Positions 1-64,000 of a stretch of 64,000 nucleotides of DNA are shown here, in pieces. The stretch lies in assembly GCF_000378965.1 (NCBI RefSeq), contig NZ_KB900536.1, positions 2,543,407 to 2,607,406 of the forward strand, read 5' to 3'. A program made the translations under genes and the position numbers. This stretch comes from Thioalkalivibrio thiocyanodenitrificans ARhD 1 (GTDB taxonomy: Bacteria > Pseudomonadota > Gammaproteobacteria > Ectothiorhodospirales > Ectothiorhodospiraceae). The stretch's first letter is position 1; each line of letters starts with the position of its first letter. Below the pieces are notes generated by a model that searched no databases, was not told the DNA's origin, and was given only the letters and a program-made list of their open reading frames with translations.

Positions 1-16
1 AATTTTGAACTTTGAA
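1..16. repeat. Heptanucleotide repeat remnant (TTTGAAC / TTTGAAT)
   Basis: Two 7-bp units, TTTGAAC and TTTGAAT, stand in tandem at the left edge, just beyond the fnr stop codon. The array is probably cut by the window boundary. It has the same 7-bp period as the arrays near 18.3, 23.8, 24.2, 27.5, 32.7 and 62.2 kb but a different unit sequence. Confidence 0.5.
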
Positions 17-22
17 TCGCCT

Positions 23-787
23 TTATCCGCGATGCTTGTCCGAGTGGGGTTCGTCCACGCTCTGGGCGCCGGCCACCTGGTGCATGCGGTCCATGTCCAG
101 GATCTCCACCAGCTTGCGGTCCACGGACAGCAGGCCGCTCTCCTGGAACCGGGTGAACAGCCGGCTGACCGTCTCCACCGCCAGACCCAGGTAGTTGGCG
201 ATGTCGTTGCGTGACATGGTCAGGTTGAACTCCTGGCGGGAGAAACCCCGTTCCCCGAAGCGGCTGGACAGGCTCAACAGGAAGGCGGCCAGCCGCGCGT
301 CGGAGGATTTCTTGGCCAGAAGGGTCATCAGGTGCTCGTCGGTCTGGATCTCCCGACTCATGATGCGAAACAGCTGCCGCTGGAGACCAGGCACCCTGCC
401 GGAGAGCTCCTCCAGGCGGTCGAAGGGGATCTCGCACACGGAAGTGGTCTCCAGCGCGCGCGCGGCGCACGGGTGTGTCCCCTCGCTGATGGCGTCCAGG
501 CCCAGGAGTTCTCCGGGCAGGTGAAAGCCGGTGACCTGCTCCTGGCCGTCGTCGCTCAGGGCCGAGGTCTTGACCGAGCCTGAGCGCACCGCATAGAGCG
601 CCTCCATGCGGTCGCCGGGACGGTACAGGTAGTCGCCCCGGTGCAGGGGCCGGCGCCGGTTGATGATCTTCTCCAGGGACTCGAGCTCCTCATTGGTGAT
701 ACCCATGGGAATGCACAGGTCGTGGAGGCTGCAAGCGCTGCAGGCCTGCTTGAGTCCGTGAAGGTCGACGATATTCGAGGATGGCAT
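23..787 (-). CDS. fnr: Fnr/Anr-type oxygen-sensing transcription regulator
   Basis: A 254-residue Crp/Fnr-family regulator. The N-terminus carries Cys16, Cys19 and Cys25 in KQACSACSLHDLC, and a fourth cysteine, Cys118, lies in SVCEIPFD. This is the ligand pattern of the oxygen-labile [4Fe-4S] cluster of true Fnr proteins. A cyclic-nucleotide-like beta-roll follows, then a dimerisation helix and a helix-turn-helix with VETVSRLF, the E-x-x-S-R signature that reads TTGAT half sites. In the family, loss of the cluster in oxygen abolishes DNA binding, so it activates anaerobic respiration genes. I chose the ATG at 787; an upstream in-frame start at 895 would add 36 residues without family similarity. 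It is divergent from hisB. The bd oxidase operon at 38.9-44.7 kb is a plausible target, but I found no full Fnr box there. Confidence 0.95.
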   Translation of the reverse strand: MPSSNIVDLHGLKQACSACSLHDLCIPMGITNEELESLEKIINRRRPLHRGDYLYRPGDRMEALYAVRSGSVKTSALSDDGQEQVTGFHLPGELLGLDAISEGTHPCAARALETTSVCEIPFDRLEELSGRVPGLQRQLFRIMSREIQTDEHLMTLLAKKSSDARLAAFLLSLSSRFGERGFSRQEFNLTMSRNDIANYLGLAVETVSRLFTRFQESGLLSVDRKLVEILDMDRMHQVAGAQSVDEPHSDKHRG

Positions 788-890
788 TCGCTCGGTTCCC
801 GTGGCTTGGGGCGGCGCAACGGCAGCCGCATACTCAAGATACCCGAGCCTTGACATCCCCACAACCTGTCCCGGAGTGATAGGGCGTGTA

Positions 891-913
891 AGCACAGGCG
901 CCTGTGCTATGAT
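891..913 (+). promoter_or_regulatory. Extended -10 promoter with overlapping 18-bp perfect palindrome upstream of hisB
   Basis: Positions 891-908 read AGCACAGGCGCCTGTGCT, a perfect 18-bp inverted repeat. Its right arm merges into TGCTATGAT (905-913), an extended -10 element (TGn then TATGAT). There is no recognisable -35 element 17 bp upstream, as is usual for extended -10 promoters. The start codon of hisB follows 39 bp after the -10. A protein bound to the palindrome would compete directly with RNA polymerase, so it is a candidate operator. I do not recognise the site as that of a known regulator. Confidence 0.5.
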
Positions 914-951
914 GACAACCCGTTACAATCCTGCGGATTTCCTGCATCACC

Positions 952-1545
952 ATGTCCAAGCGAATCGCCGAGGTCTCCCGCGATACCCTGGAAACCCGGA
1001 TCCGGGCCCGGGTCAATCTGGATGGCCAGGGCCGGGGCCAGTTCAGCACGGGCGTACCCTTCCTGGAGCACATGCTGGACCAGGTGGCCCGGCACGGGGT
1101 CATGGACCTCGAGATCGACGCCGAAGGGGACCTGCACATCGATGCCCACCACACGGTGGAGGACATCGGAATCACCCTGGGTCAGGCCATGGCGAAGGCG
1201 CTGGGCGACAGGAAGGGCATCCGCCGCTACGGGCACGCCTACGTGCCCCTGGACGAGGCGCTGTCCCGCGTGGTGGTGGATTTCTCCGGCCGTCCCGGCC
1301 TGGAATACCACGTGGATTATCCCCGGGCGCGCATCGGCGAGTTCGATGTGGACCTGTTCGGCGAGTTCTTCCAGGGCTTCGTCAATCATGCTGCCGTGAC
1401 GCTGCATATCGACAATCTGCGCGGGCAGAACGCCCATCATGTGGCGGAGACCGTCTTCAAGGCCTTCGGCCGGGCGCTGCGCATGGCGGCGGAAGCGGAC
1501 CCGCGTATCCCGGGGGCCACGCCCTCCACCAAGGGCAGCCTCTGA
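952..1545 (+). CDS. hisB: Imidazoleglycerol-phosphate dehydratase
   Basis: Dehydrates imidazole glycerol phosphate to imidazole acetol phosphate, the sixth step of histidine synthesis. The 197-residue protein is the monofunctional form; the phosphatase domain fused to it in enterics is absent. Diagnostic segments are [11 protein letters not shown], the metal-binding histidine motif [10 protein letters not shown], the second histidine motif [16 protein letters not shown] and the C-terminal PSTKG. The ATG at 952 lacks a strong Shine-Dalgarno sequence but matches the family N-terminus. It is the first gene of the run hisB-hisH-hisA-hisF-hisI-hisE; hisG, hisD and hisC are not in this window. Confidence 0.97.
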
Positions 1546-1601
1546 GAGGGCCCGCACGGACTCATCCATCCAGTCATCGCAGATTCCCGGATCCTCGCAG
1601 A

Positions 1602-2258
1602 ATGAACACCGTGGCAGTGGTCGATTACGGCATGGGCAACGTGCGCTCCGTGGTCAAGGCGCTGGAGCACGTGGCGCCGGCAGGTACCCGCGTATCGCTG
1701 ACCGACAGCCCCGAGGTGATTCTGGATGCCGAACGGGTGGTCTTTCCGGGCCAGGGGGCCGCACGGGACTGCATGGCCGCGTTGACCGCCCGGGGGCTCG
1801 ACGAGGCGCTGCGCCGCACCGCCGCTGATCGCCCCTTTCTCGGCGTCTGCATGGGCATGCAGGTGCTGGTGGACTATAGTGAGGAGAATGGTGGCACCCG
1901 GTGTCTGGGCGTGCTCCCGGGCCAGGTGCGATTTTTCGGAGAGGATCTGCAGGAGGCCGGGGGTGGCCCCCGGCTGAAGATTCCCCACATGGGCTGGAAC
2001 CAGGTGCATCAGATCATGGAACATCCCCTGTGGCGCGATATCGCCCAGGACAGCCGCTTCTATTTCGTGCACAGCTATCATCTGCAGGCCGGCGATCCAG
2101 CCCTGGTGGCGGCCACCACCGAGTATGGCATTCGTTTTACGTCGGCCATCGCAAGGGACAACATCTTCGCCATTCAGTGCCATCCCGAGAAGAGTGCGGC
2201 CCCGGGGCTCACCCTGCTCAGGAATTTCATGCGCTGGGATGGCAAGGGGTCATCATGA
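1602..2258 (+). CDS. hisH: Imidazole glycerol phosphate synthase, glutaminase subunit
   Basis: A class I glutamine amidotransferase of 218 residues that releases ammonia from glutamine for HisF. The catalytic triad is visible: Cys83 in GVCMGMQ, and His194 and Glu196 in QCHPEKSA. The HisH-specific motifs PHMGWNQ and YFVHSYH are present, as is the N-terminal VVDYGMGN. The gene is followed directly by hisA, and its stop overlaps an ATG (ATGA at 2255-2258). HisH and HisF form a heterodimer with an ammonia tunnel, so their linkage fits the shared reaction. Confidence 0.97.
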
Positions 2259-2278
2259 CTTTCGTGGGAGAAACAGGC

Positions 2279-3007
2279 ATGTTGGTGATACCGGCCATTG
2301 ACCTCAAGGACGGCAAGTGCGTGCGTCTGCGTCAGGGCAAGATGGATGATGCGACCGTTTTTTCCGACGACCCGGTGGAAGTGGCCGGTCGCTGGCTGGA
2401 TGCCGGGGCCCGGCGTCTGCACGTGGTGGATCTGGACGGTGCCGTCTCCGGTGAACCGCGTAACGCCGGCATCATCAGCGAGATTGTGGCGAAATACCCG
2501 GATCTGCCCGTGCAGGTGGGCGGCGGCATCCGCGACGACGATACAGTGCAGGTCTACCTGGATGCCGGCGTACAGTGGGTGATCATCGGCACCAAGGCGG
2601 TGAGCGCGCCGCATTTCGTCAATGACCTGTGCCTGGAATTCCCGGGGCGGATCATCGTCGGCCTGGATGCGAAGGACGGCAAGGTGGCCATCGACGGATG
2701 GTCCAAGCTGTCCAATCACGACGTGGTCGACATGGCCATGCACTTCGAGCAGGACGGGGTGGCCGCCATCGTCTATACCGACATCTCCCGCGACGGCATG
2801 ATGCAGGGGGTGAACGTGGACGCCACCGTCAAACTTGCCCAGGCGGTGCATGTGCCGGTGATCGCCTCCGGCGGGGTCACCGATCTGGAGGATATCCGGC
2901 GCCTGTGCGCGGTCAGCGAGGAAGGCATCGACGGGGTGATCGTCGGCCGCGCCCTCTATGAAGGCACCATTGATCTTGCCGAGGCCCAGAAGGTCGCCGA
3001 CCAATAG
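2279..3007 (+). CDS. hisA: ProFAR isomerase (phosphoribosylformimino-AICAR-ribotide isomerase)
   Basis: A 242-residue (beta-alpha)8-barrel that isomerises ProFAR to PRFAR by an Amadori rearrangement. The two catalytic aspartates are Asp8 in PAIDLKDG and Asp130 in GLDAKDG; phosphate-binding glycine motifs are VGGGIR and IASGGV. I chose ATG 2279 because MLVIPAIDL is the family N-terminus and GGGAG precedes it by about seven bases. An alternative ATG at 2255, overlapping the hisH stop, would add eight residues. HisA and HisF are paralogues and lie next to each other here. Confidence 0.96.
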
Positions 3008-3075
3008 GGGGCGGGATGCGAGCGGCGGGTCCGCCCCCCTACCGCATCCTGTATCCCTCAACCCGTATCCGCCTT

Positions 3076-3849
3076 ATGAGTCTCGCGAAACGCATCATTC
3101 CCTGTCTCGACGTGGACCGTGGCCGTGTGGTCAAGGGGGTCAACTTCGTGGACATCCGCGACGCGGGCGATCCGGTGGAGATCGCCCGGCGCTACGATGC
3201 CGAGGGCGCAGACGAGATCACCTTCCTGGACATCACCGCGAGCAGCGACGATCGCGAGACCATGGTCCATGTGGTGGAGGAGGTGGCGTCCCAGGTGTTC
3301 ATTCCGCTCACCGTCGGCGGCGGCATCCGTCGTGTCGAGGACATCCGCCGGCTGCTCAACGCGGGTGCCGACAAGGTGTCCATCAATACCGCCGCGGTGT
3401 TCAACCCGGATTTCGTGCGCGAGGCGGCCGAACGGGTGGGCTCGCAGTGCATCGTCGTGGCCATCGACGCCAAGCGGGTCTCAGCACCCGGCGAGGCGCC
3501 CCGCTGGGAGATCTTCACCCACGGCGGGCGCAAGCCCACGGGGCTGGACGCCGTGGACTGGGCCCGGCGCATGGTGGCCTGCGGTGCCGGCGAGATCCTG
3601 CTGACCAGCATGGACCGGGACGGCACCAAGCAGGGCTTTGACATCGAGCTGACCCGCGCCGTGTCCGACGCGGTACGCGTGCCCGTGATCGCCTCCGGCG
3701 GCGTGGGCACCCTCCAGCACCTGGTCGACGGGGTGACACTCGGGCGCGCCGATGCAGTATTGGCCGCCAGCATATTCCACTTCGGCCAGCACACGGTGGG
3801 CGAGGCCAAGCGCTTCATGGCGGATCGGGGGGTCGAGGTGCGCCTTTGA
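3076..3849 (+). CDS. hisF: Imidazole glycerol phosphate synthase, cyclase subunit
   Basis: A 257-residue (beta-alpha)8-barrel that uses ammonia delivered by HisH to convert PRFAR into imidazole glycerol phosphate and AICAR. Catalytic acids are Asp12 in IIPCLDVD and Asp131 in [16 protein letters not shown] and IASGGVG bind the phosphates. The start at 3076 gives the canonical [12 protein letters not shown] N-terminus; an in-frame ATG at 3016 would add 20 unrelated residues. A G+C-rich stem (GGCGGC at 3851-3856 pairing with 3863-3868) follows the stop, but without a T-run I do not call it a terminator. Confidence 0.97.
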
Positions 3850-3951
3850 AGGCGGCGTCCCTGCCGCCGTCCCGGGGGCGGCGCGGTTTAAACTTTCATG
3901 ATTAGCGTATAAAGTCGCACACTCCGGCTTTTCCGGCCGGGCGGGAGTATC

Positions 3952-4347
3952 ATGTCCGAAGACTGGCTAGACACGATTCACTGGAACGCGGACGGTCTGA
4001 TACCGGTGATCGCCCAGGAGACGGGTACGGGCAAGGTCCTGATGCTTGCCTGGATGAACCGTGAGTCCCTGGAGCGGACTCTGGCCACCGGGGAGGCCGT
4101 GTACTGGTCCCGCTCCCGCCGGCGCCTCTGGCACAAGGGCGAGAGTTCCGGCAACACTCAGCGGGTGGTGCAGATGCGGCTTGATTGCGACGCGGATACC
4201 CTGCTGCTGGAAGTGGAGCAGCATGGCGGCATTGCCTGTCACACGGGGCGTCACAACTGCTTCTTCCACCGCTACGAGGACGGGGGCTGGCGGGTGGTGG
4301 ATCCGGTGTTGAAGGATCCCGAAGAGATGTACGGTGGCACCAAATGA
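3952..4347 (+). CDS. hisI: Phosphoribosyl-AMP cyclohydrolase
   Basis: A 131-residue zinc enzyme that opens the adenine ring of PR-AMP, the third step of histidine synthesis. Visible family segments are [16 protein letters not shown], the metal-binding LDCDAD, and the cysteine/histidine motif [12 protein letters not shown], which contributes zinc ligands. In many bacteria this activity is fused to HisE; here the two are separate genes joined by an ATGA overlap (4344-4347), which implies coupled translation. The preceding 102-bp gap contains an A+T-richer stretch with GTATAAAG near 3906 that could be a weak internal promoter. Confidence 0.96.
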
Positions 4348-4673
4348 ACAGTGACCGGATTCTTGACGAATTGGCGAGGGTGCTGGAGAGCCGCAAGCAG
4401 GCGCCCCCGGACAGTTCCTATGTGGCCGGCCTGTATGCCAAGGGCCTTGATGCCATCCTCAAGAAGGTCGGAGAGGAGGCCACCGAGACCGTGGTGGCCG
4501 CCAAGAACGGGAACCGGGAACAGCTGGTCCACGAGACAGCGGACCTGTGGTTCCATTGCCTGGTCATGCTGGCGCACCAGGGGCTGGGACCGGACGCCGT
4601 GCTTGCCGAACTGGGGCGGCGCTTCGGGGTTTCGGGTATCGACGAGAAGGCCGGCCGGGCCGCGCAGACATAA
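4344..4673 (+). CDS. hisE: Phosphoribosyl-ATP pyrophosphatase
   Basis: A 109-residue all-alpha NTP pyrophosphohydrolase (MazG-like fold) that removes pyrophosphate from PR-ATP, the second step of the pathway. The motif [15 protein letters not shown] with the later HETADLWFH supplies the acidic magnesium ligands. The start overlaps the hisI stop as ATGA. Only 42 bp separate its stop from tatA, so the histidine and Tat genes are probably co-transcribed, an arrangement common in gammaproteobacteria. Confidence 0.96.
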
Positions 4674-4715
4674 CCACTGCAATCTGGACACAGGCAGACA
4701 TTTCGGAGAAAGCAC

Positions 4716-4997
4716 ATGGGTATCGGTGGCATCAGCATCTGGCAGCTCCTGATCATTCTGGTGATCGTCATTCTTCTGTTCGGCACCAAGAAGCTGCGCA
4801 ACATGGGCGGCGACATCGGCAGCGCCATCAAGAACTTCCGCAAGTCCGTCCGGGACGGCGATGGCGATGACGACGCAGAGGGCGGCAACGGGGACAACGC
4901 CGAGCGCCGGGAAGTGGAAGACCAGACGGAAGGACGCGTTATCGACGCCGAGGTCAAGAAGGAATCCGGCTCCAAGGACGAGAAACGCCAGGCCTGA
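4716..4997 (+). CDS. tatA: Sec-independent translocase subunit TatA
   Basis: A 93-residue pore-forming component of the twin-arginine translocation system, which exports folded, often cofactor-bearing proteins. One N-terminal transmembrane helix (about residues 8-22) is followed by the hinge [18 protein letters not shown], whose FG pair and amphipathic helix are diagnostic. The tail after residue 45 is strongly acidic and probably disordered. AGAAAG lies about eight bases before ATG 4716. First of the tatA-tatB-tatC set. Confidence 0.95.
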
Positions 4998-5059
4998 TCC
5001 CCCCTGGCGCGTGAGCGGCGCGCGGCGCTGCTCCTATCTCATGGCGGCAGGGCACGCTA

Positions 5060-5545
5060 ATGTTCGACATCGGCTTCTGGGAAATCCTCATCATTCTGCT
5101 GGTGGCCCTGCTGGTCGTGGGGCCCGACCGGCTGCCCGGCCTCGCCCGGGAGGTGGGCTTGTGGGTGCGCAAGCTGAGGAGTTTTGCCACCAGTGTGCGC
5201 TCGGATATCGAGCAGGAATTCCAGACCGAGGAACTGCGCAAGCTGCTCAATGAGCAGAACAGGGAGATCGACCAGTTAAAGAACCTGATGAAGGACACGG
5301 AAGATGCCCTGCGCAGCACCGAGGAGAACCTTCAAAGTGAAATGAAGGAGACCTCCTACCTGGTGAAGTCCATCGAGAACGAGGTCAAGGGCGAAACCGA
5401 ATCCTCCGCCGGCGGCGACTTCGAGTCCGAGGCCGCCGAGCACGTGAAGCGTCGCCAGGCCGGCGCCCCGGAAGGGCCCGGTGGCGGACCGGACGCCGCC
5501 GAGACACCTCCCGCCCGCAAGGACCGTGATGACCCCCAGACCTGA
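5060..5545 (+). CDS. tatB: Sec-independent translocase subunit TatB
   Basis: A 161-residue Tat receptor component acting with TatC to bind twin-arginine signal peptides. The N-terminus MFDIGFWEILII, the glutamate in the first transmembrane helix and VVGPDRLPGLAREVG are typical of TatB rather than TatA. The amphipathic helix runs into a long heptad-rich stretch (about residues 50-110), then a glycine/proline/acid-rich tail. The 3' end overlaps tatC by 17 bp. Confidence 0.94.
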   Translation: MFDIGFWEILIILLVALLVVGPDRLPGLAREVGLWVRKLRSFATSVRSDIEQEFQTEELRKLLNEQNREIDQLKNLMKDTEDALRSTEENLQSEMKETSYLVKSIENEVKGETESSAGGDFESEAAEHVKRRQAGAPEGPGGGPDAAETPPARKDRDDPQT

Positions 5546-6662
5546 GCAGCCGGACGCCGAAGGCTCCCAGGGGGAAGGGACGCTGCTGAGCCACCTGTTC
5601 GAGTTGCGCAACCGGCTGTTGCGCATCGTGCTGGCGATCCTGGTGGTGTTCCTGGCGATGTTCCCGTTCGCCAACCAGATCTACACGCTGCTCGCCGGGC
5701 CGCTCATGGCGCATCTGCCGGAAGGCAGCAGCATGATCGCCATCGAGGTGGCGGCCCCATTCCTGATCCCCTTCAAGCTGGTGCTGCTGCTCGCGGTGGT
5801 GCTGACCATTCCCTACCTGCTCTACCAGTTGTGGGGTTTCGTGGCGCCGGGGCTGTATCGCCATGAGAAGCGCATGGCGGTGCCGTTGGTGGTCTCCAGC
5901 ACACTCCTCTTCTACGCGGGCATGGCCTTCGCCTATTTCGTGGTCTTCCCGCTGATCTTCGCCTTCTTTATCGGCACCGCCCCGGAAGGGGTGGCGGTGA
6001 TGACCGATATCGGCCGTTACCTGGATTTCGTCATCCTGCTGTTTCTTGCCTTCGGCATCGCCTTCGAGATGCCGGTGGCCACCATCCTGCTGGTTTCCAT
6101 GGGCGCCACTACGCCGGAGAAACTGTCGCAGAAGCGCCCCTACGTGATCATCGGCGTGTTCGTCATCGGCATGGTGCTCACCCCGCCGGACATCATCTCC
6201 CAGACCCTGCTGGCGCTGCCCATGTGGCTGCTGTTCGAGATCGGGCTGATGCTCTCGCGCGTGATGCTGCGCCGCCGGGAAAAGGAGGCGGCCCAGGCGG
6301 CCGCCGACGAGGGCGGCGGCTGGAGCCAGGACGATCTGGATGAGGGCGCGGCACGGTCCGGTTCGAAACCCGGACCGAAACCCGGACCGAAACCAGGACC
6401 GGCTCCGGCCGGTGCCGCGGCGGCGGGCGCCGGATCCTCCCCGGCGACGGACGGGGAGGATGCGTACCGCCCGCTGAGCGAAGAGGAGATGGACGCCGAG
6501 CTGGACCGCCTGGAAGGGGAACAGGCCCGCGGCTGGCGCGCCCCGGAAGCACAGGATGCCGGGGACGGGGAACCGGACGATGACGGCAGCACCGGGGATG
6601 CATCCGGAAGTAAGGATGCCGAGGGCGGGCCTGACGAAGACGGGCCCACCCGCAAGGACTGA
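5529..6662 (+). CDS. tatC: Sec-independent translocase subunit TatC with long C-terminal extension
   Basis: The six-helix membrane core that recognises twin-arginine signals. Family markers include HLFELRNRLLR at the N-terminus, the early helix-2 segment PFKLVLLLAVVLTIPYLLYQLWGFVAPGL-type loop, and FGIAFEMPV with its conserved glutamate. The core ends near residue 250; the total of 377 residues is about 120 longer than most TatC proteins. The extra tail is hydrophilic and low-complexity, with a Gly-Pro-Lys-Pro run encoded by tandem 12-bp units (6371-6394) and then an acid-rich region. The start at ATG 5529 lies inside tatB. The tail is unlikely to be in the membrane and its role is unknown. 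Confidence 0.95.
   Translation: MTPRPEQPDAEGSQGEGTLLSHLFELRNRLLRIVLAILVVFLAMFPFANQIYTLLAGPLMAHLPEGSSMIAIEVAAPFLIPFKLVLLLAVVLTIPYLLYQLWGFVAPGLYRHEKRMAVPLVVSSTLLFYAGMAFAYFVVFPLIFAFFIGTAPEGVAVMTDIGRYLDFVILLFLAFGIAFEMPVATILLVSMGATTPEKLSQKRPYVIIGVFVIGMVLTPPDIISQTLLALPMWLLFEIGLMLSRVMLRRREKEAAQAAADEGGGWSQDDLDEGAARSGSKPGPKPGPKPGPAPAGAAAAGAGSSPATDGEDAYRPLSEEEMDAELDRLEGEQARGWRAPEAQDAGDGEPDDDGSTGDASGSKDAEGGPDEDGPTRKD
6371..6394 (+). repeat. 12-bp tandem repeat inside tatC
   Basis: Two exact copies of CGGACCGAAACC (6371-6382, 6383-6394), flanked on both sides by partial copies, encode Gly-Pro-Lys-Pro units in the TatC tail. The unit is a multiple of three, so copy-number change would lengthen or shorten the tail without frameshift. 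Confidence 0.8.
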
Positions 6663-6753
6663 TCGCGACGGCTGCGGCCCGGCCCGGCGGCCTTCGGTTG
6701 TCCCCTGTCGGCAGTGTGCCATGCCGTGGCGTCGCGACGTGTTCCGGTCGAAC

Positions 6754-6762
6754 TGTTAGAAT
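6754..6762 (+). promoter_or_regulatory. Extended -10 promoter for gpmI
   Basis: TGTTAGAAT (TGn then TAGAAT) lies 69 bp upstream of the gpmI start in an otherwise G+C-rich 168-bp gap after tatC. No clear -35 is present 17 bp upstream. It resembles the extended -10 upstream of hisB. It would let gpmI be expressed independently of the his-tat run. Confidence 0.4.
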
Positions 6763-6830
6763 CAGTCGCCTCGAACCGGGCGGTACCGCACCCCCCGGAC
6801 GCGTGACTCGTATCGAACCGGAACACCGTC

Positions 6831-8381
6831 ATGAGCGAAGAGCACAAGACCCCCAGATGCCCCACGCTGCTGGTCATCCTGGACGGCGTGGGGATGAATC
6901 CGAGCAAGCTGAACAACGCGGTTCAGGAAGCCCGCACGCCGCGCCTGGACGAGTACATGTCCACGCACCCGCACACCCTGCTGGAGGCCTGCGGCCGGGC
7001 GGTGGGCCTGCCCGACGGGCAGATGGGCAATTCCGAGGTGGGCCACCTGACGCTGGGCAGCGGGTCTGTGGTGCGCCAGGATCTGGTGCGGATCGACGAT
7101 GCCATCGCCGACGGCAGCTTCTACGAGAATTCCGCATTGAACGCCGCGGTGCTCGCGGCCCGGGACGCCGGGCGGCCGGTGCATCTGTTGGGGCTTGTCT
7201 CTGACGGTGGCGTGCACAGCCATGTGCGTCACCTGCATGCCCTGATCAGACTGTGTCAGCGTCTGGAGGCCAGGCCGCTGGTGCATATGATCACCGACGG
7301 GCGGGATACCGCCCCCAAATGCGCCGCCGGTTACCTGGAGCAGCTGGAGCCGCTGCTCGAGGAGGCGGGCGGCCGCGTGGTCACGGTCACCGGGCGCTAC
7401 TATGCCATGGACCGCGACAAGCGCTGGGACCGCACCCGGATGGCCTTCGACGCCGTGGTGCATGGCAGGGGTGAGCGGGCGGACTCCGCCGCCGCGGCCA
7501 TTGCCGCGGCCTACGAGGCGGGCGAGGCCGACGAGTTCATCAAGCCCCGGATCATCGATCCGGAGGGCATGCTCAGGCCCGGTGATTCCCTGGTGTTCTT
7601 CAACTTCCGCAACGACCGGCCGCGCCAGATGGCCGCGGCACTGGGCATGCGCGACTTCGACGCCTTTGACCGGGGGGATTTCCAGACCGTCTCCGTCACC
7701 TGCCTGACGGAGTACGACCCGCGCTTCCTGTCACCGATCGGTTTTCCGCCGGAGCGTCCCTCGGTCACGCTTGCCGAGGTGATCAGCACGGCGGGGATCC
7801 GCCAGTTCCATTGCGCGGAGACGGAGAAGTACGCGCACGTCACCTTCTTTTTCAACGGCGGCAAGGAAGAGCCGCTCGCCGGTGAGGACCGTGTCATGGT
7901 GCCCTCGCCGCCCGTGGCCACCTACGATCTGCAGCCGGCCATGAGCGCCCGGGAGGTGGCCGACGAGACCATCAAGGCCATCGAAAGCGGTCACTACGGC
8001 TTCGTCGTGGTGAATTTCGCCAACGGTGACATGGTGGGCCATACCGCGGTACGCGAGGCGGTCATCGCGGCAGTGGAGGCCATGGATACCGAGGTGGGCC
8101 GGGTCCTGGACGCCGCCGTGAGCCGGGGATTCTCGGTGGTGCTCACCGCCGATCACGGCAATTGTGACGAGATGGTGGACCCGGTCACCGGCGAGCCTCA
8201 CACCCAGCACACCATGTACCCGGTGCCCCTGATGATCATCGACAAGGCCCGCTGGCGCCTGACGTCCTGCGGCGGGTTGAGCGGTGTCGCGCCGACGGTG
8301 CTGCAGTTGATGGGCATCCCCCAGCCAAAGGCCATGCGGGGCCGGTCGCTGCTGCTGGAAGAGCTGCCGGCGGCCGCGTAA
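6831..8381 (+). CDS. gpmI: 2,3-bisphosphoglycerate-independent phosphoglycerate mutase
   Basis: A 516-residue alkaline-phosphatase-superfamily enzyme that interconverts 3- and 2-phosphoglycerate in glycolysis using two manganese ions. Ser68 in QMGNSEVGH is the phospho-accepting nucleophile. Other family motifs are VILDGVGMN, SDGGVHSHVRHL, ITDGRDTAP, GRYYAMDRDKRWDR, FRNDRPRQM, NFANGDMVGHTA and TADHGNCDEM, the last three supplying metal ligands. Length matches the usual 510-515 residues. It converges on the FHA gene, with about 50 bp between stops. Confidence 0.97.
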   Translation: MSEEHKTPRCPTLLVILDGVGMNPSKLNNAVQEARTPRLDEYMSTHPHTLLEACGRAVGLPDGQMGNSEVGHLTLGSGSVVRQDLVRIDDAIADGSFYENSALNAAVLAARDAGRPVHLLGLVSDGGVHSHVRHLHALIRLCQRLEARPLVHMITDGRDTAPKCAAGYLEQLEPLLEEAGGRVVTVTGRYYAMDRDKRWDRTRMAFDAVVHGRGERADSAAAAIAAAYEAGEADEFIKPRIIDPEGMLRPGDSLVFFNFRNDRPRQMAAALGMRDFDAFDRGDFQTVSVTCLTEYDPRFLSPIGFPPERPSVTLAEVISTAGIRQFHCAETEKYAHVTFFFNGGKEEPLAGEDRVMVPSPPVATYDLQPAMSAREVADETIKAIESGHYGFVVVNFANGDMVGHTAVREAVIAAVEAMDTEVGRVLDAAVSRGFSVVLTADHGNCDEMVDPVTGEPHTQHTMYPVPLMIIDKARWRLTSCGGLSGVAPTVLQLMGIPQPKAMRGRSLLLEELPAAA

Positions 8382-8433
8382 CGGGGTCCGATGCCATCCG
8401 GTGTGCCCCGAGGCATGCCGGCCCGGCCGTGCG

Positions 8434-8988
8434 TCAGGCCGGAGACCGGGCCGGTCTGTAGATCTCCGTGCTGTCCTCCTCCGAGCGGGTCCAGGGCGGT
8501 TCGCGGCAGAAGAAATAAACGAGATTGTCGCCGTTGTCGGTGAGCGCCTGCCCCAGGCTGATGTAGCCGGAGCCGGTCAGCAGCAGTTCACCCTGATGCA
8601 CATGGAACGCGTCCCCATTCTGGAGGCGTACGCAGGTGCCGTTGAGGCTTTGATCGATCAGGATGAACCGGCCCTGACGAAAGACGATTCGCGCGTGTTC
8701 CCGTGACACGTAATCCTGCTTCACCACCAGATTGCAGGTCTGGCGGCGGCCCATGATGAACGGGCCCCCATGGGCGTGCAGGTTCATCACCTGATCGTGA
8801 TAGTGGAGCATCAGTGAGCCCTGGTTCGCCTTGCGGACCGCCTTCAGGGCGTCCAGCGCTGTAGGGTTGGATCGCCGGTCCACGAGCCGCCGGCGGTTTC
8901 GCACCACCCACTGTCCGGTGCTGTCCCGCAACGGGTACTCGGGGGGCTTGTCAAAGCGTCTGCGTTCACTGCGTCTGCGGATATCCAT
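8434..8988 (-). CDS. FHA-domain protein
   Basis: About 184 residues with a C-terminal forkhead-associated domain, a phosphothreonine-binding fold. The signature is visible: MGRRQTCNLVV, then DYVSREHARI and SLNGTCVRL. The Gly-Arg, Ser-x-x-His and Asn-Gly residues that contact phosphopeptide are intact. The N-terminal half is basic (RRRSERRRFD, RNRRRLVDRR), followed by a helical stretch. I chose ATG 8988 because AAGGA lies about ten bases upstream; a GTG at 9090 in the same frame would add 34 residues. There is no Ser/Thr kinase or phosphatase next to it, so the partner is unknown. No signal peptide or membrane segment is present. Confidence 0.8.
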   Translation of the reverse strand: MDIRRRSERRRFDKPPEYPLRDSTGQWVVRNRRRLVDRRSNPTALDALKAVRKANQGSLMLHYHDQVMNLHAHGGPFIMGRRQTCNLVVKQDYVSREHARIVFRQGRFILIDQSLNGTCVRLQNGDAFHVHQGELLLTGSGYISLGQALTDNGDNLVYFFCREPPWTRSEEDSTEIYRPARSPA

Positions 8989-9218
8989 GGCCTGCATGTC
9001 CTTCAGCGTCTCCCGACCGGAAGCATACGGAACGAATGCGCGGCCCGGGGCGCGGATGGCGGGTACGCGTATCAGGTGACGGCGCGGCACGCCCGATCAC
9101 CGCTCAGTCTAGTCCAATGTCGCGGATGTGGGTGAGAGGATATCGAAATTTTCGGGACGCCTATCGTCTGTCCCCGAGCTGACTGGCGGCACCTTCCGGC
9201 GGGGCGATTTGCAACCAA

Positions 9219-9243
9219 ACGGCCCCTTGATTGCAGTCTGCAA
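9219..9243. promoter_or_regulatory. Possible activator site upstream of the sigma-54 promoter
   Basis: TTGCAgtcTGCAA (9231-9243) is an inverted repeat with a 3-bp spacer, and a further TTGCAA occurs at 9219-9224. They lie roughly 60-85 bp upstream of the -24 element at 9301, where enhancer-binding activators of sigma-54 commonly bind. The link to that promoter is inferred from position only. Confidence 0.35.
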
Positions 9244-9300
9244 CCGGGGTGTGTGATGGGCCGACATCTCGCAGCGGCGCGCCCGGCCGCCTTCGGTCCA

Positions 9301-9317
9301 TTGGCACGAGTGCTGCT
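9301..9317 (+). promoter_or_regulatory. Sigma-54 (RpoN) -24/-12 promoter
   Basis: TTGGCACGAGTGCTGCT matches the RpoN consensus TGGCACG-N4-TTGCW with one mismatch. The invariant GG (9303-9304) and GC (9315-9316) are exactly 10 bp apart. The predicted transcript would start near 9328 and leave a leader of about 47 bases with a good Shine-Dalgarno (GGAGG, 9364-9368) before ATG 9375. It implies that the small secreted protein and the permease behind it need a dedicated activator. The same bases also contain TGCTATGCT, a fair extended -10 for the housekeeping sigma. Confidence 0.65.
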
Positions 9318-9374
9318 ATGCTTGAATGACAGGTTTCATCAGGATGCCGCCCCCGACATCCTGCGGAGGGGTGA

Positions 9375-9761
9375 ATGTTTCGATACAAGTCCATCTGGCT
9401 GATGGCGGTGCTGTTGTGCCTTCTGCCCATGGGTTCGGTTGCGGCCACGCTCACCGGCGAATCGGAACGCGCCTGGATCGAAGAGGCCGGTGAACTGGTG
9501 GAGGCCGCCGACAGCGGCAAGGCGCCGGCGGTGTTGTTCCAGCGTGACGTGAGGGCGAGCCGCGAAGCCCTGCGCGAGCTGGTGCGCAATGCGGATCCGG
9601 AGGATCGCGCGCAGTACCGGAACATGATTCTCATGGTGGCCCTTCTCGACGCGGCCGCTGCCTGTCACAGGGGCGGCGTGATCGTCTGTCCGCCCGACCT
9701 GATGCGCCAGATGCGCGCACAGATGGCCAGGCTCCGGGCCCAGCTCGGGGGCACGGGCTGA
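9375..9761 (+). CDS. Small secreted protein of unknown function
   Basis: A 128-residue protein with a clear Sec signal peptide: a basic start (MFRYK), a hydrophobic core and an SVAA-type cleavage site near residue 24. The mature part is helical and charged, and has two cysteines (ACHRGGVIVCPP) that could form a disulfide in the periplasm. I do not recognise a family. It has a strong ribosome site and sits 22 bp before the permease gene, so the two are probably one transcript from the sigma-54 promoter at 9301. It might be a periplasmic partner of the permease. Confidence 0.75.
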   Translation: MFRYKSIWLMAVLLCLLPMGSVAATLTGESERAWIEEAGELVEAADSGKAPAVLFQRDVRASREALRELVRNADPEDRAQYRNMILMVALLDAAAACHRGGVIVCPPDLMRQMRAQMARLRAQLGGTG

Positions 9762-9783
9762 TGGGCCGGCAGCGGACTGACAG

Positions 9784-10902
9784 GTGACGCCGGACTCCCT
9801 GCCGGATGCGCTTCATGCGCTCGTGCTCACGGGCATGTCCATCCTGCTGGATGCGGGCTTCTGGATCGTCGTCAGCCTGGTTGCGGCGGGTCTCGTCTAC
9901 GAGTATCTGGGCACCTCGAGACTGAGCGGTTTCATGCGTCACCAGGGGCCGGGAAGCCTGGCAGGTGCCCTGGGCACCGGCGCGATCCTGCCCATGTGCA
10001 GTTGCGGCGTCATCCCGCTGGCGGTGAGTCTGCGCCTGTCGGGCGTCCGGCTGGCCGCGGTGATGACATTCACCGCGGCCACGCCGGTGATCAATCCCGC
10101 CGCGGTACTTCTGTCACTTGCGCTCCTGGGTCCCAAGATCACCCTCGCCTACGTCCTGTTCGGGCTCACGGTGCCCGTGCTGGTGGGGCTGGTGGTGGAA
10201 CGCTACGGCACGCATCGGGACACGCCCGTGGCGGCGCAGCTCAAGAGCTGTTGCGGAGGAGGTCCATCCGGGACCGGGACACTGGCCGGTTGGCCGCGGT
10301 TGCTCCGGTCCATGCGCTGGGGCTTCATGGAGCTGGGCCCCACGCTGGGGCTCTATCTGGCGGTGGGTATCGCGCTGGCCTCGGTAGTCATGACGTTCTC
10401 CCCGGCCCACTGGATACCGGAGCATCTGGGCGCCTCGGCGCCGCTCACTTCTCTGCTGCTGGTCGCCCTGGTGGGCATGATCATCTACGTCTGCGCCGTT
10501 GCGCACATACCGCTGGTGGCGGCGCTGCTGGTGGCCGGGGCGAGCCCCGGGGTGGCCATTGTCTTTCTGGTCACCGGCGCCGTGACCAATCTCCCGGAAC
10601 TGATCGCCCTGCAGAAGATCCTGGGCCGTCGTACCATCGCCATCTACGTGGCCTCCCTGGTGGTGGCCTCCATCATGGCCGGCTGGCTGCTCAACCTCTG
10701 GCTCCTGCCCGGGTTCACCCCGGCGCTGGATCCCATGGACAGTCTGCACTGGGGCGACCTGGCCAACCGGGTGACGTTCATTGCGCCGCAATCCCTGACC
10801 ATCGCCAGCGCCGTGCTGGTGGGCGGGCTGTGCGTGTGGGGGGTGGGGCGCTGGGTGCTGGCCCGGATTCCCGGAAGAATGCGCGTGCGCACGGCGCCTT
10901 GA
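9784..10902 (+). CDS. SO_0444/YraQ-type permease (DUF318), first copy
   Basis: A 372-residue inner-membrane protein with about eight to ten transmembrane segments. The family's cysteine motif is seen as ILPMCSCGVIPLAVSLR, and the second half repeats a similar pattern (IYVCAVAHIPLVAALLVAGASPGVA). A central cytoplasmic loop holds KSCCGGG. Relatives include ArsP, which exports trivalent organoarsenicals, and SO_0444-type proteins proposed to export copper or zinc; the substrate cannot be read from sequence. Translation starts at GTG 9784. A second, more distant member lies at 44974-46023. ArsM at 37.9 kb makes an arsenic role conceivable, but the genes are far apart. Confidence 0.8.
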   Translation: MTPDSLPDALHALVLTGMSILLDAGFWIVVSLVAAGLVYEYLGTSRLSGFMRHQGPGSLAGALGTGAILPMCSCGVIPLAVSLRLSGVRLAAVMTFTAATPVINPAAVLLSLALLGPKITLAYVLFGLTVPVLVGLVVERYGTHRDTPVAAQLKSCCGGGPSGTGTLAGWPRLLRSMRWGFMELGPTLGLYLAVGIALASVVMTFSPAHWIPEHLGASAPLTSLLLVALVGMIIYVCAVAHIPLVAALLVAGASPGVAIVFLVTGAVTNLPELIALQKILGRRTIAIYVASLVVASIMAGWLLNLWLLPGFTPALDPMDSLHWGDLANRVTFIAPQSLTIASAVLVGGLCVWGVGRWVLARIPGRMRVRTAP

Positions 10903-10904
10903 CG

Positions 10905-10969
10905 GGATTGCAGAACGCACCGCCGGGGGCGCATTTCGCCATTCTGCAATCCAAGCGCACCCATTAGTT
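10905..10969 (+). terminator. Stem-loop after the permease gene, possible terminator
   Basis: GGATTGCAGAA (10905-10915) pairs perfectly with TTCTGCAATCC (10942-10952), an 11-bp stem with a 26-base G+C-rich loop. A short T-run (TTTTA, about 10968) follows 15 bases later. It starts right after the permease stop. The delayed T-run makes intrinsic termination uncertain. Confidence 0.4.
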
Positions 10970-11156
10970 TTACGTATATGCCTATAAATCAGCGCGTTGC
11001 AATAGCGCTGCGGGCGTGGCGTGTAAATTGCATCCCGTTCTCGTGTTGGGACAAGGCGGTCCACGGCGACCATGGGCGCGACCGGCGCCCGGCGTCTTCC
11101 AAGTCTATAAAAGGTGGAGGTGTTTCCAGAATATTTCCCAAGCGGGGGGTGATCTC

Positions 11157-13079
11157 ATGACCGAAACAATACAGAAGCGCACGCGTGGACCCGCGTGGAC
11201 AACGACCTGCGCATTCATTGCTGCGTCCGGCCTGGTGCTGAGCGGATGCGGCAGCGAGGGGAAGGTATCCGAAGAACCCGGTACCCCGACCCAGGCCCTG
11301 TTCGCGTTCTACACAGACGAGGACGGTCAACGTCAGGTGGCCCGGATCGACCCGGTGACGCTTCAGGTGCTGGAAACCAATCACATCCCCTTCGGTGCCG
11401 GCGGTGGCAAGCAGAAATCCTGGTACTACGAGGGCCGCTACGTGTGGACCGGAGGCGGTGGCAATGTCTGGGGGCTGAATCCGGAGACGCTGGAGCCGGT
11501 TCAGGGCCTCGGTGGTCCATACATTCAGGCCAACCGTTCCGGCGAGGTGGGTCTGGCCCAAGTGAACACGGTGGGCGCCAGCGGTACCGCCGGGATCTCG
11601 GCACAGAGTACCATCGACAGCGATGCCTACAGCCTGTTGCAACGCACCTCCTGGACACCGGAGGAGATGGCCAAGGTGGATCTGTGCACCCTCAACCACT
11701 CCGTGACCAACGCCACCCGCATCATGGCCATGGGCGGTGATGTTTCGGTCATGGAGCATCTGGAGGCCTCGGACGTCCTGTTCCACAACATGGGCTACAG
11801 CCCGGTGGGCATCGAGCCCGCCCCGGACGGCAAACTGGTCATGTTCGGCGTGCGCCAGGGCGACCATATCCTGTTCTTGGACACGGATCCCGAGTCCGAG
11901 GACTTCGGGCGCCCAGTGCGCTTCGTGCATCCTCGCTTCGGTACTGTCAAGGACAGCAACAATGCCGTGGTAGCCAACTTTACGTCCGTCTATGACCAGA
12001 CACCCGGCGGGACGGCGCCGGGTGATAACCGCTGGACCCGGTCGGGCAACGCCGCCCCGAGTGAGACCATCGGCGGCGGGGAGACCTTCGTGGAGCCCTG
12101 CGACTCCACCATGCTGCGCAACGCACAGGGCGAGGTCTGGTCCTGGACCCCGGACGTGGATGGCGACACCATCACCGGCGTGAACGTGGACACCATCAAT
12201 ACCGCTTCCCCGGAGGTCTATAATTTTGCGCTGCCCGTGGTGCGTGCACGGAACTTTCAGGCCAACATTCCCACAGCCGGGCCGTGGATGGCTTCGCTGA
12301 TCAACCGCAATGCGGGCGACAACGAGTTCCTGTTCTTCGTGGAATATGAGGGCGAGAACGCGGAGGGCATCTTCGATATTTCGGATCCGGCCAGCACCTA
12401 CGAGATCCAGCGTATGTACGTGGACCTGCTGGAGGTGCTGGAGGATGACAGCATCACGAACCTGGTGAACGGCAACGTGTACCAGGTGAACGTCGACTTC
12501 ACCAGTACGGGCGGCGCCTCGAACTCGGTGAGCTACCGCTATGTGTCGCTGGCCGGCGACGACGGCAGTGGGGTCAGTGCCACCGGTTCTACCACGGCGT
12601 ATCTCCAGAAGGTGGACAGCGCCGACCCCGGCCCGATCTACCTGCTCAACGGCCTGACCGGACGCGCCAGCACCAGCAACGGCTCGATCAACCGCAGGGC
12701 AGGCAGTGGTGAGGATACGATCATATTCAGTGACGAGGTGTGGCTCACCACGACCCAGGGTCCGGGCACGTTGCAGATCGTGGACCTGCGGACTTCACCG
12801 CCGTTCCGGATCAGCGAGACCGTGGATATCCCCTCGGCATTCCAGGGCTACTGGTCTCCGGATGGCAGCAAGTACTTCCAGGCGGTGGGCGGCAACATTC
12901 AGGTGATCGATCGCCAGAACCGCAGCCTGAGTGACGTAATCAGTCTGCCGGGACCGGTGAATGCGATCGCGCTGGGTACCTATACCAGTACGGCTGCTGC
13001 GCCGGCCCCCGGTGCCCCCGGCGCCCCCGCGCCGGGCAACGGCGGAGGCGTCGCGCCTCCGCCGAACCCCTGCGGCTGA
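11157..13079 (+). CDS. Predicted beta-propeller lipoprotein
   Basis: A 640-residue protein with a lipoprotein signal: hydrophobic segment to about residue 30 and lipobox LVLSGCGSEG. The mature region reads as repeated beta-rich blades with segments such as VARIDPVTLQVLETN, IEPAPDGKLVMFGV, LQIVDLRTSPPF and GYWSPDGSKYFQAVGGNI, the style of YVTN/quinoprotein-like propellers. No canonical haem-binding CxxCH is present. The C-terminus is a flexible Ala-Pro-Gly tail ending in a lone cysteine (NPCG). ATG 11157 follows GGGGGGTGATCTC; an upstream in-frame ATG at 11016 would spoil the signal peptide. The DsrE-like gene follows 88 bp later. Function is unknown. Confidence 0.75.
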   Translation: MTETIQKRTRGPAWTTTCAFIAASGLVLSGCGSEGKVSEEPGTPTQALFAFYTDEDGQRQVARIDPVTLQVLETNHIPFGAGGGKQKSWYYEGRYVWTGGGGNVWGLNPETLEPVQGLGGPYIQANRSGEVGLAQVNTVGASGTAGISAQSTIDSDAYSLLQRTSWTPEEMAKVDLCTLNHSVTNATRIMAMGGDVSVMEHLEASDVLFHNMGYSPVGIEPAPDGKLVMFGVRQGDHILFLDTDPESEDFGRPVRFVHPRFGTVKDSNNAVVANFTSVYDQTPGGTAPGDNRWTRSGNAAPSETIGGGETFVEPCDSTMLRNAQGEVWSWTPDVDGDTITGVNVDTINTASPEVYNFALPVVRARNFQANIPTAGPWMASLINRNAGDNEFLFFVEYEGENAEGIFDISDPASTYEIQRMYVDLLEVLEDDSITNLVNGNVYQVNVDFTSTGGASNSVSYRYVSLAGDDGSGVSATGSTTAYLQKVDSADPGPIYLLNGLTGRASTSNGSINRRAGSGEDTIIFSDEVWLTTTQGPGTLQIVDLRTSPPFRISETVDIPSAFQGYWSPDGSKYFQAVGGNIQVIDRQNRSLSDVISLPGPVNAIALGTYTSTAAAPAPGAPGAPAPGNGGGVAPPPNPCG

Positions 13080-13167
13080 TCGTCTTCCCCGGGGCCGCCC
13101 CATTGACAGGCGGCCCTGGGGAAACCGCACGCAAACCCTGCAGAGCGTTAATTAAGGAGAGGACCCC

Positions 13168-13503
13168 ATGCGCATCGCCTATGTGTTCGCCACCCAGAAC
13201 GGCAGCTACATCCTCGAGAAGATGATCCTTCCGCAGCTCGAAGCCGGTAATCACGGCGTGGATGTGGTGGGGATGTTTTTCTTCGTCGACAACAACTACA
13301 TGCTGGAGGAAGGCAACCCCACGGCCCTGCGCCTGAAGGCCGTTGCCGAGAAGAACGGCATGATGGTCATGGGCTGCGACCAGTGCTGTGAGCTGCGGCG
13401 CATCGACGAGAAGATCCAGGAACCGTTCACCATCGGTTGTTTCCCCAACCTCTATGGCGCCATCCAGGAGGCCGGGGGGCTTGACCAGGTCATCACCCTC
13501 TAG
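13168..13503 (+). CDS. DsrE/DsrF-like small protein
   Basis: A 111-residue protein with the alpha/beta fold pattern of the DsrE/TusD family (MRIAYVFATQNGSYILEKM at the start, later VDVVGMFFF). Family members handle protein-bound persulfide sulfur. Candidate active cysteines lie in GCDQCCELR and TIGCFPNLY. No dsrAB, tusBCD or rhodanese genes are adjacent, so a sulfur-relay role is inferred from the family only. The ribosome site AAGGAGAGG is among the best in the window, suggesting high expression. A strong terminator follows. Confidence 0.75.
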   Translation: MRIAYVFATQNGSYILEKMILPQLEAGNHGVDVVGMFFFVDNNYMLEEGNPTALRLKAVAEKNGMMVMGCDQCCELRRIDEKIQEPFTIGCFPNLYGAIQEAGGLDQVITL

Positions 13504-13512
13504 GGCGTTTCG

Positions 13513-13559
13513 GCCCGTCTGCCGCACACGGCGCCGGTCGGCAGACGGGCGCCGTTTTT
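13513..13559 (+). terminator. Intrinsic terminator after the DsrE-like gene
   Basis: GCCCGTCTGCCG (13513-13524) pairs perfectly over 12 bp with 13539-13550, followed four bases later by TTTTT. This is the clearest Rho-independent terminator in the window and separates the propeller/DsrE-like unit from the T2SS cluster. Confidence 0.85.
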
Positions 13560-13775
13560 CTTGTTGTCTCCAGGTCGTTGCATGTTCGGGTGGGGCCGGG
13601 CCCGATCAGCTACACTGTTATTGGAGGTTTCGCGGGTAACATATGGACATGGCGAGTGTTTGACGTCTAAAGTGACCCGGTTCCGGCCTGGATGGTCCGC
13701 TGAACCGACCTTGTGCGGCCACCGGCGCCGGGTATGCATGTTCTGATATGGGCCGGGCCAATCGGCCGGATTCAC

Positions 13776-14672
13776 ATGACCGCGGTGATCAATTTGGAAC
13801 GAGTGAGCCACTGGCTCGGACGGCTGGGCCCCGGGGGTCTTGCCGTCTGGGTGACCGCCGCCCTGCTGATCGCGCTGGCCTTCAGCCTGGCAAGGCTGAC
13901 CTGGGAGGCGCTGTACCCCGAGACGGTGGTCGCGGAGGCACCCGCGCCGGATCCGGCGATACCGGGTGCGGGCCTCAACGGGGTGTCCCCGTCGCCTCCC
14001 GCGCTGGATTCGGTGGCGCGCCTGCATCTGTTCGGCCAGGCCTCCCCCGCGGATCGGCCGACCATGGTGGACATCGACGCCCCCGAGACCCGGCTTCGCC
14101 TGCAGTTGCGGGGTGTGGTGGCGGCTGTCCCCTCGGGTCAGGGCATTGCGCTGATCGCCAGCGATTCCGGGGAGGAGCGCCACTACCTCCCAGGTGCGGA
14201 AATACCCGGCGGCGCCAGGCTCGAGCAGGTGCATCCGGATCGGGTGGTGCTGAGCCGGGCCGGGCGGTACGAGCTGCTGCGCCTGCCCAGGGACGAGCCC
14301 CTGTCCGGCGAGGCCCCGCAGGACCCCGCCGCGCAACCCGGGGCGGGCACCGGTGGGGCGTCCCTGCCGGCGGAGACACGCCGCCAGTGGCTCGAGGATC
14401 CCACGGCCTTGTTCGATGCGGTCCAGGTCCAGCCCGTCATGGAGGACGGTTCGATACACGGTTTTGCCATCTCGCCGCGCAGGGATGCCAGAATGTTTCG
14501 TGCGATCGGGCTGCGGCCCGGCGACGTGGTGACATCCGTCAACGGCATGACGGTGGCGGGAATGACGGATCCGACCGCCATACGGGACCAGTTGGCCGGG
14601 GCCAGCGAGATCAGGCTCGACATAGAGCGCAACGGGCGGCCCGATACGGTGGTCATTCCGATCGGGCAGTAA
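13776..14672 (+). CDS. gspC: Type II secretion system protein GspC
   Basis: A 298-residue inner-membrane protein that links the inner-membrane platform to the secretin. One transmembrane segment (about residues 25-42) follows a short cytoplasmic N-terminus. The periplasmic homology region contains LHLFG and RLQLRGVV, and the C-terminal part is a PDZ domain (AIGLRPGDVVTSVNGM). Starts at ATG 13776; a further in-frame ATG lies 42 bp upstream. First gene of gspC-D-E-F. The 272-bp gap before it holds the preceding terminator and no gene. Confidence 0.92.
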   Translation: MTAVINLERVSHWLGRLGPGGLAVWVTAALLIALAFSLARLTWEALYPETVVAEAPAPDPAIPGAGLNGVSPSPPALDSVARLHLFGQASPADRPTMVDIDAPETRLRLQLRGVVAAVPSGQGIALIASDSGEERHYLPGAEIPGGARLEQVHPDRVVLSRAGRYELLRLPRDEPLSGEAPQDPAAQPGAGTGGASLPAETRRQWLEDPTALFDAVQVQPVMEDGSIHGFAISPRRDARMFRAIGLRPGDVVTSVNGMTVAGMTDPTAIRDQLAGASEIRLDIERNGRPDTVVIPIGQ

Positions 14673-14720
14673 GGGATTCGCAAGCGAGCGCCGTTTCGGC
14701 GGCGCCCGGGGGACAGATCG

Positions 14721-16733
14721 ATGATTGGTGTTAAACGAAGGGCGGGATACATGGTTGCCCGGCGATGCCGTCTTGCCGGGTTTGGGTTGCTGCTTGTGCT
14801 GTTCGCGGCACCCGGCTGGCTCAATGCCGATGACATTGTGCTCAACCTCAAGGAGGCTGATCTCCAGGCCCTGATCAGCATGGTCTCCGAGGAGACCGGC
14901 ACCAACTTCGTGGTGGACCCCCGGGTGCGCGGCCGTGTCACGGTGGTCTCCGGTGCGCCGGTCAGCCGGGACGAACTCTATCGCATCTTCCTTTCCGTTC
15001 TCCGTATCCACGGGTTCTCCGCGATCCCCGGCGAAGGGGTGGTCAAGCTGGTGCCCGATGCCCTGGCCAAGCAGGCCGAGGTGCCCACGGTCACCGAACC
15101 CGGCGTGCGCCGGGGTGACGAGTACGTCACCCGCGTGATTGCGGTGGATCACGTGGACGCGGCCCAGCTGGTGCCGATCCTGCGTCCCCTGGTGCCCCAG
15201 AGCGGTCATCTGGTGGCCTCGGCCGAATCCAACGTGCTCATCGTCTCCGATTCCGCGGCCAACGTGGATCGCATCGCGGAACTGGTGTCGCGCATCGACC
15301 TGGATGGTCGCGAGGAGATGGAGCTGATCCCGCTGCGGCATGCCTCCGCCGCCGAGGTGGTGAGGGTGCTGACCGGTCTGCAGGGCGGAGAAGAGCGTGC
15401 CCGGACCCGGGTGCACATGGTGGCCGACGAGCGGACCAACAGCATCCTGCTGGGCGGCGACCCCAAGCGCCGCGTGGCCCTGCGCGCGACGATCTCCCAT
15501 CTGGACACCCGGATCGACGGCGGCAATACCCAGGTGATTTATCTGCGCTACGCCTCCGCGGAGGAAATGGCCGAAGTGCTGCGGGGCCTGCTGGAGGGCA
15601 TGGATCTGCCGGAAGCCGGCGAAGGCCGCGCGGGCGCTCGGGGGGTGAGTATCCACTCCCACGAGAGCACCAATGCCCTGGTGCTCAACGGTCCTCCGGA
15701 TGTCGTGCGCGATCTTCGCGCGGTGATCCAGCAGTTGGATGTGCGCCGGGCCCAGGTGCTGGTGGAGGCCGTGATCGCCGAGGTGTCCTCGGAGAAGGCC
15801 GCTGAACTGGGCGTGCAGTGGGGCATTGGTGATCCGAGGAGCGGTGTGGGCGTGGTGAATTTCGGTCGCACGGGCTCCGGCATCGTGGAACTGGCCGGAG
15901 GCATCGATGCGTTCCTGCGCGGCGCCGTGGCGACGCCGCCGAGCCTGGGTGACGGCGCATTCATCGGAGGTGTCGGGCGTTCCGGTTCCACCACCATCGC
16001 CGCGCTGGTGCGGGCCCTTTCGGGCGACAGCTCCAGCAATATCCTGTCGACCCCGAGCCTGATGACCATGGACAACGAGGAGGCGGAGATCGTGGTGGGC
16101 CAGAATGTGCCCTTCATCGCGGGACGTTCCATCGAGCAGTCCGGACAGGCCTTCGATACCATCCAGCGCGAGGACGTGGGCGTGATGCTGCGCATCAAGC
16201 CCCAGATCAATGAAGGCAATGCCATCCGGCTGGAGATCGAACAGGAGGTCTCCCAGATCGCGCCGGGCGCCAGCACGGCGGCGGATCTCATTACCAACAA
16301 GCGCAGTCTGCGCACCATCGTCATGGTCGAGGACGGCCAGATGGTGGTGCTCGGCGGCCTCATCGACGATCAGCTCGTGCAGACCCGGGACAAGGTGCCC
16401 GGCCTTGGTGACATACCGGCCCTGGGCCGCCTGTTCCGCTATGACACCGCGCGCATGGAGAAGCGCAACCTGATGGTGTTCCTGCACCCGGTGATCGTGC
16501 GTGACGCCGCAGTGCAGGATCAGTTGACCTCCTCGAAGTACTCCTTCATCCGAGCCCAGCAGGTGGCCGCCCGGGGCCGGGACGTGCTGATGATGCCGGA
16601 TGACACATCACCGGTGCTGCCGCCCTGGGATGCATTGCTGGACCTGCCGCCACCGTTCGAAGCCGCCGAGGCGGTGTACACCCTGGAGGAACCGGGCAGC
16701 CTCAATGTGAGGCCGCCCCCGGCGAGGCCATGA
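14721..16733 (+). CDS. gspD: Type II secretion system secretin GspD
   Basis: The outer-membrane channel, 670 residues. A signal peptide (to about residue 36) precedes the N0 domain ([20 protein letters not shown]) and three N1-N3 repeats marked by [29 protein letters not shown] and [16 protein letters not shown]. The secretin core contains [30 protein letters not shown] and a C-terminal [15 protein letters not shown] lies before ATG 14721. The stop overlaps gspE by four bases. No pilotin-like gene is adjacent. Confidence 0.95.
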
Positions 16734-18289
16734 GCATACGCCCCTCAGTCGATGACGCGGGTCTTGCCGGGGAGGGACCGGCAGCCCCCTTGGCGCCCGA
16801 GGCCGATGAACGCCAGTTCCGCGGTCTGAGTTTCGGTTTCGCCCGGCGTCACGGCGTGGTGGTCCTGGAGGACGCCGGGGACGCCGGCGGACAGGCGCAC
16901 GTGGCCTGCCGCCCCGGCGTGAGCAGTGCCACGCTGGCGGAGCTGCGGCGGCACCTGGGCTGTCCCCTGAGCATCGAGCGCGTCTCCCAGGAGCGTTTCG
17001 ACGCCCTGCTTCGAGCCCGCTACGAACACAGCTCCAGTGACGCCATGCAGCTCATGGGCGACATGGGGGAAGAGGACCTCAACAGCGTCGCCCGGAGTCT
17101 CGCCGAACCCGAGGACCTGCTGGAGACGGAGGACGACGCGCCCATCATCCGGCTCATCAATGCCCTGCTCACCGAGGCGGTCAAGGAGAACGCCTCGGAC
17201 ATCCATGTGGAGCCCTTCGAGAACCGGCTGATCGTGCGCTTCCGGGTGGACGGCGTGCTGCGCCAGATCCTGGAGCCGCCGCGGGTGCTGGCACCGTTGA
17301 TCACTTCACGCATCAAGGTGATGGCACGCCTGGACATCGCGGAGAAGCGCCTGCCCCAGGACGGGCGCATCTCGCTGAAGGTGGCCGGGCGCGCCGTGGA
17401 CGTGCGCGTCTCCACCCTGCCGTCCGGCCATGGCGAACGGGTGGTGCTGCGCCTGCTGGACAAGCAGGCCGGCCGCCTGGATCTCACGCAGTTGGGGATG
17501 GACGACCGCACCCACGAGGTCATGCGCCGCGCCATTCACCGGCCCCACGGTATCCTGCTGGTCACCGGTCCCACCGGGTCGGGCAAGACCACCACCTTGT
17601 ACGCCGCGCTTTCGCAGCTCAACGATCGCAGCCGCAACATCCTCACGGTCGAGGATCCCATCGAGTACGATCTCGACGGCATCGGCCAGACCCAGATCAA
17701 CAGCAAGGTGGACATGACGTTCGCCCGGGGTCTGCGGGCCATTCTGCGCCAGGATCCGGACGTGGTGATGGTGGGCGAGATCCGTGACCTGGAAACGGTG
17801 CAGATCGCCGTGCAGGCGAGTCTCACCGGCCACCTGGTGCTGTCCACCCTGCACACCAACACGGCCGTCGGCGCCATCACCCGCCTGCGGGACATGGGGG
17901 TGGAGCCCTTCCTGCTCTCCTCGACGCTGGTGGCCATCCTGGCCCAGCGTCTGGTGCGCCTGCTGTGCGACCACTGCAAGGCGCCGTATACGGCCAACGA
18001 AAAGGACTGTCAGCTCCTGGATCTGCCGGCGGAGCCGGCACCCACCCTCTACCGCGCGGTCGGCTGCGAGCACTGCAATCAGCTGGGCTACCGGGGGCGC
18101 ACGGGGATCTACGAGCTGGTGGAGGTGGACGACGAATTGCGCGGCCTCATCCATGACGGCGCCGGCGAGCAGGTGCTGGAACGCCACGCGCGGCTCCATG
18201 GTCCAAGTATTCGTGCCGACGGCCGCCGCCGCATCCTCGCCGGCCACACCACGGTGGAAGAGGTGCTGCGGGTAACTAAAGAAGACTAG
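16730..18289 (+). CDS. gspE: Type II secretion ATPase GspE
   Basis: A 519-residue cytoplasmic hexameric ATPase that powers pseudopilus assembly. Walker A is [15 protein letters not shown], the Asp box is [10 protein letters not shown], Walker B is [11 protein letters not shown], and the His box is [11 protein letters not shown]. The four-cysteine zinc module (CDHCKAPY and CEHCNQLGY) is intact. The N-terminal domain that docks to GspL is present. ATG 16730 overlaps the gspD stop. Downstream, a 139-bp gap with nested inverted repeats separates it from gspF. Confidence 0.96.
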
Positions 18290-18294
18290 TGACA

Positions 18295-18400
18295 AGTGGC
18301 AAGTCTCAAGTGGCAAGGGACAACACCCTCACCCCGGTCCTCTCCCTGAGGGAGAGGGAGAAAGTCCTGTGATTTTCCTTGCCACTTGAGACTTGCCACT
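18295..18400. repeat. Nested inverted repeat between gspE and gspF
   Basis: A 24-bp sequence (18295-18318), built from heptamers AGTGGCA, AGTCTCA and AGTGGCA plus AGG, is matched perfectly in inverted orientation at 18377-18400. The 58-bp loop holds a second hairpin, CTCTCCC-TGA-GGGAGAG, within a CCCTCACCCC...GGGAGAGGGAGAA segment of a type I recognise as a common intergenic repeat of proteobacteria. A further decayed heptamer copy continues to about 18421. The element lies inside a gsp run, so it may modulate transcript ends between gspE and gspF. Confidence 0.8.
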
Positions 18401-18428
18401 GCCTTCAAGCCACTTGAGACTGCAGTCA

Positions 18429-19643
18429 ATGCCTGCCTTTGAATACAGTGCACTGAACCCCGGGGGGCGCGAGGTCCGCGGTGTCCTCGAGGGCGACACC
18501 CCGCGCCAGGTGCGGCAGCAGTTGCGCGACGGGGGACTGACGCCCCTGGAGGTGGAGGAGGTGCGCAGCCGCGAGGGGCGGCGGGTGCGCCTGCCGGGCT
18601 TCTCCCGCGGCATCAGCGCCATGGATCTGGCCCTGCTCACCCGCCAGCTTGCCACGCTGGTGCGCTCGGGCCTGCCCCTGGAGGAGGCGCTGGGCACGGT
18701 GGCGCGCCAGAGCGAGAAACCGCGTATCCGCAACATGCTCATGGCCGTGCGCACCCGGGTGATGGAAGGCCATTCGCTCGCCCGGGGGCTGGCCGACTTT
18801 CCCCACGTGTTCCCGGACATCTACCGCACCACCGTGGACGCGGGTGAACAGTCCGGCCACCTGGAGGTGGTGCTGGAACGCCTGGCCGATTACACGGAGA
18901 ACCGCCAGCAGATGCGCCAGAAGATCCAGCTGGCCATGTTCTATCCGGCCCTGCTCACGGGCATGGCCCTGCTGGTGACCGTGGCCCTGCTCACCTACGT
19001 GGTGCCGGAGGTGGTGCAGGTGTTCCAGGGCATCGGCCAGGAGCTGCCGTGGCTGACCCGCACCCTGATTGCGCTGAGCGACGGCCTGCGGGAGTACGGG
19101 CTGCTGATCCTGGTCGCCCTGGTGGCGGTCGTGGTGCTCGCCGGCTGGCTGCTCAGAAAACCCGGACCGCGCAGCGCATGGCACCGATTGCAGCTTCGCC
19201 TGCCGCTTTCCGGCCGGATGACCCGGGGGATGAACACGGCCCGGTTTGCGCGCACGCTTTCCATCCTGTCGGCCAGCGGCGTCGCGGTGCTTGAGGCGCT
19301 TCGCATCGCGGCCCAGGTAGTGGCCAACCTGCCCATGCGCGAGGCCATCCAGACCGTCACCCAGCGGGTGCGCGAGGGGTCGGGCATCGGCGACGCCCTG
19401 GAGCGTTCCGGCTATTTTCCGCCGATCACCGTGCATCTGATCAAGAGCGGCGAAGCCAGCGGCAGTCTCGACGACATGCTCGAGCGCGCCGCCGTGAACC
19501 AGGAGCGGGAACTGGAGACGCGCATCGGCATGCTCATGGGCGTCCTCGAACCGCTCCTGATCCTGGTGATGGGCATGATCGTGCTGGTGATCGTGCTGGC
19601 CATCCTGTTGCCCATCTTTGAACTCAACCAACTGGTGAACTGA
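18429..19643 (+). CDS. gspF: Type II secretion inner-membrane platform protein GspF
   Basis: A 404-residue polytopic protein on which the pseudopilus is assembled. It begins MPAFEYSALNPGGREVRGVLEGD and has two copies of the T2SSF domain: one around SAMDLALLTRQLATLVRSGLPLEEAL, one around RFARTLSILSASGVAVLEAL. The GEQSGHLE and SGEASGSLDDML motifs follow, each before membrane segments. The ATG at 18429 gives the canonical N-terminus; an in-frame TTG at 18393 lies inside the heptamer repeat. In standard T2SS operons gspG comes next; here three unrelated genes intervene. Confidence 0.95.
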   Translation: MPAFEYSALNPGGREVRGVLEGDTPRQVRQQLRDGGLTPLEVEEVRSREGRRVRLPGFSRGISAMDLALLTRQLATLVRSGLPLEEALGTVARQSEKPRIRNMLMAVRTRVMEGHSLARGLADFPHVFPDIYRTTVDAGEQSGHLEVVLERLADYTENRQQMRQKIQLAMFYPALLTGMALLVTVALLTYVVPEVVQVFQGIGQELPWLTRTLIALSDGLREYGLLILVALVAVVVLAGWLLRKPGPRSAWHRLQLRLPLSGRMTRGMNTARFARTLSILSASGVAVLEALRIAAQVVANLPMREAIQTVTQRVREGSGIGDALERSGYFPPITVHLIKSGEASGSLDDMLERAAVNQERELETRIGMLMGVLEPLLILVMGMIVLVIVLAILLPIFELNQLVN

Positions 19644-19644
19644 G

Positions 19645-19998
19645 ATGATTGCGCCAAACCGTTTGCTGCCGGCGTGTCTGCTGACGCTCGTGGCGGCCCT
19701 GGGCGCACCGGCCTGTCAGACCCTGGAAGAACCGGCCTCCGAGACGGCCGATGTGGCGAGGCTCGTGGTCTTTCCCGCCCCCGGATCCGCGCTCGATCCG
19801 GCCTCCGAAGCGGGCCTCGGCCGCCTTTCCGTGGCGGCCGGCGTGCCGCTGGAGTACATGGATCGGGCGGGCGGCGGTTACCGGGTGGTCACCGTGGAGC
19901 CCGTCACCGCGAACCAGGTGCGCGAGATCATCCGGCGTCTGCTGGATCACCCGGCCGTGACCCACGCGGCGGAGGACCGGCGCGTGACGCATCAGTGA
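19645..19998 (+). CDS. Small lipoprotein resembling a subtilase propeptide (I9-like)
   Basis: A 117-residue protein starting one base after the gspF stop. The N-terminus has a hydrophobic signal with a lipobox-like LGAPAC. The C-terminal part, with YRVVTVEPV, VREIIRRLLDHPAV and AAEDRRV, follows the pattern of inhibitor-I9 propeptides, whose last strand ends before a cleavage point like EPDRRV. Such domains fold or inhibit subtilisins, and an S8 protease starts 18 bp downstream. The protease has its own prodomain, so this would be an additional free-standing one. The assignment rests on pattern and neighbourhood only. Confidence 0.55.
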   Translation: MIAPNRLLPACLLTLVAALGAPACQTLEEPASETADVARLVVFPAPGSALDPASEAGLGRLSVAAGVPLEYMDRAGGGYRVVTVEPVTANQVREIIRRLLDHPAVTHAAEDRRVTHQ

Positions 19999-20016
19999 GG
20001 GGCAGGTGACCGTGTC

Positions 20017-22200
20017 ATGAATGCACGCACCATGAGACGTTGCTGCACATGGCTGGTCGCGGTCGCATGTGTCCTGCCCCTGTCGGTCCTTGCCACACCC
20101 ACGGATCGCATCATCGTCAGGGTGAGCGAGGCCATGCGCCCGGCGGTGCTTGCCGGTGGCGCCCCCGCGCCGCGCGCCGACGAACGGGTGGCGGTGGCTT
20201 CCGCCGCGACCGGGCGCGACGTGACCTGGCTGCGGGCCATGTCCGGCGGTGCCGACGTGCTGCGCCTGCCCGAGGCGTTGCCCGAGGATGAGGTGATGGC
20301 GGCCGCGCAGGCGCTGATGGCCCTGCCCGGGGTGGAGTATGCCGTGCCGGACCGGCGGGTGTTTCCCATGCGCCAGCCCAATGATCCCGGGTTCAGCGAC
20401 CAGTGGCATCTTCAGCCCCCCCCGCCCGCCGGTGACGATTTCGGTATCAACGCGCCGGCCGCCTGGGACGTCACCACGGGCGATGCCGTCACCGTGGCCG
20501 TGGTGGATACGGGCATCCGCTTCACGCACGAGGATCTGCGCGGCAGGATCCTGCCGGGCCATGACTTCGTCAGCGAAGACGTCCGGGTGGTGGACGGCCA
20601 GGTGCAACGGTTCTTCTTCACCGCGAACGACGGCGATGCGCGTGACCCCGTGGCCGCCGATCCCGGTGACTGGGTGACCGGCAGCGAGGGCGTGGCCTGG
20701 GGCTGTTCCTCCGGCTCCAGCTCCTGGCACGGCACCTACATGGCCGGGATCGCCGCCGCCGCGACCGACAACGGCGTGGGTCAGGCGGGCGTCAGTTGGG
20801 GTGCCATGATCCTGCCGGTCCGGGCCTTGGGCAAATGCGGCGGCTACACCTCCGACGTCGTGGACGGTATCCGCTGGGCGGCAGGCCTGCCTGTGCCGGA
20901 TGCGCCCGTCAACCCGTACCCCGCGCGCGTCATCAATCTCAGCCTGGGCGGCCGGGGGATTTGCGACAGCTTCTGGCAGAGCGCGATCAACGACGCCACG
21001 AATGCGGGCACACTGGTGGTCACCGCGGCCGGCAATGCATCGCCGCTCGGCGAGTCACTGGACCTCGTGTCCTGGACGCCTGCCACCTGCGGCAACACCC
21101 TGACCGTGGCCGCGACGGATCGCGATGGCAATCGCGCCGCCTTCAGCAACTACGGCACGGCCGTGGACATCAGCGCGCCCGGCATCGACATCCGCTCGAC
21201 CGGCAATGCCGGCATCACCTACCCGCTGGAGGATGGCTATGGCAGGGTCACCGGCACCAGCGGTGCCAGCGCGCAGGTGGCCGGCGTCGCCGCGCTGGTC
21301 CTCAGCCGCAATCCCGGCCTTGCGCCGGGCCAGGTGGCGGCGATCCTCACGGGGAACGTGACCGGGTTTCCGGGGGCCGGCTGCGGTTCCCAGGTGGGTT
21401 GCGGCAGCGGCATTCTCAACGCGGGCCTGGCGGTGGCGGGCACCCCGGACGCGGGCGGGCGGCCTGCGGGCACGGTGGACTTCGGCGAGGTGTCCGGCGC
21501 GGACAAGGATGCGGTGGTCACGTCCGGCCCCGTGGTGTTGAGTATCCCGACCGGCGGGCTCCCCGTCTCCGTGCAGGGCGGTGAGTACAGCATCGGGTGC
21601 GACGGCGGCTTCACCGCGCAGGCGGGCACGGCCGGTGACGGAGACACGATCTGCCTGCGCCATGCGGCATCGGCCTACCCGGAACACCCGGCCGCCACCT
21701 TGCTCGCCGTGGGCAATCACCGGGCGGCCTTCGTGAGCACCACCGGTCCCGCGGACACCCGGCCCGATGCACTGTCCGATTTCATGCCGCAGACGGGTGT
21801 CAACCCGGAGGCCACGGTGACCTCGGAGATCATCCGGGTGCAGGGCATCGACGCGCCCGCGCCGGTGCAGGTCAGCGGCGACGCACCCGGGCGCAACAGC
21901 CGCTACAGCCTGAACTGCGACTCGGCGTCGGCCGGATTCATCGCCGAGGCCGGGTACATCGCACCCGGCGGCAGCATCTGCGTACAGCACGTGGCCCCAG
22001 AGGAGCGGGGTACCGAGGCCACCACGACCCTGACCATCGGCGGCGAGTCCGTCGCGTTCACCACCACGACCCGGCGCTCCTCCGGCGGCGGCGGTGCGTT
22101 GGCGCCGTGGTTCCTGGCGGTCCTGCTGGCCTACGCGGGTCTGCTGCGGTTCAGGAGGATCAGAATGCCGCCGCAGGCGAGCCCCGCGAGGGCCCCGTAG
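20017..22200 (+). CDS. Subtilisin-like (S8) serine protease with GlyGly-CTERM tail
   Basis: A 727-residue exported protease. Signal peptide to about residue 26; prodomain to about 115, ending VEYAVPDRRV; S8 domain about 120-475. The triad is Asp164 (VAVVDTGI), His238 (WHGTYMAG) and Ser415 (GTSGASAQ), with oxyanion Asn340 (AAGN). GTSGAS replaces the usual GTSMAA. Two similar beta-rich repeats follow, around residues 490-590 and 600-680. The C-terminus is a GlyGly-CTERM signal: GGGG at 690-693, a transmembrane segment and a basic tail (RFRRIR). Family knowledge says such proteins are T2SS substrates processed by rhombosortase, and the gene for one follows in convergent orientation. Confidence 0.9.
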   Translation: MNARTMRRCCTWLVAVACVLPLSVLATPTDRIIVRVSEAMRPAVLAGGAPAPRADERVAVASAATGRDVTWLRAMSGGADVLRLPEALPEDEVMAAAQALMALPGVEYAVPDRRVFPMRQPNDPGFSDQWHLQPPPPAGDDFGINAPAAWDVTTGDAVTVAVVDTGIRFTHEDLRGRILPGHDFVSEDVRVVDGQVQRFFFTANDGDARDPVAADPGDWVTGSEGVAWGCSSGSSSWHGTYMAGIAAAATDNGVGQAGVSWGAMILPVRALGKCGGYTSDVVDGIRWAAGLPVPDAPVNPYPARVINLSLGGRGICDSFWQSAINDATNAGTLVVTAAGNASPLGESLDLVSWTPATCGNTLTVAATDRDGNRAAFSNYGTAVDISAPGIDIRSTGNAGITYPLEDGYGRVTGTSGASAQVAGVAALVLSRNPGLAPGQVAAILTGNVTGFPGAGCGSQVGCGSGILNAGLAVAGTPDAGGRPAGTVDFGEVSGADKDAVVTSGPVVLSIPTGGLPVSVQGGEYSIGCDGGFTAQAGTAGDGDTICLRHAASAYPEHPAATLLAVGNHRAAFVSTTGPADTRPDALSDFMPQTGVNPEATVTSEIIRVQGIDAPAPVQVSGDAPGRNSRYSLNCDSASAGFIAEAGYIAPGGSICVQHVAPEERGTEATTTLTIGGESVAFTTTTRRSSGGGGALAPWFLAVLLAYAGLLRFRRIRMPPQASPARAP

Positions 22201-22718
22201 AGGTGCGCATCCACGATGACGTTGCCGCCGATCAGCCGGGCCGTACCCTCACCCGGGCCCAGGAACTGTTCCACAGTGAGTTTGACCGCAAGCAATCCCA
22301 GCAGGACCGCGCAGATACCGGGCAGCCGCCGGAATCCGGCCAGGGCGCCGGCCGCGATGAGCCCGTGGAGGATGCCCGAGAGGCCCGCGTACCAGGGCAC
22401 CTGGGGCGACAGCAGGAGCAGGCCCAGGCTGACGCCGGCCCCGCAGGCCAGCACCGTCGCCGCCCAGCGCCCGGGTGTCATGGCCGGGCCCAGCAGGGCC
22501 CAGACGACGGCAAGCCCCGCCAGGTTCATCAGCAGGTGGCCCCAGCCCAGATGCACCAGGTGCCCGGTCACCAGACGCCAGGGCTCCGCCAGGACCACCG
22601 CGCGTTCGAGGCGCCAGCCTTCGGGCCCGCCGGTGATCTGCAGGGCCACGGCCGCGGCAGCCAGGGCGATCGGCAGCGCCCAGCGGGCAGGTGTGGCGGA
22701 TTGCCGTGAACCGGTCAT
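22131..22718 (-). CDS. rrtA: Rhombosortase (rhomboid-family GlyGly-CTERM protease)
   Basis: A 195-residue intramembrane serine protease with about six transmembrane segments. Rhomboid signatures are GHLVHLGWGHLLMN, the catalytic Ser114 in GLSGILHG and the catalytic His172 in DAHLYGALAG. The rhombosortase group cleaves the C-terminal GlyGly-CTERM tail of secreted proteins; the likely substrate is the neighbouring S8 protease. Its last 70 bp overlap the 3' end of that protease gene on the opposite strand. It is transcribed against the gsp genes, from the short region before gspG. Confidence 0.9.
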   Translation of the reverse strand: MTGSRQSATPARWALPIALAAAAVALQITGGPEGWRLERAVVLAEPWRLVTGHLVHLGWGHLLMNLAGLAVVWALLGPAMTPGRWAATVLACGAGVSLGLLLLSPQVPWYAGLSGILHGLIAAGALAGFRRLPGICAVLLGLLAVKLTVEQFLGPGEGTARLIGGNVIVDAHLYGALAGLACGGILILLNRSRPA

Positions 22719-22781
22719 GGGGGCCGTCCGTCAAAAATGGCAGAATAGTCCGTGTTGCGAACCACAGGAAAACTTCGGGTC

Positions 22782-23231
22782 ATGAAACAGAGTATTTCAC
22801 GCAATCGACGCGCAACGCGCGGATTCACCCTGATCGAGGTCATGGTCGTGGTGGTCATCCTCGGCATTCTGGCCGCCATCGTGGTGCCGCGCATCATGGA
22901 TCGCCCGGACGAGGCGCGCGTCACCAAGGCGCGCAACGACATCCGGGCCCTGGAGAGCGCGCTCAACCTCTACCGGCTGGACAACTTCCGCTATCCCACC
23001 ACGGACCAGGGTCTGCGCGCCCTGGTGGAGCGCCCGGGGGGACAACCCGAGGCCCGCAACTGGCGCAGCGGCGGATACATGGACCGACTGCCCACCGACC
23101 CCTGGGGCAATCACTACCAGTATGTGCACCCGGGCCGCCACGGGGACATCGATATCTACAGCTTCGGCGCCGACGGCCGGCCGGGCGGCGAAGGCATCAA
23201 CGCCGAGATCGGCAACTGGAACATCGATTGA
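22782..23231 (+). CDS. gspG: Type II secretion major pseudopilin GspG
   Basis: A 149-residue major pseudopilin. The leader MKQSISRNRRATRG is cut by prepilin peptidase before FTLIEVMVVVVILGILAAIVVP, with the invariant Glu at +5. The C-terminal domain shows the GspG calcium-loop pattern (LPTDPWGNHYQY, SFGADGRPGGEG). AGGAAA lies before ATG 22782. It is divergent from the rhombosortase gene and heads gspG-H-I-J-K-L-M, in which consecutive genes mostly overlap by four bases. Confidence 0.95.
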   Translation: MKQSISRNRRATRGFTLIEVMVVVVILGILAAIVVPRIMDRPDEARVTKARNDIRALESALNLYRLDNFRYPTTDQGLRALVERPGGQPEARNWRSGGYMDRLPTDPWGNHYQYVHPGRHGDIDIYSFGADGRPGGEGINAEIGNWNID

Positions 23232-23776
23232 GCAGCACGCCGCCGGACAATCGGGTGCGCCCGGTGCGGGTCCGGGGTTTCACCCTCATCGAACTGGTGG
23301 CGGTCCTGTTCATCATCGGCGTGATGGCCGCCTTCGCCGTGATCGCCATGGGCGACGGCGGCCATGACCGGATCATGGAGCAGGAGGCCCGGCGCCTGGC
23401 GAGCCTTCTGGAACTGGTCCGGGACGAGGGCATCCTCAGCGGCGAGACCCAGGCGGTCGGGTTCACCCGCCAGGGTTACGTCTTTCTTCGCCAGTACCGG
23501 GTGGATGAGCGCAGTTACGAGTGGCTGCCGGTGGAGGATGATCGGGTGCTGCGCCCCCGGGACGTGGCGGACCGCAACCTGGAGTTCACCCTGTATGTGG
23601 AGGGGGTCGCGGTGACGCTGCCCCGTGCCGCCGACCGGCCGCCGCCCCATGTCTATCTCGGCCTGGCGGGCGAGATGACCCCCTTTCAACTGGACATCGC
23701 CCCCGAGGGCGGGCGCACGGCCGCCTGGCAGGTGCGCAGCCTGCCCGGCGGGCGCGTCGAGATGCGAAGGCCTTGA
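23228..23776 (+). CDS. gspH: Type II secretion minor pseudopilin GspH
   Basis: A 182-residue pseudopilin with the processing site RVRG before FTLIELVAVLFIIGVMAAFAVIA, including the +5 Glu. The rest, with LLELVRDEGILSGETQAVGF, is typical of GspH. The best start is TTG 23228, overlapping the gspG stop as TTGA; GTG codons within the leader are alternatives. The stop overlaps the next gene, again as TTGA (23773-23776). Confidence 0.88.
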   Translation: MSSTPPDNRVRPVRVRGFTLIELVAVLFIIGVMAAFAVIAMGDGGHDRIMEQEARRLASLLELVRDEGILSGETQAVGFTRQGYVFLRQYRVDERSYEWLPVEDDRVLRPRDVADRNLEFTLYVEGVAVTLPRAADRPPPHVYLGLAGEMTPFQLDIAPEGGRTAAWQVRSLPGGRVEMRRP

Positions 23777-24195
23777 GAACAGTGGCAAGTGGCAAGTGGC
23801 AAGTGGCAAGGACGGCACAGCAGGGTGGGTTCACGCTGCTGGAGGTGCTGGTGGCCGTGGCCATTCTCGGGGTGGCGCTGGGGGCGCTCATCAAGGTGGG
23901 CAGCGACAATGCCGCCAATACCGCCTACCTGCGTGACCGGACCTATGCCCACTGGGTGGCGCTCAACCAGGTGACCCGCTACCAGGTGGGATTGGAGGCG
24001 GTGCACGGCGGCACCCGGCGCGGCGTCAGCGAGATGGCCGATCGCCGGTGGTACTGGCAGGCCACGCTGAGCGACGAGGACGTCAGGGTGGAGGGCATCG
24101 CGCTGGAAGGCCTGACCCGTCTGGAGTTGGAGGTTCGCGATCGGGATGACGCTGACGCGACGCCACTGGCCCGGGTGGTGGGGTTTCTGCAATGA
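23773..24195 (+). CDS. gspI: Type II secretion minor pseudopilin GspI, leader encoded by heptamer repeat
   Basis: A 140-residue pseudopilin; cleavage is expected at QQGG before FTLLEVLVAVAILGVALGALI. The leader before it (TVASGKWQVAR) is the translation of four AGTGGCA heptamers at 23781-23808. The likely start is TTG 23773 overlapping the gspH stop; GTG codons at 23782 and 23803 within the repeat are other in-frame options. GspI with GspJ and GspK forms the pseudopilus tip. The leader is removed after insertion, which may explain why the repeat is tolerated. Confidence 0.88.
   Translation: MRTVASGKWQVARTAQQGGFTLLEVLVAVAILGVALGALIKVGSDNAANTAYLRDRTYAHWVALNQVTRYQVGLEAVHGGTRRGVSEMADRRWYWQATLSDEDVRVEGIALEGLTRLELEVRDRDDADATPLARVVGFLQ
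23781..23808 (+). repeat. AGTGGCA heptamer array, four copies, in the gspI leader
   Basis: Four exact tandem copies of AGTGGCA, preceded by AAC and followed by AGG. An array of equal copy number and with the same immediate flanks occurs at the start of the next gene, gspJ (24199-24226). Three units equal seven codons, so gain or loss of one or two units would change the reading frame. Confidence 0.95.
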
Positions 24196-24863
24196 AACAG
24201 TGGCAAGTGGCAAGTGGCAAGTGGCAAGGGAAGGCCGGAAGTCCAACCCAGGGCGGGTTTACGCTGCTGGAGCTGCTGGTGGCGCTTTCGGTGTTCGCGT
24301 TCGTGTCCGTGATGGCCTACGGGGGATTGCGGGTGGTGCTCGATACCCGGGGACACACGGATCAGGCGTCCCGGGACCTGGGCGAACTGCAGGTGGCCCT
24401 CACGCTGCTGAGCAGGGATCTGGCCCACGTGGTGGCGCGTCCGGTGCGGGACGTCCATGGCGATCCCCAGGCGCCCCTGCGCTTCAACGCCTACAGCGAC
24501 CGGCCCCGCCTGGAAGTGGTGCGCACCTCGTCCCGCTCGGGCCTGCAGCGCGTGGCGTGGGAGATCGACGAGGCGCGGCTTTACCGGATGTACTGGACCG
24601 CACTGGATGGCGCCGATCCCGCCGAGCCCCAGGGGCGCCTGCCCGTCATGGGTCCGGTGGAGGATGCGCAGCGCACCTCACGCGGCGTGACCGACTGGAA
24701 CCTGCGGTTCCATTATCACCTGCCCGACGGCACCTTCGGCACCTCCGAAAACTGGCCGCTGGAAATCAACCCGGGTGCCCTGGATGAGTTGCCCGTCGCG
24801 CTGGAACTCACCCTGGCGCTGGACGGCGGCGGGACGGTCACCCGCTGGCTGGCGGTGCAATGA
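24192..24863 (+). CDS. gspJ: Type II secretion minor pseudopilin GspJ, leader encoded by heptamer repeat
   Basis: A 223-residue pseudopilin. ATG 24192 overlaps the gspI stop (ATGA). The leader MKQWQVASGKWQGKAG is encoded by a four-copy AGTGGCA array (24199-24226) and precedes the site TQGG before FTLLELLVALSVFAFVSVMAYGG. The remainder, with LQVALTLLSRDLAHVVARPVRD, fits GspJ. It overlaps gspK by four bases. The leader is longer than the usual 6-15 residues. Confidence 0.9.
   Translation: MKQWQVASGKWQGKAGSPTQGGFTLLELLVALSVFAFVSVMAYGGLRVVLDTRGHTDQASRDLGELQVALTLLSRDLAHVVARPVRDVHGDPQAPLRFNAYSDRPRLEVVRTSSRSGLQRVAWEIDEARLYRMYWTALDGADPAEPQGRLPVMGPVEDAQRTSRGVTDWNLRFHYHLPDGTFGTSENWPLEINPGALDELPVALELTLALDGGGTVTRWLAVQ
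24199..24226 (+). repeat. AGTGGCA heptamer array, four copies, in the gspJ leader
   Basis: Four exact tandem AGTGGCA units directly after ATGAAAC, followed by AGGG. It is read in a different codon phase from the gspI copy relative to the unit boundaries but yields the same peptide cycle (QVASGKW). This suggests duplication or repeated insertion of one element at two adjacent gene junctions. Confidence 0.95.
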
Positions 24864-25699
24864 TGCCTCGCGCCTCGACACCACCGGGATCCGCGTCTTC
24901 GCGCGGCCAGCGTGGCGTGGCGCTGATCACCGCCCTGCTGGTGGTGGTGCTGGCCACGGTGGCCGCCGTTTCCATGACCTCGCGGCAGCATCTGGACATC
25001 CGCCGGGCAGGCAACGTGCTCAACCAGGACCAGGCCTGGCTCACGGTGCAGGCCGCCGAGCGCTATGCCCTCAAGCTGCTTACCGGACCCGAAGCGGAAG
25101 GCGATCGGGAGTTGCCCTGGGAAGGCTGCCTGTCGCCCGTGCTGCGGGTCAACCTGGCCGATACCGAGATGGACATCTGGGTCGAGGACATGCATTGTCG
25201 TTTCAATCTCAACAACCTCTCCAGCGGCAACGAACTGGCCGTGAACGGGTTCATCCGCCTGCTGGAGAACCTGCGCGCGGAGTACCCGGAACTGGCGTTC
25301 GATCCTGAGCAGGTGGTGGCGGCGGCCCGGGACTGGATGAACCCCGAGACCGACGACCCGGTCTACCGGCTCGCCGATCCGCCCTACCTGAGCGCCAACC
25401 GTATGATGATGGTGGCCGCGGAGATGCGGCTGGTGCACGGTGTATCCGCCGAGTTGTGGGAGGCGCTCGCACCGCTCGTCACGGCCCTTCCCGCGGCAGG
25501 CACCCAGCTGGACACCGAGAACGCCGCCGACATGCTGCGCGAGGCCTTTCCGGCCACCGGGGCCGCCCAGACGCGCGCCACCTACTACCGCCTGGGCGTC
25601 CATGCGCAACTGGCCGGACGCCGCCTGCTCATGTGCAGCCTGCTGGACACCGCTTCGGGGCGGGTTGTCTGGCGTCTGCAGGGGGCGTGCGATGCCTGA
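24860..25699 (+). CDS. gspK: Type II secretion minor pseudopilin GspK
   Basis: A 279-residue pseudopilin that caps the pseudopilus. The processing region SRGQRG before VALITALLVVVLATVAAVSM lacks the +5 glutamate, as is normal for GspK. The large globular domain with CRFNLNNLSSG, VVAAARDWMNPETDDPVYR and LPAAGTQLDTENA-type segments matches the family. ATG 24860 overlaps the gspJ stop. There is a 56-bp gap before gspL, the largest in this part of the run. Confidence 0.92.
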   Translation: MMPRASTPPGSASSRGQRGVALITALLVVVLATVAAVSMTSRQHLDIRRAGNVLNQDQAWLTVQAAERYALKLLTGPEAEGDRELPWEGCLSPVLRVNLADTEMDIWVEDMHCRFNLNNLSSGNELAVNGFIRLLENLRAEYPELAFDPEQVVAAARDWMNPETDDPVYRLADPPYLSANRMMMVAAEMRLVHGVSAELWEALAPLVTALPAAGTQLDTENAADMLREAFPATGAAQTRATYYRLGVHAQLAGRRLLMCSLLDTASGRVVWRLQGACDA

Positions 25700-25755
25700 T
25701 ACGATATGTCGCCGGGCGCCGACGCCCAACCGCCACTGATGGGAGCACCGTCAAG

Positions 25756-27015
25756 ATGATCCAGCGAAACCTGCTGCTGCGATTGCCGGAACACGATGGC
25801 CCGGCGGCCTTCGTGCTGCGTGACAGCGCCGGCAACCTCCTGATGGGCGGCGCGGATGAGCTTTCCCGGCTGGCGGAGCTTGCCCGCAGCGTACCCGTGC
25901 CCACGGTGCGCGTGCTGGTGCCCGGCACGCGGGTGCTGCTGACCCGGACCACGGTGCCCACCCGAAACCCCCGGGCCCTGCAGCGGGCCCTGCCCTACGC
26001 CCTGGAGGACCAGCTGGCCGGGGACGTGGAAGCCCTGCATTGCGTGCCCGGCCCGGTGGAGGAAGACAACACCGTGCCGGTGGCGGTGGTGGAACGCGCT
26101 CTGATGGATGACTGGCGTGAACGCCTCGCTGCCGCCGGACTCGATGCCCGCGCCCTGGTGCCGGAGACGGCCGTCCTGCCCCGGGACGAGGAGGGCGGCT
26201 GGCTGCTCTGGCTCGAGGGTGACGAGGCGTGGCTGGCCCTCGGACCGGGGGACGGTCTGGCCCTGGACCGGGACAATGCCGCCATGCTCGTGCGGATGCG
26301 TCTGGACGAGACGCCCGACGGTCAGCACCCGGCCCGCATCGTGATCGTGTGTCACGGACCCGCGCGGGAGTCGGACAGTGCCCTGGACGAGCCGGGGGTC
26401 TTCGGAGGCGTGCCGGTGGTGCGCCGAGAGAGCGAGGAACCGCTGTTGGAGGAGATCTCCCGGCACCTGCCCCCGCGTCCGCCGTTCAATCTGCTCGTTG
26501 GGCCCTATGGCCGTCGCGAGCAGTGGAGCCACCTGTGGCGCCCCTGGCGGGTCGCCGTGATCATCGCGGTGCTCTGGGGGGCAGTCCACCTGATCCAGTT
26601 GCATACCGAGATCCGGTACATGGGCCAGCAGCAGGCCATACTGGACGATCGCATGCGCGATATCTATCAGGCCGCGTTCCCCGGCAGCCGGGCCGGCGGC
26701 GATCCGAGACGTCAGATGGAGAGCGCGCTGGTGAGCCTGACCCGGGGCGGGTCCGATGAGGCCGGCCACGATTTCCAGGCGGCGCTCGCCCATGTGGCCC
26801 CCGTCCTGGTGGAGGTGCCGGGCTTCCGGATTGAGAGCCTGCGCTACCGGCCGGGCCAGATGGATCTGGACCTGCGGCTCGACAGTCTCCGGGCCCTCGA
26901 CGGACTGAAGCAGCGCCTGGAGCGGGGGGAGCAGTGGTCCGTGGAGATCCTCTCGGCCAGTGCGCAGGACGACTTCGTGGAAAGCCGTATTCAGGTGAGG
27001 AGGGCGGGCACATGA
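25756..27015 (+). CDS. gspL: Type II secretion protein GspL
   Basis: A 419-residue bitopic protein that recruits GspE to the membrane. The cytoplasmic actin-like domain (about residues 1-255) includes VRVLVPGTRVLLTRTTVP and ALPYALEDQLA. One transmembrane segment (about 268-283, RVAVIIAVLWGAVHLI) precedes a periplasmic ferredoxin-like domain. ATG 25756 gives the family N-terminus MIQRNLLLRLPEHDG. It overlaps gspM by four bases. Confidence 0.92.
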   Translation: MIQRNLLLRLPEHDGPAAFVLRDSAGNLLMGGADELSRLAELARSVPVPTVRVLVPGTRVLLTRTTVPTRNPRALQRALPYALEDQLAGDVEALHCVPGPVEEDNTVPVAVVERALMDDWRERLAAAGLDARALVPETAVLPRDEEGGWLLWLEGDEAWLALGPGDGLALDRDNAAMLVRMRLDETPDGQHPARIVIVCHGPARESDSALDEPGVFGGVPVVRRESEEPLLEEISRHLPPRPPFNLLVGPYGRREQWSHLWRPWRVAVIIAVLWGAVHLIQLHTEIRYMGQQQAILDDRMRDIYQAAFPGSRAGGDPRRQMESALVSLTRGGSDEAGHDFQAALAHVAPVLVEVPGFRIESLRYRPGQMDLDLRLDSLRALDGLKQRLERGEQWSVEILSASAQDDFVESRIQVRRAGT

Positions 27016-27509
27016 ATGCCTTCTGGGCAAGGCTCGGTCCCCGTGACCGGCGCATCCTGATCATCGGAGCCGTGTGCCTGGGCGTCATTCTGCCTTACTG
27101 GCTGGTCCTGCAATCGCTCACCGAGCAGGCCGAACGCATGGAGCGGTCCGTGAGCGCACTGTATGAAGACGTGGCCTGGATGCAGGCGGCCGCCGAGCGG
27201 GTGCGCGGTGTCGAGGGCGGCGCCACAGGGGCGCCCGCTGCCGCGGGAGACGGGTCCCCCCTGAGTGTCATCGACCGTACGGCGCGGGAAGGGCCCCTGA
27301 CCGGGACCGTGCGCCGCGTGCAGCCGGAGGGTGCCGATGCCGTGCGCGTGTGGCTGGAGGACGCGCCGTTCGACGATCTGATCCTCTGGCTTGGTACCCT
27401 GGAGACCCGCTACGGGCTGCGCGTCACGAGCCTGGTGGTGGACCGTCAGCCGGTGGAGGGGCGCGTGAATGCGCGCTTGAGCCTGGAACGGGCGGGACGG
27501 GGACAATGA
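27012..27509 (+). CDS. gspM: Type II secretion protein GspM
   Basis: A 165-residue partner of GspL. A short cytoplasmic start (MNAFWARLGPRDRR) is followed by one transmembrane helix (about residues 16-34) and a periplasmic coiled stretch, then a small alpha/beta domain ending VNARLSLERAG. ATG 27012 overlaps the gspL stop. The stop codon lies at the first unit of a GATGAAG heptamer array. Confidence 0.9.
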   Translation: MNAFWARLGPRDRRILIIGAVCLGVILPYWLVLQSLTEQAERMERSVSALYEDVAWMQAAAERVRGVEGGATGAPAAAGDGSPLSVIDRTAREGPLTGTVRRVQPEGADAVRVWLEDAPFDDLILWLGTLETRYGLRVTSLVVDRQPVEGRVNARLSLERAGRGQ

Positions 27510-27528
27510 TGAAGGATGAAGGATGAAG
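27508..27528 (+). repeat. GATGAAG heptamer array, three copies
   Basis: Three exact tandem GATGAAG units at the gspM/gspN junction. The first contributes to the gspM stop codon. The last forms a GAAGG about ten bases before the TTG proposed as gspN start, so the array may serve as its ribosome-binding site. Confidence 0.9.
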
Positions 27529-27538
27529 GGCGTCTGAC

Positions 27539-28324
27539 TTGAGGAGTGATCGCCGCGCGCGCCGCACCTGGGTGGCCTGGGCACTGACGGGGCTGCTGGC
27601 CTACGGGGTGTTCCTGGTGGCCCTGCTGCCGGCGGGTCTGGTCTGGGATCAGGCCGGACAGCGGGGCCTGTTGCCCGGCGGGCTGTCGGCCCGGGCCGTC
27701 ACCGGCACGCTATGGTCCGGATCCGCCGCCCGTGTCAGGCTGCCAGGGGCGGTGACGGTCGAGCGGGTCGCCTGGCGCTTCCGGCCCGGCGCGTTGTTGG
27801 GTGGACGCATGGGCTGGACGGTGTCCGCCGATCTGGCCGATGGGCACCTGCAGGGCGGCGTGGCCGCCGGCATCGGTGGTGTCCGGGTGACCGATACCCG
27901 GGCCGACCTGCGTGCCGCCGCGGCCATTTCCCCGTATCTCGAACTCCCCGTGGTCATCGAAGGTCGCCTGCTGCTGGACCTGCGACACCTGGTTCTGGAC
28001 CGTGACGGACGGGTGCGTGAGGCCGAGGGCGTGCTGGGGTGGCTGGAGGCGGGCGCGGGCATTCCCGAGCCCGTGGCGCTTGGGGATCTGCGCGCGGAAC
28101 TGCAGGCCACCGGGGAGGGCGGGCTGCGGCTGCTGATCGGTGAACAGGGCGGGCCGCTGGTGGCACGGGGCCGGGTGGACGTGGTCCCCGGCGGTCAGTA
28201 TCGCATCGAAGGGGAGGCCGGCACCCGCGAGGGCGCCGACCCGCGTCTGGTCCAGGCGTTGCGCATGCTGGGCACGCCGAATCCCGACGGCACGGTGCCC
28301 ATTGGCCTGTCCGGTTCGCTTTGA
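27539..28324 (+). CDS. gspN: Type II secretion protein GspN
   Basis: A 261-residue protein with one N-terminal transmembrane segment (about residues 10-30) and a beta-rich periplasmic region with LPGGLSARAVTGTLWSGSAARVRLPG, the pattern of the T2SS protein N family. The final segment is TVPIGLSGSL. The first usable start is TTG 27539, preceded by GAAGG from a heptamer repeat; this start is not certain. Its role in secretion is poorly defined; it is absent from many T2SS clusters. Confidence 0.85.
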   Translation: MRSDRRARRTWVAWALTGLLAYGVFLVALLPAGLVWDQAGQRGLLPGGLSARAVTGTLWSGSAARVRLPGAVTVERVAWRFRPGALLGGRMGWTVSADLADGHLQGGVAAGIGGVRVTDTRADLRAAAAISPYLELPVVIEGRLLLDLRHLVLDRDGRVREAEGVLGWLEAGAGIPEPVALGDLRAELQATGEGGLRLLIGEQGGPLVARGRVDVVPGGQYRIEGEAGTREGADPRLVQALRMLGTPNPDGTVPIGLSGSL

Positions 28325-28443
28325 GGGGATTGCGTGCCTGCCGTGTGATCCCGGGTGTCCCGGGGGTGCACATGCCAGGTTTGATGAAGTCCGCCGACCA
28401 GAACCGTTATGATGAACGACGCTCAACACGATTCAGGACACTG

Positions 28444-29235
28444 ATGCCTCAACATTCATCTCAGGTGCCGTTCGTCCGGGCCACTCGCGCGGCGCTGTTA
28501 ACCCTGATGGTCGCTGCGATCCTGGCCGGTTGCGCCATGCCCGGGGATCGCGTCCCGGACAACGATGCGGCGGCCTACCGGGAGGTTGCCGATGCCGTGG
28601 CGCGCAACGACTGCACCGCGGCCCGTCGCGCCGTGGAGGCCATGCAGTCCGGGCATCCGGACAGCCGCCGGTTGCCGGATGCCTATCTGGAGTCCGGCTA
28701 CGTCTGCCTGGGGACGGGGGATCTTGAAGCGGCGGAGGTCCTGGTCGAGGACTTCCTGGAGCGATTCCCCGGACATCCCTCCGAGGATTACGGGCATTAT
28801 CTCAGTGCGCTGGCGGCCTACGCCCGGTGGCGTGCCCTGCCGCCCGAGGCGCCGGGTGCCCGCTCGGCCGATCAGGCCCGGGAGGCCTTCGGCCGGTTCC
28901 GTCTGCTGCTCACCGCGCATCCGGACACGGCCTATGGTTCGGACGTGCGCCCCCTGCTCATGGAGCTGCGCGAGGGTCTGGCGCGGGTGGAGCTCAACGC
29001 CATTCGCAATGACCTGGATGCACGGCGCCATGACGCCGTCGTCCCGCGTGCCCGGTACCTGCTCACCCACTACGGAAACACCGAGTCCGCCCCCTATGCC
29101 ATGGCCGCCCTGGTGAGTGCGCACCGTGCCCTGGGCGAATCGGCCCAGGCACGGCGGCTTCTCCAGCAGCTGGAGTCGGACTGGCCGGATCACCCGGTCC
29201 TCGACACGCTCGCCCCGGAACCGCGCGACGGCTGA
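28444..29235 (+). CDS. BamD-like outer-membrane lipoprotein
   Basis: A 263-residue lipoprotein with lipobox ILAGC after a hydrophobic stretch. The mature part is tetratricopeptide-like. It shares with BamD (YfiO) the order of motifs: a first repeat with DAYLESGYVCLG, FLERFPGHPSEDYGHYLSALAAY, AREAFGRFRLLLTAHPDTAYGSDV, and a helix ending LRE.LARVELNAIRNDLDAR-like. BamD is part of the machine that inserts beta-barrel proteins into the outer membrane. It may be BamD itself or a paralogue; no other bam gene is near. A possible upstream start at 28387 was rejected because it would bury the signal peptide. Confidence 0.75.
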   Translation: MPQHSSQVPFVRATRAALLTLMVAAILAGCAMPGDRVPDNDAAAYREVADAVARNDCTAARRAVEAMQSGHPDSRRLPDAYLESGYVCLGTGDLEAAEVLVEDFLERFPGHPSEDYGHYLSALAAYARWRALPPEAPGARSADQAREAFGRFRLLLTAHPDTAYGSDVRPLLMELREGLARVELNAIRNDLDARRHDAVVPRARYLLTHYGNTESAPYAMAALVSAHRALGESAQARRLLQQLESDWPDHPVLDTLAPEPRDG

Positions 29236-29347
29236 AGGCCCCGATCGCACGCCGGCGCCGATCACCGGCCGGCCGGCGGGCGCTGCATTGAATCCCCGGA
29301 TGGCCTGATGCAGGCTGGTGATGTTGCCGGACGCAGGGTGTCTGTCG

Positions 29348-31384
29348 ATGCTGCACCGGATCACCGCGCTCATGCTTGTGCTTCCTCTTGTCCCCGGGCC
29401 GGTCAGTGCCCAGGCGCGCCTGGACCCGCTGACGGTCACCGCGCCGCGGCTGGAGCGCCCCTGGCTCGAAACCCCCGCTGCCCTGGACGTGGTGGAACGC
29501 GAGGATCTCTCCCAGGCCCGCCAGGGGTTGCAACTGGACGAGGCCCTGGTACGCATCCCCGGGGTCAGCGCACAGAACCGTTACAATTTCGCACAGGATC
29601 TGCGCGTGTCCATGCGCGGCTTCGGCGCACGTGCCGCCTTCGGTATCCGCGGCATCCAGGTGCGGGTGGACGGCCTGCCCGAGACCACACCGGACGGGCA
29701 GACCCAGGTGGATGCCATCGACCTCACCGCGCTCGAGCGGATGGAGGCGATTCGCGGCCCCTCCTCGGTCCTGCATGGCAATGCCACCGGCGGCGTACTG
29801 GAGATCACCACCCGTTCCGGACCTCCGGAGACGTTTGTCCAGCCGAGGCTGGAGGCCGGCAGCTACGGCTACCGCCGCCTGGGGGCCCAGGCGGGCGGCC
29901 GGGAAGGGGACCTGGCCTGGCATGTGAGCGGATGGGATCTGGCCATGGACGGCTACCGGGCGCACAGCCGGGCGGAGAAACGGCTTCTGCATTCGCGCGC
30001 GGACTGGACTCCGGGGGGGTCCCATCGTCTGACCGCGCTGCTCACCGTGCTGGACGCGCCGCGCACGGACGATCCCGGTGCGCTCACCTCGGTCGAGGTC
30101 GCCGACGACCGGCGTGCCGCCCATCCCAATGCACGGATGTTCAACGCGGGGCAGGCGGTCACCCAGCAGCGCGCGGGCCTCGTCTACCGGGCGGATCCTG
30201 CCGGGGGCGGGCGGTTCGAGGCGCGCGCCTTTCACACCTGGCGGGACTTCGACAACCGGCTGGCCTTCGAGTCCGGCGGCATCGTCGAGTACAACCGGCT
30301 GTTTTCCGGGGCGGGCCTGCAGTACACCCGGGACAATCGCTTGGGCCCGTGGGCCGGACGCATGACGGCCGGACTGGATGTGGAACGCCAGCGCGACATG
30401 CGACGGCGCCACGACAACCTGGGCGGCACGCGCGGTGATCTGACGCTGGATCAGCGTGAGACGGCCCGGGCCGCAGCCGTGTTCGTGCAGCAGGAAGCGG
30501 CGCTCACCGAACGTCTGGACGCCACGCTCGGCCTGCGCCGGGATCGGGTGCGCTTCTCCATCGACGACCGCTTCCTGGCGGACGGCGACGACTCCGGACG
30601 CCGGGATTTTCGCGAGACCAGCCACGCCCTGTCCATGGCCTACGCCTGGCGTCCGCGGCACCGCGTTTACGCCACCTGGGGCACCGCCTTCGAGACGCCG
30701 TCGTTCACCGAGTTCGCCAATCCGGATGGCGGTGGCTTCAACCCGGCCGTGGAGCCGCAGCAGGCCCGCAACCTGGAACTGGGTTTCAAGGGGTTCGCCG
30801 AGCGCATGCAGTACAGCCTCGCCCTGTTCAGGGTCGACGTTCGCGACGAACTCGTGCCTTTCCAACTGGCGGATCCCGACGACGATCGTACCTATTACCG
30901 GAACGCCGGTCGCACCCGGCGCCAGGGGCTGGAGGCCGGTCTTGTCTGGCTCCCGGCCACGGACCTGGCGCTGACGGGTGCCTGGACCTGGTCGGATTTC
31001 AGCTTCCGGGAGTTCGTAGACGACGGCGCCTCCCTGGCGGGTCGGGAACTGCCCGCCATCCCGCGCCGGCAACTGTTCCTCGAGGCCGCCTGGCGCCCCG
31101 GGCGCCGTTACCTGATCGTCGATGTGCTCGCCCGGGATCGTCAGTTCGCCGACAATGCCAATACCGAACGGGTGTCCGGGTCGGCGGTGGTGAACCTGCG
31201 CGGGGGTCGGGTGTTTCGCAGCGGCGGGCTGGAGGTGGAGGCCTTCCTGGCGGTGAACAACCTCTTCGGCGAGGACTACTTCTCCAACATCCGGCCGAAC
31301 GCCGCCTTCGGCCGTTACTACGAGCCCGCGCCCGGGCGCAACGTGTACCTGGGCCTGCACCTGACGCGCCGCGCACATGATTGA
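29348..31384 (+). CDS. TonB-dependent outer-membrane receptor
   Basis: A 678-residue ligand-gated porin. Signal peptide MLHRITALMLVLPLVPGPVSA; TonB-box-like DPLTVTA near the mature N-terminus; plug domain with VVEREDLSQ, IPGVSAQNR, VSMRGFGARAAFG and ERMEAIRGPSSVLHGN; then a 22-strand barrel. The segment GLPETTPDGQTQVDAIDL is reminiscent of the FecA/YncD (PqqU) type, but the substrate cannot be assigned. Starts at GTG 29318 and ATG 29321 are possible; ATG 29348 gives the cleanest signal peptide. No siderophore or cobalamin genes, TonB/ExbBD genes or riboswitch are adjacent. Confidence 0.88.
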   Translation: MLHRITALMLVLPLVPGPVSAQARLDPLTVTAPRLERPWLETPAALDVVEREDLSQARQGLQLDEALVRIPGVSAQNRYNFAQDLRVSMRGFGARAAFGIRGIQVRVDGLPETTPDGQTQVDAIDLTALERMEAIRGPSSVLHGNATGGVLEITTRSGPPETFVQPRLEAGSYGYRRLGAQAGGREGDLAWHVSGWDLAMDGYRAHSRAEKRLLHSRADWTPGGSHRLTALLTVLDAPRTDDPGALTSVEVADDRRAAHPNARMFNAGQAVTQQRAGLVYRADPAGGGRFEARAFHTWRDFDNRLAFESGGIVEYNRLFSGAGLQYTRDNRLGPWAGRMTAGLDVERQRDMRRRHDNLGGTRGDLTLDQRETARAAAVFVQQEAALTERLDATLGLRRDRVRFSIDDRFLADGDDSGRRDFRETSHALSMAYAWRPRHRVYATWGTAFETPSFTEFANPDGGGFNPAVEPQQARNLELGFKGFAERMQYSLALFRVDVRDELVPFQLADPDDDRTYYRNAGRTRRQGLEAGLVWLPATDLALTGAWTWSDFSFREFVDDGASLAGRELPAIPRRQLFLEAAWRPGRRYLIVDVLARDRQFADNANTERVSGSAVVNLRGGRVFRSGGLEVEAFLAVNNLFGEDYFSNIRPNAAFGRYYEPAPGRNVYLGLHLTRRAHD

Positions 31385-31496
31385 ATCCGGCTGCGGAAAC
31401 GCAAGCAAAGGCGAAAGCCATCACCCATCCGGGACACCCACGCGATGCGTGGAGCGATAGAATAGGGACTGCGCCGTACAAAGGGAGCACATACTC

Positions 31497-32198
31497 ATGG
31501 CAAACGTACTGCTCGAGGACGGCACGCCCGTCCCCGTTCACACCATCTTCTGCATCGGTCACAACTACGCCGCCCACGCCCGGGAGCGCGGCACCCCCGT
31601 GCCGGAATCCCCCGCCGTGTTCATCAAGCCCGACACCACGCTGGTGGTCGACGGCGGCCCGGTCCGGCTGCCGCGCCTGAGCACCGACGTGCATCACGAG
31701 GTGGAGATGGTGGCCCTGCTGGGTGACGGTGTGCTGGCACGGGCCGGGCGCGAGATCCCCGAGGCCGAGGCCCTGGCGTGTGTGCGCGGTTACGGGGTGG
31801 GGATCGACGTGACCGCCCGGGATTTTCAGCAGCGCGCCCGGGAGCGGGGGCTGCCCTGGGCGGTGGGCAAGGGGTTCGACACCTTCGCGCCCGTGAGCCG
31901 GTTCGTGGACGCGGCCCGGGTGGCCGATCCGCAGGCACTGCGTCTGTGGCTGGACGTGAACGGCGAGCGCCGCCAGGATGATCTGACCAGGGGCATGACC
32001 TTCGGCCTCGCGTCCGTGATCCATTATCTGTCGACCATATTCACGCTGACCCCCGGGGACCTCATATTCACGGGCACACCGGGCGGCGTGGCGCGCTTCG
32101 AGCATGGTGACCGCATCGAGGCCGGACTGGGGCCCGACGGCGCACCCCCGCTGTGTACCCTGGCCGTCGGCGCCCTGCGCGAGCCCGTGTTAAGCTGA
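31497..32198 (+). CDS. Fumarylacetoacetate hydrolase-family protein
   Basis: A 233-residue FAH-fold enzyme. Visible motifs are IGHNYAAHARE, FIKPDTTLV, the metal-binding HHEVEMVALLG, GYGVGIDVTARDFQ, WAVGKGFDTFAP and the C-terminal GDLIFTGTPGGVA. Members include fumarylpyruvate hydrolases, oxaloacetate tautomerases and acylpyruvases (YcgM type), so the substrate is open. A TAGAAT at 31458-31463 could be a -10 element. It stands alone between a TonB receptor and a lipoprotein gene. Confidence 0.88.
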   Translation: MANVLLEDGTPVPVHTIFCIGHNYAAHARERGTPVPESPAVFIKPDTTLVVDGGPVRLPRLSTDVHHEVEMVALLGDGVLARAGREIPEAEALACVRGYGVGIDVTARDFQQRARERGLPWAVGKGFDTFAPVSRFVDAARVADPQALRLWLDVNGERRQDDLTRGMTFGLASVIHYLSTIFTLTPGDLIFTGTPGGVARFEHGDRIEAGLGPDGAPPLCTLAVGALREPVLS

Positions 32199-32265
32199 CG
32201 GGCCGTCTGCGGCGCGGCAAAACGCACCGCACAGTCCGTCATCGATAACCGAGGAATGGATATTC

Positions 32266-32730
32266 ATGCCGTATCGCACGCTGTCCCTGATCCCGCTGGT
32301 CCTCTCCCTGGCCCTGTGGCTTCCGGCCTGCGGTCCGTCTTCCACCGCAGAGGACGAGGCGGCCGCCCCGGATGTCGCCGCCGGTGTCGATGCGGCCGCG
32401 CTGGCCACGGCCGAGGGCTGGCTTGCCCTGGTGGACGCCGATGACTACGAGGCCAGCTGGCGGGCGACCGGGACCCTGTTTCAGCAGGAGGTGTCTGCCG
32501 GTGAGTGGCGGGACAGCATGACGCAGGTGCGCGAGGACATGGGGGCCGTGGCCGAACGCCGCCTGCATGACCAGACGCTGGAAACCGTCATGCCGGGTGT
32601 CCCCGAGGGCGTGTACCTGATGCTCGAGTACCGCTCCGTGTTCGAGCGGCAGCCCCAGGGCGCGGAACTGGTGGTGCTCGCGCGGCAGGAGGACGGTTCG
32701 TGGGGGGTGATCGGGTACTTTCTGCAATGA
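32266..32730 (+). CDS. DUF4019-like lipoprotein
   Basis: A 154-residue lipoprotein (lipobox LWLPAC, then an acidic linker). The mature domain, with AEGWLALVDADDYEASWRATGTLFQQEVSAGEWRDSM-type sequence and a closing VVLARQEDGSWGVIGYF, fits the DUF4019 pattern. Function is unknown. Its stop lies at the start of a heptamer array shared with the convergent small membrane protein gene. Confidence 0.7.
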   Translation: MPYRTLSLIPLVLSLALWLPACGPSSTAEDEAAAPDVAAGVDAAALATAEGWLALVDADDYEASWRATGTLFQQEVSAGEWRDSMTQVREDMGAVAERRLHDQTLETVMPGVPEGVYLMLEYRSVFERQPQGAELVVLARQEDGSWGVIGYFLQ

Positions 32731-32813
32731 GGAAGTGGGAAGGGCGAGTTTGGAAGTGGGAACGGAGAAAAAGACACCGCCAACATCGTACTTCCCAATT
32801 CACACTTCGCACT
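32731..32813. repeat. Heptamer arrays in inverted orientation between convergent genes
   Basis: Degenerate GAAGTGG/GAAGGGC units (32731-32763) face inverted units CTTCCCA, ATTCACA, CTTCGCA (32790-32813). The stop codon of the leftward gene falls within the right array. The layout matches the larger one at 62156-62265, also between convergent genes. Confidence 0.7.
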
Positions 32814-33019
32814 TAATTTGGCGGCCCCCCGGGCCCCGCATCCTTGTCCTTGGTGATCAGGTAGACGCCGCCCGCGGCCATGGCCATCCAGAGGATCAGC
32901 GACCATGCGCCGAGTATCTCCCACAGGCGGCCCATGAACAGCAGCATGACCGCGGCGAGACCGAGGATCACATTGCCCAGGATGAAATGCAGGCGTTTTC
33001 TGTCTTCGGGCGAGCGCAT
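32813..33019 (-). CDS. Small two-helix membrane protein
   Basis: A 68-residue protein with two predicted transmembrane segments (about residues 12-28 and 37-54), a charged N-terminus (MRSPEDRKRLHF) and a short hydrophilic tail (KDKDAGPGGPPN). No family recognised. It follows the PAS-GGDEF-EAL gene by 40 bp on the same strand, so the two may be co-transcribed. Its stop codon lies inside a heptamer repeat. Confidence 0.65.
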   Translation of the reverse strand: MRSPEDRKRLHFILGNVILGLAAVMLLFMGRLWEILGAWSLILWMAMAAGGVYLITKDKDAGPGGPPN

Positions 33020-33059
33020 GCGGCGATTGTAACAGCCCCGGAACCGGCCGGTTCCGGGG

Positions 33060-36000
33060 TCACCCGCCTCCGAGTCTCGGGTGATCGGCGCAGGGCCGGT
33101 CGAGGTGGTAGCCCTGGGCCATGTCCACGCCGAATTCGCGCAGCATGTCCAGCGTCGCCCCATCCTCCACGAACTCCGCGACGGTGACCTTGTCGAGTCC
33201 CCGGGCCACATCGATCATGGCCTTCACGAAGGCCTGGTTGTCCCGGTTGTTGGGCAGATCGCGAATGAAGATGCCGTCGATCTTGAGGATCTGGACGTTC
33301 AGATACTTCAGGTAGGCAAAGGTGGAGAAGCCGGACCCGAAATCGTCCAGGCAGATGAGGCAGCCGGTGTGCTGCAACGCCTCCATGAAGCGTTGCGCGT
33401 CCTGCATCTCGACCACGGCCGCCGTTTCCGTCAGTTCGATGATCAGCCGCTTCGGATCCACACTGCGCTTCTCCAACTCCCCATGAATGTAATGCGGCAG
33501 GCCCGGATCTTCCAGGCTGCGGCCCGAGATGTTGATGGACAGCGCGGGAAGGTCCGGATGGGCCGCCAGCGTCTTGATGCTGCGCTTGATCACCCATCGG
33601 TCGATCTCCAGGACCTGCCCGGTCTTCTCCGCCACGGGTATGAACTGGCCGGGCATGATGACGCGTTCGTCCTCCAGCGGATCACGCATGCGTACCAGCG
33701 CCTCCAGATGGCTCAGACTGCCGTCGCGGGTGTGGTAGATGCCCTGAAAATGCAGTTCGAGACGATCCCGCTCCAGGGCCTTGGCGATGCGGCTGCGCCA
33801 GGTCATGCGCTCCACCATGGCCTGGGCGGTGTTGCGGGTTGCGTCGTAGACGGCCCAGGTGTTCTTGCCGCTGTCCTTGGCCTGGTACATGGCGGCGTCG
33901 GCGTGGGCCACCAGGTCCTCGGTGTTGTCGCCGTGTTCCGGATAACAGGCGATGCCGATGCTCGCCGTGAGACGAAGATTGCTGCCCCGGAAGCGGAACG
34001 GGATTGCCGAGATGGCGTGGATGATGCGTTCGGCCAGAGGCACCGGATCATCGCCCGGTCTCATCTCGATGAGAAGGGCGAACTCGTCACCCCCCAGGCG
34101 CGCGAAGATCTCGCCGCCGCGCACCAGGCTCGCCACCTCCCCGGCCGCCCGCACCAGCACCGTGTCGCCCGCCCGGTGGCCGAAGGTGTCGTTGATGTAC
34201 TTGAATTCGTCCAGGTCGAAGTAGAGCAGCGCGAAGCGCCTGTCGGCGCGCCGGGAGCGCTGGATGACCTGTTCCAGGTGCTGCTGGAACCGATGCCGGT
34301 TGTGCAACCCCGTCAGGGCGTCGTGTTCCGCCAGGTAAATGAGCTGCTGCGCGGTCTGACGCTCGTGGGTGACGTCCTCGTAGATCCACAGCCGGCCGAT
34401 GATCCTTCCGTCCGGATCCGGCACGGGATAAGAGAGCTGGGTGAGGATACGGCCGTCGTAGAGATCCACCTCGAAGCGTTCGCTGATCTCGTGGGTGTCC
34501 AGCACGTGCAGGATATGCCGGGAGGCGTGATCCGGCCGCGCGAACCGGTGGGTGGAATGCTCCAGAACGTCCCGGCTCGGGCGCCCCACCAGCTCCACCG
34601 CCTCCGGGATGGCCCACATGCGCCGGAAGGCCGGATTCACATACTCCACCCGTTCGTCGCGATCCTCGAACAGGATGCCGATGCTCATGCCGGACAGCAG
34701 CGCGGCCATGCGGCTCTGCTCCCGCTGGGCGACGGACAGCAGTTCCGCTTGCCTGTGCTCGGATTCGCGCAGCTCCGCGAGGGCCTTCATCAGCGCATCC
34801 CGGTTCTGCATGCGCTGGGTGATATCGTGACTGACGGCCACGAAGCGCGGCGATTCGCCCTCGGGCGTCACGTACTGGAGAAAGACCTCCACCGGGATGT
34901 CCGTGCCGTCCCGCCTGCGATGCGGCGTCTCGAAACGCAGGCTCGGCAGGCTTCCGTCGCGCAGCGGTTCGATCAGCTGGCGGAAACGGGGTTCGGGCAG
35001 ATCGGGCTTGATGTCGTAGGCGTGCAGGTTCAGCAGCTCCTCGCGGCTGTAGCCAGTCTGGTCCAGGGCTCCCTGATTGACGTAGGTGAACCGCAGTGTC
35101 TCCGGGTCGAGCATGAAGACGCCGTCGAGCATCAGGTCCAGGGTGTTTCTGAATCCCCTGAGTGCCGATCGTTCGCGGCGCAGTTCCTCGTTGGCGGCCA
35201 CCAGCGCGCTGGCGTCCATCACGTGGCCCTGCAGGTAAAGCAGTTCGCCCGCCTCGCCGTGGATGCCCTGGCCTCGTTCATGTACCCAGCGTTCGGTGCC
35301 GTCGCGGGCGATGATTCGGTAGGAGATCTCAAAGGGGCGGCGTGTCTGCAGGGACGCCTGCACGGCGTTCCAGACCGACTGCCGGTCCTGCGGATGGATC
35401 CACGACCCCATGGAGACGGTGTTCGGGTCGAGAAAATCCTCGATCCGGTAACCGCCCAGTTCCTCCACGTTGCCGGCCATGTAGACCAGCGGCCAGTCCG
35501 GCGTGTTCCTGCAGCGGTAGACGAAGCCGTCGATGGTGCCGAGCACCCGCAGCAGGTCGTCGCTGCTGCGGCTGCCGGCATGGCGCACCAGGCTCATCAG
35601 CCCCACCGCGGCGGCGATGGCGCACAGGGCGCGCAGCAGTTCTACCGGAATCCCGGTCGCGGCGAGGAAATCGCCGCTCGTGGGCAACCAGTCCGGAAGG
35701 CCGGCGGCGGGCGCGGATGGCCATGGCGTCAGCAGACCGTAGGCGAGAAGCGCGCCGCCAATGACCATGATCCGCATGGGCAGCCCACGCTCGATCGCGG
35801 CCACGTCGATGCGCCGGGCACGCGCCTGGCGCAGCGCCAGCAGTGCCGCGCCGGCCAGCAGAGCACCGGGCGCGCCGATGAAGTATCGGGCGCCGGCGGC
35901 GAGCCCCGCCAGCGAGTCGCCGGCCGCGACGGCCGGCGCGGCGACGGCCAGTCCCGCCGCGCCGTAAACCAGGAGTGGATTGAGCCGGAGCCGGGCGCGG

Positions 36001-36293
36001 GGAACCTCCATCAGGCTGCGGCGGCCAAACTCCAGGAGCGGAACATACGAAAGTGTCAGGAGAAGGTCGGCCAGGCCCGCCAGCCAGGGGTCATCCCGCT
36101 GCAGCCGATGCCATTCCACGAACTCCAGCGTGCCATGAAGGATGCCGAAGGCGGCCAGCAGCCAGAGATGGCGGGCGAATCGCAGGCTGTCGTCATGGCG
36201 CGGAAGTACGTAAGCCAGTACGCCGAGCACGAAGAAGGACAGGCCGTAGATCTGGTAGACGAGGCCCGGGTTCCACTGGCCCCAGTCGCTCAC
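33060..36293 (-). CDS. Membrane PAS-GGDEF-EAL protein (cyclic-di-GMP turnover)
   Basis: About 1077 residues. Seven or so transmembrane helices fill the first 240 residues, an uncharacterised membrane sensor module. Three PAS domains follow (about 255-380, 385-510, 520-640). The GGDEF domain has an intact ARLGGDEFAL motif, and RGGE stands where the RxxD inhibitory site would be. The EAL domain keeps LEALVRM, SINISGRS, IELTET, CLDDFGSGFS, ILKIDG and AEFVED, so both synthesis and hydrolysis of cyclic-di-GMP are possible. The N-terminus is best read from GTG 36293 (SDWGQWNPGLVYQIYG directly before helix 1); ATG 36329 lacks a ribosome site. Confidence 0.9.
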   Translation of the reverse strand: MSDWGQWNPGLVYQIYGLSFFVLGVLAYVLPRHDDSLRFARHLWLLAAFGILHGTLEFVEWHRLQRDDPWLAGLADLLLTLSYVPLLEFGRRSLMEVPRARLRLNPLLVYGAAGLAVAAPAVAAGDSLAGLAAGARYFIGAPGALLAGAALLALRQARARRIDVAAIERGLPMRIMVIGGALLAYGLLTPWPSAPAAGLPDWLPTSGDFLAATGIPVELLRALCAIAAAVGLMSLVRHAGSRSSDDLLRVLGTIDGFVYRCRNTPDWPLVYMAGNVEELGGYRIEDFLDPNTVSMGSWIHPQDRQSVWNAVQASLQTRRPFEISYRIIARDGTERWVHERGQGIHGEAGELLYLQGHVMDASALVAANEELRRERSALRGFRNTLDLMLDGVFMLDPETLRFTYVNQGALDQTGYSREELLNLHAYDIKPDLPEPRFRQLIEPLRDGSLPSLRFETPHRRRDGTDIPVEVFLQYVTPEGESPRFVAVSHDITQRMQNRDALMKALAELRESEHRQAELLSVAQREQSRMAALLSGMSIGILFEDRDERVEYVNPAFRRMWAIPEAVELVGRPSRDVLEHSTHRFARPDHASRHILHVLDTHEISERFEVDLYDGRILTQLSYPVPDPDGRIIGRLWIYEDVTHERQTAQQLIYLAEHDALTGLHNRHRFQQHLEQVIQRSRRADRRFALLYFDLDEFKYINDTFGHRAGDTVLVRAAGEVASLVRGGEIFARLGGDEFALLIEMRPGDDPVPLAERIIHAISAIPFRFRGSNLRLTASIGIACYPEHGDNTEDLVAHADAAMYQAKDSGKNTWAVYDATRNTAQAMVERMTWRSRIAKALERDRLELHFQGIYHTRDGSLSHLEALVRMRDPLEDERVIMPGQFIPVAEKTGQVLEIDRWVIKRSIKTLAAHPDLPALSINISGRSLEDPGLPHYIHGELEKRSVDPKRLIIELTETAAVVEMQDAQRFMEALQHTGCLICLDDFGSGFSTFAYLKYLNVQILKIDGIFIRDLPNNRDNQAFVKAMIDVARGLDKVTVAEFVEDGATLDMLREFGVDMAQGYHLDRPCADHPRLGGG

Positions 36294-36772
36294 TGCACAC
36301 CCCGGGAGTGCGCGAACGGCACCAGGCATCGAAAGGGAAGGGAGCGGATCAACGGCGCGGGCAGCGCGGCGCACGGCTGTCTCGCAGCCGGGTATTCCAT
36401 CATCCGGACATCTCCCTGAGGCAGATCCACCTGGTGGCCCGTGGTCGGGCCTTTATCGTTCTTCTCGTTCTTTTGGGTGATAACCATAGGGGATCGTGCC
36501 GGCGAATTCCAGTCGCAATCAGTTGCGTCAATCGCCGTCACCTGCGCCTTGATGCGCGTTGTGCACACGCATGCGCGGCGGAATGTGCCGTCAGGCAGAA
36601 CGCATACGCACGTCACGCGCTGCTCCCTGGTCCATCTGCCGCGCGGAGGCCTGACATTTGTCAATGGCGGCCCGCCGGTGCAGGTCTATACTTTGATTGC
36701 GAGTTGCGATCCATCACTCTTCCGAATTCCGTCAGCCCGCCGTTCCCCTTCCGGCGGGCAGGAGTCAATACG
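36294..36772. other. Intergenic region, 480 bp
   Basis: Between the divergent PAS-GGDEF-EAL and HPF-like genes. It is less G+C-rich than its surroundings in places. A good -10-like TATACT lies at 36687-36692, and TTGTCA at 36658 is too far upstream (23 bp) to be its -35. I see no convincing gene; open frames here lack ribosome sites and family features. Confidence 0.6.
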
Positions 36773-37351
36773 ATGAACCAGGAACCTGTGCCGCTGGTGG
36801 AGCTGGCCTTTCGTAACATGGATGCATCCCCCGCGGTGGAGGATCGGGTGCGGGACCGGATCGCGAAACTGGCGCAGTTCCACGACCACCTCATGGCGTG
36901 CCGCGTGGTGATCGAGAGCCACCACCGCCACCATCACAAGGGCAATCTCTACCATGTACGTATAGACCTGACGATTCCCGGTGGCGAACTGGTGGTCAAC
37001 CGCGAGCCCGGCGAGCATCAGGCGCACGAGGATGTCTACGTGGCCGTGCGCGACGCCTTCGACGCCATGACGCGCCAGCTTCAGGATGCCGTGCGCAAGC
37101 AGCGGGGCAAGGTCAAACACCATGAAACGCCGCCTCACGGGCATATCCGGGAAATAGCGCCGGGGGCCGATTACGGTGTGATCGAGACCTCCGATGGACG
37201 TGAGATCCGCTTCTCAAGCAAGAGTGTGGTGGACTACGACTTCGCAAAACTGGAGGTGGGTGACCAGGTCCGGTTCACCGAGGTGGACAGTGACGACGGG
37301 CCGGCGGCCAGCACGGTGCACGTGGAAGGCAAGCATCACATCGTCGGTTGA
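36773..37351 (+). CDS. HPF/RaiA-like ribosome-associated protein with cold-shock-like C-terminal domain
   Basis: A 192-residue two-domain protein. Residues 1-105 match the sigma-54 modulation/S30EA ribosomal family (VELAFRNMDASPAVEDRVRDRIAKL, YHVRIDLTIPGGELVVNREPG, DVYVAVRDAFDAMTRQLQD). Residues 125-192 look like a cold-shock OB fold (HGHIREIAPGADYGVIETSDGREIRF, VGDQVRFTEV). Family members with this pairing bind ribosomes and are thought to act in stationary or stress states. The ribosome site AGGAG lies eight bases before ATG 36773. The CBS protein gene follows 43 bp later. Confidence 0.88.
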   Translation: MNQEPVPLVELAFRNMDASPAVEDRVRDRIAKLAQFHDHLMACRVVIESHHRHHHKGNLYHVRIDLTIPGGELVVNREPGEHQAHEDVYVAVRDAFDAMTRQLQDAVRKQRGKVKHHETPPHGHIREIAPGADYGVIETSDGREIRFSSKSVVDYDFAKLEVGDQVRFTEVDSDDGPAASTVHVEGKHHIVG

Positions 37352-37394
37352 CGGCGTGTAAGCAGTCCGTTGAATCCCATGGGAGGTTGCCGTC

Positions 37395-37844
37395 ATGAGA
37401 GTCGGTGAATTCTGCAATCGTGAAGTGATCGTGATCGGTGGTGACGAGTCGGTGAAGGACGCGGCGGCACTCATGCGCCAGCATCATGTGGGCGACGTGG
37501 TACTCGTCGAGGAGCGCGAAGGCAGGCGCATCCCGGTCGGCATCGTCACCGACCGGGATCTGGTGGTGGAGGTCATGGTGCCGGGTCTGGACGCGGAGTC
37601 GCTGGCCGTCAGGGATATTCTTACCGCGCCCCTGTCCACCGCGCGCACCGATGACGGTCTGTTCGACGCCCTGGAATTGATGCGTTCAAAGGCGGTGCGG
37701 CGCCTTCCCGTGGTGGATGCCGACGGCGCCCTTGCGGGGATCATCACGGTGGACGACGTGATGGGGCTGCTCACGGAGATGATGGGCAGGCTGTCGGCGG
37801 TAGTCGAGCGGCAGCGCTCCCGGGAGGCACGCACCCGGCCCTGA
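37395..37844 (+). CDS. Two-CBS-domain protein
   Basis: A 149-residue protein made of a pair of CBS domains: first with VKDAAALMRQHHVGDVVLVE and GIVTDRDLVVEV, second with LFDALELMRSKAVRRLPVVDADG and GIITVDDVMGLL. Such pairs bind adenine nucleotides and act as energy sensors. There is no effector domain; it may be co-expressed with the ribosome-associated protein upstream, both fitting a stress or dormancy role. Confidence 0.88.
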   Translation: MRVGEFCNREVIVIGGDESVKDAAALMRQHHVGDVVLVEEREGRRIPVGIVTDRDLVVEVMVPGLDAESLAVRDILTAPLSTARTDDGLFDALELMRSKAVRRLPVVDADGALAGIITVDDVMGLLTEMMGRLSAVVERQRSREARTRP

Positions 37845-37875
37845 CGGGGGCCGTGGCCCGTTGCATGTCTCCGGG

Positions 37876-38691
37876 CTACATGCCCACGCGCTTGACGGCC
37901 TCGATGGAGGCCGACATCACGTAGTCCTCCACGCCGCGTCCGGGCGCCCAGTCCCTGATGAATTCGCGGGATTCGTCTTTGGGCGTGATGCGGATCTCCG
38001 AGAACCCGGCGTCCCGGAGCATGGCCTGCAGGTCATCGAGCAACGGCGCGCCGGCGATGCAGCCCGCGTAGAGCGCCGGGTCGTTCTTCATCTCCTGGGG
38101 CAACGCCACGCCGGCCACCACGTCCGAGATCGCCAGGCGTCCGCCGGGCTTGAGGATCCGGAAGGCCTCCCGGAACACCTGCGGCTTGTCCGGGGACAGG
38201 TTGATGACGCAGTTGGAGATGATCACGTCGGCGGTGTTGTCGGCCACCGGCAGGTATTCGATCTCGCCCAGGCGGAACTCCACGTTACCGAAATGCCCTT
38301 TCTCCGCGTTGCCGCGGGCCTTGCTCACCATGGCGGGGGTCATGTCCACGCCGATCACGTGCCCCGACTCACCCACCTCGGGCGAGGCCAGGAAGCAGTC
38401 GAATCCGCCGCCGCTGCCCAGGTCCACCACCACCTCGCCCGGCTTGAGGCTCGCAATGGCCCGCGGATTGCCGCAGCCGAGCCCCATGTCCGCCCCCTCG
38501 GGGACGGCGGCCACGTCATCGCCGGAATAGCCGAGACGGGTCGAGATCAGGGTGTTGATGGCAGTGTCGTCGGAGACGCCGCAGCAGCCGGATGCCTCGC
38601 CGCAGCACGCGCCGCCGTTGCTGGCCTCGGCGACATTTGCATAGCTCTCGCGCACGTGCTGGCGGATATCATCGGCGTGTTTCCGGCTCAT
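37876..38691 (-). CDS. arsM: Arsenite S-adenosylmethionine methyltransferase
   Basis: A 271-residue class I methyltransferase that adds methyl groups to As(III). The AdoMet site is VVVDLGSGGGFDCFLA, with IISNCVINLSPDK following, both highly characteristic. Cysteines for arsenic binding include GACCGEASGCCGV near the N-terminus, the motif cysteine in SNCVINL and one in YAGCIAGAP. ATG 38691 is the family start. There is no arsR or arsB beside it. A possible promoter lies at 38733-38762. Confidence 0.95.
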   Translation of the reverse strand: MSRKHADDIRQHVRESYANVAEASNGGACCGEASGCCGVSDDTAINTLISTRLGYSGDDVAAVPEGADMGLGCGNPRAIASLKPGEVVVDLGSGGGFDCFLASPEVGESGHVIGVDMTPAMVSKARGNAEKGHFGNVEFRLGEIEYLPVADNTADVIISNCVINLSPDKPQVFREAFRILKPGGRLAISDVVAGVALPQEMKNDPALYAGCIAGAPLLDDLQAMLRDAGFSEIRITPKDESREFIRDWAPGRGVEDYVMSASIEAVKRVGM

Positions 38692-38732
38692 GAGGCCCTC
38701 GGTTCGATTCGCTGTTCGGGATGTCGGACCCC

Positions 38733-38762
38733 AGTATAAGGCCGGTGATCCATGGGGGTCAT
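38733..38762 (-). promoter_or_regulatory. Possible arsM promoter
   Basis: On the minus strand a perfect -10 TATACT (38738-38733) lies about 42 bp before the arsM start, with a weak ATGACC 18 bp upstream of it as -35. The surrounding 256-bp gap between arsM and cydC holds no gene, only a 9-bp type repeat. Confidence 0.35.
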
Positions 38763-38816
38763 CCGCCGCCTGCGGTCCGCCGAGTGTGTCGTGGCTCGTC
38801 GGCCAGGAAAAATTGG

Positions 38817-38836
38817 CCACAGAGGGCACAGAGGAA
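38817..38836. repeat. 9-bp type intergenic repeat (CACAGAGGG)
   Basis: CCACAGAGGGCACAGAGG is two units of a 9-bp repeat. A longer version with CACAGAGGG, CGCAGAGGT and CACAGAG lies at 47031-47055. I recognise this as a frequent intergenic sequence in proteobacteria. Confidence 0.7.
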
Positions 38837-38947
38837 GAACTCCGGAGGATCCGGTGCGGTTTGATATTCGAGGCAGGGCCGGGGCCCATCGCGATTGCAT
38901 TTCCCGCTCTGTTGAGAAGAGGTGCCCCCCCGGGCCGGTCCACGCCC

Positions 38948-40609
38948 TCACAGGGTCATGCGCGGCCAGTACCCCGGCAGGCGCGCGGGGCCATGGGTGA
39001 CGATCACGGCGCGGCGGGCTTCGAGCCAGGGGACGAGGCCTTCCAGCACCCGGGTCTCGGTGTCGGCGTCCAGGCCCGAGAAGGGTTCGTCCAGCAGGGC
39101 GACAGGGCTGTCGCGCAGCATCAGCCACGCCAGGGCCACCCGCCGGGCCTGCCCGCCGGACAGGCGGTGTCCCTGCTCCCCCACCCGGTCGTCCAGTCCC
39201 CGGCCCTGATCCCGCAGCGCGTCAGCCAGGCCCACCTGCCGGAGCGCTGCCCAGAGGGTCCGGTCGTCCAGATCCGCCCGGCCCAGCCGCAGGTTGAAGG
39301 CGAGGGTGTCATCCAGCAGCACGGTCTCCTGGGGCAGGTAGCCGATGTACTGGTATCGGACATGTTCCGGCCACGACGTCAGGGAGCGGCCACCCAGCCG
39401 GACGTCTCCGGACAGGGGCGGCAACTCCCCGGCCAGGGTGTCCAGCAGACAGCTCTTACCCCGGCCGCTGGCGCCGTCGATCACCAGCGGCCGGCCCGGC
39501 TCGAGTGTGAACTCCAGGTCCTCCAGGATCGGGCGGCGGGGGTCGAAGCCCACGGCCAGACGGTGTACCCGCACGTGGTGCTCCGGGGGCCCGTGATCGG
39601 CCGGTGACGGGCGCCTGGCGTCTTCCGGGCGTGGGGTGGGAGCCGGCTCGCCCGGCGCCAGTGCCTGCAGTCGCCGGACGGCCTCCAGGCTCTCCCCCAC
39701 CTGCCACCAGGCCCCGGGCAGGCCGGCCAGCGCCTCGTTCAGTCCCAGGGTCAGGAGGCTGAGCAGCACCGCCACGGGCGCGCTGATGACGCCCTGCAGG
39801 TACCAGTGCAGGCACACGCCCAGCATGGCCAGGGCAGCCAGGGTGACCAGCAGTTGCACCCCCTGTTCCGCCAGGATCCCGACCCGCTCGCGGCTCAGCC
39901 GGCGCCTGGCCTGTGCCTGTGCCTGCCGGTGCAATGCGTCCTGATGATCTGACAGGCGTCCGTAGGCAAGGAGGTCGGCCAGTCCGCCGAAGTAATCCAG
40001 CAGGGCGATGCGCTCCCGGGTATGCGCGCGCACCAGTTCGCGGCCGGGTTTCCGCCCCTGCCGGGCGGCCGCCATGGCCGCCGCCAGGGTCATCGCCGCC
40101 GTGCCCAGGATCAGGAGCGCGGCGCCCGCCGGGGCCAGCGCGATGGCCAGCGCGGCGGCCGCGAATACCGCAAGCACGGCCGCGACCATGGGGCCGGTGA
40201 CCCGCAGAGGGACGGCATCCAGGGTGTCGATGTCGCCGGTCAGCCGCTGCTGAAGATCCCCGCTGCGCAGCGCCCGCTGATGTTCCGCCGGCAGCCGGGC
40301 GATGGCCGCGAAGGCGTGCCCCCGCAGCCGCGCCAGGATCCGCAATACGGCCTGGTGTCCCACCACCCGCTCGCCGTAGCGCGCCACGGTGCGCACGATG
40401 GCCGCCGCGCGGATGCCCGCCGACGGGGTGAAGATGTCCAGGGCCAGCAGCAGGCCGGCGCCCGCCAGCGCCGTGGCGGTGATGAACCACCCGGACAGGG
40501 CCAGCAGGCCGATGCCCGCTCCCCAGGTGAGCGCCAGCAACAGGTACGCCGCAGCATTCCACAGCCGGGCGCCGCGGAACAATGTTCGCAGGTAGCGCCA
40601 CTCAGTCAC
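38948..40609 (-). CDS. cydC: ABC transporter CydC (glutathione/cysteine export for bd oxidase assembly)
   Basis: A 553-residue half-transporter with six N-terminal transmembrane helices and a C-terminal ATPase. Walker A is DGASGRGKSCLLD, the signature is HRLSGGQARRVALA and Walker B is SPVALLDEPFSG. The His of the H-loop is in VIVTHG. With CydD it exports reduced thiols to the periplasm, needed to assemble the haem sites of the bd oxidase. The start is GTG 40609, overlapping the cydD stop by eight bases. Last gene of cydA-B-D-C. Confidence 0.92.
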   Translation of the reverse strand: MTEWRYLRTLFRGARLWNAAAYLLLALTWGAGIGLLALSGWFITATALAGAGLLLALDIFTPSAGIRAAAIVRTVARYGERVVGHQAVLRILARLRGHAFAAIARLPAEHQRALRSGDLQQRLTGDIDTLDAVPLRVTGPMVAAVLAVFAAAALAIALAPAGAALLILGTAAMTLAAAMAAARQGRKPGRELVRAHTRERIALLDYFGGLADLLAYGRLSDHQDALHRQAQAQARRRLSRERVGILAEQGVQLLVTLAALAMLGVCLHWYLQGVISAPVAVLLSLLTLGLNEALAGLPGAWWQVGESLEAVRRLQALAPGEPAPTPRPEDARRPSPADHGPPEHHVRVHRLAVGFDPRRPILEDLEFTLEPGRPLVIDGASGRGKSCLLDTLAGELPPLSGDVRLGGRSLTSWPEHVRYQYIGYLPQETVLLDDTLAFNLRLGRADLDDRTLWAALRQVGLADALRDQGRGLDDRVGEQGHRLSGGQARRVALAWLMLRDSPVALLDEPFSGLDADTETRVLEGLVPWLEARRAVIVTHGPARLPGYWPRMTL

Positions 40610-42284
40610 GGTCGTTCTCCCGCACTGAACCTGCCGGCAGGTGCAGGATGCGTGGAAAGCGCGCCAGCACGTTCGGCTGATGGGTGGCCATGAGTACCGT
40701 GATCTTCCGGCTGCCCGCGTGATGGAACAGGGTGTCGAGCAGGGCCTCCTCGGTGAGCGGATCGAGGGCATTGGTGGGTTCATCCAGCAGCCACAGCCGG
40801 CTTCCGGAAAGCAGCGCCCGCGCCAGGGCGACCCGCTGCGCCTGGCCTCCCGAGAGCCCGCGGTTGCCCTCGCCGATCCGTGTATCCAGGCCGTCGGGCA
40901 GCGCCGGGTCGTCCACCGGGAGTCCGGCGGCCTCCAGGGCGGCCTCCAGTTGCCGGTCCGATGCAGGCGTCTGCCTCGCCAGGCGCAGGTTGTCACGCAC
41001 GCTGCCGTGAAACAGGTGGGTCCGCTGGCCGATCCAGGCGAAGGCCCGGGCCTCGGGGCGCGCGCTGATCCGGCCCTGCTCGATGCCCATGAATCCGGCG
41101 CATACCGCCAGCAGGGTGGACTTGCCGCTGCCGCTGGGTCCCGCCAGGGCGAGCATGTCCCCGGGGTGGATGTCCAGGCTCAGGTCCCGGATCGTGGCCG
41201 GTGCCCCGGGTTCATGGCGCACCGTGACGTGCTCAAGCCTGAGCAGGGGACCTTCGTGGCGTCTGCCCCACGCCGGGGCCCGCGCCGAGGCGGCCCCTTG
41301 GCCGACCAGCGGCGCCAGGGCCTGTGCGGCCGCCAGGGCACCGGCGCGGTCGTGGTAGGTCTGGGCAAACCGGCGCAGGGGCCCGAAGTACTCGGGTGCC
41401 AGCAGCAGGACGAACAGGCCGGTAAACAGGGTCAGGCCGGGCGCGGGCCCGAACTCGAGGAAACCCAGCAGGCCGAAGCCGACGTAGATGGCCACCAGGC
41501 CGATGGCCACGGCGCTGAAGAACTCCATCACGGCGGAGGACAGAAAGGCCACCCGCAGCACCCGCAGCGTCAGGCGCCGGTAGCGGTCGGCCGCCTCGGC
41601 GACATCCATCTGCGCCGAGGCCAGGGCGCGGCTTCGACGCAGCAGGTCCAGGCCCCGGATACGATCCAGAAAATGGCCCGCCAGACGGTTCTGTTCCTCC
41701 TGCTGGCGGGTATGGACCTGCTCGGTGCCCATGCCGATCAGGGTCATGAACGCCGGGATCAGCGGCGTGGACAGCAGCAGCAACGTGCCCGCCAGCCAGT
41801 CCAGCCGGAAGACCGTGGCCAGAATCACCGCGGGGACCAGGATGGTGAGCAGGCGCGCCGGCAGGAAACGGGCGTAGTAACCGCCCAGCGCCTCCACCTG
41901 ATCCTGATAGCGGCCGGCCCACTGCCCGGCGTGCCCCCGGTGAGCCATGCGTACCGGCCCGGTGTGGCCCGCGGAGGCGATCAGCCGTGCGCGCAGATCC
42001 CCCTGGACGGCCAGGGCCAGGCGCTGACCGCACCCGTCCCTCACGGTCTGGAGTCCGTGGCGCAACACCGCCGCTGCCATCGCCAGTATCAGCGGCGGCA
42101 GGAGGGCGGTGTCCCCGGGTGCGAACAGGGCGCCGTGGATCAGGTGTGCCACCAGGCCGGCCACGGCCACGGTGGCCAGGCCCGCGCCCAGACCGGCGAT
42201 CCAGGCCCCGTGCAGCCAGCGACGGTGTGGCCGCATCCAGCGGGCAAGCACATGTCCGGCTTCTGGAGATACGGCATCGGGCAC
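40602..42284 (-). CDS. cydD: ABC transporter CydD (glutathione/cysteine export for bd oxidase assembly)
   Basis: A 560-residue half-transporter, partner of CydC. Six transmembrane helices precede the ATPase domain, which has Walker A GPSGSGKSTLLAVCAG, the signature GLSGGQAQRVALARAL and Walker B LWLLDEPTNALD. It starts three bases after the cydB stop and overlaps cydC, so all four genes are translationally linked. Confidence 0.92.
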   Translation of the reverse strand: MPDAVSPEAGHVLARWMRPHRRWLHGAWIAGLGAGLATVAVAGLVAHLIHGALFAPGDTALLPPLILAMAAAVLRHGLQTVRDGCGQRLALAVQGDLRARLIASAGHTGPVRMAHRGHAGQWAGRYQDQVEALGGYYARFLPARLLTILVPAVILATVFRLDWLAGTLLLLSTPLIPAFMTLIGMGTEQVHTRQQEEQNRLAGHFLDRIRGLDLLRRSRALASAQMDVAEAADRYRRLTLRVLRVAFLSSAVMEFFSAVAIGLVAIYVGFGLLGFLEFGPAPGLTLFTGLFVLLLAPEYFGPLRRFAQTYHDRAGALAAAQALAPLVGQGAASARAPAWGRRHEGPLLRLEHVTVRHEPGAPATIRDLSLDIHPGDMLALAGPSGSGKSTLLAVCAGFMGIEQGRISARPEARAFAWIGQRTHLFHGSVRDNLRLARQTPASDRQLEAALEAAGLPVDDPALPDGLDTRIGEGNRGLSGGQAQRVALARALLSGSRLWLLDEPTNALDPLTEEALLDTLFHHAGSRKITVLMATHQPNVLARFPRILHLPAGSVRENDRD

Positions 42285-42287
42285 GCG

Positions 42288-43286
42288 CTAGTGATATCCC
42301 GTGTCGGCGCGCACCTTGCCGCGAAAGACGTAATAGGTCCACGCGGTGTACATGAGCACGAAGGGCACCACGAACAGCACGCCGAGGAGCAGGAAGAGCT
42401 GGCTCTCCGGCGCCGATGCCGCGTCCCGGAAGGTGTAATCGGGCGGTACCACGTAGGGCCACTTGCTGAACAGCAGTCCGCCGTAGAACAGGGCGAACAG
42501 GACGATGGTGGCCAGGAAGGGGGTGGCCTCGTAGCCGCCCCTCAGGGTGTGCCACAGACCCGCCGCCACCAGCAGGGTGAACACGGGCAGTATCCACAGC
42601 CAGGTCACGTGGTCGAACCAGCGGCTTTGCACGTAGTCATCCGTGAGCGGCGTCCAGATGCTGACGATGACGAAGACCGCCATCACCGCCGCGAACAGGC
42701 GATAGGCCCAGCCCCGGGCCCATTGCTGGGTGTCGCCCTCCGTCTTGAGCAGCAGCCAGGTCGCGCCGAGCAGCGCATAGCCGGCCACCAGGCCGAGGCC
42801 GGTCATGACGGTGAACGGGGTCAGCCAGTCCAGGGCGCCGCCCACATAACGCATGTTCTCGGTCTCGAAGCCCTGGATGAACGTGCCCACCACGGCACCC
42901 TGGGCGAATGTCGCCACCAGGGAGCCACCGAAGAACGCCCAGTTCCAGAGACGGCGCCTGCCGGGTGCGGCCTTGAACCGGAACTCGAAGGCCACGCCGC
43001 GGAAGATCAGGCCCGCGAGCATCAGGAACACGCCGATGTACAGGGCCGGCAGGAACACGGCATACACCAGGGGAAACGCGCCGATGAGTCCGGCCCCGCC
43101 CAGGACGAGCCAGGTTTCGTTCCCGTCCCACACGGGCGCCACCGTGTTCATCATGATGTCCCGGTCGGTTTCGGATCGGGCAAAGGGAAACAGGATGCCC
43201 ACGCCCAGATCGAAGCCGTCGGCCAGCACGTACATGAGGATGCCGAAGGCGATGATGCCTATCCAGATATAGGTGAGATCGTACAT
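42288..43286 (-). CDS. cydB: Cytochrome bd-type quinol oxidase subunit II
   Basis: A 332-residue membrane subunit with about eight to nine transmembrane helices. The N-terminus MYDLTYIWIGIIAFGILMYVLADGFDLGVG is the family signature, followed by APVWDGNETWLVLGGAGLIGAFP and GATWLLLKTEGDTQQWA. It pairs with subunit I to reduce oxygen without pumping protons. There are 11 bp between the cydA stop and this ATG. Confidence 0.95.
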   Translation of the reverse strand: MYDLTYIWIGIIAFGILMYVLADGFDLGVGILFPFARSETDRDIMMNTVAPVWDGNETWLVLGGAGLIGAFPLVYAVFLPALYIGVFLMLAGLIFRGVAFEFRFKAAPGRRRLWNWAFFGGSLVATFAQGAVVGTFIQGFETENMRYVGGALDWLTPFTVMTGLGLVAGYALLGATWLLLKTEGDTQQWARGWAYRLFAAVMAVFVIVSIWTPLTDDYVQSRWFDHVTWLWILPVFTLLVAAGLWHTLRGGYEATPFLATIVLFALFYGGLLFSKWPYVVPPDYTFRDAASAPESQLFLLLGVLFVVPFVLMYTAWTYYVFRGKVRADTGYH

Positions 43287-43297
43287 GTCAGCGCTCC

Positions 43298-44707
43298 TCA
43301 GTTGGACGGCAGGTCGGTGGAAGCGCCCAGTGGCGTGTCGACTGCCGACATGGGGCGCTTGGGCCGGCCCATGGCCTCCTCCGCGTATTCCTCGGGGATG
43401 GGCATGCCCTGGCGCACGATCCTGTTGAGGTAGTACACGCCCGCGGTGAACACCACGGCATAGACTGCGATATAGCCCACCAGCGTGAACAGGGCCATGC
43501 CGCCCGTGAGGCTCGGTGTCACGCCTTCCTGCACCGTCATCATCCCGTAAACCAGGTAGGGCTGACGTCCCACCTCGGTCACGAACCAGCCGGCCAGTAC
43601 GGCCACAAAGGGCAGGGGGATCATCCAGATGAGGATGCGCAGATACCGGGCCCGTTCCTCCAGGCGCCGGCGAAACAGCAGCCAGGCGCCCCCCAGGGCG
43701 ACCACGATCATGATCATGCCGATGCCCACCATGATCCGGAATGCCCAGAACACGATCGCCACCGGGGGACGCTCCTCGGGCGCCCACTCCTTCAGGCCGC
43801 GGATCTCGCCGTCCCATTCATGGGTGAGGATCAGGCTCGCCAGCTTCGGAATGCCCACCTCGAAGCGGTTGGCCTCATTGGCCTGGCTGGGGATGGCGAA
43901 CAGCAGCAGCGGGACCCCTTCCCGGGTTTCCCAGGTCCCCTCCATGGCCGCCACCTTGGCGGGTTGATGCTCGAAGGTGTCCAGCCCGTGCAGATCCCCC
44001 ACCACCAGCTGCAGCGGTGCCACCACGACGAGCATCACCAGGGTCATCCTGAGGGCCCGGCCGCTGGCCTCCACCGCATGGCCGCGCAGCAGGTAGTAGG
44101 CGGAGATGCCCGCCACCACGAAACCGCCGGTCAGCAGCGAAGCCAGCGCCATGTGGATGAAACGATAGCCGAAGGACGGGTTGAAGATGGCCTCCATCCA
44201 GCTGGTCACGAAGACCATGCCGTCACGCATCTCGATGCCGGCGGGCGTCTGCATCCAGGAATTGGCCGACAGGATCCAGAACGAGGAGATGAAGGTCCCC
44301 GCGGCCACCATCACGGCCGACAGCAGGTGCAGTCCGGGGGGCACCCGGTCGCGCCCGAACAACAGCACGCCCAGAAAGGCCGCTTCCAGGAAGAAGGCGG
44401 TCACCACCTCGTAGGACAGGACCGGCCCCATGAAGTTGGCGGTCCGGTACGAGAACTCGCTCCAGTTGGTGCCGAACTGAAAGGCCATCACCAGGCCCGA
44501 GACCACCCCCATGCCGAAGACCACGGCGAAGATCTTGATCCAGAAGCGGGACAGCCGTGCCCAGTGGACATCGCCCGTTCGGAAGGCAATCGCCTCCAGC
44601 ACGGCGATGTACGAGGCCAGTCCGATGGTGAATACCGGGAAGATCGCGTGGAAGGACACCACGAACGCGAACTGGATACGTGACAGAAGCAGCGGGTCGA
44701 GTTCCAT
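43298..44707 (-). CDS. cydA: Cytochrome bd-type quinol oxidase subunit I, CIO-like (short Q-loop)
   Basis: A 469-residue subunit carrying haems and the quinol site. Landmarks are the N-terminal SRIQFAFVVSFHAIFPVFTIGLA with its haem-ligand histidine, FGMGVVSGLVMAFQFGTNW, the quinol-loop segment DTFEHQPAKVAAMEG, and TEVGRQPYLVYG. At 469 residues it lacks the insertion seen in the enterobacterial Q-loop, placing it with the cyanide-insensitive (CIO) group. It heads the cydA-B-D-C operon; the 266-bp upstream region shows a lone TTGAT half site but no complete Fnr box. Confidence 0.94.
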   Translation of the reverse strand: MELDPLLLSRIQFAFVVSFHAIFPVFTIGLASYIAVLEAIAFRTGDVHWARLSRFWIKIFAVVFGMGVVSGLVMAFQFGTNWSEFSYRTANFMGPVLSYEVVTAFFLEAAFLGVLLFGRDRVPPGLHLLSAVMVAAGTFISSFWILSANSWMQTPAGIEMRDGMVFVTSWMEAIFNPSFGYRFIHMALASLLTGGFVVAGISAYYLLRGHAVEASGRALRMTLVMLVVVAPLQLVVGDLHGLDTFEHQPAKVAAMEGTWETREGVPLLLFAIPSQANEANRFEVGIPKLASLILTHEWDGEIRGLKEWAPEERPPVAIVFWAFRIMVGIGMIMIVVALGGAWLLFRRRLEERARYLRILIWMIPLPFVAVLAGWFVTEVGRQPYLVYGMMTVQEGVTPSLTGGMALFTLVGYIAVYAVVFTAGVYYLNRIVRQGMPIPEEYAEEAMGRPKRPMSAVDTPLGASTDLPSN

Positions 44708-44973
44708 GTGAAGCCCCTTGTCATCGCTGCCGCGAAACCGTCTGGTGGTGAAGCGGCCTTGGTGCGTCGGTGCGCGGAGGACGGATCAATTGTGGGTGCC
44801 GGCGGGTTTGTGGTCTGCCCGTGAGGTGTCCTTTCCGGGCGCGTGGATCGTGCAAGCAAGGCCGCACCCTTGCGTGCGGCACGACAGCAGGGACCTTCTC
44901 TGAAGAGGCGCCCGAATCTCTGAATAAGTTTAGACCGTTTTCCACGCCGTGGGCCGGGTCCCGGGGCAGCGCG
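44708..44973. other. Upstream region of cydA
   Basis: Holds the unmapped cydA promoter and the 3' end side of a permease gene on the same strand. A 7-bp stem, GCCGCAC (44861-44867) with GTGCGGC (44874-44880), could form a hairpin but has no T-run on either side. A single TTGAT half site lies near 44790 on the minus strand. No gene is visible. Confidence 0.5.
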
Positions 44974-46023
44974 CTATGGGGCGCTGCCGGGCAGCGCCCG
45001 GCCCAAGGCCCGCCTTGCCGGTCGTACGGCCAGGACCGCCAGAAGCAGCAGGGCCATCCAGCCCAGCCACTGCGGCAGCAGTTCCCGCGCGGCGCCCATC
45101 TGACCCGCGATGTCGAGACCGGCCCGGGTGACCAGCAGGTCCACCAGCGTGCCCAGCAGGACACTGCTCACCCCGATGCCCGTGAGGTAACGCGCAAGCG
45201 CGCCGGCGCCCAGCTCGCGGCGCAGCACGCCCAGGGTGGCCATGCTGGTGATGGGGCCCGCCAGCAGGAATACCAGCGCCGTGCCCGGTGAGACGCCCGC
45301 CAGAATCAGACCCGCTGCGATGGGTGTGGCGGCCGTGGCGCAGATGTACATGGGTATGCCGATCAGGGCCATGAACACCATGGGCAGCAGGCCGCTGCCC
45401 CAGGCCGCCAGGTTTTCCGGGGGCATGAACGCGATCATGCTGCCCGCCACCAGCAGCCCGATCAGCAGCCAGACGCTGATATCGTCGAGCACGTCCGTGA
45501 ATGCATAGCGCAGCCCCCCGGCGAGCCGTGTGTAGATCGCCTGTTCGCGACCCTGTTGTGCCGGGGCATCGCAACCGGCGGCACAGCAGTCAGTCTGTGT
45601 CGCGCCGTGGCGTGGCATTCCGGTCTCGCGCGCCGCGCCCACCAGCAGCCCGGTGGCAATGGCCGTGCACACCGCCCCGAGCGCGCGTGCCGCCATCATG
45701 AAAGGGCCGAGCAGGGCGTAGCTGATGGCCACCGAGTCCACGCCGATGCCCGGTGTGCCGACGAGAAACGCCGTGGTGGGTCCGCGCCCCGCCCCGCCGC
45801 GGTGCAGGGCGAGCGCCGTCGGGATCGCCCCGCAGGAACACAGGGGCAGCGGCGCACCGATCACCGCCGCACGCGAGACGGCAGCGATCCCCCGCCCGCC
45901 CAGCCAGCGTTGCAGCATGGTCTCGGGGATGAACGCCTTCACCAGCCCCGCCGCCAGCAGACCCAGCAGCAGCCAGGGGGCGGCGGTCAGGGCGATGGAA
46001 AGGATTTCGTCGAGGAGGGTCAT
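44974..46023 (-). CDS. SO_0444/YraQ-type permease (DUF318), second copy
   Basis: A 349-residue membrane protein with about eight to ten helices. The family motif is APLPLCSCGAIPTALALHRGG, and the second repeat reads MYICATAATPIAAGLILAGVSPG. The central loop carries TDCCAAGCDAP, a cysteine cluster different from that of the 9.8-kb paralogue. NCBI-style naming of this group suggests copper/zinc efflux, but that is not provable here. It is upstream of cydA on the same strand, separated by 266 bp; downstream of its own start the REP cluster begins. Confidence 0.82.
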   Translation of the reverse strand: MTLLDEILSIALTAAPWLLLGLLAAGLVKAFIPETMLQRWLGGRGIAAVSRAAVIGAPLPLCSCGAIPTALALHRGGAGRGPTTAFLVGTPGIGVDSVAISYALLGPFMMAARALGAVCTAIATGLLVGAARETGMPRHGATQTDCCAAGCDAPAQQGREQAIYTRLAGGLRYAFTDVLDDISVWLLIGLLVAGSMIAFMPPENLAAWGSGLLPMVFMALIGIPMYICATAATPIAAGLILAGVSPGTALVFLLAGPITSMATLGVLRRELGAGALARYLTGIGVSSVLLGTLVDLLVTRAGLDIAGQMGAARELLPQWLGWMALLLLAVLAVRPARRALGRALPGSAP

Positions 46024-46093
46024 GACAGTGACCAGGCGACAAAGTCACGACCAATGATTGCAGGTACCAAACCCCTGTGCCAGTTCCCGGACT

Positions 46094-46371
46094 GTAGGTT
46101 GGGGTGAGCGCAGCGAACCCCAACATGACGGAGTTTCCCCGTGCCCCGGTGTGTTGGGGTTCGTCCCTCACCCCAACCTACAGGTTTCTGAGGCACACGG
46201 CATGCAGCCGGGCCCCCGTAGGTTGGGGTGAGCGCAGCGAACCCCAACATGGCGGAGGTCTCCCGCGCCCCGCATGTTGGGGTTCGTTCCTCACCCCAAC
46301 CTACAGGTTTCTGAGGCACACGGCATGCAGCCGGGCCCCGTAGGTTGGGGTGAGCACAGCGAACCCCAACA
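46094..46371. repeat. Cluster of five REP elements (GTAG + hairpin) left of the RAYT gene
   Basis: Five copies of GTAGGTTGGGGTGAGCGCAG...ACCCCAACA alternate in orientation: + (46094-46125), - (46152-46181), + (46218-46250), - (46274-46304), + (46340-46371). Each starts with the GTAG tetranucleotide followed by an imperfect hairpin with stem GTTGGGGT/ACCCCAAC. The block 46094-46217 is tandemly duplicated as 46218-46339, including a shared spacer with TTTCTGAGGCACACGG. These features are the hallmark of REP elements mobilised by RAYT proteins. Confidence 0.93.
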
Positions 46372-46391
46372 ACACCGCCGGGGAGACCGTT

Positions 46392-46937
46392 TCAACACCC
46401 ACTGCTCCGCCTCTCACCAAACTCATTCTTGTCCGGCGCAAAGCGCCCACCCCAGTCTGCAGGCAGAATGCCACGCTCAATGAAGCGATGAATGCTGGAA
46501 TAAGGCCATTCAGCCGGTTTCGCCACGAGCCCATGTTTCACCGGGTTGTAATGGATGTAATCCACGTGTCTCTCAAAGTCGGGATCGTCGCGGACAACAT
46601 GTTCCCAATAACGTCTCTGCCAGACACCGCGCTCCCCCTTGGCGCGTCGGCTCGCATTCCGTGAGTCGATCCTTGGCATCCCTCTCGAAAACGCGCCCTT
46701 GATGAGCATCCACCGGATGTCGAAGTCCTGATCACCGTCAGGCAGGGTCCAGATGATGTGCATGTGATCAGGAAGGATCACAATGGCATCAATCGTGAAC
46801 GGGTGGCGTAACTTCACTTTGCGGATTGTCGACCGAAGCAGGTCGATGTGATCGGTCAGCCAGGACCGGCGGCGGTCGGCGAGATTGACAGTGAAGAAGT
46901 ATGTGGCTCCGGCGACGCGGGCACGGCGGTAGTTCAT
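46392..46937 (-). CDS. REP-associated tyrosine transposase (RAYT, Y1 transposase family)
   Basis: A 181-residue HUH-type single-strand transposase. The histidine pair is in LPDHMHIIW, and the catalytic tyrosine motif is YIHYNPVKHGLV with WPYSS after it. The N-terminus MNYRRARVAGATYFFTVNL is typical of the family. RAYT proteins bind and cut REP hairpins at the GTAG-proximal side. This gene lies between five REP copies on one side and three on the other, so enzyme and targets are together. I chose ATG 46937; an in-frame ATG lies 69 bp upstream. Confidence 0.93.
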   Translation of the reverse strand: MNYRRARVAGATYFFTVNLADRRRSWLTDHIDLLRSTIRKVKLRHPFTIDAIVILPDHMHIIWTLPDGDQDFDIRWMLIKGAFSRGMPRIDSRNASRRAKGERGVWQRRYWEHVVRDDPDFERHVDYIHYNPVKHGLVAKPAEWPYSSIHRFIERGILPADWGGRFAPDKNEFGERRSSGC

Positions 46938-47030
46938 GATCCGGCATCCTTGCGATCCTGTCCGTGAGGGAAATCGTAGCATCGTCTGTTGGGGTTCGTC
47001 CCTCACCCCAACCTACAACTGCTCTCTTGC

Positions 47031-47055
47031 CACAGAGGGCGCAGAGGTCACAGAG
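47031..47055. repeat. 9-bp type repeat providing the hrpA stop codon
   Basis: CACAGAGGG, CGCAGAGGT and CACAGAG stand in tandem. Read on the minus strand, the junction CTCTGTGAC contains the TGA that ends hrpA (47050-47048). Confidence 0.75.
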
Positions 47056-50000
47056 AAAAAACAGAATGGTAGGTTGGGGTGAGCGCAGCGAACCCCAACA
47101 CGCCGGAGACCGGGAAATCTCTGCCATGTTGGGGTTCGTTCCTCACCCCAACCTGCAGGTTTCTCCGCGCCTCCTCTACCCGCTTCACCGAGGCCTTCTC
47201 CACGGTGCCCAACTCCTGTGCAAACAGGCCCACGCGCAGTTCCTCGATCAGCCAACGATAGCGAACCAGCGCCTCCGAGGGTGAATCACCCGCCGCCTCG
47301 ACTCGCGCCTTGCAGTCCTCCCACAAGGGCTCCACGTCCACGCGCATGCGCCGATCCTTGTCAGGGGCCTGGTCGAGCCGGTCCAGCCGCCGTTGGATGG
47401 CAGAGAGATAACGGGGGAAGTGTTCCACCCACTCCCGCGGGGTTTCCAGCAGGAAATGCGGACGGATCAGGTGTTCGAGCTGGTCACGGATGTCCGCGGC
47501 CGCCTCGATCCAGGACAGCGGCAGGCTGCCCTTGAGCCGTGCGCGGACCTCGTGAAATGCACCGAGTATCCGTCCGGCCAGTTCGCACAGCGCCTGTGTC
47601 TCGCCCACCAGTTCCCCACGCCCCGCCTCAAGACGCACCCGGAAGGCGTCCGCGTCCCGCGGCCAGGGTTCGTTCATGAACACCCGTTCCACGCCGGCGA
47701 ACACCAGGTCGTCCCTGAGCGCCTCGCAGCGGTCCACCGGGTTGTACTGCAGACACAGGCGCTGGATGTCCGGCAGGTTGCGGTAGAGGTATTTCACCGG
47801 CTCGCGGGCCTGGAGCATGAACAGCCTGCGCAGCCCCGCGCGGTGGATGCGCCGTGCCTTGGCCGGGCTGTCGGCCAGCACCAGCGCCACGGCGTCCGCG
47901 TCGTCCCGAAGCGCCGGATACCCGCGCAGTGTCGCGCCGTGCTGCTCGAACTCCACGAACTCCGGCAGTTCGCCGAAGTCCCAGTCGGTCAGGCCCCCAC
48001 GTTCGAAGCCTTCGGGGCGCTGCGCATCGAAGGTCTCACGGGCGCGCCCGGACAGCCGTGCCTTGATGGCCTCGAGATCCCGTCCGGCAGCCAGTTCCTT
48101 TCCTTCTGCATCCACCACCCGGTAACGCAGCACCAGGTGCGGATCCAGTGTCTCCCCGCGCCAGGCGTCGGGCGGCACCTGCGTCCCGGTGATCTCGCGC
48201 AGCACGCGGGTGATCGCGGGAATGAGCGGGCCTTCTCTCGATCCGAGCCGCTGCACGCAGGCGCGCGCGAACTCGGGCACCGGTACGAACTGGCGGCGCA
48301 CGCCCTTGGGCAGGCTCTTGATCAGCGCCGCGATCTTCTCCTCCAGGAGTCCCGGCACCAGCCACTCCCCCGCGTGCGGGTCGAGCCCGTTGAGGGCGGC
48401 AAGCGGCACCGTCACTGTCACGCCGTCATCCTCCGCACCCGGCTCGAAACGATAGGTGAGCGGCAGCCGCAGTCCGCCGGTCTCCAGTGAATCCGGGAAG
48501 CGGTCGGCGCCCAGTTCCGCAGTCTCCTGCTGCAACAGGATCTCCCGGGTGAGCCTGAGGATCTCAGCGTTCTCTAGCTCCGCCTTCTTGCGCCAGCGCT
48601 CGAAGGTCGCACCGTCGTGCACGTCCTCCGGGATGCGGCTGTCGTAGAAGTCGTAAAGCACCTCTTCGTCAGCGAGCAGATCCCGGCGCCGCCCGCGGGC
48701 CTCCAGGTCCTCGATCTCGCGGATCAGGTCGCGGTTCTGTGCAAGGGCCGGCGCCTTGCTTCGCAGCCGCCCGGCCACCAGCCCCTCGCGGATGAACACC
48801 CGCCGGGCATCGGCCGGGTCGATGCGCCCGTAGTTCACGCGCTTCTTCGGATTCACCGTAAGCCCGTAGAGGGTGACGCGATCGAAGGCCGCCACCGTCC
48901 CCCGGCGTTCCTCGAAGTGCGGTTCGAAGTAGTGGTGCTTGAGAAGGTGCGGTGCAACTGTCTCCAGCCACCGGGACTGGATCGCCGCGCACTCGCGCGC
49001 GTACACCTTCGTGGTCTCGGTGATCTCCGCGGCCATGACCCACGCCGGGTTTTTCTTGAAAAGTCCCGAGGCCGGATGGATGTGGAAACGGCGGTTGCGC
49101 GCCCCCAGGAAGTCGCCGCGCTCGGTCTTCATGCCCACCTGGCTCACCAGTCCCGCAAGCAGTGCGCGGTGAATCGCGTCCGGTTCCGCCGGTTGCTGAT
49201 TCTGCTTCAACCCCAGCTCGGTCAGCGACTGGCGCAACTGCCCGTGCAGGTCCTGCCATTCGCGCATGCGGATGAAGGAGAGAAACCGCTCCCGGCACCA
49301 GGCCCGAAGCTTGGACTTCGAGAGATGTTTCTGCTGTTCCCGCCAGTCATCCCAGAGCCTGGGCCAGCCGAGAAAATCGGAGCCCGCCTCGCGGTAGTGC
49401 GCATGGGCCTCGTCCGCCGCCTGGCGCTTCTCGGCGGGGCGTTCACGCGGATCCTGAATGGCGAGAAAGGCCACGATGCGCGTGACCTCCGTCACCGCGC
49501 CCTCGCGCCCGGCGGCCAGCAGCATGGCGCCCAGGCGCGGGTCCAGCGGCAGGCGCGCGAGCCTTCGGCCCGCCTCCGTGATGCGGTGGCGGGCATCCAC
49601 CGCGCCCAGTTCCTCCAGCAGCTTGTAGCCGTCGCGGATCAGGCGCGCATCCGGCGCATCCACGAAGGGAAAGCGCTCCGGGTCGCCCAGGTTCAGGTTC
49701 GCCATCTGCAGGATGACGGACGCCAGATTCGAGCGCAGGATCTCCGGGTCCGTGAACTCGGGCCGGAGCGAGAAATCCTCCTCCGAGTAGAGGCGTACGC
49801 AGATCCCCGGCCCCAGCCGCCCGCAGCGCCCGGCGCGCTGGCTGGCCGAGGCCCGGGAGATCGGTTCGAGGGAAAGCCGTTGCACCCGCGAGCGCCACGC
49901 ATAGCGGCTCACCCGCGCAAGCCCCGAATCGACCACGTAGCGGATGCCCGGCACCGTGAGCGCCGTCTCGGCCACGTTGGTGGCGAGCACCACGCGACGT

Positions 50001-51010
50001 CCGGTATGCGGTGCGAACACCCTGTTCTGTTCGCCGGCGGAGAGGCGCGCATAGAGCGGCAGGATCTCCGTGTGTTTCGGGTGATGCTTGCGCAGCGACT
50101 CCGCCGCCTCGCGGATCTCGCGTTCGCCCGGCAGGAACACCAGCACGTCGCCGGTGCCCTCCGCCGCCAGTTCGTCCACCGCCTCAACGATGGCGGTGTT
50201 CAGGTCGCGATCCGATTCCGCGTCCTCGTCCTGCACCGGCCGGTAGCGTACCTCCACCGGCCAGGTGCGCCCGGGTACCTCGTAGACCGGTGCATCACCG
50301 AAGTGTCCCGCGATGCGTTCCGGGTCCAGGGTGGCGGAGGTGATGATGAGCTTCAGGTCCGGGCGCCGGGGCATGAGCTGCTTGAGATAGCCCAGCAGGA
50401 AATCGACATTGAGGCTGCGCTCGTGGGCCTCGTCGATGATCAGCGTGTCATAGGCGCGAAGCTCCGGGTCGGCGCGCAGCTCGGCCAGCAGGATGCCGTC
50501 GGTCATGAGCTTCACGAAGCTTTCCGGCCGCGTGTGATCCGAGAAGCGCACCTTGAAGCCCACCGCCTCGCCGATGCGTGAATCCAGTTCCTCCGCGATG
50601 CGCGCCGCCACCGAGCGGGCCGCGATGCGCCGTGGCTGGGTGTGGCCGACGAAGCCGTTGACGCCGCGCCCCAGGTCCAGGCAGATCTTGGGCAACTGCG
50701 TGGTCTTGCCAGAGCCCGTCTCGCCGCAGATCACGACGACGGAGCTGTCCGCGATCAGCTTCGCGATCTCTTCGCGGTGTTCCGAGACGGGCAGGTCCTC
50801 GGGGAAGCGTGGCTTCGGCAGCGATGCCCTGCGCACGTCACGAGCGGCGTGCGAGGTCTCGATGCGGCGTTGGAGTTCGGCGGCCATGCGGTCTGCGGGC
50901 TTGCCGGTGGCCAGGCGTTTATTCAGGCGCGCAAGTTCGCGTTCCAGGGCGGGGCGGTCCCTGGAGAGGCATTCGGCGATCAGTGGTGCCAGCGTGTCGG
51001 GGGAGGTCAA
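47048..51010 (-). CDS. hrpA: ATP-dependent RNA helicase HrpA with REP-derived C-terminal tail
   Basis: A 1320-residue DEAH-box helicase. Motif I is GETGSGKTTQLPK, motif II IIDEAHERS, motif III SATLD, motif VI QRAGRCGR; the HA2, OB and long HrpA-specific C-terminal regions follow (ending LRVGLFAQELGTVEKASVKR, close to the usual family end). HrpA helps rescue stalled ribosomes. The last 35 or so residues, starting QVGVRNEPQHGRDF and including GFAALTPTYHS, are the translation of an inverted REP pair (47069-47157). The first start in frame is TTG 51010, which has no good ribosome site, so the N-terminus is uncertain. Confidence 0.92.
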   Translation of the reverse strand: MTSPDTLAPLIAECLSRDRPALERELARLNKRLATGKPADRMAAELQRRIETSHAARDVRRASLPKPRFPEDLPVSEHREEIAKLIADSSVVVICGETGSGKTTQLPKICLDLGRGVNGFVGHTQPRRIAARSVAARIAEELDSRIGEAVGFKVRFSDHTRPESFVKLMTDGILLAELRADPELRAYDTLIIDEAHERSLNVDFLLGYLKQLMPRRPDLKLIITSATLDPERIAGHFGDAPVYEVPGRTWPVEVRYRPVQDEDAESDRDLNTAIVEAVDELAAEGTGDVLVFLPGEREIREAAESLRKHHPKHTEILPLYARLSAGEQNRVFAPHTGRRVVLATNVAETALTVPGIRYVVDSGLARVSRYAWRSRVQRLSLEPISRASASQRAGRCGRLGPGICVRLYSEEDFSLRPEFTDPEILRSNLASVILQMANLNLGDPERFPFVDAPDARLIRDGYKLLEELGAVDARHRITEAGRRLARLPLDPRLGAMLLAAGREGAVTEVTRIVAFLAIQDPRERPAEKRQAADEAHAHYREAGSDFLGWPRLWDDWREQQKHLSKSKLRAWCRERFLSFIRMREWQDLHGQLRQSLTELGLKQNQQPAEPDAIHRALLAGLVSQVGMKTERGDFLGARNRRFHIHPASGLFKKNPAWVMAAEITETTKVYARECAAIQSRWLETVAPHLLKHHYFEPHFEERRGTVAAFDRVTLYGLTVNPKKRVNYGRIDPADARRVFIREGLVAGRLRSKAPALAQNRDLIREIEDLEARGRRRDLLADEEVLYDFYDSRIPEDVHDGATFERWRKKAELENAEILRLTREILLQQETAELGADRFPDSLETGGLRLPLTYRFEPGAEDDGVTVTVPLAALNGLDPHAGEWLVPGLLEEKIAALIKSLPKGVRRQFVPVPEFARACVQRLGSREGPLIPAITRVLREITGTQVPPDAWRGETLDPHLVLRYRVVDAEGKELAAGRDLEAIKARLSGRARETFDAQRPEGFERGGLTDWDFGELPEFVEFEQHGATLRGYPALRDDADAVALVLADSPAKARRIHRAGLRRLFMLQAREPVKYLYRNLPDIQRLCLQYNPVDRCEALRDDLVFAGVERVFMNEPWPRDADAFRVRLEAGRGELVGETQALCELAGRILGAFHEVRARLKGSLPLSWIEAAADIRDQLEHLIRPHFLLETPREWVEHFPRYLSAIQRRLDRLDQAPDKDRRMRVDVEPLWEDCKARVEAAGDSPSEALVRYRWLIEELRVGLFAQELGTVEKASVKRVEEARRNLQVGVRNEPQHGRDFPVSGVLGFAALTPTYHSVFSL

Positions 51011-51021
51011 GAGAGGAATGG

Positions 51022-51056
51022 TCAGGATGGACAGGATTTCTCAGGATGGACAGGAT
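51022..51056. repeat. 19-bp period direct repeat (CAGGATGGACAGGAT)
   Basis: TCAGGATGGACAGGAT occurs at 51022-51037 and again at 51041-51056, 19 bp apart. It lies upstream of hrpA and upstream of the HigA-like gene. I recognise this as a common short intergenic repeat in proteobacteria. Confidence 0.8.
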
Positions 51057-51102
51057 ACTGCAGATGGCTGGAGGCTGCAGGAGGCAACTGCTTGATTCGA
51101 CT

Positions 51103-51429
51103 ATGCTCGGCAGGTCGCAGTCAGCCAGCGGTCGTAGGCCGGATAAGGCGCAGCCGCATCCCGGTGAGTTCATCCGGGAAGTCTATCTGGAACCCTTTGG
51201 CCTGAGCGCGCGACAGTTGGCCGTGAAGCTCGGCGTGTCTCCCTCCACGCTGACGCGCGTGATCAACGGCAGCAGCGGCGTGAGTCCGGAGATGGCCGTC
51301 TGGTTGTCCAGGGCGCTGGGCCGCTCCCCGGAAAGCTGGCTGGCGATGCAGGACGCCTATGACCTGTGGCAGGTACGCCGGCGCGTGCGGCTTGACGATG
51401 TGGAGGTGATCCGGTTCGAAGTGGCGTGA
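51103..51429 (+). CDS. HigA-like antitoxin / XRE-family regulator
   Basis: A 108-residue protein with the HigA/VapI arrangement: HPGEFIREVYLEPFGLS, then a helix-turn-helix (ARQLAVKLGVSPSTLTRVING), then MAVWLSRALGRSPESWLAMQDAYDL. Such proteins neutralise HigB-type RNases and repress their own operon. There is no higB upstream in the usual position, so it is an orphan or a stand-alone regulator. The first 24 residues or so are encoded by a REP-like sequence (51134-51163), and the true start may be different from ATG 51103. Confidence 0.75.
   Translation: MLGRSQSASGRRPDKAQPHPGEFIREVYLEPFGLSARQLAVKLGVSPSTLTRVINGSSGVSPEMAVWLSRALGRSPESWLAMQDAYDLWQVRRRVRLDDVEVIRFEVA
51134..51163. repeat. REP-like element (GTAG + hairpin) in the 5' end of the HigA-like gene
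   Basis: GTAGGCCGGATAAGGCGCAG followed by CCGCATCCCGG starts with GTAG and forms an imperfect hairpin (GGAT with ATCC, GGC with GCC). It is close to the known GCCGGATAAGGCG type REP of enterics and has a different sequence from the REP cluster at 46 kb. It encodes Gly-Arg-Arg-Pro-Asp-Lys-Ala-Gln-Pro-His-Pro. Confidence 0.6.
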
Positions 51430-51448
51430 GTTGCGGGTCTGCTTCGAT

Positions 51449-51506
51449 CAGGGCCCGGTGGTGAAGTCGCAGGTGCGGGTGGGCACTACCATGTGCCGGT
51501 GTCCGG
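51449..51506 (-). pseudogene. Duplicated fragment of the glycine-zipper lipoprotein gene
   Basis: On the minus strand this 58-bp stretch encodes GHRHMVVPTRTCDFTTGP, close to GHQYTVVPTRTYETTAGP of the intact gene at 51552-52013. The shared DNA core is AGGTGCGGGTGGGnACnACC and CCGGTGTCCGG. It is a leftover of a partial tandem duplication, without a start or a full domain. Confidence 0.6.
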
Positions 51507-51551
51507 CGCCCTGCGGGAAGCGCCCCCCAGGACTCGCAGCCGCACCCGATT

Positions 51552-52013
51552 TCAGTTCTGGATCCGCCAGCTGCCGTCGGGCTGACGGCATGCGGTGCCG
51601 TAGACCTGCTCCACGCGCCCGCCGACCACGGCGTCGATGGTGTACTCCCGGCAGGGTCCGGCGGTGGTCTCGTAGGTGCGGGTGGGTACCACCGTATACT
51701 GGTGGCCGGTGTCCGGGTTCACCCACTTGGCGGGCACGCCGGTGCGCACGGTCTCCAGTGTCTCGGCGGTCTTCATGCGGTCCACCTCGTCCATGGATTG
51801 TCCCACCGCGCCGCCGATGGCGGCGCCGATCAGGCTCCCGGCAATGATCGCCGCGGTGCGTCCGCGGCCCGCGCCCACTTCAGAACCCAGCACGCCGCCG
51901 AGCACGCCGCCGATGACCATGCCCGCCTGTTCCGAGGGGCCCTGGTAGGTGGCGCAGCCCGCCATGGCGACACTGCCTCCGAGTATGAGAGCATAAAGCG
52001 TCTTGCGTATCAT
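51552..52013 (-). CDS. Glycine-zipper outer-membrane lipoprotein (17-kDa surface antigen type)
   Basis: A 153-residue lipoprotein with lipobox SVAMAGC. A glycine-zipper hairpin follows (GMVIGGVLGGVLGSEVG, IAGSLIGAAIGGAVG), and the C-terminal domain has WVNPDTGHQYTVVPTRTY, CREYTIDAVV and CRQPDGSWRI. This is the layout of rickettsial 17-kDa-antigen-like proteins, found widely in proteobacterial outer membranes; function unknown. The start is ATG 52013; an in-frame ATG 39 bp upstream would lengthen the signal peptide. Confidence 0.85.
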   Translation of the reverse strand: MIRKTLYALILGGSVAMAGCATYQGPSEQAGMVIGGVLGGVLGSEVGAGRGRTAAIIAGSLIGAAIGGAVGQSMDEVDRMKTAETLETVRTGVPAKWVNPDTGHQYTVVPTRTYETTAGPCREYTIDAVVGGRVEQVYGTACRQPDGSWRIQN

Positions 52014-52106
52014 GAGGCTGTTCTCCGGAATCGGCCGCGTTCTTCGGTCCATGACCCATGACTCTAGCCCATCATGTCCGCCATGGCCGTGATCCGGATC
52101 ATCTGA

Positions 52107-53195
<1,089 letters not shown>

Positions 53196-53358
53196 GCGAT
53201 CCGGCGCCCCGGCCGGTTCCTGTTCCGCCGGCGATGGCTATACTCGGTGGCAAAACCCGGGCCGGTCCTTCGGGTCCGACGCGCACGGGCCGTCGGACGT
53301 GCCCGTATCGCACGACCGTTGCATCCCCGTTCATACCCTGTCCAGGGAGAGATCTCGC

Positions 53359-54309
53359 ATGGCTCCTTTGAAAACCATCGTTGTCGTCGGCGCCACCGGT
53401 GCCCAGGGGGGCGGACTGGCGCGCGCCATTCTCCATGATCCGGACGCCCCGTTCCGGGTGCGTGCGCTCACGCGCAATGCCCGATCGGAAAAGGCGGAAG
53501 CACTCGCCCGGCTCGGGGCGGAGGTGGTCGAGGCCGATCTGGATGACCGGGAAAGCCTGAAACGGGCCTTCCAGGGCGCCTGTGGCGCGTATTGCCTGAC
53601 CAACTTCTGGGAGCATTTTTCTCCGGACAAGGAACTGGTACAGGCGGCGAACATGGCCGCGGCTGCTGCTGACGCGGGCCTGGAGCATGTCATCTGGTCG
53701 ACGCTCGAAGACACCCGCAAGTGGGTGCCGCTGGATGATGACCGCATGCCGACGCTCATGGAACGGTACAAGGTGCCTCACTTTGACGCCAAGGGCGAGG
53801 CCGATCGTTTGTTCTCCGATCGAAGCCTGCCGACGACGTTCCTGCTGACCTCGTTCTACTGGGAGAACTTCATCCATTTCGGCCTCGGGCCGAAGCGGGG
53901 CCCGGATGGCGTGCTCGCCCTCACCCTGCCCATGGGCGACGCAAAACTGCCGGGCATCGGCTGCGAGGATATCGGCCGGTGCGCCTACGGCATCTTCAGG
54001 CGCGGTGGCGACCTGATCGGCAGGACCGTGGGCATCGCCGGCGAGCATCTCACGGGCGCGCAGATGGCGGCGGCCCTGACCCGGGCGCTGGGCGAGGAGG
54101 TGCGCTACAACGATGTGCCGGCCGAGGTATTCCGCGGCCTCGGCTTTCCGGGCGCGGACGATCTGGGCAACATGTTCCAGTTCAAGCGCGACTTCAACGA
54201 CGATTTCTGCGGCGCGCGGAGCATCGATGAGGCCCGGGCACTCAATCCCTCGCTGGAGACGTTCGACCAGTGGTTGGCCCGGAACAGGGGCCGTATTCCC
54301 CTTGAGTGA
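53359..54309 (+). CDS. NmrA-like NAD(P)-binding protein
   Basis: A 316-residue atypical short-chain dehydrogenase. The Rossmann motif is VVVGATGAQGGGLARAIL, followed by VRALTRN, EVVEADLDD and AYCLTNFWEH. This is the NmrA/HSCARG pattern; these proteins bind NADP as redox sensors and often lack catalytic activity. AGGGAGAG lies before ATG 53359. The 163-bp gap upstream separates it from the adenine deaminase gene. Confidence 0.85.
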   Translation: MAPLKTIVVVGATGAQGGGLARAILHDPDAPFRVRALTRNARSEKAEALARLGAEVVEADLDDRESLKRAFQGACGAYCLTNFWEHFSPDKELVQAANMAAAAADAGLEHVIWSTLEDTRKWVPLDDDRMPTLMERYKVPHFDAKGEADRLFSDRSLPTTFLLTSFYWENFIHFGLGPKRGPDGVLALTLPMGDAKLPGIGCEDIGRCAYGIFRRGGDLIGRTVGIAGEHLTGAQMAAALTRALGEEVRYNDVPAEVFRGLGFPGADDLGNMFQFKRDFNDDFCGARSIDEARALNPSLETFDQWLARNRGRIPLE

Positions 54310-54368
54310 GAGACGCACACGGTGCCCGGGTTTGCCGTTGGCTTCGCACGCACACGACCGTCAGGTCT

Positions 54369-55457
54369 TCATGGCCGGCAGATGAAGTAGTCGTTCTGGA
54401 TGTCGTGGGCCAGTTCGTGGATCTCCACGCTGTCGAATCCCGCCGCCTTCATGTATTCGAGCGCCTTCTGCCGGCCCCACATGGTGCCCAGCCCCTCACC
54501 ACCCTGCGCCAGGGACACGGTCATGCAGTGCATGACCGAGACGGAAAACAGGAATGCGCCCAGGGGGTGACTCACGTTCTCGTGGTGGGCGGTGGATGCC
54601 CGGATATCCTGGGCCAGGTAGATGCCGTCATCGGCGAGCGAGCGGCGGATCCCCTTGAGTACGGCCAGCGGTTTCGCCTGGTCATGAATGGCATCGAAGG
54701 TGGTGACCAGATCGAAGGCCCCGGGCGCGGCGGTCCGGTCGAAGTCGGTGAGATCCCGGCTCTCGAAGTGCAGGTTCTCCAGGCCCATCTCCCGGGCCTG
54801 TTGCCGGGCCCAGCCGATGGCCTCCTCCGACAGGTCGTAGCCGGTAAAGCGGCTTTCGGGATAGCGTTCCGCCATCATCATCAGTGCCCGCCCCCGGCCG
54901 CAGCCCACATCCAGCACGCGGATGCCCGAGGCCAGGCGCCCGGACAGTTCCGGGGCCAGCGGCAGGATGTGATCGAACAGGGCGCTCAGCACCGTCTGGC
55001 CGCTGTCCTCGGCCATGACCTCGTGGAAGCGGGTATAGCGTTCATAGGGGACGCCGCCGCCTTCCCGGAAACACCGGACGATGTCGTCCTCCACCTGACC
55101 CATCATGGGCACGAACTGGGCATAGACGGCCAGGTTGACCTCGCCTTGATCGGTAAGCAGGGCCGCGTGTTCGGAGGGCAGGCGGTAATGCCCCTCGTCC
55201 GGATCCATGACCACCACGCCCGCCGCCACCATGCCGCCCAGCCACTCGCGCACATAGCGTTCCTGAAGCCCCGTGCGCCGGGCCAGCGCCTCGCTGGACA
55301 ACGGCGGTGCGCCGGCCATGGCGGCCAGCAGTCCCGTGCGGTGGCCGATGGATGTCATCAGCAGCATGCCGGCTTCGTTGAGTGCGGTGACCAGGCGCGT
55401 CTCGAAGGCGCCGGCTGCATCCTGTTCCTGTTGCCCCATCATTGTTGCGCTGCACAT
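54369..55457 (-). CDS. Class I methyltransferase with N-terminal winged-helix domain
   Basis: A 362-residue protein. Residues 1-100 form a winged helix (LSSEALARRTGLQERYVREWLGGMVAAGVV, HYRLPSEHAALLT) of the kind that dimerises O-methyltransferases. The AdoMet-binding domain has VLDVGCGRGRALMMMAERYP, then GAFDLVTTFDAIHDQAKP. Substrate unknown. It is divergent from the GlxA-type regulator, with a 10-bp palindrome between them. Confidence 0.85.
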   Translation of the reverse strand: MCSATMMGQQEQDAAGAFETRLVTALNEAGMLLMTSIGHRTGLLAAMAGAPPLSSEALARRTGLQERYVREWLGGMVAAGVVVMDPDEGHYRLPSEHAALLTDQGEVNLAVYAQFVPMMGQVEDDIVRCFREGGGVPYERYTRFHEVMAEDSGQTVLSALFDHILPLAPELSGRLASGIRVLDVGCGRGRALMMMAERYPESRFTGYDLSEEAIGWARQQAREMGLENLHFESRDLTDFDRTAAPGAFDLVTTFDAIHDQAKPLAVLKGIRRSLADDGIYLAQDIRASTAHHENVSHPLGAFLFSVSVMHCMTVSLAQGGEGLGTMWGRQKALEYMKAAGFDSVEIHELAHDIQNDYFICRP

Positions 55458-55528
55458 AACCAGACCTCCCCGAAAGCATTCAGTGGACCCAGGCTACGTG
55501 AGGGGCGGGGTGCATGCTAAAGTGAAAA

Positions 55529-55538
55529 ATGACGTCAT
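55529..55538. promoter_or_regulatory. Palindrome in the methyltransferase/GlxA-type regulator intergenic region
   Basis: ATGACGTCAT is a perfect 10-bp palindrome in the 96-bp region between the divergent genes, 15 bp before the regulator's ATG. It might be an operator, but short palindromes occur by chance. Confidence 0.3.
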
Positions 55539-55553
55539 CTGGTGTTTTCTGCC

Positions 55554-56600
55554 ATGCCGGATTCATCCCGCAAGCTCACCGTTGCCCTGCTGACCATGCC
55601 GGAGACCACGGCGTCGGCAGTCTTCGGCATCTACGACCTGTTTGCCTCCGTGGATCGGGACTGGGCGTTCGTCACCCGGGGCGCAACGGCGGAATCCCCC
55701 TTCCGGGTGATGACCGTGGCCGCGGACACGGCCGGTTTCCGTATGGCCAACGGCGTCTATCTGAAGCCGGATGTGGACATTGAATCGGCGGGCACCCCGG
55801 ACATGGTCTGTATCCCGGAACTGCTCGTGAACCCGGACGAGGATCTGTCCGGGCGCTATTCGCGGGAGATCGCCTGGCTGAGGACCTGTCACGATGCCGG
55901 TGCCTACCTGGGGGCTGCCTGCTCGGGTGCCCTGCTGCTGGCGGAGACCGGCCTGCTGGCGGGCGGCGATGCCACCACCCATTGGGCCTATTGCGACGCC
56001 CTGGGGCGGCGCCACCCGGACGTGCGGATCCATCCTCGCCAGGCACTGGTCACCACCGGGCAGGGTCAGCGGATCGTGATGGCGGGCGGCGGGTCCTCCT
56101 GGCAGGATCTGGCCCTCTATCTGATTGCCCGCACGGCCGGTCTGGACCGGGCGCTGCAGGTGGCCAAGATCTTCCTGATCGACTGGCACCATATCGGCCA
56201 GCAGCCCTATGCGCTGCTGACGCGCCACTCCCAGTCGGGGGACGCGCTCATCGCCCGCTGCCAGCAGTGGGTCGCCGAGCATTACAACGCGCATCATCCG
56301 GTGCGCGCCATGACGGAACTCAGCGGGCTGTCGGAGCGCTCTTTCAAGCGGCGTTTTCTGAAGGCCACCGGCCTGACGCCCATGGCGTACGTCCAGACCC
56401 TGCGCCTGGAGGAGGCCAAGCAGTGGCTTGAGTCCGGCGACACGCCCGTGGAGGCCATCGCGGAGGCCGTGGGCTACGAAGACAGCAGTTTCTTCAGCCG
56501 CCTTTTCCGCCGCGAGGTCGGCCTGACCCCGGCACAGTACCGCAAGCGTTTTGGTGCGCTGCGCCGCGTCCTGGCAGCCGAATCGGAACGGGCGGGCTGA
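55554..56600 (+). CDS. GlxA-family AraC-type transcription regulator
   Basis: A 348-residue regulator. The N-terminal half is a DJ-1/PfpI-like sensor domain with the cysteine elbow LGAACSGALLLAETGLL. The C-terminal 100 residues hold two helix-turn-helix motifs of the AraC type (MTELSGLSERSFKRRFLKATG, VEAIAEAVGYEDSSFFSRLFRREVGLTPAQYRKRF). GlxA-type regulators control nitrogen or amine metabolism in several bacteria; the ligand here is unknown. The divergent methyltransferase gene is its most likely target. Confidence 0.9.
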   Translation: MPDSSRKLTVALLTMPETTASAVFGIYDLFASVDRDWAFVTRGATAESPFRVMTVAADTAGFRMANGVYLKPDVDIESAGTPDMVCIPELLVNPDEDLSGRYSREIAWLRTCHDAGAYLGAACSGALLLAETGLLAGGDATTHWAYCDALGRRHPDVRIHPRQALVTTGQGQRIVMAGGGSSWQDLALYLIARTAGLDRALQVAKIFLIDWHHIGQQPYALLTRHSQSGDALIARCQQWVAEHYNAHHPVRAMTELSGLSERSFKRRFLKATGLTPMAYVQTLRLEEAKQWLESGDTPVEAIAEAVGYEDSSFFSRLFRREVGLTPAQYRKRFGALRRVLAAESERAG

Positions 56601-56633
56601 CTCGCCGGCCCGGCCTTCGTGGCGCAGGGCGCT

Positions 56634-56891
56634 TCAACCCCCGCTGAGGGCCTGGACGATCACCACCTCGTCATCCTCGCGCAGGGGCAGCGACAGGTCG
56701 AACACCGCCTCGTTATTGACGAAAAAGCGCATGTGCGGCCGCATCCGGTTCTGTTCATCGATCACACGGAAACGGATTCCAGGGAACTGTCGATCCAGGT
56801 CCTCCATCACCTCCGCGAGCGTCGATCCTCCCGCCTCCACGCGGGCGCGGCCGGTGTAGGCGTGCAGTGGTGTCGGTATGAGCACATTCAT
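56634..56891 (-). CDS. MoaD/ThiS-family small sulfur-carrier-like protein
   Basis: An 85-residue ubiquitin-fold protein. The N-terminus MNVLIPTPLHAYTG and the C-terminal EDDEVVIVQALSGG are typical; the terminal Gly-Gly is where sulfur carriers are adenylated and thiocarboxylated. No moaE, moeB, thiF or thiG homologue is adjacent. It begins five bases after the stop of the BNR-repeat gene, so the pair is one operon. Confidence 0.88.
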   Translation of the reverse strand: MNVLIPTPLHAYTGRARVEAGGSTLAEVMEDLDRQFPGIRFRVIDEQNRMRPHMRFFVNNEAVFDLSLPLREDDEVVIVQALSGG

Positions 56892-56896
56892 GGGCG

Positions 56897-58063
56897 TCAG
56901 TCTCCCGGTGCGGCTTGCGCGGCCTCCACGGCGTAGATCTCGGGGAGGTGCCGCGCGATGCGCACCCAGTGCCCGCCCTCGTCACGACTCGCCCACAACT
57001 CGCCGCTGGTCGTACCGAAGTACAGGCCGACCGGGTCCAGGGTGTCGGCGGTCATCGCCTGGCGCTTCACGGTCCACCACGCCTGCTCGGCGGGGAGCCC
57101 GCTGTCGGACCGTTGCCAGCTTTCACCGCCATCGCGTGTCCCGTAGACCGCGGGTTTCCCGTCCGGACAGGTGCGCGGCCAGACGTCGGTGCCGTCCATG
57201 GGGAATACCCACGCGGCGTCCGGATCGCGGGGATGCACGACCATGGGAAAGCCGACGTCGCCCGCCTGTTCCGGCATCCGCCGGCCGATGCGCACCCACG
57301 CGTCGCCGGGCCGGTCGAGCCGGTAGATCCCGCAGTGATTCTGCTGGTAGAGGCGGTCGGGATTGCCGGGACACATCCGCACGCAGTGGGGGTCATGGAA
57401 ACTGACGTCGGATGGATCGAACCCTTCGACCACCTCCATCCCCTTGACCAGCGGCACGAAGGTCCGGCCACCATCGGTGGACTCGTGCACGCCACCGCCG
57501 GACATGGCGAAGTAGAGGTGTGCCGGATCGCGCGGGTCCACCAGTATGGAGTGCAGTTTCGGGCCGTCCGGGGTGCCGTCCTGCACGGTGCCCATCCAGG
57601 CCCGGTACTGCGGGTCGTCGTTGATGTGGGAGAACGGTGCCCAGGTGACGCCGCCGTCATCGGAGCGGAACAGGCCCTGGGGGGAGGTGCCGGCATACCA
57701 GGCGCCGGGTTCGTTGCCATGGCAGGGGGTGAGCCAGAAGGTGTGGTCCACGGCGCGGCCCCCGCCGCCCGGCTCCGGCGCGAAGGCGGGCGGGCGTTCG
57801 GCCTCCCTCCAGGTGCGCCCGAGATCGGTGGAGCGGTACACGGTGGGGCCCAGGTGCCCGGTGCTTGCCGCCGCCAGCAGGGTGCGGCCGTCGCGCGGGT
57901 CGAGCACCATGTGGTGGATGATGTGACCGAGAAAATGGGGCCCGTCGATCCGCCAGTCCCGGCGTTGCGGATCGCCATGGAACAGCCACGCGCCCTTGCG
58001 CGTGGACACGAGTACGACCAGGCGCCGCGCCGCGGGTGTTGCAGGTTTGCTGTCTCTTGCCAT
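56897..58063 (-). CDS. BNR/Asp-box beta-propeller protein (sialidase-like fold)
   Basis: A 388-residue protein with five Asp-box motifs: STDLGRTW, SDDGGVTW, STDGGRTF, TRDGGESW and SRDEGGHW. They mark successive blades of a propeller related to sialidases and photosystem assembly factors. It opens LVVLVSTRKGAWLF and lacks a signal peptide, so it is probably cytoplasmic. The Arg triad of sialidases is not evident. It forms a two-gene unit with the MoaD/ThiS protein, a pairing I believe recurs in other proteobacteria. Confidence 0.85.
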   Translation of the reverse strand: MARDSKPATPAARRLVVLVSTRKGAWLFHGDPQRRDWRIDGPHFLGHIIHHMVLDPRDGRTLLAAASTGHLGPTVYRSTDLGRTWREAERPPAFAPEPGGGGRAVDHTFWLTPCHGNEPGAWYAGTSPQGLFRSDDGGVTWAPFSHINDDPQYRAWMGTVQDGTPDGPKLHSILVDPRDPAHLYFAMSGGGVHESTDGGRTFVPLVKGMEVVEGFDPSDVSFHDPHCVRMCPGNPDRLYQQNHCGIYRLDRPGDAWVRIGRRMPEQAGDVGFPMVVHPRDPDAAWVFPMDGTDVWPRTCPDGKPAVYGTRDGGESWQRSDSGLPAEQAWWTVKRQAMTADTLDPVGLYFGTTSGELWASRDEGGHWVRIARHLPEIYAVEAAQAAPGD

Positions 58064-58127
58064 GCGTCCATCCTCAGGTTGCCGGTTCTGTTCAGAGGAC
58101 GAACGAACGGCGTGCGGATCGACATAC

Positions 58128-58137
58128 TGCTATAGCA
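58128..58137. promoter_or_regulatory. Palindromic TGCTATAGCA in a divergent promoter region
   Basis: A perfect 10-bp palindrome in the 179-bp gap between the BNR gene and the YiiX-like gene. TGCTATAGC also reads as an extended -10 on either strand. No paired -35 is clear. Confidence 0.3.
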
Positions 58138-58242
58138 TCAATCGGCCGCGAGGCCAGGCATGCCCCGTCCCACGGGCCGTTGTGTTTGCCGGAGGCGGCG
58201 GCCGGGTTAAGCTGAAGCACAGGCAGGTTGTACGGCATACCA

Positions 58243-58854
58243 ATGAAATCACCTTTCCGACATCTTCTCGTCCTGCCGGCCGCCCTTCTCAGCCTCGCGG
58301 CGGGAAACTACGAGCCCAGGGATGGCGATATCGTCTTCCAGGACTCGCAGGCGCCGGAATCCCTGGCGATACAGATGGCAACGGACTCGCCCTACAGCCA
58401 CGTGGGCATCGTGGTCGTCCGGGATGGCGAACCTGTCGTCTGGGAGGCCGTGAATCCGGTTACCGCAACGCCATTCGCGCAGTGGGTGGCCAGGGGGCGG
58501 GAGGGCCACTTCGTGGCGAAGCGCCTCGTGGATGCCGGCGAGTTGCTGGGTGACGAGGGCGCGCGACGGCTGCAACAGACCCTGGAGGACTTTGCCGGCC
58601 GTCCCTACGATTTCCGTTTCTCCTGGTCCAGCGACGCGATCTACTGTTCGGAGCTGGTATGGAAGTCATACGACAAGGCCCTGGGCATCCGGCTGAGCAC
58701 GCCCAGGCGCATGGGCGATTACGATCTCTCGCATCCCGCGGTGCGGGAACAACTGGGCGAGCGATTCGGGGATGCGGTGCCCCTGGATGCGCCGGTGGTC
58801 TCGCCCGCGGCCCTGTTCGACTCGCCGCGCCTGCGCAAGGTCCACGAGCCATGA
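58243..58854 (+). CDS. YiiX/YebB-like NlpC/P60-superfamily protein
   Basis: A 203-residue protein with a signal-like N-terminus (MKSPFRHLLVLPAALLSLAAG). The permuted papain-like fold is indicated by GDIVFQDS, SPYSHVGIVV (histidine) and AIYCSELVWKSYD (cysteine). Family members act on peptidoglycan or lipids; the activity is not known. It is transcribed divergently from the BNR gene. ATG 58243 was chosen over an in-frame ATG-like start 15 bp earlier. Confidence 0.8.
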   Translation: MKSPFRHLLVLPAALLSLAAGNYEPRDGDIVFQDSQAPESLAIQMATDSPYSHVGIVVVRDGEPVVWEAVNPVTATPFAQWVARGREGHFVAKRLVDAGELLGDEGARRLQQTLEDFAGRPYDFRFSWSSDAIYCSELVWKSYDKALGIRLSTPRRMGDYDLSHPAVREQLGERFGDAVPLDAPVVSPAALFDSPRLRKVHEP

Positions 58855-59043
58855 GGTCCCGTGCCACGGTTCTCACGCCTCGGGTGCATGATCCGGAGCC
58901 GTGGATGCGGTGATGATGCAGGCCCGGGGTGCCGGCGGCACGATCGTCACGGCGGCGAACGCGCCCGACCGTTTCCCCGATTCGCATCTGCTATGGTTCT
59001 GTGAGACGGTGTTTCCCCCTCGGGTTGCCTGGAGCGTGTGCTG

Positions 59044-61491
59044 ATGTCCGGTTTTCACAAGGAGCCGAATCGCCCGGAAGGCGATGTGCCTGACGAATTG
59101 TCGCCGGAGTCGCTGTTTCATGCCTGCGATCCGCGGCTTCTGGATTTTGAAACCACCGCGGATCTGCCGGAACTGGACAAGGTCATCGGTCAGGATCGGG
59201 CGCTGGAGGCGCTCGATTTCGGCATCGGCATGCCTCACGAGGGTTACAACCTCTACGTGCTGGGTTCCACGGGCCTCGGCAAACGCACCCTGGTGAACCG
59301 GTTGCTGACGGAGGCCTCGGCCGGTCGTCCGGTGCCGGGCGACTGGTGCTACATCAATGATTTCGACGCGCCCCACCGCCCCCGCGGCCTTCGGCTGCCG
59401 CCGGGAATGGGGCAGGCGCTGCGCCGCGACATGCAGCAGGTGATGGAGGACATCATCAGCGCGCTGGCCGCGGCCTTCCAGAGCGAGGCGTACCGGACCC
59501 AGGCCCAGGAGATCCACGACGAGTTCAAGGAGCGCGACGAGCAGGCCTTCGCGGCGCTGCGGGAGAAGGCCGGGGACCGCAACGTGGTGCTGCTGCGAAC
59601 CCCTGGCGGCTACACCATGGCGCCGACCCGGGACGGGGAGATCCTCGACGCGGGTGAGTTCGAGAAACTGACCGAGGAAGAGCAGAAGGCCATCGAGTCG
59701 GCGGTGGAGGAACTCAAGCAGGACCTGAAACAGCTCATCGCGCAGATTCCCCGCTGGCAGCGGGAGATGCGCGAGCGCCACAAGGAACTGAGCCTGAGCG
59801 TCTCCAGCTTCACCGTGGACCAGCACCTGGGGGAGCTGCGCAGGAAGTACCAGGACCTGGAGGACGTGCAGGCCTTCATCGATGCCCTGCGCAAGGATCT
59901 CCTGGAGAACGCCGAACAGATCCGCAGCCTCGGCGAGGAAGAGGACGGCGGGTCCAATCCGCCGGGCCAGGCCGCGCGGCAGCTCAACCGCTACAAGGTC
60001 AACGTGCTGGTGGACAATGCCCGCACCGAGGGCGCCCCCGTGGTCTACGAGGACAATCCCACCTACCAGAATCTGGTGGGGCGCGTGGAGCACACGGTGC
60101 AGTTCGGCACGCTGGTGACCGATTTCTCCCTGATCAAGTCCGGGGCGCTGGCCCGGGCCAACGGCGGTTATCTGGTGCTGGATGCGGACAAGGTGCTCAG
60201 CCACCCGTTTGCCTGGCAGGCCCTGAAGCGCGCCCTGCGCGCCCGGGAGGTGCGCATCGAATCCCTGGAGGCCATGCTCAGCATGGCCAGCACCACGACG
60301 CTCGAACCCGAGCCCATCCCCCTGGACCTGAAGGTGGTGCTGGTAGGCGACCGGCTGCTCTACTACCTGCTCCAGGAATACGATCCCGAGTTCGCGCGCC
60401 TGTTCAAGGTGGCCGCCGACTTTTCCGAGGACATCCGCCGTGACGAGGAGGCCACCCGCCTCTATGCGCGCCTCATCGCCATGCAGCAGCGCGCGGGGGG
60501 ATTGCGGCCCCTGGCGCGGGATGCGGTGGCCCGGGTGATCGAGCAGGCCGCGCGGCGCGTCTCAGACGGCGAGCGCCTGTCGCTGCACATGGGCGCGCTG
60601 GATGACCTGCTCCGGGAAGCCGACTACCTGGCCGGGCAGGACGGCGCGGACCGGGTGGAGGCGGCGCACGTTGAACAGGCGGTGGCGGCGGGTATCCGGC
60701 GCCTGAGTCGTATCCGGGAGCGGGTGCACGAGGAGATCGCGCGCGGCATCCAGCTGGTGGAACTGGACGGCGAGCGGGTGGGGCAGGTCAACGGCCTGTC
60801 CGTGATCAGCCTGGGCGAGTTCAGTTTCGGCCGGCCCTCGCGCATCACCGCGACCGCGCGCCTGGGCGAGGGCGAGGTGGTGGACATCGAACGGGAGGTG
60901 GAGCTGGGCGGCGCGATCCACTCCAAGGGCGTGCTGATCCTGTCGTCCTACCTGGGCTGGCGTTTCAGCGCGGATCAGCCCCTCTCGCTGGCCGCGAGCC
61001 TCACCTTCGAGCAGTCCTACGGGATGGTGGAAGGCGACAGCGCCTCGGTGGCGGAGTTGTGCGCCCTGCTCTCGGTGCTGGCCGACGTGCCGGTGCGCCA
61101 GGCCCTGGCGGTGACCGGGTCGGTCAACCAGCACGGAGAGGTGCAGGCCATCGGCGGGGTCAACGAGAAGATCGAGGGCTTCTTCGACGTGTGTTCGGCG
61201 CGCGGTCTCACGGGCAGGCAGGGGGTGATCATCCCGGCCGCCAACCGGCCTCACCTCATGCTGCGCCTGGATGTGGTGGAGGCGGTGCGCGAGGGCCGGT
61301 TCCATGTGCATGCGGTGCGTCACGTGGATCAGGCGGCCGCGCTGCTCACGGGCGTGTCCGCCGGTGCGCCCGACGCCGGGGGGCAGTGGCCGGCCGACAG
61401 CCTCAACGGCCGGGTGCAGGCGCGGCTGATGACCCTGGCCCGCCTGCGCCAGGCCTGGTCGGCACGCAACGATGACCGCGATTCTCTCTGA
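59044..61491 (+). CDS. Lon-like ATP-dependent protease (S16, YcbZ/LonB-like)
   Basis: An 815-residue protein. The AAA part has a P-loop GSTGLGKRTLV, and the insertion of 200 or so residues between ATPase motifs is helical and coiled-coil-like (about 125-310). The C-terminal S16 domain has the Ser-Lys dyad: Ser666 in EGDSASVAEL and Lys709 in GGVNEKIEGF, 43 residues apart as in Lon. It differs from housekeeping Lon in lacking the N-terminal LAN domain. ATG 59044 is preceded closely by a GTG at 59038. It overlaps the next gene by 20 bp. Confidence 0.9.
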   Translation: MSGFHKEPNRPEGDVPDELSPESLFHACDPRLLDFETTADLPELDKVIGQDRALEALDFGIGMPHEGYNLYVLGSTGLGKRTLVNRLLTEASAGRPVPGDWCYINDFDAPHRPRGLRLPPGMGQALRRDMQQVMEDIISALAAAFQSEAYRTQAQEIHDEFKERDEQAFAALREKAGDRNVVLLRTPGGYTMAPTRDGEILDAGEFEKLTEEEQKAIESAVEELKQDLKQLIAQIPRWQREMRERHKELSLSVSSFTVDQHLGELRRKYQDLEDVQAFIDALRKDLLENAEQIRSLGEEEDGGSNPPGQAARQLNRYKVNVLVDNARTEGAPVVYEDNPTYQNLVGRVEHTVQFGTLVTDFSLIKSGALARANGGYLVLDADKVLSHPFAWQALKRALRAREVRIESLEAMLSMASTTTLEPEPIPLDLKVVLVGDRLLYYLLQEYDPEFARLFKVAADFSEDIRRDEEATRLYARLIAMQQRAGGLRPLARDAVARVIEQAARRVSDGERLSLHMGALDDLLREADYLAGQDGADRVEAAHVEQAVAAGIRRLSRIRERVHEEIARGIQLVELDGERVGQVNGLSVISLGEFSFGRPSRITATARLGEGEVVDIEREVELGGAIHSKGVLILSSYLGWRFSADQPLSLAASLTFEQSYGMVEGDSASVAELCALLSVLADVPVRQALAVTGSVNQHGEVQAIGGVNEKIEGFFDVCSARGLTGRQGVIIPAANRPHLMLRLDVVEAVREGRFHVHAVRHVDQAAALLTGVSAGAPDAGGQWPADSLNGRVQARLMTLARLRQAWSARNDDRDSL

Positions 61492-62155
61492 ACTGCGCCT
61501 GCGCCGCGTCCTGCTGGCACTGGACGTGGCCGGTGCGCCGCCGGCCGCCCTGTCCTATGCGGTGACCCTGGCGGCGCGTTTCGAGGCGGATCTGGAAGCG
61601 ATGCTGCTGGCTCAGGCGGAACTGACCCGCGTGGCCACGCTGCCCTTTGCCACGGAGGTGAGCCTCCTGGCCGGCATGGAGCGGCGCCTGGATGCCGCCC
61701 TGATGCAGCGCAGTCTTCAGGGCACGACGGCACGGCTGCGCGCCTTGATGGCGGAACTGGCCGGGCCGGCGCGCGTGCGCTGGTCGCTTCAGGTGGCCGG
61801 CGGCCCGGGATGGGAGACCCTGCTGGCGGAACTGGGCGAAGGCAGCCTGCTGGTACGGGCCCATCACGGCCATCACGTGCCCGCGGCAGGCGCACAGCCG
61901 CACGGGGGGGTGTGCGCGGTGTTCGATGAAAGCCCCGCCGGCCGGTCCGCGCTCGAGCTTGCCCGGTCGCTGGACACGCGGGCCGTGTGCGTGCCGGCCG
62001 CCGGTGCCGGGTTGGCCGCGCGGTTGACCGCCCTGCGCCCGCAGACGCTGATCCTGCCGGCGGGATTCTTCGCGCAACACGCCCCCATGCTCCGCCCGCT
62101 CCTCGCGCGCCTGGGCTGTACGCTGCTGGTGGTGGGACAGGAGAGGCTGAAGTAG
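61472..62155 (+). CDS. Universal-stress-protein-like protein
   Basis: A 227-residue protein with an alpha/beta pattern resembling a divergent tandem UspA fold: RVLLALDVAGAPPAALSYAVTLAARFEADLEAMLL at the start, and GVCAVFDESPAGRSALELA in the second half. The usual G-x2-G-x9-G-S/T ATP motif is not clear. It is translationally coupled to the Lon-like protease gene by a 20-bp overlap, suggesting a shared stress role. Confidence 0.65.
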   Translation: MTAILSELRLRRVLLALDVAGAPPAALSYAVTLAARFEADLEAMLLAQAELTRVATLPFATEVSLLAGMERRLDAALMQRSLQGTTARLRALMAELAGPARVRWSLQVAGGPGWETLLAELGEGSLLVRAHHGHHVPAAGAQPHGGVCAVFDESPAGRSALELARSLDTRAVCVPAAGAGLAARLTALRPQTLILPAGFFAQHAPMLRPLLARLGCTLLVVGQERLK

Positions 62156-62265
62156 GAAGGGAGAAGTGGGAAGTGGGAAGGGGGAATTGGGAAGTGGGAA
62201 CTGAATGCCTCACTTCGCCCTTCCCAATTCGCCCTTCCCACTTCCCTCCCCCTTCCCACTTCCAA
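62156..62265. repeat. Facing heptamer arrays between convergent genes
   Basis: GTGGGAA-type units (GGGAGAA, GTGGGAA, GTGGGAA, GGGGGAA, TTGGGAA, GTGGGAA) fill 62161-62200; inverted units (CTTCCCA, ATTCGCC, CTTCCCA, CTTCCCT, CCCCCTT, CCCACTT) fill 62218-62262. They lie exactly between the stops of the USP-like gene and pcm. The transcript could fold into a long imperfect hairpin usable as a terminator from both sides. Confidence 0.85.
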
Positions 62266-62267
62266 AG

Positions 62268-62942
62268 TCATTCCCTGCCCACCAGGGGTACGAATACCAC
62301 GCCCAGCACGTTGCGGGTCTCGAGCCCGCCGTCCTCGCCGCGCACCCCCAGGACCAGGTCCTGTCCGTACCAGCCCGTGTCCACGGGGATCACCAGCCGA
62401 CCCCCCGGGCGCAGCTGTTCCACCAGGGTCGGGGGGATCTCCTCGGCCGCGGCGGTGACGATCACCGCGTCGAAGGGCGCCGCCTCGGGCCAGCCCAGCC
62501 GCCCGTTGCCGGCACGCACGTGTACGTTTTCATACCCCATCTCCCGAAGGCGTGACTCCGCCTGCGCGGCCAGTTCCGGCACCACCTCAATGCTGTAGAC
62601 CTCGCCGGCGAGTTCCCCCAGCAGGGCCGCCTGGTAGCCGGAACCCGTGCCGATCTCCAGCACACGGCTCTCCGGGGTCAGTGCCAGCAGTTGGGTCATC
62701 AGGGTCACCACGAACGGCTGGGAGATGGTCTGGCCGTAGCCGATGGACAGCGCGGTATTCTCCCAGGCCAGGTCGAGGTCGCGTTCCGTCACGAACCGGT
62801 CCCGGGGCACGCGCCGTATCGCCTCGATGAGGGCCTCGTCAGGAGCCGGGATGCCGGTGCTGCCCGCGGTTTCCCGAAAGTCGCGTTTCAGAGTATCGAT
62901 CAGGGCCTGGATGCCCTTGCGGCGTTTCGCATTCATGGCCAT
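62268..62942 (-). CDS. pcm: Protein-L-isoaspartate O-methyltransferase
   Basis: A 224-residue repair enzyme that methylates isoaspartyl residues in aged proteins. Family motifs are VPRDRFV, NTALSIGYGQTISQPFVVTLMTQLL (as YGQTISQP), VLEIGTGSGYQAALLGEL and PFDAVIVTAAAEEIPPTL. It faces the Lon-like/USP-like pair, so the 59-63 kb stretch is rich in protein quality-control functions. surE, its frequent neighbour, is not seen. Confidence 0.93.
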   Translation of the reverse strand: MAMNAKRRKGIQALIDTLKRDFRETAGSTGIPAPDEALIEAIRRVPRDRFVTERDLDLAWENTALSIGYGQTISQPFVVTLMTQLLALTPESRVLEIGTGSGYQAALLGELAGEVYSIEVVPELAAQAESRLREMGYENVHVRAGNGRLGWPEAAPFDAVIVTAAAEEIPPTLVEQLRPGGRLVIPVDTGWYGQDLVLGVRGEDGGLETRNVLGVVFVPLVGRE

Positions 62943-63300
62943 GTGCCGTCCGTTCGAGAGGGGTTCGTCCGTCGGGCCGGACCGGTGCGACGGCCTTGCC
63001 CGACATCCCGCTGCGACGCGTCTTTATTGCCGCTGACCGACGATCCCGTTCTGTCCTGTGCGCCGATCCCCGGTGGCTGGCGGTTGAAAGGGACAGTCAG
63101 GGGCATCATGAACAGTTTAGCCGATCCGGGGAGCGCCCCGCCGTCGCAGTGCCTGGCGATGCAGAGAAACGGTGCGAGTCGGTCGGCGGGGGCCGCTGAA
63201 GCGGGGCCGCGCGGCACCCGGCGGCCCCGGGTTGTGACGAGGCACGTCCATCCTGGTCTATGCTCTATGCCCGGCAGGGGTGTACGAGGCGAAAGGGTCC
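62943..63300. other. Intergenic region, 358 bp
   Basis: Between divergent pcm and the small membrane protein gene. I see no gene with a convincing ribosome site. A TTGTGA at 63232 and TATGCT at 63259 are poorly spaced as a promoter. Nothing else stands out. Confidence 0.5.
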
Positions 63301-63639
63301 ATGGGCGTCTGGAACAACACAGCACAGGTCATCGGCGGCACGCGGCTGCTGGTCACCCTCGTTGCGCTGGCCGTGGTGCTGACGTTCGCCGTCTATCAGA
63401 CGCGCTGCACACCCGGCGTGGTGTCGTCCGAGTTGCTGGATACGCCGGTGCTGGAGGTGCGCCACGCCGGCGACGAGTTGTATCACCTGCGCGTGGAGCC
63501 GGTGGATGGGGACGTCGTCTGGGTGCGCTGGTACACGCACAGGCAACCGCCGGCGGTGGGTGACTCCATCCAGCTCAACATGACCGTCCTGGAAACCGGC
63601 GAGCGGAACTACCTGGTCATACGGGACATCATCCCCTGA
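63301..63639 (+). CDS. Small single-span membrane protein of unknown function
   Basis: A 112-residue protein: one transmembrane helix (about residues 14-31, TRLLVTLVALAVVLTFAVY), then a beta-rich domain (VLEVRHAGDELYHLRVEPV, VWVRWYTHRQPPAVGDSIQLNM). AAAGGG lies before ATG 63301; an in-frame GTG at 63280 is possible. No family recognised. It converges on the SPOR gene. Confidence 0.65.
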   Translation: MGVWNNTAQVIGGTRLLVTLVALAVVLTFAVYQTRCTPGVVSSELLDTPVLEVRHAGDELYHLRVEPVDGDVVWVRWYTHRQPPAVGDSIQLNMTVLETGERNYLVIRDIIP

Positions 63640-63667
63640 CGATCCTGGCCCGTCGGCCAGGCTTCCT

Positions 63668-63684
63668 GGCCACTTGCCACTGCC
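63668..63684. repeat. Heptamer remnant (TGGCCACTTGCCACTGCC type)
   Basis: GGCCACTTGCCACTGCC is two degenerate units of the inverted AGTGGCA repeat, close to ACTTGCCACTGCCTT at 18391-18405. It lies between convergent genes, at the stop of the SPOR gene. Confidence 0.6.
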
Positions 63685-63685
63685 T

Positions 63686-64000
63686 TTAACCGGATTCCGG
63701 CAGCCTCATGAGCAGGGTCTGGATCTGGTTGGCGTGCAGGCGTTCCCGCACCTTGTTGAGTTCAGTGGTGTCGCGGAAGGGTCCGACGCGCACCCGATGC
63801 CAGGTGTCGGAGTTGACCTGGACCCGCTGGATGTCTGCCTCCACACCCAGCAGGGCGAGGCTTGCCTTCATGCGGTCAGCCTCCTGGAACTGGCGGAAGG
63901 AGCCGGCCTGAAGCATGTAGGTGCCGGGTTCCTCCACTGTCCTGGGGGCGGGCGGCGCCTCTCCGGGGCGCCTGGGCAGGACCTCCGGCTCGGGCACCAC
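63686..64000 (-). CDS. SPOR-domain protein, truncated by the window edge
   Basis: The C-terminal 104 residues of a longer protein. A proline-rich linker (PRRPGEAPPAPRT) leads into a SPOR domain (GTYMLQAGSFRQFQEADRMKASLALLGVEADI, WHRVRVGPF), which binds denuded septal peptidoglycan. An FtsN-like division protein is likely, but the N-terminal part lies outside the window. Confidence 0.85.
   Translation of the reverse strand: MVPEPEVLPRRPGEAPPAPRTVEEPGTYMLQAGSFRQFQEADRMKASLALLGVEADIQRVQVNSDTWHRVRVGPFRDTTELNKVRERLHANQIQTLLMRLPESG

Follow-up and report, generated by a model that had tools for sequence, protein, structure and literature searches.

How does a cell keep a subtilase silent inside its own envelope when the enzyme is bound for the outside? 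Cargo of the type II secretion system (T2SS) leaves the periplasm folded, so a cell that exports a subtilase by this route must silence it before exit. This question is raised by a locus of Thioalkalivibrio thiocyanodenitrificans ARhD 1, in which genes for a small candidate lipoprotein (LIP), a subtilase (S8) and a rhombosortase lie together in a T2SS gene cluster. Such a set, made of a protease, a trimming enzyme and a putative lipid-tagged “off switch”, may show how a dangerous enzyme is handled during export. In the following, “the window” is the whole stretch of 64,000 nucleotides that was analysed.

The T2SS genes run on the forward strand, with gspC (13713-14672), gspD (14721-16733), gspE (16730-18289) and gspF (18393..19643), the last of which encodes the inner-membrane platform protein (TIGR02120, 519.2 bits against a cut-off of 424). 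The run resumes with gspG for the major pseudopilin (22752..23231; TIGR01710, 197.9 bits against 88.85) and continues with gspH to gspN (23228..28324), whose starts are given approximately and whose order is kept in relatives. NCBIfam cut-offs are exceeded by gspC, D, E, F, G, I, J, K, and L, while gspH, scanned as a piece without its start, gspM, and gspN match T2SS models below cut-off; together these genes form a gspC-N cluster. Between gspF and gspG lie LIP (19645..19998, forward strand), which begins one base after the gspF stop, S8 (20017..22200, forward strand), and the rhombosortase gene (22131..22718, reverse strand), divergent from gspG. S8 and the rhombosortase gene converge and share 70 nt at their 3' ends (22131..22200), and the S8 stop codon (22198-22200) ends two bases from the codon for rhombosortase His172 (22203-22205). 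Overlaps of 34-96 nt are also present in nine of ten further loci measured, with L216 having none. These open reading frames and family matches bear out the gene coordinates and the T2SS setting of the preliminary description. Consensus scans of 19550-22850 gave no promoters or terminators. For gspG, 22752 is the earliest start, and the ATG at 22782 is judged by eye to be the likelier one.

The S8 product consists of a signal peptide, its own prodomain (about residues 28-118; 20098..20370, forward strand), a catalytic domain (residues 155-448; 20479..21360, forward strand; PF00082, 8.4e-54), a C-terminal region and a GlyGly-CTERM tail (residues 690-714; 22084..22158, forward strand). The triad Asp164/His238/Ser415 is invariant among seven aligned S8 proteins, and the tripartite C-terminus is read directly as SSGGGGALAPWFLAVLLAYAGLLRFRRIR, that is, GGGG, a transmembrane stretch and the basic residues RFRRIR; triad and tail are both present in the sequence as had been described. 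The tail passes the MprA-type GlyGly-CTERM model TIGR03867 with 21.7 bits against 19.7 in the protein scan and with 25.7 bits in the genome scan, where it is the only place of the genome over the cut-off, and none of 14 control genomes has such a place. The general tail model, TIGR03501, gives no row for the S8 protein at E 1 and no over-cut-off place in the organism's own genome, and exceeds its cut-off in one of the 14 control genomes. The expectation that GlyGly-CTERM models recognize this tail is thus borne out for the MprA-type model and not for the general one. In a relative of the same genus (G004), a supposed true lack of the tail in S8 was rejected, since a GlyGly-CTERM-like tail exists there out of frame. 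The G004 protease gene has a G10 tract, so that phase-variable anchoring or a sequencing error may lie behind the shifted frame.

The gene on the opposite strand indeed encodes a rhombosortase, a rhomboid intramembrane protease (TIGR03902, 144.5 bits against a cut-off of 84), with Ser114 within GLSG and His172 within AHLYG, expected from the family to be the catalytic residues. By analogy with this family, the enzyme would cleave the GlyGly-CTERM tail of S8. An S8-type GlyGly-CTERM protein beside one rhombosortase resembles the dedicated rhombosortase/GlyGly-CTERM systems, including MprA (Haft and Varghese 2011, PMC3237569), as do the TIGR03867 and TIGR03902 matches over cut-off and the one over-cut-off tail in the genome; unlike those systems, the set here has a prodomain-like candidate lipoprotein added and lies inside a T2SS cluster. 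A further likeness is to VesB and RssP of Vibrio cholerae, where VesB, also a GlyGly-CTERM serine protease, is processed by rhombosortase and localised to the surface by the T2SS (PMC6219818; PMC13393428). VesB differs in being trypsin-like, and the available parts of these papers describe no LIP-like partner for it. Proteins processed by rhombosortase in V. cholerae become associated with the cell surface, and some cargo is released in a later step (PMC6219818; PMC13393428). The “release” assigned earlier to the present locus is therefore better put as surface anchoring, sometimes followed by release.

Does the position next to T2SS genes mean anything? The survey of the class started from 133 over-cut-off rhombosortase matches, from which the window, six matches at contig ends (G183, G208, G325, G242, G249, and G270) and three without a BLAST match to the window rhombosortase (L169, L170, and L171) were left out to give 123 parsed loci; nine further loci from a search for relatives bring a wider set to 132. 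For gsp genes in this survey, naming relied on BLAST matches to the window proteins (E 1e-4) rather than on family models. Rhombosortase abuts gspG in 43 of the 123 loci, belonging to 23 of 65 families, and 41 of these pairs are divergent, against none of 15 control rhomboids abutting gspG. LIP is found at three of the 43 gspG-adjacent loci, which is also its total among the 123. Such pairing suggests a recognisable type of T2SS of which the C-terminal sorting enzyme is a part. This connection was sought in 2011, and the available text reports no indication that T2SSs accompanied by rhombosortase form a subclass (PMC3237569). Among the open-licence papers listed by literature searches, titles and abstract openings yielded neither a rhombosortase-gspG link nor a T2SS-linked I9 lipoprotein.

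We tentatively propose, at somewhat less than even chance, that a large gammaproteobacterial T2SS subclass has rhombosortase as a built-in accessory, encoded back to back with gspG, and that some of these machines carry a subtilase at the gspF/gspG junction with a tethered trans prodomain, both lipid-anchored, so that separation on export would activate the protease. A competing view is that the T2SS location is accidental, a cargo-sortase pair having landed between gspF and gspG and the gspG adjacency having been inherited from one event without functional meaning. For this speak the 80 of 123 rhombosortase loci that are not next to gspG, and four loci (L204, L205, L248, and L283) where LIP, S8 and rhombosortase occur with no gsp genes in the DNA examined. 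Against it, the adjacency recurs over 23 families and is absent from the control rhomboids, and in families f1, f77, f34, f83, and f51 the gspF/gspG junction, or the place just behind gspF, is occupied by S8 or I9-like genes. An accident of location is considered rather unlikely.

In the earlier description, the set is a self-contained module that interrupts the T2SS cluster, and machine, cargo and processor are inherited together. It does lie between gspF and gspG, and the LIP-S8-rhombosortase set is kept in four of five genomes of the genus (the organism itself, G001, G003, and G004); in the fifth, G002, no rhombosortase match is found and GspF is only 33% identical. The survey for the order gspF-LIP-S8-rhombosortase-gspG, proposed in the same description, meets exactly this order again in a second bacterial family and a looser form in a third. 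Even so, “self-contained” goes too far. Since there are LIP-S8-rhombosortase sets with no gsp genes in the DNA examined and, in many genomes, rhombosortase-gspG pairs without LIP or S8 beside them, the parts combine in several ways.

LIP, singled out in the preliminary description as the least described part, matches no Pfam or NCBIfam family, and its profile marks proteins left unnamed by the family libraries tested. The 117-aa product has a signal peptide, Cys24 at the lipobox position and an I9-like core at about residues 35-117. By profile comparison, it is homologous to the prodomain of the neighbouring S8 protease itself: hhalign of a LIP profile (seven rows) with an S8-prodomain profile (eight rows) gives 98.9%, E 1.5e-17, over 82 columns, and searches with the LIP profile also hit other S8 proteases at their prodomain ends. 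The AF2 model of LIP shows a prodomain topology with core pLDDT > 90, and residues 29-111 of S8, in a predicted model that is poor overall (mean pLDDT 44), share its order of elements. A subtilisin propeptide, 1scj_B, ranks with the top VIA matches to the LIP model (Z 7.0). However, Foldseek and VIA both return ferredoxin-like folds in general, from which subtilisin propeptides do not stand out, and unrelated folds of this kind score as high as 1scj_B and 1spb_P. Being so widespread, the predicted fold does not by itself point to a prodomain. Profile searches of solved structures with LIP gave nothing significant, with Proteinase K at E 0.78, and Pfam Inhibitor_I9 (PF05922) does not match the window LIP. 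None of 11 LIPs tested reaches the PF05922 gathering score, the best of ten homologues having 14.4 against 21.2 bits, and these ten have only sub-threshold I9 and fervidolysin-prodomain matches. The I9-like fold suggested earlier is thus supported by the homology to S8 prodomains together with the predicted topology.

All 18 aligned LIPs have a Cys at the lipobox position, many within canonical boxes; the APA-C of the window LIP is poorer than boxes of relatives such as LLAGC or LMTGC, and two small homologues outside the alignment (L201 and L202) are without a lipobox. Near the C-terminal end, D-[RK]-x-x-x-H-Q is found in 10 of the 18 LIPs, where S8 prodomains tend to PDxRxxP. A tree was built from 20 LIPs together with the prodomains of 15 S8 proteins, another five S8 sequences having been left out as missed by the catalytic Asp motif pattern. 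In it, 19 LIPs fall on one side (support 42) and L178 among the prodomains. Because of this support and the position of L178, a single origin of LIP is not claimed.

Probably, LIP is a membrane-tethered, trans-acting prodomain which silences S8, or helps it fold, before export. The locus would then be a dedicated cargo kit within the T2SS gene cluster. S8, made with its signal peptide, own prodomain and GlyGly-CTERM tail, would be parked in the inner membrane until rhombosortase cuts the tail; the cut enzyme, to judge from the family, would be lipid-modified and anchored at the surface by the neighbouring T2SS, as in V. cholerae. LIP, presumably lipidated and periplasmic, would serve as a free-standing, lipid-anchored copy of the S8 prodomain. 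In the periplasm, it may dock on the folded S8 domain and inhibit the enzyme, the LIP C-terminus filling the active-site cleft, so that S8 stays inactive until it exits the cell; LIP may also aid S8 folding. If true, encoding a prodomain separately and tethering it would be a general way to silence an exported subtilase. As a counterpoint, S8 has a prodomain of its own, which makes the need for another less than obvious. The common predicted fold, the sub-threshold I9 scores, the weak lipobox of the window LIP and its absence from L201 and L202, the small-ORF genomes with no S8 seen nearby, the inverted order in G227 and the scarcity of LIP at rhombosortase loci weigh on the same side.

Separately encoded partners of subtilases are known. 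In Aeromonas sobria, the subtilase ASP has a neighbour, ORF2, that acts as both chaperone and temporary inhibitor (PMC5638518), its C-terminus lying at the catalytic site of ASP and its inhibition having an IC50 of 84.3 nM (PMC5638518). ASP is without a propeptide (PMC9549277) whereas the window S8 keeps its prodomain, so that the locus is not an ASP/ORF2 system in the strict sense; the window neighbour is, unlike ORF2, prodomain-like with a putative lipobox, and the available text on ASP mentions neither a GlyGly-CTERM tail nor a rhombosortase (PMC5638518). This comparison brings up the alternative that LIP is mainly a folding chaperone, an external foldase like ORF2 or the lipase foldases, with inhibition as a by-product. 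Indeed, ASP maturation needs ORF2, whose gene adjoins that of the protease (PMC5638518), and prodomains are generally both chaperone and inhibitor (PMC6993865). However, S8 has the propeptide that ASP is without (PMC9549277), so a foldase in trans is not strictly required, and a mainly chaperoning LIP is regarded as unlikely. Further precedents are the stand-alone I9-type inhibitors of Pleurotus, yeast, and Arabidopsis, TgMIC5, and Plasmodium SUB1-ProM (PMC6993865), which are likewise small, free-standing mimics of subtilase prodomains, the SUB1-ProM gene being located near subtilase genes. Those named in the available part of that paper are eukaryotic, and none is described there as a lipoprotein (PMC6993865); LIP differs from them also in its presumed partner, a GlyGly-CTERM protease beside T2SS genes.

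The distribution of LIP also bears on the presumed partnership. LIP homologues adjoin S8 genes in Gamma-, Beta- and Deltaproteobacteria, as expected from the earlier suggestion that the small lipoprotein is conserved beside the protease. The GTDB Gammaproteobacteria include the former Betaproteobacteria. In the survey of the class, an S8 gene lies beside a small-ORF LIP match (<200 codons) in seven of 11 genomes, and in the other four (G375, G062, G120, and G367) no S8 is seen in the flanking DNA examined, at most 1.5 kb on each side; in G227, LIP comes after S8, not before. These data bear on the alternative that LIP guards the surface or periplasm against foreign subtilases of neighbours or predators and is not the partner of S8. 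It draws on L202 (in G367), where a weakly matching I9-like protein in a T2SS cluster has no S8 beside it, and on L189, L198, and L201, with no S8 seen in the short flanking DNA. Against it stand the seven genomes with an adjoining S8, the LIP-like neighbours at ten of 80 named S8 loci (loci fetched by S8, several cut by contig ends), and the tree, where LIPs and the prodomains of neighbouring S8 proteins pair broadly alike, with weak support. A purely defensive LIP is thus considered improbable.

Finally, LIP behaves as a real gene, because its dN/dS between two close species (the window pair) is 0.26, like the 0.27 of S8. That LIP is a decaying, functionless duplicate of the S8 prodomain is highly improbable: values of 0.47 (L034/L035) and 0.72 (L134/L147) are above that of the window pair, but 0.33 for L204/L205, the 0.26 of the window pair, and the Cys and C-terminal motif common to LIPs across classes speak against decay. 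Furthermore, a 4-nt overlap joins LIP and S8 in six of the 12 loci measured, with ORF starts picked mechanically, which suggests coupled translation.

In the window, the gsp run is split between gspF (18393-19643; TIGR02120, 519 bits) and gspG (22752-23231; TIGR01710, 197.9 bits) by an insert of three genes: a 117-aa propeptide-like putative lipoprotein, LIP (19645-19998, plus strand), an S8 protease (20017-22200, plus strand; PF00082, E 8.4e-54) and, on the minus strand, a rhombosortase (22131-22718; TIGR03902, 144.5 bits against a cut-off of 84). Around it, gspC, D, E, I, J, K and L score above the NCBIfam cut-offs, and gspH, M and N give below-cut-off matches to T2SS models, the gspH piece having been scanned without its start. 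The catalytic residues listed for S8 and rhombosortase in the preliminary description are present in the window sequence, and the S8 triad is unchanged across seven aligned relatives. This set is a variant of the known rhombosortase/GlyGly-CTERM systems, with a prodomain-like, putatively lipidated partner that lies outside the family libraries tested.

Window LIP matched no family in Pfam and NCBIfam scans. Judged from its sequence, it is a copy of the S8 prodomain: comparison of a profile of seven LIPs with one of eight neighbouring S8 prodomains gave 98.9% probability (E 1.5e-17, 82 columns). An AlphaFold2 model of LIP has the prodomain element order with a core pLDDT above 90, and the subtilisin propeptide 1scj_B is among its best structural matches (Z 7.0); unrelated ferredoxin-like folds score equally, so that the specificity of the assignment comes from the sequence profile. 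Cysteine occupies the lipobox position in all 18 aligned LIPs, and D-[RK]-x-x-x-H-Q is found close to the C-terminal end in 10 of them; the alignment leaves out L189, L198, L201, L202, L216 and L275, and no lipobox was found in L201 and L202. In a comparison of the window with L038, the relative closest to it, dN/dS is 0.26 for LIP, 0.27 for S8 and 0.15 for rhombosortase, and further LIP pairs give 0.33, 0.47 and 0.72. Prodomain homology by profile, predicted fold and conservation beside S8 all bear out the propeptide-like character first proposed for this putative lipoprotein.

The order gspF-lipoprotein-S8-rhombosortase-gspG, as first described, recurs in the genus and in a second family (f77), and in looser form in a third (f34). 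Within the genus it is kept in four of five genomes (the window's own, G001, G003 and G004) and is absent in G002. In f77, two genomes from a single genus (L134, L147) share the order and strands of the window, with one base separating gspF from the LIP start; identity between their LIPs and that of the window is just 28%. The f34 locus (L070) reads gspF-S8-LIP-S8(GlyGly)-other genes-rhombosortase-gspG: at L070:1420-6855 (G069), LIP is flanked by two S8 proteases directly after gspF, and the genes before rhombosortase and gspG include one judged by eye to be glutamate dehydrogenase-like. In f83, S8 directly follows gspF in L191, and S8 then LIP follow it in G227. A weak I9-like match with a Sec-type signal, no lipobox and no S8 there is located between gspF and gspG in f51 (L202:1456-1809, G367). 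Methylibium rhizosphaerae (L234:6842-9722) offers a further case of S8 beside T2SS-like genes: the S8 gene immediately precedes ORFs with matches to gspG, gspF and gspE, and neither LIP nor rhombosortase was seen in the locus DNA.

Among 370 gammaproteobacterial genomes, 33 match the LIP profile at E 0.001, many of them in S8-length ORFs, and 11 contain a matching ORF shorter than 200 codons. An S8 gene adjoins the small ORF in seven of these 11 (the window's own, G069, G223, G112, G305, G191 and G227), and none was seen in the short flanking DNA of the other four (G375, G062, G120, G367). A similar search of 397 genomes of the phylum matched 24, counted regardless of ORF length. In a scan of named genomes with an S8 alignment, of which the best 80 loci were kept, several ending at contig ends, at least 10 have a small LIP-type neighbour beside S8. 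Eight of the 80 have a LIP profile match: rhombosortase accompanies the pair in L204 and L205 (labelled Thiobacillus denitrificans MAGs), L248 (Betaproteobacteria MAG) and L283 (Polaromonas MAG), and was not seen in the locus DNA of L218, L227, L230 and L255 (Deltaproteobacteria/Syntrophaceae MAGs). In L216 (Gammaproteobacteria MAG) and L275 (labelled Halothiobacillus neapolitanus), it was a match to the S8 prodomain that revealed the small neighbour, and a rhombosortase gene accompanies it. The S8 proteins of L218 and L230 carry hydrophobic, basic C-terminal tails of a different kind.

As to the GlyGly-CTERM tail claimed for the window S8, the tail passes the MprA-form model TIGR03867 (21.7 bits against a cut-off of 19.7) but does not reach the general model TIGR03501. 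It is the sole place above the TIGR03867 cut-off in the whole genome, where TIGR03501 has no place at cut-off; because of this, the system looks like the one-cargo "dedicated" system described by Haft and Varghese in 2011 (PMC3237569), a count that cargo bearing other tail kinds could escape. The same paper lists Thioalkalivibrio sulfidophilus HL-EbGr7, very probably our G004, as having a rhombosortase and no GlyGly-CTERM protein, for which it considers errors of sequencing or gene finding, decay, and a target that has diverged. G004 keeps the gene order, but its protease tail is out of frame: in the S8 gene (L034:8880-9100), a GlyGly-CTERM-like tail lies in another frame, by a run of ten G in glycine codons. 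Probably, this explains the exception of 2011. The shift, seen in a single sequence, may reflect sequencing error, decay or phase variation.

In V. cholerae, cargo processed by rhombosortase becomes associated with the cell surface, and for some cargo release follows later (PMC6219818, PMC13393428). T2SS cargo is described as leaving the periplasm already folded (PMC10128026), and a lipid-anchored trans prodomain, as LIP may be, would keep S8 inactive while it is there. The nearest precedent is the Aeromonas sobria subtilase ASP and its chaperone ORF2, likewise encoded beside the subtilase gene, which is reported to inhibit the enzyme and to have its C-terminus at the catalytic site (PMC5638518); ASP, however, has no prodomain of its own, whereas the window S8 has one. 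The finding of the preliminary description holds up and reaches somewhat further than was described there; past gene order, family membership and homology, we infer every step of the proposed mechanism, the inhibitor role included.

Behind the LIP-S8-rhombosortase set of the window stands a broad linkage of rhombosortase with gspG. Rhombosortase scores above cut-off in 131 of the 370 gammaproteobacterial genomes (133 hits) and in none of 14 control genomes. Counting it as adjoining gspG when the two centres are less than 1 kb apart and the locus has two or more gsp genes, 43 of 123 parsed loci qualify (e.g., L037, L127, L133). They come from 23 of the 65 families for which a rhombosortase locus could be parsed; at 41 of them the two genes diverge, and at two, from one family, they are codirectional. 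LIP is found at three of these 43 loci and an S8 match, at any position in the locus, at four, so that the linkage reaches far beyond the LIP-S8 kit; gspF lies within 4.5 kb at 11. In a small control, none of 15 rhomboids scoring under the cut-off for rhombosortase had a gsp gene in the 1.5 kb to either side. Haft and Varghese state that they found no evidence for rhombosortase marking a T2SS subclass (PMC3237569), and a search of open-licence papers did not find the adjacency stated.

With ORF starts chosen mechanically, LIP and the S8 start overlap by 4 nt in six of 12 loci (L134, L147, L204, L205, L216, L275), and LIP is 4-99 nt ahead of S8 in the other six. The convergent S8 and rhombosortase genes share between 34 and 96 nt at 10 of the 11 loci with a value (the window and nine of ten others): 70 nt in the window, L038 and L035, 73 in L134 and L147, 67 in L204 and L205, 53 in L248, 96 in L283 and 34 in L275. 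L216 has a gap, and L034, its frame broken, gives no value. In the window, the overlap is 22131-22200, and two bases separate the end of the S8 stop from the codon of rhombosortase His172.
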